Part shown: piece after piece, positions 1 through 12,053 of the stretch
Layout: every line of letters begins with the position of its first letter
Numbering within the stretch: the stretch's first letter is position 1
From: an uncultured Lachnospiraceae bacterium
GTDB taxonomy: Bacteria > Bacillota_A > Clostridia > Lachnospirales > Lachnospiraceae
Assembly (NCBI GenBank): GCA_947175285.1
Contig: CAMWMM010000099.1
Coordinates: forward strand, 1 to 12,053
Length of the DNA: 12,053 bases
Reading direction: 5' to 3'
Position numbers and translations under genes: made by a program
The notes under the pieces: generated by a model
The model's input: only the letters and a program-made list of their open reading frames with translations
Told to the model about the DNA's origin: nothing
The model's database searches: none

Positions 1-1395
1 AATAATGCTTCCCGGTTAGAGACGAATTTCATCATTATTCTGAATGATAATAATATGTCAATTTCTGAAAATGTAGGCGGTGTCTCCAAATATCTGAACA
101 ATATCAGAACGGCTGATATGTATTTGGATTTAAAGGAGGGCGTTTATAATTCCCTGCACGGAAAATCAAAATACGGTGACAAGGTAGTATCGCAGATACG
201 GCGTGCCAAGAGCAGTTTTAAGCAGTTGGTTGTACCGGGAATGTTCTTTGAAGATATGGGAATTACTTATCTGGGACCGGTAGACGGACATGACATAACT
301 GCAATGATGCGTATGCTGCGGGAAGCGAGAAAAATCAGAGGAGCGGTACTGATTCATGCAATTACCCAGAAAGGCAGAGGATACACGCCTGCGGAAAGAC
401 ATCCGGCGAGATTCCACGGTGCGGAACCGTTTGATATTGAGACCGGTATTCCGAGTACGCCGAGAACGAAAGCAAACTATACGGATATTTTTTCCACGGT
501 AATGTGCAAACTGGGGCAGCGGGATGAAAAAGTGGTTGCCATTACGGCTGCCATGCCGGACGGAACCGGTTTAAAACGTTTCCGGAACATGTATCCGGAC
601 AGATTCTTTGACGTAGGCATTGCGGAAGAACATGCGGTTACGTTTGCGGCAGGTCTGGCGGCGGGAGGGCTGAAACCGATTGTGGCAGTTTATTCCTCTT
701 TTTTACAAAGGGCATATGACCAGATACTGCATGATGTTTGTATTCAGAATCTTCCTGTTGTTTTTGCAATTGACAGAGCCGGTTTGGTGGGAAGCGACGG
801 CGAGACGCATCAGGGTATCTTTGATTTGTCCTATTTGTCTTCGATACCAAATATGCACATTATGGCGCCTAAGAATAAATGGGAACTGTCCGATATGATT
901 AAGTTTGCTGTTTCTTTTGTAGCGCCGATTGCTATACGATATCCACGCGGGGAGGCATTTGACGGTTTAGGAGACTATAGAGAGCCGATTGTCTACGGAA
1001 AGAGCGAAAAAATATATGAAGAAAAGGATATCATGCTGCTTGCAGTGGGCAGTATGGTGAAAGTGGCGTTGGATGTGCGGGCACAGTTGAAAGAAATGGG
1101 ATACTCCTGTTCTTTGACGAACGCTAGATTTGTAAAGCCGATTGATGAAGAGGCGGTAAGAGACGCATGCAAGGGGCATAAGCTCATTGTAACGATGGAG
1201 GAAAACGTTGCAAGCGGCGGGTTCGGTGAGAAAGTACGAGCTTACACGGATACTCTGCATGAAAAAACGAAAGTGCTTCGTATTGCCCTTCCGGACGAAT
1301 ATGTGGAGCATGGCAATGTGGAACTGCTGAAAAAAGAGGTCGGTATTGATGCGGACTCCATTGTGAAAAAGATTGTGGCGGAGTATATAGTGTGA
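1..1395 (+). CDS. dxs: 1-deoxy-D-xylulose-5-phosphate synthase, 5' end outside the window
   Basis: DXS condenses pyruvate and glyceraldehyde 3-phosphate, using thiamine diphosphate, to make DXP. This is the first step of the MEP isoprenoid pathway and also feeds thiamine and pyridoxal synthesis. The frame is open from base 1, with 464 residues visible. The first ones (NNASRLETNF, then ILNDN and MSIS) match the segment just after the thiamine-diphosphate GDG motif, so roughly 155-160 N-terminal residues are missing compared with the usual ~620. The ATG at 55 is internal. The pyrimidine-binding domain shows GIAEEHAVTFAAGLA, with the expected catalytic Glu at visible residue 209. The C-terminal transketolase domain follows, with YPRGEA and the MEENVASGGFGE segment. 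The family assignment is secure. In many Firmicutes dxs precedes tlyA and argR/recN, as here. No damage is visible in the part present. Confidence 0.97.
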   Translation, partial: NNASRLETNFIIILNDNNMSISENVGGVSKYLNNIRTADMYLDLKEGVYNSLHGKSKYGDKVVSQIRRAKSSFKQLVVPGMFFEDMGITYLGPVDGHDITAMMRMLREARKIRGAVLIHAITQKGRGYTPAERHPARFHGAEPFDIETGIPSTPRTKANYTDIFSTVMCKLGQRDEKVVAITAAMPDGTGLKRFRNMYPDRFFDVGIAEEHAVTFAAGLAAGGLKPIVAVYSSFLQRAYDQILHDVCIQNLPVVFAIDRAGLVGSDGETHQGIFDLSYLSSIPNMHIMAPKNKWELSDMIKFAVSFVAPIAIRYPRGEAFDGLGDYREPIVYGKSEKIYEEKDIMLLAVGSMVKVALDVRAQLKEMGYSCSLTNARFVKPIDEEAVRDACKGHKLIVTMEENVASGGFGEKVRAYTDTLHEKTKVLRIALPDEYVEHGNVELLKKEVGIDADSIVKKIVAEYIV

Positions 1396-1473
1396 AAAAT
1401 AGATTTTTCAACCGAACTTGTTCGGTTTACGCAAGTTTGTGCAGGCGTTGATAACGCCTTTGCCCAAACTCGC
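1393..1473 (+). other. Cluster of three hairpins between dxs and tlyA
   Basis: Three consecutive inverted repeats start at the dxs stop codon. The first is TGAAAAAT/ATTTTTCA (1393-1400 with 1403-1410). The second is AACCGAAC/GTTCGGTT (1410-1417 with 1420-1427). The third is a longer imperfect hairpin, 1431-1473: its outer arms GCAAGTTTG and CAAACTCGC have one mismatch, and its inner perfect arms AGGCGTT and AACGCCT are separated by GAT. No run of T follows the third stem, so it is not a canonical intrinsic terminator. Possible roles are transcript-end protection, RNA processing, a weak terminator, or a dispersed palindromic repeat. The pairing is read directly from the sequence; the function is unknown. 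Confidence 0.6.
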
Positions 1474-1498
1474 AAGCTGAGTAAGAATGGGGATTATA

Positions 1499-2386
1499 AT
1501 GAAAGAACGATTGGATGTATTGCTTGTCAAACAGGGGCTTGCGCCGTCCAGAGAAAAGGCGAAAGCGATTATCATGACAGGCAGTGTATATGTAGACGGA
1601 CAGCGGGAAGATAAGGCCGGCGCCGCTTTTGAAGAAGAAAAAGTTCATATTGAAGTAAAAGGCGGTTCTCAGAAGTATGTCAGCAGGGGCGGTCTGAAAC
1701 TGGAAAAGGCAATGGAGACATTTACGATTAGTTTAGAACATACCGTCTGCATGGATATAGGAGCTTCCACAGGCGGTTTTACGGACTGCATGCTGCAAAA
1801 CGGAGCGGATAAAGTATATTCCGTAGATGTAGGACATGGGCAGCTTGCATGGAAACTGCGTCAGGATGAACGGGTTGTTTGTATGGAAAAAACAAATTTC
1901 CGCTATATGAAGCCGGAAGATATAGCTGACAGGCTGGATTTTGCATCTGTTGACGTCTCTTTTATTTCTCTGACAAAGATATTGATTCCGGCAAGGAACT
2001 TACTAAAAGAAAAGGGACATATCGTATGTCTGATTAAACCCCAGTTTGAAGCGGGCAGAGAAAAAGTCGGGAAAAAAGGGGTTGTCAGAGAACCGCAGAT
2101 TCACGAAGAAGTGATTCGGAAAATTGTTGTTTATGCGGATATGGTTGGATTTATTGTAAAAGAACTTACATTTTCCCCGGTCAAAGGACCGGAGGGAAAT
2201 ATTGAATATCTGCTCTTTTTGGAGAAAAAAGAGGAACTTTCGGAAGAAATTCTTTCCCAGACAGAGACGGAAGCCGAGAAAATGCTTCAGGATATTCTTT
2301 CTGAAACTGAGGGAAAGCATTTGCCTGAATCTGTGGATATGCTGATTGTGGATACGGTAGCGCAGGCTCATCAGGTTTTGGATTAA
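1499..2386 (+). CDS. tlyA: TlyA/YqxC-family S4-domain rRNA 2'-O-methyltransferase
   Basis: This family methylates ribose 2'-OH groups on rRNA. The mycobacterial member modifies a cytidine in each subunit and gives capreomycin sensitivity; targets in Clostridia are inferred. The start at 1499 is preferred over the in-frame ATG at 1487 because that ATG overlaps the GGGG ribosome binding site. This gives 295 residues beginning MKERLDVLLVKQGLAPSREK. Residues ~1-60 form an S4 RNA-binding domain. An FtsJ/RrmJ-like methyltransferase follows, with the SAM motif DIGASTGGFTDC from residue 86, VDVGHGQLAW, Asp152 in SVDVSF, Lys180 in LIKPQFEAG, and SPVKGPEGNIEYL. Residues ~240-282 form a Glu-rich stretch, making the protein somewhat longer than the usual ~270-280. 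NadK starts 12 bases downstream, so the two are probably co-transcribed. Confidence 0.93.
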   Translation: MKERLDVLLVKQGLAPSREKAKAIIMTGSVYVDGQREDKAGAAFEEEKVHIEVKGGSQKYVSRGGLKLEKAMETFTISLEHTVCMDIGASTGGFTDCMLQNGADKVYSVDVGHGQLAWKLRQDERVVCMEKTNFRYMKPEDIADRLDFASVDVSFISLTKILIPARNLLKEKGHIVCLIKPQFEAGREKVGKKGVVREPQIHEEVIRKIVVYADMVGFIVKELTFSPVKGPEGNIEYLLFLEKKEELSEEILSQTETEAEKMLQDILSETEGKHLPESVDMLIVDTVAQAHQVLD

Positions 2387-2398
2387 ATGGAGATTGAC

Positions 2399-3235
2399 AT
2401 GAAACATTTTTTTCTGATTACGAATGAGGCAAAAGACCCGGAATATCGTTATACAAGGGAAATTACATCATACTTAGAAGCGCACGATGCCAAAGTGGCA
2501 GGAGTGGTAAGCGGCAAAAAGACGGAGCATATGAAACTTCCGGCAGAGATAGACTGTGTTATTGTGCTGGGCGGAGACGGTACTTTATTAAAAGCGGCAA
2601 GGGATATTGTAGAATATGAAATTCCGCTGATTGGTATCAACCTTGGAACACTCGGATATCTGGCGGAAGTGGAAATCAGCAATATCGAAAGTGCGCTTGA
2701 CAAGCTGATTCACGGGGAATATACCAAAGAAGAGCGAATGATGCTTGCCGGAAGCGTGTTTGAGAAAGACACGGAAGCGGAAAATAATTTTGCCCTCAAT
2801 GATATTGTGATTTCGAGGTGCGGTTCTTTACAGATTCTGCAATTTGATATTTATGTGAATGGCAGATTTTTAAACAGTTATAGTGCAGATGGCATGATTG
2901 TGGCAACGCCGACGGGGTCTACCGGATATAATTTGTCTGCAGGCGGTCCGATTGTGGAGCCGGGAGCACAGCTATTGTTGCTGACGCCGATTTGTCCGCA
3001 TACACTTAATACCAGAAGCATTGTTTTATCACCGGAAGACGAAGTGACGATAGAGATTCCGCCAGGGAAAGAGCAGGCAGTGCAGACGGTTGAGGCGAAC
3101 TTTGACGGAACGCACAAGGTCACATTAAAAACCGGAGATAAAATTATCATAAAGAAAGCTGTGGTAACAACGGAGATATTGAAACTGAACACGGAAAGCT
3201 TTCTTGAAATCCTTCATAAGAAGATGGGCGATTAG
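2399..3235 (+). CDS. nadK: NAD kinase
   Basis: The enzyme phosphorylates NAD to NADP in the cytosol and sets the NADPH supply. The preferred start is ATG 2399, 278 residues, six bases after the GGAG at 2389-2392. An in-frame ATG at 2387 directly abuts the tlyA stop codon but lacks its own ribosome binding site. Diagnostic motifs are GGDGT at residues 58-62 (catalytic loop and nucleotide binding), GINLGTLGYLAEVE, the conserved NDIVI, and the second NAD-binding block ADGMIVATPTGSTGYNLSAG followed by GGPIVEP. ICPHTLNTRSIVLS lies near the C-terminus. Length and motif order fit bacterial NadK. It sits between tlyA and argR as in many Clostridia. No defects are visible. Confidence 0.96.
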   Translation: MKHFFLITNEAKDPEYRYTREITSYLEAHDAKVAGVVSGKKTEHMKLPAEIDCVIVLGGDGTLLKAARDIVEYEIPLIGINLGTLGYLAEVEISNIESALDKLIHGEYTKEERMMLAGSVFEKDTEAENNFALNDIVISRCGSLQILQFDIYVNGRFLNSYSADGMIVATPTGSTGYNLSAGGPIVEPGAQLLLLTPICPHTLNTRSIVLSPEDEVTIEIPPGKEQAVQTVEANFDGTHKVTLKTGDKIIIKKAVVTTEILKLNTESFLEILHKKMGD

Positions 3236-3352
3236 TGTGAAGAGAAGTTCTAAGACTTACAGCAAGGGCTGTTTCGCCAAGAACTTCTAAAGCTTCACAC
3301 AGAAGAATGCCTATAATGCGGCATTCTTCATGAGATTCCGCGAAGCGGAATC
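3235..3352 (+). other. Structured nadK-argR gap: long bulged stem plus two perfect hairpins
   Basis: Three strong stems fill the 129-base gap. (a) The left arm 3235-3251 (GTGTGAAGAGAAGTTCT) pairs with AGAACTTCT 3280-3288 and CTTCACAC 3293-3300, leaving a four-base bulge. Its loop contains a small hairpin, ACAGC/GCTGT (3259-3263 with 3268-3272). (b) GAAGAATGCC 3302-3311 pairs perfectly with GGCATTCTTC 3320-3329. (c) GATTCCGC 3334-3341 pairs perfectly with GCGGAATC 3345-3352 across a GAA loop, ending three bases before the argR GGAGG. None is followed by a T-run. This could be a leader or processing element for argR-recN, or dispersed palindromic repeats. It matches no riboswitch class I can recognise. 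Confidence 0.6.
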
Positions 3353-3364
3353 ATGGAGGTTAGA

Positions 3365-3817
3365 GTGAAAAAAAACAGACATGAAAAAATCATAGAATTG
3401 ATAGAAAATAATGAAATTGAAACACAGGAGGAACTGGCTGACAGACTGCGAACCGAGGGGTATCAGGTCACGCAGGCAACGGTTTCAAGAGATATCAGGG
3501 AGTTGAAACTTTCTAAAATCGCAGGAGCGGGCGGCAGACAGAAATATGCGGTATTTGACAGGGAAGATGAACAGTTGGGAGATAAATATATCCGTGTTTT
3601 AAAAGACGGGTATGTTTCCATGGATATGGCACAGAATATTCTTGTTATGAAAACGGTTTCAGGCATGGCAATGGCGGTTGCGGCTTCGGTGGATGCCATG
3701 AAAATGCCGGAAATCGTCGGCTGTATTGCCGGAGACGATACGATTATGATAGCAGTAAGAACGGTAGAAGATACGATACTTGTTATGGATAAAATAGAGA
3801 AAATGATAGGTACTTAA
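3365..3817 (+). CDS. argR: Arginine repressor ArgR/AhrC
   Basis: This is a hexameric, arginine-responsive DNA-binding regulator of arginine synthesis and catabolism. The chosen start is GTG 3365 (150 residues, typical of the family), five bases after the GGAGG at 3355-3359. An in-frame ATG at 3353 overlaps that ribosome binding site and would add four unconserved residues. Residues 1-~70 form the winged helix-turn-helix, with recognition helix ATVSRDIRELKL at 38-49. The C-terminal oligomerisation and arginine-binding domain shows GCIAGDDTIMI from residue 119, with the paired Asp residues 124-125 expected to contact arginine. Four bases separate it from recN, as in B. subtilis ahrC-recN, so the pair is probably co-transcribed. 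The hairpins directly upstream may affect its expression. Confidence 0.96.
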   Translation: MKKNRHEKIIELIENNEIETQEELADRLRTEGYQVTQATVSRDIRELKLSKIAGAGGRQKYAVFDREDEQLGDKYIRVLKDGYVSMDMAQNILVMKTVSGMAMAVAASVDAMKMPEIVGCIAGDDTIMIAVRTVEDTILVMDKIEKMIGT

Positions 3818-3821
3818 AATT

Positions 3822-5507
3822 ATGTTAGTAAGTTTATATGTAAAAAATCTTGCATTAATTGATGAGACGGAAGTATATTTCGGGAATGGTCTGAATATAC
3901 TGACGGGTGAAACAGGAGCCGGCAAATCAATCATTATCGGCTCAGTGAATCTTGCGCTCGGCGCTAAGGCGGAAAAAGAGCTGATTCGTACCGGGGCGGA
4001 TTATGCGCTTATCGAACTGGTTTTTCAGGTAGAAAAAGAAAAGCAGCGTCAGAAAATACAGGAATTGGAACTGCCGATGGAAGAGGACGGAACGGTTATT
4101 CTGCAAAGAAGAATTATGCCTGCAAAATCCGTGTGCAAAGTCGGCGGTGAGACGGTCAGTGCGAAACAGGTAAGGGAACTTGCGGAGATTTTAATTGATA
4201 TTCATGGACAGCATGAACATCAATCCCTGTTAAAAACCGGAAAACAGTTGGAAATACTGGATGATTATGCCGGAGAAGAACTCGACGAGCCAAAGCGGAA
4301 GCTAAAGAAAAGTTATGAGCGGTATAAAGAAGTGACGGGACAGCTTTCTGAAAATGATATTGATGAAGAATCCAGAAAACGGGATGCTGCTCTTGCGGAA
4401 TTTGAAGTGCACGAAATTGAAGAAGCCTCGCTTTCTATTGGGGAAGACGAAACATTAGAGAAATCTTACCGGAAGCTCATAAACGGACAAAAAATACAGG
4501 AAGCGGTGACGATTGCCCATCAGATGAGCGGTTATGAGAACGGCGGCGCGGGAGATGTCATTGGCAGGGCGCTTAGAGAAATGCGTGTGGTAGCCTCTTA
4601 TGATGAAACGCTGCAGGACTTTGAGAGGCAATTATTGGATATTGATGCACTTCTCAATGATTACAACAGAGCAGCAGCAGATTATTTGTCCAATCTGGAG
4701 TATGATGGGGAGTTGTTTGCACAGGTAGAAAAAAGACTGGATTTGGTAAATCACTTAAAATCAAAATACGGAAATACGATAGAAGAAATTTTAGCTTATC
4801 AGGAGAAACAGCAGGAAAAACTGGAAAAATATCAAAATTATGATGATTACAGAGAGAAGCTGCAGCAGGAGGAGCGGACATTAAAAAAAGAACTGTTAGA
4901 GTTATGTGATGAAATTTCACAAATCCGCAGCCGCTATGCCGAAAACTTGTCGCAGGCCATAAAAAAGGCATTGATAGATTTGAATTTTATTGATGTGGCA
5001 TTTGAAATCAAAGTAGAGCCTGAGACGGATAAAATCAGCGCAAACGGCTATGACCAGATAACTTTTATGATATCTGTGAATCCGGGAGAGGCGCTAAAGC
5101 CGCTGTCACAGATTGCAAGCGGCGGAGAACTGTCCCGTGTTATGCTTGCGCTAAAGACCGTATCGGCAGACAGGGATGAGATTGACACATTTATTTTTGA
5201 TGAAATTGATACGGGAATCAGCGGGAAAACAGCATGGAAAGTATCTGAGAAGATGGGGATTCTTGGTAAAGAGCATCAAATTATTTGTATTACGCACCTG
5301 CCTCAGATTGCCGCAATGGCGGATACCCATTTCCTGATTGAAAAGAATGTGATAGAAGAACATACGGCAACGCAGATTCGTGAACTGACTGAAACGGAAA
5401 GCATAGAAGAACTTGCCAGAATGCTTGGAGGAGCCGCCATTACGGAAAATGTTTTAAATAATGCAAAAGAAATGAAAGATTTGGCAAGAAAATCAAAGCA
5501 ATATTAA
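3822..5507 (+). CDS. recN: DNA repair protein RecN
   Basis: RecN is an SMC-like ATPase recruited early to DNA double-strand breaks, where it helps bring ends together for RecA-mediated repair. The 561 residues are close to those of known RecN proteins (about 550-575). The N-terminal half-ATPase has Walker A GETGAGKS at residues 29-36, followed by the RecN-typical DIHGQHEHQSLL. The middle, about residues 150-370, is charged and coiled-coil-like (many K, E and Q). The C-terminal half has signature SGGELSRVM from residue 433 and Walker B FIFDEIDTG with Asp460 and Glu461, then CITHLPQIAAMAD. The start ATG lies four bases after the argR stop codon and has only a weak AGG upstream, which suggests translational coupling to argR. 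The gene is intact. Confidence 0.97.
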   Translation: MLVSLYVKNLALIDETEVYFGNGLNILTGETGAGKSIIIGSVNLALGAKAEKELIRTGADYALIELVFQVEKEKQRQKIQELELPMEEDGTVILQRRIMPAKSVCKVGGETVSAKQVRELAEILIDIHGQHEHQSLLKTGKQLEILDDYAGEELDEPKRKLKKSYERYKEVTGQLSENDIDEESRKRDAALAEFEVHEIEEASLSIGEDETLEKSYRKLINGQKIQEAVTIAHQMSGYENGGAGDVIGRALREMRVVASYDETLQDFERQLLDIDALLNDYNRAAADYLSNLEYDGELFAQVEKRLDLVNHLKSKYGNTIEEILAYQEKQQEKLEKYQNYDDYREKLQQEERTLKKELLELCDEISQIRSRYAENLSQAIKKALIDLNFIDVAFEIKVEPETDKISANGYDQITFMISVNPGEALKPLSQIASGGELSRVMLALKTVSADRDEIDTFIFDEIDTGISGKTAWKVSEKMGILGKEHQIICITHLPQIAAMADTHFLIEKNVIEEHTATQIRELTETESIEELARMLGGAAITENVLNNAKEMKDLARKSKQY

Positions 5508-5528
5508 ATTAAAATCGAAATTTTTTCA

Positions 5529-5535
5529 CATACTA
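5529..5535 (+). promoter_or_regulatory. Possible sigma-G -10 element for spoIVB
   Basis: CATACTA matches the forespore sigma-G -10 consensus (CATWMTA). It lies 62 bases upstream of spoIVB, and B. subtilis spoIVB is known to be sigma-G dependent. No convincing -35 is seen: AAATT at 5506-5510 has the right spacing but poor bases. A transcript starting about seven bases downstream would begin within the left arm of the recN terminator and so escape it. Low confidence. Confidence 0.25.
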
Positions 5536-5536
5536 A

Positions 5537-5566
5537 AAAGGACATACACATGTATGTTCTTTTTTT
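5537..5566 (+). terminator. Intrinsic terminator after recN
   Basis: The inverted repeat GGACATACA (5540-5548) pairs with TGTATGTTC (5551-5559), with one G-U pair. It is preceded by an A-run and followed directly by seven T (5560-5566). It lies 32 bases after the recN stop codon and probably ends the dxs/argR-recN transcript. The inverted repeat is moderately GC-poor, so read-through into spoIVB is plausible. Confidence 0.75.
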
Positions 5567-5597
5567 CATGTGATAAGAAGCGGAAAGGAACACGAAA

Positions 5598-6869
5598 ATG
5601 ACAGATTATAGAATAAGAAGATATCGCAGATTTTTATATATACTATTAACTGCCGGACTCATTGCATTAATGATAACCGTATATATGGATTATTGGAAAA
5701 AAGTGCCGTCTACGATTAAAATCCGTGCAGGAGTCGAACAGGAACTTGATTTTCGTGTACCGGCATCCGGTGAAATATATCAGGACGAAGCGATAGAGAG
5801 TCTTTCAAGTCAGGTAGAGAGCATTCATGTTAATTTTTCCAAAGGTGTTACACTAAGGGCGAATCAGATTGACCATTATACGATGGACTTGAAATTATTC
5901 GGTATTCTTCCATATAAAAGTGTAGACATTCAGGTTATTCAGGATACCACACTGATACCGTCGGGTATACCAATCGGAATTTATGTAAAAACGGACGGTG
6001 TGCTGGTGGTAGGCATCGGAGAGTTTGAAAATCCAAGCGGGGAAACGGTTTCTCCGGCACAATATATTTTGCAGAGTGGTGACTATATTCTGGATGTCAA
6101 TGGCGAGAAAGTAGAAAATAAAAAACACTTTGTACAGATGATATCAGATTCCGAAGGCGAAGAAATGATTATGACATTACGGCGTGGAGAAGAGATTACC
6201 GAAGTTAAAATAAAGCCGGAGTGTAATCAGAACGAGGAATGGAAGCTTGGCATTTGGATTCGTGACAATGCACAGGGAATTGGTACATTGACTTATGTAG
6301 ATACGGACGATACATTTGGAGCCCTTGGGCATGGCATCAATGATGTGGATACTTCCACACTTATGCGGCTGGACGAGGGTACTTTATATAAAACGGAAAT
6401 CGTAGGTATTACAAGAGGAACGGATGGATCTCCCGGAGAACTGACAGGATATATCGCATATGAGAATGAGAATATCATTGGAGAGATTACCGAGAATACG
6501 GCGGAGGGTATTTTTGGTACTTTAAAAGATGAAATCGTGCAGCAGACACCTTATGAGGCAATTCCGATTGCCTTAAAGCAGGAAGTGCAGATTGGAGCGG
6601 CACAGATTATCTGTTCAGTCACCGGAGAACCTAAGTATTATGATATTGAGATTACGGAACTGCACCTTGAAGACGGCAATGTAAACAGAGGACTGGTAAT
6701 AAAAATTACGGATGAGGAACTTTTAAGTTTAACGGGAGGTATTATTCAGGGAATGAGCGGAAGTCCCATCATCCAGAACGGCAAACTGGTCGGCGCGGTA
6801 ACGCATGTGCTTGTTCAGGATGCGGCAAGCGGATATGGTATTTTTATTGAAAATATGCTAGTGCAGTAG
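5598..6869 (+). CDS. spoIVB: SpoIVB sporulation serine protease (S55) with PDZ domain
   Basis: SpoIVB is secreted from the forespore into the intermembrane space. There it cleaves SpoIVFA to trigger activation of the pro-sigma-K protease in the mother cell. It has 423 residues (B. subtilis ~426), and its ATG follows an AAAGGAA ribosome binding site. A basic N-terminus (RIRRYRR) precedes one membrane segment at about residues 12-30. A PDZ domain spans about residues 110-205 (GIPIGIYVKTDGVLV through LQSGDYILDVNGEKV). The peptidase domain follows, with catalytic His245 in FGALGHGI and nucleophile Ser389 in GMSGSPI, then GAVTHVL and YGIFIE. The catalytic residues are intact. In spore formers spo0A normally follows directly; here pseudogenes intervene. 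Confidence 0.96.
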   Translation: MTDYRIRRYRRFLYILLTAGLIALMITVYMDYWKKVPSTIKIRAGVEQELDFRVPASGEIYQDEAIESLSSQVESIHVNFSKGVTLRANQIDHYTMDLKLFGILPYKSVDIQVIQDTTLIPSGIPIGIYVKTDGVLVVGIGEFENPSGETVSPAQYILQSGDYILDVNGEKVENKKHFVQMISDSEGEEMIMTLRRGEEITEVKIKPECNQNEEWKLGIWIRDNAQGIGTLTYVDTDDTFGALGHGINDVDTSTLMRLDEGTLYKTEIVGITRGTDGSPGELTGYIAYENENIIGEITENTAEGIFGTLKDEIVQQTPYEAIPIALKQEVQIGAAQIICSVTGEPKYYDIEITELHLEDGNVNRGLVIKITDEELLSLTGGIIQGMSGSPIIQNGKLVGAVTHVLVQDAASGYGIFIENMLVQ

Positions 6870-6879
6870 AGCCATTCTA

Positions 6880-6912
6880 TGATATTATTACCCTGTTTGT
6901 GAAATTATTACC
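6880..6912 (+). repeat. Two 13-bp direct repeats, 20-bp period
   Basis: TGATATTATTACC (6880-6892) and TGAAATTATTACC (6900-6912) are identical at 12 of 13 positions. They are separated by seven bases, so their starts are 20 bases apart, about two helical turns. They lie in the 67-base gap between spoIVB and the kinase pseudogene, 24 bases before its start. Tandem direct repeats about two turns apart are the typical layout of LytTR-regulator sites, but the sequence does not match the AgrA-type core. Operator function is inferred. Confidence 0.55.
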
Positions 6913-6936
6913 GGACAAAAAGAAGAGGGGTAAAAT

Positions 6937-7811
6937 ATGTTAGGCGGTTCAGTATATATAGCATTCATCCGACTTGCTATCAATCTTGTGGGAACAATTC
7001 TGATATTTTCTCTGTTGAGCGAATCACGGTTTAGCCGGAAAAAGACGATAGTCTGTTACGGGTGTTATGGCATGCTTCTGGCTGTGCTGGCATGTGGTAA
7101 ATTGGGAAAGCTACGTACGGATGGCAGCATTGGTAATATATATGTGCTTAGCGGGCTGGAAATCTCCATTCTTTTTTTTGAGCGTAATGTGTGGGCGGAT
7201 ATCATTGCACGTATACTGTTGATTGCGCTGATTGCATTTTTGCTCAATACATATGTCAAAGATTCCATAAAGGGTTTTGGCGATTATGTGGAAAAAGAAA
7301 CGGATAAGGTCAGTGTTGCAGCAATGACCGTCTGTATTCTGTTTGGAATCGGATATATTTAAAATCCGGGATTTAACAGCGGAATGACACTGCTGCGTAT
7401 CTATCAGATTTTAATAAATTTTATTGATATGCGCAAATACTGCGGTCAACAATATTCTGTCAGCTTATACCGCAAAGGCTAAGGGGGATTGATGTTACGC
7501 TTGATGTTGAACTGGGCAGAAATCTGGTGATACCGAGTATTGATTTGGTGGCAATCCTTGCCAATGCCTATGAAAATGCGATTTATGCCTGTATGGAAGT
7601 AAAAAAGTTTCCGGATGAACGGGAATGTTTTATTCATTTGACTCTCAAAAAAAAGAACGAAAAGCCTAAAACAGAGTTTACGGGCGGCGTTGGAGTTTCA
7701 AGTATTATCAGAACAGCAGAAAAGTATGGCGGATATTATGATTTTAAAAATGATAATGGTGTGTTTGTGTTCAGGCTGCTTATGAATATAGAACCTGAAA
7801 CCAGGGGATGA
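6937..7811 (+). pseudogene. Decayed GHKL (AgrC-type) sensor histidine kinase
   Basis: This is the remnant of a membrane sensor kinase of the peptide-quorum-sensing type. Frame 1 from ATG 6937 (AGGGG ribosome binding site) encodes membrane segments, ending with YVEKETDKVSVAAM and a stop at 7360-7362. Recognisable sequence (GMTLLRIYQILINFID) continues in the same frame past the stop. The signal moves to frame 2 at about 7442 (AVNNILSAYTAKAKG) and to frame 3 after the run of five G near 7484-7488 (IDVTLDVELGRN). Frame 3 holds the ATP-binding N-box ILANAYENAIYAC and the GGVGVSSIIRTAEKYGG block, ending with stop 7809-7811. The His phosphorylation segment is absent, and the ATPase domain lacks the piece between its N-box and this GG block. 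Total remnant is ~290 codons against an expected ~430. It cannot encode a working kinase. Confidence 0.85.
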
Positions 7812-7820
7812 GACCTAGGA

Positions 7821-8395
7821 ACGGAGAAAAAACATCCGAAAATAAATTTTGCGATTAACTGCTTTGAGAGTGTGGATGAATTGCTTTATATGATTAAAGA
7901 AAAAAACTATTCGCCGAATTTAATCTTTTTGGATATTTTCATGTCGGGTCATAAGGGACAGCAGGATTCTATGGGAATGGAAGCTGCGAAAGAACTTCGC
8001 GATATGGGAAACAGGGCGAATCTGGTTTTTCTTACCACATCCAGAGAATATGCGCTGGAAGCTTTTGACGTAGACGCTTCACAATATTTGTTAAAGCCGG
8101 TCACGGAAAAGAGATTGTCCGATGCGCTGGACAGATTCTTGGAGTTTGCAGATGCGGAACGAAAAAAATACATTTTACTCAGAATAGACGGAAGGCTTGC
8201 AAAGGTGCAGGTAAATGATATTGTCTACTGTGAGGCGCAGGGGAAAAAGCAATGCCTGCATCTTGTAAACAGCGGGGAGATTTTTCTGCGCATGATATTT
8301 ATCTGAATACCGGTAAGAAAATCTATCTGCCAAGAGGAGCATACAGGACACTGAAAGAGATGTATTTTAGGTATTACTGTGAAGAGGATTTCTAA
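7821..8395 (+). pseudogene. Decayed LytTR-family response regulator
   Basis: This is the partner of the upstream kinase remnant. Recognisable receiver sequence begins at about 7827 (KKHPKINFAINCFESVDELL) in the same frame as the last kinase fragment. It has no start codon for the missing ~30 N-terminal residues, which carry the acidic pocket. The phospho-acceptor segment NLIFLDIFMSG, the FLTTSREYALEAF segment and the conserved Lys in LLKPV are present. The LytTR DNA-binding domain starts (RIDGRLAKVQVNDIVYCEA) but stops at 8304-8306. Its C-terminus reappears in frame 2 from 8294 (DIYLNTGKKIYLPRGAYRTL) and ends with TAA 8393-8395. Roughly 40 residues of the DNA-binding domain between the pieces are lost. 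Translation could begin only at an internal GTG (7872) and would give no functional regulator. Confidence 0.83.
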
Positions 8396-8414
8396 AATGC
8401 AAAGGCGATGACTA

Positions 8415-8447
8415 AATGTTCCATAGCGCCATAACATTGTTTATAAT
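8415..8447 (+). promoter_or_regulatory. Probable promoter of truncated spo0A, with dyad
   Basis: A perfect TATAAT at 8442-8447 lies 38 bases before the spo0A start. A weak -35 (TTCCAT, 8419-8424) is exactly 17 bases upstream. An inverted repeat AATGTT/AACATT (8415-8420 with 8433-8438) straddles the spacer and could be an operator. No sigma-H-like sequence was recognised. Confidence 0.4.
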
Positions 8448-8485
8448 ATGTGTAACGCACAGGTTGAGCAAGAATGGAGGAGCTT

Positions 8486-9004
8486 ATGGAACAACTAAAT
8501 TTAACCGTAACAAGAGATAATGAAAAGGTATATCAGATTTTGAATAATTTGATGAGCGGGGATAAAGAATTTCAGATTATGATAACAGTACCCTCCGGCA
8601 GACAGGAAAGCGTTCTGACAGAAATGAGTGAGATGGTAAAGGGTGAAAAGGAACATGATTTGGAGAAAGATGTTACAAATATGATACATGAAATCGGAGT
8701 TCCGGCACATATCAAAGGCTATCAGTATCTGCGCGAAGCAATTATGATGTCTGTAGAAGATGTGGAAATGCTTGGTTCTATTACGAAAATCCTGTATCCT
8801 ACCATAGCAGGGAAATACCAGACGACGCCAAGCAGGGTAGAGCGTGCCATCAGACATGCAATCGAGGTAGCCTGGTCGAGAGGAAAGATGGAAACACTGG
8901 ATGCCCTGTTCGGATATACAATTAATACGGGAAAAGGAAAACCGACCAATTCGGAGTTTATTGCGCTGATTGCAGATAAAATACGTCTGCAATACCGTGT
9001 TTAG
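8486..9004 (+). CDS. spo0A: Receiver-deleted Spo0A (sporulation master regulator)
   Basis: Full Spo0A (about 265 residues) is the phosphorelay-controlled master regulator of sporulation entry. This one has 172. The preferred start is ATG 8486, five bases after GGAGG. It aligns without gaps to the canonical N-terminus through about residue 38, whereas ATG 8474 overlaps the ribosome binding site. Residues 1-38 look like strand 1, helix 1 and strand 2 of the receiver, but the ADDN acidic pocket reads TRDN, so one Asp is Arg10. The rest of the receiver, including the phospho-acceptor Asp, the switch Thr and the Lys, is absent. Residues 39-57 are a linker-like stretch. Residues ~58-172 are a complete DNA-binding domain: [23 protein letters not shown], recognition-helix region [35 protein letters not shown]. 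The deletion is in frame, and codon use looks ordinary. It could be constitutively active, a dominant-negative form, or decaying. Confidence 0.93.
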
Positions 9005-9024
9005 TAATTAATAGAAATTAATCC

Positions 9025-9053
9025 TTTTATTACCGAGCAAAATGAGGTATAAT
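9025..9053 (+). promoter_or_regulatory. Probable glgA promoter
   Basis: TATAAT at 9048-9053 lies 50 bases upstream of the glgA start in the 99-base spo0A-glgA gap. The -35 is poor (TTTTAT, 9025-9030, 17-base spacer). No terminator for spo0A is seen in this gap, so glgA may also receive spo0A read-through. The TTATTACC at 9027-9034 repeats the core of the direct repeats before the kinase pseudogene, possibly by chance. Confidence 0.45.
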
Positions 9054-9103
9054 AACAGAAGCAGCTTCTTTGGAAGTTATATCTGAAATTGGAGGGTTAT
9101 TTC

Positions 9104-10549
9104 ATGAAGAAGATTTTATTTGTTGCATCAGAGGGGGTACCTTTTATCAAAACAGGCGGTTTGGCGGATGTTGTCGGCTCCCTGCCCAAATGTCTTGATA
9201 AGGAATATTTTGATGTAAGGGTCATTCTTCCCAAATATACCTGTATGACACAGAAGATGAAAGATTTATTGCAATATAGAACACATTTCTATATGGACTT
9301 TCATTGGAAGAATGAATACGTGGGTATTTTGGAAGCGGAAGTAGATGGGGTAAAATATTACTTTGTTGATAATGAGTCCTTTTTTAACGGATTTAAGCCA
9401 TACAGCGATAACGCATTATTTGAAATTGAAAAATATGCGTACTTCTGTAAAGCGGCGCTGTCCATTTTACCGGTAATCGACTTCAGACCGGATTTAATTC
9501 ACTGTCACGACTGGCAGACAGGATTGATTCCGGTTTACTTAAAAGAGAGATTCCAGGGAAGTGAATTTTACCGCGGCATTAAGACTGTTATGACGATACA
9601 TAACCTGAAATTCCAAGGAAAATGGAATGTAAAAGGGGTTAAAGAGATTACCGGACTGCCGGATTATTTCTTTACGGCTGATAAGCTGGAAGCTTATAAG
9701 GATGCCAACCTGTTAAAGGGCGGTCTGGTTTATGCGGATGCGATTACAACGGTCAGCGATACTTATGCGGAAGAAATTAAAACTGCATTTTACGGAGAAG
9801 GTCTGAACGGTCTTTTATGTGCAAGATCCAATGACCTGCGCGGTATTGTAAATGGTATTGATTATGAAGATTTTAATCCCGAGACAGATAAGAATATTCC
9901 TTTTGCGTATAACGCGATGAATTTCCGCAAAGAAAAAATTAAAAATAAACGTGCATTACAGGAGGAACTGGGACTGACACAGGATGACAAATCCATGATG
10001 ATTGGTATAGTCTCCAGACTGACCGGACAGAAAGGTTTTGACCTCATTGCCTATGTGATGGATGAACTTTGTCAGGATAATGTTCAGATCGTGGTGCTTG
10101 GAACCGGTGAGGAGCAATATGAAAATATGTTCCGTCACTTCGACTGGAAGTATCACGGGAAAGTTTCAGCAAATATTTATTATTCCGACGCACTTTCCCA
10201 TAAAATTTATGCGGCAAGTGATGCATTCCTGATGCCGTCATTATTTGAGCCATGCGGCTTAAGCCAGTTAATGTCCCTGCGTTACGGTACAGTTCCGATT
10301 GTGCGGGAAACAGGCGGATTGAAAGACACGGTTGAACCGTATAACGAATATGAAAGTATTGGTACAGGTTTCAGCTTTAAGAATTACAATGCACATGAAA
10401 TGTTAAGTACCATTCGTTATGCAGAACGCATCTACTATGATAAGAAGAGAGAATGGAATAAGATAGTGGATCGTGCTATGGCAGCAGACTTTTCATGGCA
10501 TGTATCTGCGAAAAAGTATCAGGAAATGTATGACTGGCTGATAGGCTAA
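9104..10549 (+). CDS. glgA: Glycogen synthase (ADP-glucose type, GT5)
   Basis: GlgA transfers glucose from ADP-glucose to the non-reducing end of an alpha-1,4-glucan to extend glycogen. The start is ATG 9104, seven bases after GGAGGG, giving 481 residues (family ~475-485). A TTG at 9089 is in frame but lies before the ribosome binding site. The N-terminal Rossmann domain carries KTGGLADVVGSLP at residues 16-28 (the ADP-glucose-binding KxGGL), then HCHDWQTGLIPVYL and TIHNLKFQG. The C-terminal domain has GIVSRLTGQKGFDL, and the catalytic-site loop SLFEPCGLSQLMSLRYG with Glu382, followed by TGGLKDTVEPYN. The gene is intact. Other glg genes are not in the window. Clostridia accumulate granulose-like glucan around sporulation, which makes its position beside spo0A suggestive but not proof of control. 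Confidence 0.96.
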   Translation: MKKILFVASEGVPFIKTGGLADVVGSLPKCLDKEYFDVRVILPKYTCMTQKMKDLLQYRTHFYMDFHWKNEYVGILEAEVDGVKYYFVDNESFFNGFKPYSDNALFEIEKYAYFCKAALSILPVIDFRPDLIHCHDWQTGLIPVYLKERFQGSEFYRGIKTVMTIHNLKFQGKWNVKGVKEITGLPDYFFTADKLEAYKDANLLKGGLVYADAITTVSDTYAEEIKTAFYGEGLNGLLCARSNDLRGIVNGIDYEDFNPETDKNIPFAYNAMNFRKEKIKNKRALQEELGLTQDDKSMMIGIVSRLTGQKGFDLIAYVMDELCQDNVQIVVLGTGEEQYENMFRHFDWKYHGKVSANIYYSDALSHKIYAASDAFLMPSLFEPCGLSQLMSLRYGTVPIVRETGGLKDTVEPYNEYESIGTGFSFKNYNAHEMLSTIRYAERIYYDKKREWNKIVDRAMAADFSWHVSAKKYQEMYDWLIG

Positions 10550-10586
10550 CAGTTTTTGCACCTTAAAGGATGGATGGAAACAGAAT

Positions 10587-12053
10587 ATGGCACAACAAAA
10601 GAAGAAAGACAGTTTTGTGCTTCAGGCCGGTATTCTTGCAGCAGCCGGCATTATCGTCAGAATCATTGGTCTGTTATACAGAAGTCCACTGACCAGTATC
10701 ATCGGTCTGGAAGGAAACGGATATTATAGCAGTGCCATTAATATGTATACCATTATTTTATTGGTTTCTTCGTACAGTATACCCTCTGCCATTTCAAAAG
10801 TCATTGCGCAGCGATTGGCTTGTAAGGAATATCGAAATGCCCAGAGGGTATTTCAGTGCGCTCTGATTTACGTTGTGATAGTTGGTGCGGCGGCATCTTT
10901 ATTTGCGTTTTTCGGCGCGTCATTTCTTGTGGATGTGGAGAATGCCGTTCCGGTACTGCGTGTTTTCGCGCCCACTATTTTCTTTTCCGGTCTGCTCGGC
11001 GTACTGCGGGGATATTTTCAGGCACACGGAACAATGATGCACACCTCTATTTCCCAAATTTTAGAGCAGATTTTAAACGCGGCAGTCAGTATGCTTGCAG
11101 CATATCTGCTGATAGGACTTGTTGCGGATGAAGGTGAGACGACAAGAGCCATTTACGGAGCATCCGGCAGCGCTCTGGGCACGGGGGCAGGTGTCTTAAT
11201 AGCACTTTTGTTTATGTTTGGCATGTACAGGCTGAACAAAGATGTGATTAGAAGGAGAGTTGAAAGAGACCATACACCGCATCAGGAAAGCTACGGAGAC
11301 ATTTTCAAAGTTATAATATCAACTGTTACGCCATTTATTTTGAGTACTTTTATCTATAATTGTTCTACGGTCGTTAATATGAAGATTTATCAGAGTATCA
11401 TGAAGGATATAGAGGGACTGGATGAAGCGCTGATTGCTATTCAGTATGGTATTTTTGCAACACAGGCGATTACGATCGTGAATATTCCGATTGCGATATC
11501 ATCCGCGATGTCTTCTGCATCCATCCCCGGTATTTCAGCTACTTTTTCTACTCACAAGGAGAATGAAACAAGGCACAAAGTAAGTCAGGCAATACGGATG
11601 ACAATGTTAATTGCGATACCGTCAGCGGTAGGCTTATTTGTTCTTTCAAAACCAATTGTGCAGTTTATTTATCCGCAGAAAGAGGCGCTTGATACTGCAT
11701 CGGAACTCGTCCGGGTACTTGGCATTACCGTTATCCTTTATGGACTTTCCACGTTGACGAATGCCGTTTTACAGGGTATCGGAAAGGTCAATATTCCGGT
11801 TATCCATGCAGTTGTTGCACTGGCAGCACAGGTTGGTTTGCTGGTTGCGCTGCTGCTTTATACGGATTTAAATCTTTATGCGCTTGCAATAGCCAATATC
11901 GTATATTCTCTGATTATGTGCATCTTGAATCATTCTGCGGTAAAGCGGTATTTGAAATATCGTGAAGAGATTATGAAAACGTATGTAAAACCGGGGATTG
12001 CAGCTGTTTGTATGGGAGTAGTTGCATTCGGGATTTATCACAGTATTTATTAT
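10587..12053 (+). CDS. MOP-superfamily polysaccharide/lipid flippase (SpoVB/MurJ-like), 3' end outside window
   Basis: This is an integral membrane protein expected to flip lipid-linked sugars or cell-wall precursors across the membrane. The frame is open from ATG 10587 to the last base, with 489 residues visible of an expected ~530-550. After a basic N-terminus (MAQQKKKDSFVLQAG), many hydrophobic segments follow. The order of sequence blocks is typical of the Polysacc_synt/SpoVB/YtgP group: GNGYYSSAINMYTIILL, SIPSAISKVIAQ, VLRVFAPTIFFSGLLGVLRG and YFQAHGTMMHTSISQILEQI near the N-terminus, then IPGISATFSTHKEN and TNAVLQGIGKVNIPV in the C-terminal half. It starts 37 bases after glgA with no terminator between, so the two are probably co-transcribed. 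It could be SpoVB (spore cortex), a YtgP/MurJ-type flippase or an exopolysaccharide exporter; sequence alone does not decide. Confidence 0.88.
   Translation, partial: MAQQKKKDSFVLQAGILAAAGIIVRIIGLLYRSPLTSIIGLEGNGYYSSAINMYTIILLVSSYSIPSAISKVIAQRLACKEYRNAQRVFQCALIYVVIVGAAASLFAFFGASFLVDVENAVPVLRVFAPTIFFSGLLGVLRGYFQAHGTMMHTSISQILEQILNAAVSMLAAYLLIGLVADEGETTRAIYGASGSALGTGAGVLIALLFMFGMYRLNKDVIRRRVERDHTPHQESYGDIFKVIISTVTPFILSTFIYNCSTVVNMKIYQSIMKDIEGLDEALIAIQYGIFATQAITIVNIPIAISSAMSSASIPGISATFSTHKENETRHKVSQAIRMTMLIAIPSAVGLFVLSKPIVQFIYPQKEALDTASELVRVLGITVILYGLSTLTNAVLQGIGKVNIPVIHAVVALAAQVGLLVALLLYTDLNLYALAIANIVYSLIMCILNHSAVKRYLKYREEIMKTYVKPGIAAVCMGVVAFGIYHSIYY

Follow-up and report, generated by a model that had tools for sequence, protein, structure and literature searches.

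Why is Spo0A phosphorylated, and would its amount suffice to control it? A natural experiment on this old question is found in the 12,053-nucleotide stretch of Lachnospiraceae DNA analysed here, which we call the window. Spo0A from which the receiver has been deleted in the laboratory (the sad alleles, the isolated C-terminal domain) is active without phosphorylation. According to the available text of two studies, phosphorylation of Spo0A is commonly regarded as the gate to the endospore, and carrying spo0A serves to mark a genome as capable of sporulation (PMC8340488, PMC11536998); the same text cautions that its presence alone does not confirm sporulation (PMC8340488). A spore-decision protein that lacks the switch and keeps its DNA-binding half suggests that the clade of gut bacteria to which it belongs controls the decision in another way.

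The gene lies at positions 8486-9004 of the window, on the forward strand, as are its promoter elements and ribosome-binding site, spoIVB and glgA. Its reading frame, its 172-residue product and its position are as first described, and a receiver-deleted Spo0A at this place is confirmed as a real observation. Translation is likely to begin at 8486, since another possible ATG, at 8474, runs into the ribosome-binding site read from the sequence, GGAGGAG (8476-8482). Downstream lies an open reading frame that we take to be glgA (9089-10549), which marks the canonical place of spo0A; upstream is an intact spoIVB, encoding an S55 peptidase (5598-6869; PF05580, E 1.1e-83). The product can be divided into three parts: a mini-receiver remnant of residues 1-37 (8486-8596), recognized by receiver homology and pN and beginning with a conserved MEQLN; a linker of residues 38-58 (8597-8659), delimited by conservation and pLDDT, whose length varies by species; and the Spo0A_C DNA-binding domain, residues 63-166 (8672-8983), defined by PF08769, the structures 1FC3/1LQ1 and pN.

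The DNA-binding domain has been kept, as the original prediction held. Residues 63-166 match PF08769 (Spo0A_C) over positions 1-104 of its 104 (E 2.7e-46), and the crystal structures 1FC3 and 1LQ1 of Spo0A DNA-binding domains give an ungapped alignment with residues 55-171. If the 1LQ1 chain is taken to start at residue 148 in B. subtilis numbering, E119, R120 and R123 correspond to E213, R214 and R217, which we take to be the base contacts of B. subtilis Spo0A; none of the three varies among 61 sequences. AlphaFold assigns a pLDDT of about 90 or higher to most of the domain.

What is left of the receiver? A Pfam search of the 172-residue product returned no receiver domain; the receiver with phospho-acceptor Asp by which a response regulator is recognized is lacking. 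Median lengths of 174 residues for 32 short proteins and 266 for 67 full-length ones put the loss at about 92 residues, close to the 95 or so, acceptor Asp included, estimated from the window alone. When residues 1-38 from 22 loci were made into a profile and compared by hhalign with full-length Spo0A receivers (20 loci), residues 1-32 of the short form aligned to the first 32 residues of the full receivers (probability 96.3, E 1.9e-9). Because of this E value we regard the remnant as true receiver homology; by homology it is strand 1, helix 1 and strand 2, much as had been proposed for residues 1-38. The replacement of the acidic pair by Arg10-Asp11 also recurs beyond the window: 28 of the 32 short proteins have Lys or Arg at position 10, which is acidic in full receivers, and D11 is retained in all 32. 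In the AlphaFold model the remnant has low confidence, with block means of 55-69, and forms a helix at residues 12-24 alone, with no strands, so that a folded mini-domain is no more than a candidate; pLDDT falls below 50 in residues 38-54 of the linker.

Conservation follows the same three parts. In the 32 aligned short proteins, residues 1-37 have a mean majority frequency of 0.75 and residues 61-166 one of 0.93, with the linker down at 0.26. A comparison of 11 sister pairs gives a pN of 0.100 in residues 2-37, 0.534 in the linker and 0.024 in the DNA-binding domain, with pS at 0.72-0.78 in all three; synonymous sites are near saturation, and we therefore give no dN/dS for the remnant. With pN so much lower in the remnant than in the linker, the remnant is maintained by selection. 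The suggestion that a natural receiver-deleted Spo0A is under purifying selection is borne out.

By its sequence, the receiver-less gene is the property of a Lachnospiraceae clade and is not peculiar to one genome. Of 7998 proteins scored, the best 120 are 148-222 residues long and include the identical 172-residue protein on 39 contigs. Among the 80 loci of a scan of species genomes, 25 (L001-L025) have the short form and one (L061) an intermediate form; the rest, with few exceptions, encode the full form. glgA lies downstream of spo0A in all of L001-L025 and directly adjoins it in 24 of them (other reading frames intervene in L021), while the upstream neighbours vary from locus to locus. In a tree of GlgA, which is independent of the Spo0A sequence, a branch with an SH-aLRT of 99 sets all 31 short rows apart; one branch further out (96) they are joined by seven full-length loci, among them Lacrimispora celerecrescens and Lachnoclostridium sp. 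An14, which we refer to as the sister clade. This tree holds 95 of 110 loci and 31 of the 32 short ones and was built by a quick method without bootstrap, its long branches being flagged. The synteny with glgA and the single clade on the GlgA tree identify the gene as spo0A in its canonical locus, inherited vertically. Three of the clade loci come from records labelled Acetatifactor. A wider draw of 150 genomes from the same family contained 104 with Spo0A_C, at least 12 of which have a canonical-scoring frame of 179-223 residues (the sequence was read for 8 of the 12). Gene content was surveyed in 25 relatives from the clade (G001-G025), mostly MAGs of unstated completeness, the window's own genome not being among them.

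Several variants of the gene were seen along the way. The short spo0A frame of G062 contains a TAG. L061 (3583-4197) encodes the intermediate Spo0A, 204 residues long, which keeps more of the receiver and by eye carries a Glu where the acceptor Asp would be; it sits elsewhere on the GlgA tree, not among the short rows. L078 (496-2141) carries a tandem pair of full-length Spo0A genes, the first of which, again by eye, has Asn at the acceptor position.

Three simple origins can be set aside. Since the short form is found throughout the clade, it is not a fresh deletion in one genome. Nor is it derived from a phage: none of the 50 viral loci found (many of them cut at contig ends) has a match to residues 1-36, and the gene has chromosomal synteny. 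The third concerns the neighbourhood. Between spoIVB and spo0A, at 6937-8306, lies a broken two-component region, with a GHKL fragment at 7527-7811 and a receiver fragment at 7872-8306 that has no output domain in frame. The original prediction had drawn attention to the short gene standing beside this decayed system. We find no link between them: in 40 other loci drawn, the receiver fragment has no match and the GHKL fragment matches solely an unrelated place in L004.

If the short protein cannot be switched by phosphorylation, how is its own gene controlled? The start could be located in 29 of the 32 short loci and in 59 of the 77 full-length ones; in these we scanned 250 bp upstream of spo0A, reading the forward strand. 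An exact 0A box is present in 3 of the 29 short loci (0.79 expected) and in 49 of the 59 full-length loci (1.64 expected), all expectations here and below coming from mononucleotide shuffles. Fisher's test gives p 3.8e-11, a value that ignores kinship and on which we do not rely; on the tree, receiver loss and box loss are one event each. The three boxes in short loci (L008, L009 and L013) lie off the homologous place. An alignment of 29 short and 7 sister loci places the likely spo0A promoter of the window at a TATAAT -10 element (8442-8447) with a GCGATG element 37 bp 5' of it (8405-8410). GCG stands 36-38 bp 5' of the -10 in 28 of the 29 short loci, in a guided search in which the -10 was picked jointly with the GCG match. 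The GCG element might have been taken for a new control site; it and the -10 are also found in all 7 sister loci, so it predates the loss of the receiver, and we reject that idea. In the sister clade a box lies at -48/-49, 11 bp before the GCG element, reading TGTCGAA in 6 of the 7 loci and TGTCGTA in the other. The homologous place before the clade's spo0A has an exact box in none of 29 loci and a one-mismatch box in 2; in the window this is 8394-8400, and the box is absent. The difference at this place is clear; its cause we infer.

The spoIIG operon, a target of Spo0A, was scanned at 45 of 46 places (one contig ends at the gene). Of 24 short loci, 11 have an exact 0A box in the upstream 350 bp (1.06 boxes expected) and 13 have none; the box is also present in 11 of the 21 others (0.77 expected), which include the intermediate G026. 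We then searched for TTGACA-TATAAT promoters, with at most two mismatches in all and spacers of 15-24 bp allowed. The spacer of the best match is 21 bp long in 21 of the 24 short loci, the other 3 having no match, and 20-22 bp long in 19 of the 21 others. We take the long, 21-bp spacer to be the mark of a Spo0A-activated spoIIG promoter. 0A boxes are thus present at a target promoter, that of spoIIG, in the relatives. Some of the nearest relatives have in their spoIIG locus, after the sigE-like frame, a receiver protein of 660-710 residues; the one of L226 (1580-3673) would also have HD- and GGDEF-like parts.

The reading we favour, with a probability of roughly 0.6, is that the clade has a fixed, phosphorylation-independent Spo0A whose activity would be set by its amount or its partners, positive autoregulation having been removed. 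This was one of the interpretations first offered for the gene, and it is the one that stands as most likely; that of a competitor is unsupported, as is a tie to the two-component system. The receiver would have been cut to its 37-residue remnant, most simply once, in the ancestor of the clade. By analogy with laboratory receiver-deleted Spo0A, the short protein would bind 0A boxes and activate spoIIG without phosphorylation. Since dephosphorylation has no means of turning it off, the amount of the protein would set its activity, through transcription from the promoter with the GCG and -10 elements, which would no longer respond to Spo0A; partners of the remnant perhaps contribute as well. With target sites kept and self-activation removed, control by amount is the simplest circuit. 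The loss of positive autoregulation would have averted a runaway. The remnant itself would most likely serve in dimerisation or docking, which is the weakest step of the proposal.

Alternatively, the remnant may be a switch still. Residues 1-37 could bind a partner protein, a small molecule or another receiver and so gate the DNA-binding domain, giving control by signals without phosphorylation of Spo0A itself. Such a role would fit residues 28-36 (EFQIMITVP), the most strongly kept stretch of the remnant, each at least 90% conserved though outside a full receiver, and it would fit the edges that a lone strand-helix-strand would leave unsatisfied. A similar-looking helix, by eye, and an LQI.LSY stretch precede the DNA-binding domain in two diverged, receiver-less proteins (L164 and L165) with short fronts containing LQIILSY and LQIVLSY. 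They are the third Spo0A_C proteins of G011 and G019; the only other clade genome with a third, G022, has a different kind (see below). However, we found no gene for a partner, the upstream neighbours of spo0A varying between loci, and homodimerisation by itself would account for the conservation. We therefore consider a switch in the remnant doubtful, though worth keeping in view.

Does the clade still sporulate? Many spore genes are retained. In the 25 clade genomes we find spoIIGA in all 25, spoIVA and SASP in 24 each, and spoIVB and two sigF/sigG-type matches in 23 each; a sigE-like frame, judged by place and length, follows spoIIGA in all 16 loci fetched. SpoIIGA, sigF/sigG, SpoIVA, SpoIVB and SASP, taken together as a mark of a sporulation-competent genome, are thus present in nearly all of the 25 relatives, the genomes that this count covers; the SpoIIR signal, another such mark, is not. 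The sigF model is matched only from position 1 to 162-184 in G002-G005, G009 and G010, whose frames are 191-285 residues long, and the end of sigF may have diverged in some members. SASP has one match per genome, compared with 2-3 in 19 of 20 full-length comparators. SpoIIR was found in none of 25 clade genomes with TIGR02837 and in none of 31 with PF09551 (G001-G025 and six further); the latter model finds it in 6 of 7 sister genomes. The SpoIIE phosphatase part is present in 23 of 25, in frames of 394-510 residues that match the phosphatase end of the model only, all SpoIIE matches in the 46 genomes searched being below the curated cut-off. Neither feature is specific to the receiver-less clade: TIGR02837 did not find SpoIIR in 8 of the 20 full-length comparators either, and four of these (G175, G178, G182 and G190) likewise match SpoIIE only from position 403-422 onward.

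The clade also carries other Spo0A_C proteins. A further one is present in 24 of the 25 genomes. In 23 it is a bare domain, in frames of 125-153 residues of the VERAIRNAIEVSW or ..ISW type, with surroundings that we take to be mostly polysaccharide genes; G017 has a diverged 117-residue form in similar surroundings. The second receiver-less Spo0A of about 125 residues (NAIEVSW, RPTNSEYIARIADKVRLD) was seen in L140-L162 and L167-L177, for example at L140:4965-5342. None of the seven sister genomes searched has it, though one carries a stop-interrupted relic scoring 21.8 bits; 8 of 17 other full-length genomes contain bare domains that are more distant, at 66-109 bits. A scan of viral contigs found no close relative of it. 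An exact 0A box precedes it in 4 of 34 cases (0.99 loci expected). The 34 bare paralogues group together (SH-aLRT 93) in a tree of DNA-binding domains that we use solely for this grouping, since it has 74 chosen rows and few columns, gives L049 and L166 branches of length 10 and places the full-length L078 among short ones.

These findings could be read as a lineage leaving sporulation, one of the possibilities named in the original prediction: the phosphorylation input would be lost, the short Spo0A would run a non-sporulation regulon (surface polysaccharide, stationary phase), and the spore genes would be slowly decaying. The missing SpoIIR, the short SpoIIE match and the single SASP match point that way, as does a second receiver-less Spo0A that lies mostly among polysaccharide genes and was not found in the sister genomes. 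Yet the retained spore genes and spoIIG promoter are a good deal for passive decay to have left throughout so deep a clade, and the SpoIIR and SpoIIE features recur in full-length comparators. We judge this reading unlikely, though not remote. Under the phosphorylation-independent Spo0A that we prefer, the programme may nevertheless not end in spores, because SpoIIR is missing and SpoIIE matches at its phosphatase end only. The boldest extension of that preferred reading, to which we give somewhat less than even odds, is that two-component control was abolished, the mini-receiver re-used for dimerisation or sensing, the autoregulatory box erased for circuit stability and the SpoIIR checkpoint dropped, so that spore development would follow rules unlike those of the sporulators studied.

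An intact DNA-binding surface could also compete with a full-length Spo0A elsewhere in the genome, as a dominant negative. The original prediction named this role, and we think it very improbable: a PF08769 search of the 25 clade genomes found no canonical full-length Spo0A and left the short gene as the sole Spo0A proper. The only full-length relative is the third protein of G022 (L166), a distant Spo0A-like paralogue, 24% identical, whose receiver by eye seems to keep its Asp. The receiver has not split off to another gene either. A sister receiver (L049), which matches at 100% identity in the genome it comes from and at 73-74% in two further sisters, gave no split-off Spo0A receiver in the 25 clade genomes; the matches listed are at most 39% identical, and the best are mostly of about 120 residues, CheY-like by length. 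A misassembly or pseudogene, to which only the TAG in the relative G062 lends any colour and nothing in the window's copy does, is next to impossible, because the protein is identical on 39 contigs (among the best 120 of 7998) and 31 receiver-less loci form one clade, with the same architecture in 32 aligned loci and strong purifying selection.

A clade that keeps its spore genes without the phosphorylation gate reveals what the circuit can do without. It is also a warning that calls of spo0A presence or absence in gut genomes can conceal a different kind of protein. One study, in its available part, reports from annotation names a loss of spo0A in some Lachnospiraceae of the human gut (PMC11170972); the short form might be missed by such a judgement. 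As far as the accessible extracts of the open-licence literature reach, a receiver-less chromosomal Spo0A is not reported, and such copies are described from phages only (PMC10294663).

How does the short Spo0A compare with known systems? The truncated phage-borne copies, by the accessible portion of their description, likewise have the DNA-binding domain without the receiver (PMC10294663); they are phage genes, whereas the gene here is chromosomal and at the canonical place. HP1043, in what is available of two reports, is an orphan regulator that is independent of phosphorylation and has a highly degenerate receiver domain (PMC5253667, PMC8345958). It too is a response regulator run without phosphorylation, with a degenerate receiver where ours is mostly deleted. 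The full-length Spo0A proteins of the sister clade, the Lacrimispora/Lachnoclostridium group, share with the short form the DNA-binding domain, the GCG and -10 elements (7 of 7) and glgA in the locus; G188 has spoIVB just before spo0A, and both sister genomes examined, G188 and G192, have the 21-bp spoIIG spacer. Unlike the short form, they have a full receiver with the acceptor Asp, a 0A box in their own promoter (exact in 6 of 7) and, in 6 of 7, SpoIIR. Laboratory receiver-deleted Spo0A is alike in that the DNA-binding domain is freed from inhibition by the receiver. The short form differs from it in being natural and fixed in a clade; its 37-residue remnant is conserved, and its own promoter has changed.
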